Shown in pieces: positions 1 through 6,007 of a stretch of 6,007 nucleotides of DNA (positions are counted from its first letter, which is position 1; the number at the start of each line of letters is the position of its first letter). The notes under the pieces are model-generated. The model made no database searches, was not told the DNA's origin, and worked only from the letters and a program-made list of their open reading frames with translations. Origin of the DNA: Candidatus Bathyarchaeota archaeon (GTDB lineage: Archaea > Thermoproteota > Bathyarchaeia > TCS64). Location: NCBI GenBank assembly GCA_937877765.1, contig CALGBN010000294.1:1-6007 (forward strand), read 5' to 3'. The position numbers and the translations under genes were made by a program.

Positions 1-483
1 AGGTACCTCTTTTGCAGCGAGTTTATTGAAAATAGCTATTGATTTCTCGGTGAGGGGAAGCTTCTCCTCGTCAGGTCTCAACTCGATAAGATACTCTGAT
101 AGTATCGTATCAAGCACCTCGCTGCACTCCGCCTCCTTAGGACACTGACTACATTCTAATCCTCCATAGGATTCATGCTTGTACCAGACGAGAATCCCAA
201 GCTTCTCAGTATAAACTATATAGACCTGAGCATTAGCCTGATAATCAAAACCAATCAACAACCCCTTGTAGTCGAGCAAACTCTCAACGTCCAGCCTGTG
301 ACTATTGGCGTACTCCTCAAGAGCACGGCTGATCTTTTTTCTAGCCCTGTTTAAAACTCTAGAGACATATGATGGGGTCCATTCATCTTTGCTTTCTTCA
401 GCGATCACGCTGGTGGGGTTTCCTTTCTGGAACTCGTACCATACCACTGCTTCATCGCTTGAAAGTAACCCCATGTTATCCAT
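1..483 (-). CDS. Helix-turn-helix protein with a CxxC-x5-C cluster (3' end outside window)
   Basis: This gene is open to the left edge: 161 codons are visible with no stop, so the C-terminus is missing. It starts MDNMGLLSSD; an in-frame TAA lies 9-12 bases upstream of the ATG at 483, and a second ATG follows at codon 4. Residues about 8-58 read as a sigma-region-4-like helix-turn-helix: an acidic helix (SSDEAVVWYEF), then VIAEES, then a recognition helix around TPSYVSRVLNRARKKI. Residues 65-105 are beta-rich (GLLIGFDY, QVYIVYTE, GILVWYK). Cys111, Cys114 and Cys120 form CxxC-x5-C, which could bind zinc or an Fe-S cluster, with His103 or a residue beyond the edge as fourth ligand. It is probably a DNA-binding regulator, but I do not recognise a named family. 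It follows the transporter operon on the same strand and has its own TATA box, so it need not be co-transcribed. Confidence 0.75.
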   Translation of the reverse strand, partial: MDNMGLLSSDEAVVWYEFQKGNPTSVIAEESKDEWTPSYVSRVLNRARKKISRALEEYANSHRLDVESLLDYKGLLIGFDYQANAQVYIVYTEKLGILVWYKHESYGGLECSQCPKEAECSEVLDTILSEYLIELRPDEEKLPLTEKSIAIFNKLAAKEVP

Positions 484-515
484 CCAGTTTGTTTACTTCA
501 AGAAGGTAAAGATTA

Positions 516-524
516 GATATAAAA
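516..524 (-). promoter_or_regulatory. TATA box for the helix-turn-helix gene
   Basis: On the minus strand this reads TTTTATATC, close to the archaeal TATA consensus. Its centre is about 37 bases upstream of the ATG at 483. Archaeal initiation about 25 bases downstream would put the transcript start near 495, giving a leader of roughly 12 nt. No good Shine-Dalgarno sequence is seen in that leader, consistent with a very short leader. It sits between the permease stop codon and the regulator, the only gap there. Confidence 0.5.
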
Positions 525-548
525 CCTCTACCAGACGTAAAGCCACTC

Positions 549-1751
549 TTATTCAGATCGTAACGCCTCCACAGGATGCATACTAGCAGCCCTCCAAGCC
601 GGATACAGACTAGACAAAGAAGTAGTTACCATAGCGAAGGCAATCACTCCCAACGCGAGAAACGGTGAACTAGAAACAGGCATATCAATACTACGTCCAA
701 TCAACTGACCGACACCAAGCCCAATCAACGCACCGAGAGTACCACCAATAAAACCAGTGATCACAGCCTCACTCAGAAACAACAAGAGAATATCCATACT
801 CTTACTGCCAATGGCCTTCATGATACCGATCTCACGTGTACGCTCCATGACACTTATCGTCATAGTGTTGATGATTCCGACACCAGCCACAAGGAGACTG
901 ATACCCGCCACACCTCCCAACACAGCCTCAATAGCACCGAGAATAGTGCCCACCATCTCCTGCGTAGACTCCGCTGTCAGTATGGTGACATCGTCTCCTA
1001 GCTCTTCCTCAAGATTCATAACCACTTGCGGCATATCCTCTGGGTCTGATACCTCTGCGGCGATGTACTGGTACTCTGCTCCTTTCTCATAGAGCTGCTG
1101 AAATATCCTCAGGGGCATGAATATGCTCTGGTCCTCATCGCTACTCATGCCACCTATCCCGCCTTGTTTCTCAAGTATGCCAATAACCCTGAAGGTCATA
1201 TCCTTCTCTTCGCCCTCCACCCTTACAGTCAAGGTTATCCTGTCACCAATATCATACCCCGGCATATCATCGTCCTTGGGAAACGCAAGCTCATATCCGA
1301 TCTCAACAACCCCAGCATCACCACGCCTCAGATGACGCCCATACTCTGGCTCCCAACCTGAATACATCTCAAAATACTCAGCCTCAATCCCATAAGCAAA
1401 AGCATACCGTGTCTCACCCTGTTTTGTTAGGCTGCACATTTCTCCAGCCATCACAGGAGTCACCACATGTATATTGGGAACCCTCTGAACCGTCTGAATA
1501 TCCTTCCAGTTAAAGCTCTCACTGGCTATCAGCCCAGCGCCCATCTCAAGACTCCCCGGCATAATCATAATATTATTAGGACCAAACATCTCCAACTGCC
1601 CCCCAACAAGGTCGTTTAGACCCTGTGTCATGCTGATTAACCCGGTGACGGCCATACAACCGATAAGAATGCCTAGAAGGTTGAGGGCAAACCTGAACTT
1701 ACGTTGGCTTAACCCGCGCCCACTCATCAGCATGATATCTTGAAGGTTCAA
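549..1751 (-). CDS. FtsX/MacB-type ABC transporter permease
   Basis: This 400-residue protein has the standard layout of MacB/LolCE-type permeases. One membrane segment lies at about 20-42, followed by a large extracytoplasmic MacB_PCD-like domain to about 270. Three C-terminal membrane segments follow at about 274-298, 320-350 and 362-384. Family hallmarks are plain: SVMERTREIGIMKAIGSK after TM2 (coupling region that contacts the ATPase) and YPAWRAASMHPVEALRSE at the C-terminus. The start is TTG at 1751, because an in-frame TAA sits directly before it and a GGTGA ribosome-binding site lies about 5 bases upstream; the next ATG is codon 7. It begins 14 bases after the stop of the secreted repeat-protein gene, so translation is probably coupled. 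Proteins of this family are mechanotransmitters or exporters (lipoproteins, peptides, macrolides) rather than importers; the substrate here cannot be read from sequence. Confidence 0.93.
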   Translation of the reverse strand: MNLQDIMLMSGRGLSQRKFRFALNLLGILIGCMAVTGLISMTQGLNDLVGGQLEMFGPNNIMIMPGSLEMGAGLIASESFNWKDIQTVQRVPNIHVVTPVMAGEMCSLTKQGETRYAFAYGIEAEYFEMYSGWEPEYGRHLRRGDAGVVEIGYELAFPKDDDMPGYDIGDRITLTVRVEGEEKDMTFRVIGILEKQGGIGGMSSDEDQSIFMPLRIFQQLYEKGAEYQYIAAEVSDPEDMPQVVMNLEEELGDDVTILTAESTQEMVGTILGAIEAVLGGVAGISLLVAGVGIINTMTISVMERTREIGIMKAIGSKSMDILLLFLSEAVITGFIGGTLGALIGLGVGQLIGRSIDMPVSSSPFLALGVIAFAMVTTSLSSLYPAWRAASMHPVEALRSE

Positions 1752-1755
1752 TTAT

Positions 1756-1761
1756 CTCACC
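1756..1761 (-). promoter_or_regulatory. Ribosome-binding site that fixes the TTG start of the permease
   Basis: GGTGAG on the minus strand matches the archaeal anti-Shine-Dalgarno core and lies 4-5 bases before the TTG at 1751. It sits in the 14-base gap after the stop of the upstream gene. No comparable site precedes the ATGs at codons 7 and 9, so it decides in favour of TTG. Confidence 0.7.
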
Positions 1762-1765
1762 GTCT

Positions 1766-3289
1766 TTATCTGAAAAGGTTTCTCAGCCAGTTCCAGAATC
1801 CACCATTACTCTCTTCACCGTTCTCAGGCACAGTGCCCGCACTGATCTCAACATCAACATTAAGTAATGTCTCATGGGGCTTGTTCAGGTGATCCCTGTA
1901 TTTTATCAATAAAGTCATCTGATGTGTTCCGGGTTCAGTGTTCTCATCTACTTTGTAGAGCAAGTCAAACGGTATTGGACTATCAGGGTCTATTGCTCCA
2001 ATATACTCCTCACTTCCCTGAACACGTTTGAAAACCGCATTCTCTTCAAGCGAGATGCTCACAAACTCGACGCTTTCAGTTCCAATAAGCAAAATATCCG
2101 CCTCAAACTCGTCTGTAGTACCCGGGTAAACCATGATGCTTTCTGTGTCAAGAAGCCTGAAATCGACAAGCCCGTCAACCAACAAAGTTATGGTCTCTGT
2201 AACGGACTGTATTGTTCCCCGGCTATTTGTGTAAGATATGATTGCTGTTACTAGATACTGTCCAGCCTCTATACTCCCTGAAGCAAGTAGAGAATAGGTC
2301 GCCTTTGAAGTCTCATCAGCATCGAGGTCTCCTAAACTAATCACAGAGGGACTTACAGGTGAAACTGGGCTATTTGATGCAAAATTCAGGGTTCCAAGCA
2401 GTTCATATGCTGCTGCTCCTGAGCATTTTATTGTTAATTCTACTGTAAAAATGTCTCCTGGTAGAATTGTTCCTTCAAGAACCTCAATTTCTTCAATAGT
2501 AACACGAGTATTACGAACTGCTGCTGAAGACGCAACATTAACAGGGAGTGAGAACATTTGATGGAATCTATTTCCATCAGTATCCTTGTATGAGACTCCG
2601 GCTGTTATCGAATAAACCCCAAGAGTAGTCCCTTCTATGATGGAAAGCTTGGGATTAACACTAAATGAATCTCCCGAGGCTATTTCGTTTATGCTCATAA
2701 CGACATTTTCAGTTATTGTGATACTGCTTATCGATGAGCTGAGAACAACATTAACATCGGTTATAGTCTCGTTATCTATATTAGAAAACATGAAGCTAAC
2801 ATCGTTGGTTGCTCCTGCCTTAACCTCGATATCTTCTAATGTTGGACTATAAACTAAACTTGGTCTAAAGGCTTCAGAAACATATACACCAATTGGAACA
2901 GTCAGAGAATCTTCTGAAACTGAGCCAGATCGACCATATGTCACAGTAAGAGAGAGCGTATATGCTCCTAACGCAAGACTTTGATCCACATATATTGTCG
3001 GTTCATAATTCCTTGACTTGTCGGCTCGTATCTCTGTAACTACTTTGTTTGCTTCTGAGATCACTGTTAGTCCTGTTGTAGATGATGAAAGGAACGCCTC
3101 TACATCATAGATATTATAGTCACCCGTATTTTTCAGGATGATTTTAATCGCGTTTTCCTGTCCTGCCTTCAAGTAAATGTTTTTTGCACTTACTTGAAGG
3201 ATAGGAGAATCTGAGGCTTGTACATGGACAATCGTTGTACTGAATATCGTTAATAAGAGAAGGATTTGGATGATTCTTTTGTTTTTCAT
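1766..3289 (-). CDS. Secreted protein of four Ig-like/CARDB-type beta repeats (COG1361-like)
   Basis: This 507-residue protein starts with a clear signal peptide: KNKR, a hydrophobic core at 7-20, and likely cleavage after VQA at 25. The mature part is four homologous beta-sandwich units at about 28-137, 143-253, 262-371 and 376-483. Each opens with a strand such as KAGQENAIKIILKNTGD and closes with a G-x-Y-x-(L/I/V)-T-x-x-(V/I)-(S/T)-Y motif (GAYTLSLTVTY at 108, GVYSITAGVSY at 224, GQYLVTAIISY at 343, GTHQMTLLIKY at 454). An acidic linker and an aromatic/basic tail, GFWNWLRNLFR, finish it; no C-terminal membrane span is seen. The ATG at 3289 has GGAGAT 6 bases upstream. Lying between an ABC ATPase and its permease, it is probably the extracytoplasmic partner of the transporter. 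Archaeal COG1361 S-layer-type proteins often occur in this setting. Adhesin or substrate-capture roles are possible but unproven. Confidence 0.85.
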   Translation of the reverse strand: MKNKRIIQILLLLTIFSTTIVHVQASDSPILQVSAKNIYLKAGQENAIKIILKNTGDYNIYDVEAFLSSSTTGLTVISEANKVVTEIRADKSRNYEPTIYVDQSLALGAYTLSLTVTYGRSGSVSEDSLTVPIGVYVSEAFRPSLVYSPTLEDIEVKAGATNDVSFMFSNIDNETITDVNVVLSSSISSITITENVVMSINEIASGDSFSVNPKLSIIEGTTLGVYSITAGVSYKDTDGNRFHQMFSLPVNVASSAAVRNTRVTIEEIEVLEGTILPGDIFTVELTIKCSGAAAYELLGTLNFASNSPVSPVSPSVISLGDLDADETSKATYSLLASGSIEAGQYLVTAIISYTNSRGTIQSVTETITLLVDGLVDFRLLDTESIMVYPGTTDEFEADILLIGTESVEFVSISLEENAVFKRVQGSEEYIGAIDPDSPIPFDLLYKVDENTEPGTHQMTLLIKYRDHLNKPHETLLNVDVEISAGTVPENGEESNGGFWNWLRNLFR

Positions 3290-3336
3290 TTTTTTATCTC
3301 CAATATTTTTTCGCCTTCGATTAAACCGTCCTTGAA

Positions 3337-4002
3337 CTAGATTATCCGGTCAGTGCTCTGTCCCACCATTGGGTCATGAGTAATCAAAATGAAGGTCTTG
3401 CCTTCCTCGGTGTTCAACCGTCGGAGAAGATCCATGATCTCTTTCCCGGTTCTGCTGTCAAGGTTTCCGGTTAACTCGTCGGCTAGTATGAGGACTGGGT
3501 CGTTTGCCAAGCTGCGTGCGATGGCGACTCTTTGTTGTTCGCCTCCGCTGAGTTGGCTTGGTTTGTGGTCGGTTCTGTCTCCGAGTCCGACAAGTGATAG
3601 GAGCTTTTCTGCTCTATCATGACGTTTTCTTCTTCCTGTTCCTTTGATTGCCATTGGGAGTTCTACGTTTCCCAATGCGTCCATCCTTGGGATCAAGTTG
3701 AAGAACTGGAAGATGAAACCGATCTCAGTGTTTCGTAGGTCGGCTACTTGGTTATCGTTGAGTTGGCTTAGGTCTCTGCCGTTTATGATGACGTTTCCCT
3801 TTGTTGGTCTGTCGAGTGCTCCTATCATGTTGAGGAGCGTGCTTTTTCCTGAGCCACTGGGGTCCATGATGGCTGTGAATTCTCCGGGGGTTATCTCTAG
3901 GTTTATGCCTTTGAGGGCGTTGAGGGGTCTTCCGCCTTGCATGTAGGTTTTGTGTAGGTCTATGGTTTGTATGATGGGTGTTGGTTTTGTTGTTTGGTCC
4001 AT
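3337..4002 (-). CDS. LolD/MacB-type ABC transporter ATPase, amber-truncated and with an altered P-loop
   Basis: This 221-residue nucleotide-binding subunit powers the permease in the same operon. The Q-loop Gln99 (GFIFQFFNL), signature LSGGEQQ at 151-157, Walker B LILADE at 171-176, D-loop GNLDS and H-loop His209 (LITHD) are intact. Two positions are odd. The P-loop reads DPSGSGKST (47-55), with Asp replacing the first glycine. After Walker B, ADEL replaces the usual ADEP. The protein stops at DRII, where relatives continue with a short DG-containing strand. Reading past the TAG at 3337-3339 gives 16 codons, FKDGLIEGEKILEIKK, then TGA overlapping the next gene's ATG (ATGA). The full frame would therefore end at 3286. 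The ATG at 4002 has GAGG 7 bases upstream and an in-frame TGA just before that. Function could be lost; a recoded or mis-sequenced codon is also possible. Confidence 0.9.
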   Translation of the reverse strand: MDQTTKPTPIIQTIDLHKTYMQGGRPLNALKGINLEITPGEFTAIMDPSGSGKSTLLNMIGALDRPTKGNVIINGRDLSQLNDNQVADLRNTEIGFIFQFFNLIPRMDALGNVELPMAIKGTGRRKRHDRAEKLLSLVGLGDRTDHKPSQLSGGEQQRVAIARSLANDPVLILADELTGNLDSRTGKEIMDLLRRLNTEEGKTFILITHDPMVGQSTDRII

Positions 4003-4016
4003 TGTTTTTCCTCATC

Positions 4017-4026
4017 CGGTATACCG
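4017..4026. promoter_or_regulatory. 10-bp palindrome in the leader of the transporter operon
   Basis: CGGTATACCG is a perfect inverted repeat just upstream of the ATPase ribosome-binding site. A second GGTATA follows 13 bases away at 4031. It shares the GGTA/TACC half-site with the larger elements at 4042-4109, so it may be one more, lower-affinity operator. Its position inside the predicted 5' leader would suit a roadblock, or it may simply be a chance palindrome. Confidence 0.35.
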
Positions 4027-4041
4027 TGTTGGTATATCTTG

Positions 4042-4054
4042 ACCAAAAAATGGT
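4042..4054. promoter_or_regulatory. Operator-like repeat, copy 1 (ACCAAAAAATGGT)
   Basis: This 13-bp element has ACCA/TGGT arms around an A-tract. A near-identical copy (one base different) lies 44 bases away at 4086-4098, and both are followed by an AT-rich stretch ending in TTACC. The position is close to the transcript start predicted from the TATA box at 4064-4071, so a bound protein would block initiation on the minus strand. The binding protein is unknown. Confidence 0.5.
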
Positions 4055-4059
4055 AAAAT

Positions 4060-4075
4060 TACCTTTATAAAGGTA
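4060..4075. promoter_or_regulatory. 16-bp perfect palindrome containing the TATA box of the transporter operon
   Basis: TACCTTTATAAAGGTA reads the same on both strands. Its centre, TTTATAAA (4064-4071), is a good archaeal TATA box. For the minus strand this predicts a transcript start near 4042 and a leader of about 40 nt before the ATPase ATG. The TACC/GGTA ends match the half-sites of the flanking elements. A repressor binding here would compete directly with TBP. Because the TATA core is symmetric, promoter direction must come from flanking BRE elements, which I cannot assign with confidence. Confidence 0.6.
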
Positions 4076-4085
4076 GCGATTATTT

Positions 4086-4098
4086 ACCAAAAATTGGT
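4086..4098. promoter_or_regulatory. Operator-like repeat, copy 2 (ACCAAAAATTGGT)
   Basis: This is the second copy of the element at 4042-4054, here a better inverted repeat (ACCAA, three A, TTGGT). It lies upstream of the transporter TATA box on the minus strand. The similarity extends into the following AT-rich bases and a TTACC at 4105-4109. The copies are 44 bp apart, about four helical turns, so they could be bound on the same face of the DNA. Confidence 0.5.
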
Positions 4099-4132
4099 TA
4101 AATATTACCAATAACCAACAAACTCAGCCACC

Positions 4133-4140
4133 CATAAATA
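4133..4140 (+). promoter_or_regulatory. TATA-like box for the plus-strand fragment
   Basis: CATAAATA is centred about 25 bases before the GTG at 4162, which would make a leaderless transcript beginning at the start codon. No Shine-Dalgarno sequence precedes that GTG, consistent with this. The match to the TATA consensus is only moderate. Confidence 0.35.
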
Positions 4141-4161
4141 CCAAACACACAAAGATTATCC

Positions 4162-4347
4162 GTGGACCAAGAACAACTCGAATCAATAATCCAGACGGAA
4201 ACTAACGAAACAATACACTCACTTATGACTATCAACAATGGTTGGGACAATCAAGTCATTGAAGTCAATAACACAGCCCGGTTCTCCACGTTTGAGGCAT
4301 TTCCAGCAGCCCCGGCAAAACTTGATGTCCAGTTCATCAAGGAATAG
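4162..4347 (+). pseudogene. N-terminal fragment of an aminoglycoside-phosphotransferase-like (APH/choline kinase) protein
   Basis: The plus-strand frame from the GTG at 4162 begins with an acidic helix (DQEQLESIIQTETNETIHS). It then reads LMTINNGWDNQVIEVNN, which matches the first strands and glycine-rich loop of APH-family small-molecule kinases, where a GWDN-x-V-x-x-V motif is typical. After about residue 37-40 the resemblance stops, and the frame merely runs antisense through the flavoprotein fragment to a TAA at 4345-4347. Family members are about 270-350 residues with a catalytic HGD motif, which is absent here. The first 57 bases lie outside the opposing gene, so this is not just an antisense shadow. 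It looks like the 5' stub of a gene whose remainder was deleted or lost in assembly. The family assignment rests on a short motif and is moderate. Confidence 0.5.
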
Positions 4348-4458
4348 CTCTGTTATCTCGGCTTCAGGGTTCTCTCGTAATCCGTTGATGATGTGTTTTG
4401 CGATGGTTGTTGAGTTTCCTTCTGGTTTTGGGCTTGCTACGACGATGACTGCTTTCAT
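4219..4458 (-). pseudogene. N-terminal fragment of an iron-sulfur flavoprotein (Isf/NADPH-dependent FMN reductase family)
   Basis: The minus-strand frame from the ATG at 4458 gives a textbook flavodoxin-fold N-terminus. It has strand KAVIVVAS, an FMN-phosphate loop SPKPEGNST (9-17), then an amphipathic helix and a second strand. Next comes Cys48-x2-Cys51-x2-Cys54-x7-Cys62, the compact 4Fe-4S motif known from archaeal iron-sulfur flavoproteins. The frame stops at residue 79 (IVDSHK), whereas relatives are about 180-200 residues and continue with a GSPVYY-type flavin-contact segment. So about 60% is missing, and the product should not fold into a complete FMN site. The broken end lies within about 4225-4285, where it overlaps the opposing phosphotransferase-like stub. 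In intact relatives the role is electron transfer in anaerobes, often in oxidative-stress defence. Confidence 0.75.
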
Positions 4459-4481
4459 GTTTTTCTGAGGATTTGATGTTT

Positions 4482-4489
4482 GATAAAAG
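4482..4489 (-). promoter_or_regulatory. TATA box for the iron-sulfur flavoprotein fragment
   Basis: CTTTTATC on the minus strand is centred about 27 bases upstream of the ATG at 4458. This predicts initiation at or within a few bases of the start codon, meaning a leaderless transcript. No Shine-Dalgarno sequence is visible between them. The box separates this fragment from the ferritin-like gene ahead of it, suggesting independent transcription. Confidence 0.45.
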
Positions 4490-4502
4490 CCTATGCTAAA
4501 AG

Positions 4503-4967
4503 CTAGGGTGGAACGATCATGTATTTCTGGAAGAGGCCAACATACTCATCCAGTGACACGGTTTCCCGGTCAAGCAAAGAAGATAACTCCTTGAGTAGCT
4601 TATGATGTCTTTTCTCTTCCTCCACGAGATAATCAATGAAGGCCTGAACCCTGTCATCCTCAACCAAGTCATCGATCTGCTCCAGTAGTTCAAGCATATT
4701 CTGCTCCACTATCACGTGTTGTTTTATGCTCTGGGCAAGGTTTACCGCTGGACCAAGATCAACATCAAGCTTCATTGGCACAGCACCCGCCTCTACATCA
4801 ATTAATGCTTGTGCTATGGCGGCGTGTTTCATGCTGTCATGGATGATGGATTCGAGTACCACTCGTACCATGGGGTGTTTGAGTCCTCTGATGCTCTCGC
4901 TGATGGTTTGTACGTGGCTGAGTTCAAGGTCTTTCTGCTCCTGAAGCAGGTCTAATAGGTCTTTCAA
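4503..4967 (-). CDS. Ferritin-like four-helix-bundle protein, possible di-metal site
   Basis: This 154-residue, almost wholly helical protein is of ferritin-superfamily size. Potential ligands recur in each helix: Glu15 and His18 (ELSH), His43, Asp44 and His48 (IIHDSMKHA), His84 and Glu88 (QHVIVEQ), and Glu116-118 with His121/His122 (EEEKRHH). An ExxH in helix 4 is typical of di-iron members, while the helix-2 pattern is less canonical. A possible role is peroxide or oxygen detoxification or iron handling, but I do not recognise the exact family. The start is TTG at 4967: no ATG, GTG or other TTG exists in frame back to the TAA at 5016, and the next Met is residue 33. No Shine-Dalgarno is near, but a TATA box 35 bases upstream fits a short leader. 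The stop is TAG. It lies next to a truncated iron-sulfur flavoprotein, another gene linked to redox stress. Confidence 0.75.
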   Translation of the reverse strand: MKDLLDLLQEQKDLELSHVQTISESIRGLKHPMVRVVLESIIHDSMKHAAIAQALIDVEAGAVPMKLDVDLGPAVNLAQSIKQHVIVEQNMLELLEQIDDLVEDDRVQAFIDYLVEEEKRHHKLLKELSSLLDRETVSLDEYVGLFQKYMIVPP

Positions 4968-4997
4968 TTTAGAACAATATTTCCTGTGTAAGGGAGG

Positions 4998-5005
4998 GAT
5001 ATAAT
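4998..5005 (-). promoter_or_regulatory. TATA box for the ferritin-like gene
   Basis: ATTATATC on the minus strand lies between the DUF998 stop codon and the ferritin-like gene. Initiation about 25 bases downstream would fall near 4977, leaving a leader of about 10 nt before the TTG at 4967. This explains the lack of a usable ribosome-binding site; the only AGGA is about 14 bases away. Confidence 0.5.
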
Positions 5006-5008
5006 GAT

Positions 5009-5578
5009 TCAGCGTTTAACATCGGTAAACCTTGGAGTAAGTCTAGTCATTAAAGCCACCCAGAGATTCAAAACAAGAATCCCATAAGTCTCAGCAACAG
5101 CCGTTGAAGACCAAGGCACAATCAAAGCTATTATTGGTCCCACTATACCCATGAATGTGAAAATTAGACCATATTTTCTCCAAGGCGTTTCTCCCATAAG
5201 CGCTAGGCCCCAGATCAATACCGTTAATGCGCCTTGTGAGAAGAACCAGATAGAGACCGTGTAATGGTAAAGAGTGCCCTCTGGGAAGGAACCTATCATC
5301 ATCAGCATCAACCCTGTTAGCGCCATGGATGCTCCTCCCACTCTAGATGCTTTATTGATGCTTACTTCGAGAAGATGAACCGCGTATAACACAATCATGA
5401 CCCCAGTCAAGATCATACCCAAATTGAATAGCCATGGATCATTGGCTGAAGCTGAGCCAAGGTCACTGAAAGCATTTTCAGTGAAAACAAACCAAGGGTT
5501 CCTTGAGATGGCTAACAGTATCACAAGCCAGCCAGCGACTATCGAAGCCCATCCCATGTAGCGAAGCTTACTATGCAT
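5009..5578 (-). CDS. DUF998-family integral membrane protein
   Basis: This is a small multi-pass membrane protein with about six hydrophobic segments and DUF998 hallmarks. It has NPWFVFTENAFSDLG after the first span and SFPEG-x-x-YHYTVSIWFFSQG in the middle; the FSDLG and H-Y-x-x-S-x-x-FF patterns define the family. No enzymatic role is established for DUF998. The ATG at 5578 is preferred because MHSKLRYMGWASIVAGW is the usual N-terminal shape and an AGGT lies about 6 bases upstream. A longer form from TTG at 5617 or GTG at 5614 adds 12-13 residues (VTVLSWLASGLL) and cannot be excluded, since candidate TATA boxes upstream would suit a leaderless start there. The stop is TGA, and a 41-base gap separates it from the ferritin-like start. 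Confidence 0.88.
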   Translation of the reverse strand: MHSKLRYMGWASIVAGWLVILLAISRNPWFVFTENAFSDLGSASANDPWLFNLGMILTGVMIVLYAVHLLEVSINKASRVGGASMALTGLMLMMIGSFPEGTLYHYTVSIWFFSQGALTVLIWGLALMGETPWRKYGLIFTFMGIVGPIIALIVPWSSTAVAETYGILVLNLWVALMTRLTPRFTDVKR

Positions 5579-5646
5579 CAATAAACCTGAAGCAAGCCAC
5601 GATAAAACTGTCACCAAACAAATCCATCAAAGGCTGCTTAAACCCC

Positions 5647-5654
5647 TAAATAAA
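5647..5654 (-). promoter_or_regulatory. Candidate TATA box for the DUF998 gene
   Basis: TTTATTTA on the minus strand predicts initiation near 5625. That gives a leader of about 47 nt to the ATG at 5578, or about 8 nt to the alternative TTG at 5617. A weaker TTTAAGC lies at 5636-5642. Which start is used cannot be settled from sequence alone. Confidence 0.35.
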
Positions 5655-5720
5655 CCCTGAAAAACAGTATAACTGCAGACAAACTCTGCAATAAGAACCC
5701 ACGAACCAAGGCGACCCGAC

Positions 5721-5752
5721 GGTTCAGATTGGGGTAACACCCAATCAGAACC
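5721..5752. repeat. Strong inverted repeat (hairpin) between the sugar kinase and DUF998 genes
   Basis: GGTTC-A-GATTGGG pairs with CCCAATC-A-GAACC across a six-base loop (GTAACA). This makes twelve base pairs interrupted by a single A·A mismatch. It lies 31 bases past the sugar-kinase stop on the minus strand. No T-run follows on either strand, so it is not a classical intrinsic terminator. An mRNA 3'-end stabiliser, a processing site or a small structured RNA are possible. The rest of 5579-5783 shows candidate TATA boxes and nothing else I can assign. Confidence 0.55.
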
Positions 5753-5783
5753 AAATAATCTTCCGGTGCATGTCTATATTTGT

Positions 5784-5942
5784 CTAGAAAGCAGCAACAC
5801 CATGATTTTGTAGAAACTCCAAGACCTCACCTAGATCAGGAGCACTCCTACGTCCACCCATACGTGTGCATTTTAACGCCGAGACTGCTGTACTGAATAA
5901 TGCTATCCGCTTGGGGGACCATCCATTGATAAGTCCATAAAG
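5784..5942 (-). CDS. C-terminal fragment of a PfkB-family carbohydrate kinase (5' end missing)
   Basis: The minus-strand frame from the last genuine base to a TAG at 5784-5786 gives 52 residues. It begins LYGLINGWSPKRIALFSTA, continues VSALKCTRMGGRRSAPDLGE and ends in VLEFLQNHGVAAF. This is the end of a ribokinase/PfkB-type sugar or nucleoside kinase: the helix after the catalytic GAGD motif (F-x-x-GFLYGLLNGW), then A-x-x-ALKCTR-x-GAR-x-G-x-P-x-x-x-EVxxFL. The catalytic GAGD and substrate-binding regions would lie just upstream and are absent because real sequence stops at 5942, where adapter begins. The substrate cannot be inferred from the C-terminus. The gene is likely intact in the genome, and the fragment reflects the end of the contig. 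Confidence 0.8.
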   Translation of the reverse strand, partial: LYGLINGWSPKRIALFSTAVSALKCTRMGGRRSAPDLGEVLEFLQNHGVAAF

Positions 5943-6007
5943 CTGTCTCTTATACACATCTCCGAGCCCACGAGACCTCTCTACATCTCGTATGCCGTCT
6001 TCTGCTT
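5943..6007 (+). other. Illumina Nextera adapter (artefact, not genomic)
   Basis: The segment 5943-5961 is exactly the 19-bp Tn5 mosaic end CTGTCTCTTATACACATCT. Bases 5962-5976 are the Nextera read-2 portion CCGAGCCCACGAGAC. The next eight, CTCTCTAC (5977-5984), are an i7 index, which I recall as N707. Bases 5985-6007 match the P7 flow-cell sequence (ATCTCGTATGCCG and onward) to within one base of its end. This is adapter read-through kept at a contig end; anything annotated here would be false. Confidence 0.98.

Follow-up and report, generated by a model that had tools for sequence, protein, structure and literature searches.

The ATPase locus and its contig

The window analysed here (6,007 nucleotides) is the whole of contig C294 of genome G000, an assembly of 2.48 Mb in 573 contigs that is 77.8% complete. 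Three genes follow one another on its minus strand: that of an ABC ATPase at 4002-3337, that of a NEW3-domain protein at 3289-1766 and that of a MacB/FtsX permease at 1751-549. The features considered below are the following:

3337..4002, minus strand: the ATPase ORF at present, 221 aa followed by TAG; LolD/MacB-type ABC ATPase (PF00005)
3337..3339, minus strand: in-frame TAG at codon 222; of 15 near-identical homologues of full length, 13 have Gln and two have His there
3286..3336, minus strand: the former C-terminus, FKDGLIEGEKILEIKK, with its TGA
3862..3864, minus strand: codon 47 (GAC), which puts Asp at the position of the first Walker A Gly; all 24 related loci and 119 of the 120 listed database homologues have Gly there
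3286..3289, minus strand: ATGA overlap of the former ATPase TGA (3288-3286) with the ATG of the next gene (3289-3287)
1766..3289, minus strand: downstream NEW3-domain (PF10633) protein, 507 aa, open frame
549..1751, minus strand: MacB/FtsX-type permease, 400 aa, equal in length to P0122, a homologue with 99% identity; carries Ser381

The ATPase matched the PF00005 profile with 114 bits, against a gathering score of 25. Assignment as LolD was rejected, with the read-through form scoring 248.9 bits, below the 307.75-bit cut-off of the LolD equivalog model TIGR02211. The closest named relatives of the ATPase were found in three MAGs labelled Candidatus Bathyarchaeota, at 76-78% identity, which makes it likely that the window, too, comes from a member of the Bathyarchaeota.

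The contig ends in an adapter-like sequence (window 5943-6007), which we take to be the Nextera transposase adapter with index and P7 end. The supposed sugar-kinase ORF (5784-6005, minus strand) takes its first residues from this sequence, and a Pfam search with the last 51 residues of that ORF matched no family. The match of the flavodoxin-like gene (window 4219-4458) to its five best relatives was confined to roughly residues 1-67, the open frames of these relatives being 181-276 aa long. Near position 4264 it meets a plus-strand ORF (window 4162-4270); the start of this ORF, from 4162, presumably resembles a phosphotransferase, and its Pfam search gave no significant match. The junction near 4264 is possibly a rearrangement junction or a false join.

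The amber codon and the ancestral C-terminus

The original prediction placed an in-frame amber at codon 222 of the ATPase, in front of a preserved C-terminus. Direct reading of the sequence confirmed both the codon number and the arrangement, which is THDPMVGQSTDRII-TAG-FKDGLIEGEKILEIKK-TGA. The TAG (3339-3337) takes the last 17 residues off the ATPase, and the frame stays open for another 16 codons, up to the TGA that overlaps the next ATG (3289-3286). The tail past the TAG cannot be put down to chance, since it aligned with the C-terminus of 15 close homologues and of more distant relatives. The ATGA overlap, which had been likened to that of tightly packed operons, is present here but is not general among related loci: in L003, L004, L031 and L032 the stop of the ATPase, TAA or TAG, is directly followed by the ATG. 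In a distant ATPase paralogue of three genus-mates (L033, L034 and L035), the gene terminates in TAG, and a Glu/Lys-rich frame comes after it; in two of the three genus-mates another TAG is present.

We have then examined codon 222 among homologues. The best 120 of 7999 scored proteins were listed, and these included 15 full-length homologues (P0002-P0016) of 236-242 aa and 94-98% identity by the protein search (93-98% in a second comparison), with Gln (13) or His (2) at residue 222 and Gly47 in all. None of 35 other related loci had a stop at codon 222. This supported the claim that the full-length protein is ancestral, as did the 15 near-identical homologues. In the 24 loci at 63-78% identity the codon was CAG in 11, TAC in four, AGT or AGC in three, ATG in two, and CAC, GAG, ACC and CGA in one each; this codon table leaves aside rows below 60% identity and the partial locus L032, all of which are kept in the 35-locus alignment. 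CAG, the codon in 11 of the 24, is one transition away from TAG. Thus, the TAG would have arisen from a Gln codon CAG by a single transition, as judged from these more distant loci and not from the near-identical ones.

A second change on the same allele

The ATPase departs from its family at a further position, which the original prediction had not mentioned. The Walker A motif is GxxGxGKS and, to our knowledge, its first glycine is nearly universal. In the window this motif is not intact and reads DPSGSGKS, with Asp47 replacing the first Gly. Residue 47 was the sole departure of the window ATPase among 140 conserved columns, defined from 119 homologues with P0017 left out of the set. Besides Asp47, no other damage was seen in the frame, the 16 codons after the TAG included, and because the frame is otherwise undamaged the gene has not been long dead.

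The best solved-structure match by sequence was MJ0796 (1f3o; E 2e-67), spanning residues 14-233 of the read-through form and thus including most of the tail removed by the TAG. Compared with MJ0796 and with LolD/MacB ATPases, the window copy is shortened by 17 residues at its C-terminus and has its first Walker A Gly replaced by Asp. An AlphaFold2 model of the full-length homologue P0002 placed strands at residues 219-224 and 227-232, in a weak model with a mean pLDDT of 68, values of 53-55 around the hairpin and below 50 from residue 231. According to this model, the stop would fall within the first strand of a C-terminal beta hairpin and remove the second, while Asp47 is predicted to disturb the phosphate-binding loop. 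The two changes together are predicted to leave the ATPase unable to work, and the TAG allele is probably non-functional.

The permease carries Ser381 (window 609-611), shortly before PAWRA, at a position that is Gly in 34 of 34 homologues. Asp47 and Ser381 both lie at otherwise invariant sites; these changes, too few for a test of selection, would be compatible with its recent relaxation. A second pair of ATPase and NEW3-domain protein, about 77% and 69% identical to those of the window, is found on contig C489 of the same genome, with both frames open and Gly47 kept in the ATPase.

Another protein, P0017, shared both features of the window ATPase. It comprises 221 aa encoded on a 1106-base contig, its last residue being 221 as in the window, and is identical to the common form P0002 across these 221 residues except for Asp47. 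Residues 2 and 7 distinguish it from the window ATPase, so that two protein variants combine Asp47 with 221 as their last residue. In the list of the 120 best among 7999 scored homologues, Asp47 was confined to P0017, and no other protein simply ended before residue 222. The end of P0017 is possibly the end of its contig at that codon rather than a stop. The source mark "-" found on the window-encoded proteins is also borne by P0002-P0005, P0007 and P0017, and P0017 and the window may come from one sample. A further homologue, P0018 (219 aa), has the tail expected from the deletion of a single base a few codons before codon 222; it may be a second broken copy, or an error.

How the TAG is read

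Pyrrolysine had been listed among the possible explanations of the in-frame TAG. The idea was reasonable, as passages of two papers report Pyl genes in some Bathyarchaeota (PMC11764691, PMC9499178). A search for pylS, pylC and pylD, part of what had been proposed, was carried out over 61 genomes and gave PylS, PylC and PylD above the cut-offs in a single one, G054, which belongs to another family of the same class. None of the three exceeded its cut-off in G000, at its 77.8% completeness, or in 26 genomes of the same family; in G000, no PylS or PylC match was seen at E 0.001, and the only PylD match scored 19 bits against a cut-off of 150. In G050, from the family of G054, a partial PylD match of 76 bits stayed below the cut-off.

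G054 served as a positive control, having PylS, PylC and PylD, a tRNA-Pyl adjoining PylS (identified by ARAGORN) and, beside the pyl genes, an MtmB with in-frame TAG (GRPGMGL-TAG-GPETPLS). It gave 12 MtmB matches, one with an in-frame TAG and 11 without. The pyl genes, the tRNA-Pyl loop TTCTAAC and the amber-containing MtmB lie in L118, L133 and L248 (G054:C1:345000-358000). The pattern used for tRNAs with a CTA anticodon was a widened one that finds the tRNA-Pyl of G054, which a first, narrower pattern does not match; as an exact pattern, it would miss unusual or intron-bearing tRNAs. It gave 14 hits in G000 (seven for the reversed control), none of which was called CTA by ARAGORN, the tRNAs reported at these loci being only Arg(TCT), Cys(GCA) and Pro(TGG). 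In G000, ARAGORN covered 40 loci of sampled DNA in addition to the pattern hits. BLAST of the G054 tRNA-Pyl against G000 returned only a 15-base match (E 0.53). The silence of Rfam carries no weight, since it reports no tRNA at L180, the very locus of G054 that holds tRNA-Pyl. MtmB had no match in G000, and six family-mates have one. In the family-mate G016, which had no pyl genes over the cut-off, an MtmB homologue (L246; G016:C234:2059-3441) contains one in-frame TAG, off the Pyl site and at a Trp position (TGG in G020).

The use of TAG as a terminator was assessed in 209 kb sampled from G000, in which it closes 65 of the 165 ORFs with 100 aa or more. Past these TAG codons the median open run was 16 codons (mean 40.5), the values being 13 (31.6) after TAA and 9 (37.6) after TGA. 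The claim that TAG closes the ferritin-like gene at a natural end was borne out: from a set of 11 fetched relatives nine were examined, and all of these terminate 0-2 residues from that point. In G054, which has pyl genes, TAG still ends 50 of 174 sampled ORFs. Hence, the share of TAG in G000 argues only against a genome-wide reassignment, and avoidance of TAG was dropped as a sign of Pyl use.

A probable recent nonsense mutation and its alternatives

The data are best accounted for by a recent nonsense mutation, and it is very probable that the cell reads the TAG as an ordinary stop. Beyond a stop that is absent from close relatives, the frame stays open and the tail is conserved. The allele resembles young pseudogenes of prokaryote populations in its one premature stop within an otherwise open frame, in the existence of full-length near-identical copies and in a further substitution at a site that is otherwise invariant, and nothing was found that sets it apart from them. 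Loss of the gene would be tolerated through the second ATPase and NEW3-protein pair on C489. From the explanations originally listed, that of a very recent nonsense mutation is the best fit, with base error unlikely and pyrrolysine insertion not supported.

An error of base calling or assembly, with a sense codon as the true codon 222, is conceivable on a contig with an adapter-like end and a suspicious gene junction, the more so as TAG is one base from a Gln codon and GAC (Asp47) one base from a Gly codon. However, P0017, a distinct protein on another contig, has the same end and the same second rare change, and it is improbable that one pair of errors would recur in two protein variants. We thus regard error as unlikely, and the window allele, with its two likely damaging changes, as probably real on the strength of this sequence comparison. 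Encoding of pyrrolysine would share with the MtmB type an in-frame TAG and a conserved tail. Machinery of this kind is present in the same class, in G054, and since the pyl genes are clustered there, one contig missing from the incomplete G000 could hide them. Unlike the MtmB type, the present case came with no pyl genes over cut-off in G000 or its 26 family-mates, no CTA tRNA among the 14 pattern hits, no MtmB match in G000, and a TAG that is not conserved among ATPase homologues, the nearest of which have Gln or His at residue 222. The probability of this reading is negligible.

Near-cognate tRNAs might instead read through the TAG at some level and yield a short and a long ATPase without dedicated machinery. 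The full preservation of the tail would suit this reading, and so would a bacterial-genome analysis that describes in-frame stops, a TAG/CAG case among them, which related bacteria have retained under purifying selection (PMC7918605). Counter to the view of a non-functional allele, that analysis argues that many such stops do not make pseudogenes. The preserved tail is equally well explained by a recent mutation, though, and the stop shows no conservation, since sense codons stand there in the 15 nearest relatives of full length. Moreover, Asp47 on the same allele suggests that the gene is no longer constrained. Read-through is, in our view, quite unlikely. A further reading, in which selection would keep the Asp47/TAG222 allele as a short non-hydrolysing ATPase, a regulatory subunit of the MacB-like transporter or of the C489 paralogue, while leaky read-through of the amber codon would provide a little full-length protein, is highly speculative and very unlikely to hold.

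The recent nonsense mutation remains the preferred reading. A tempting lead, namely a lone in-frame TAG in an archaeal group that partly uses pyrrolysine, was in this way settled as probably ordinary. The case was told from recoding without recourse to reads, by comparing near-identical proteins, by the change in Walker A and by pyl searches for which a genome of the same class served as positive control. Its biological weight is small: a transporter gene is apparently being lost in part of the population.
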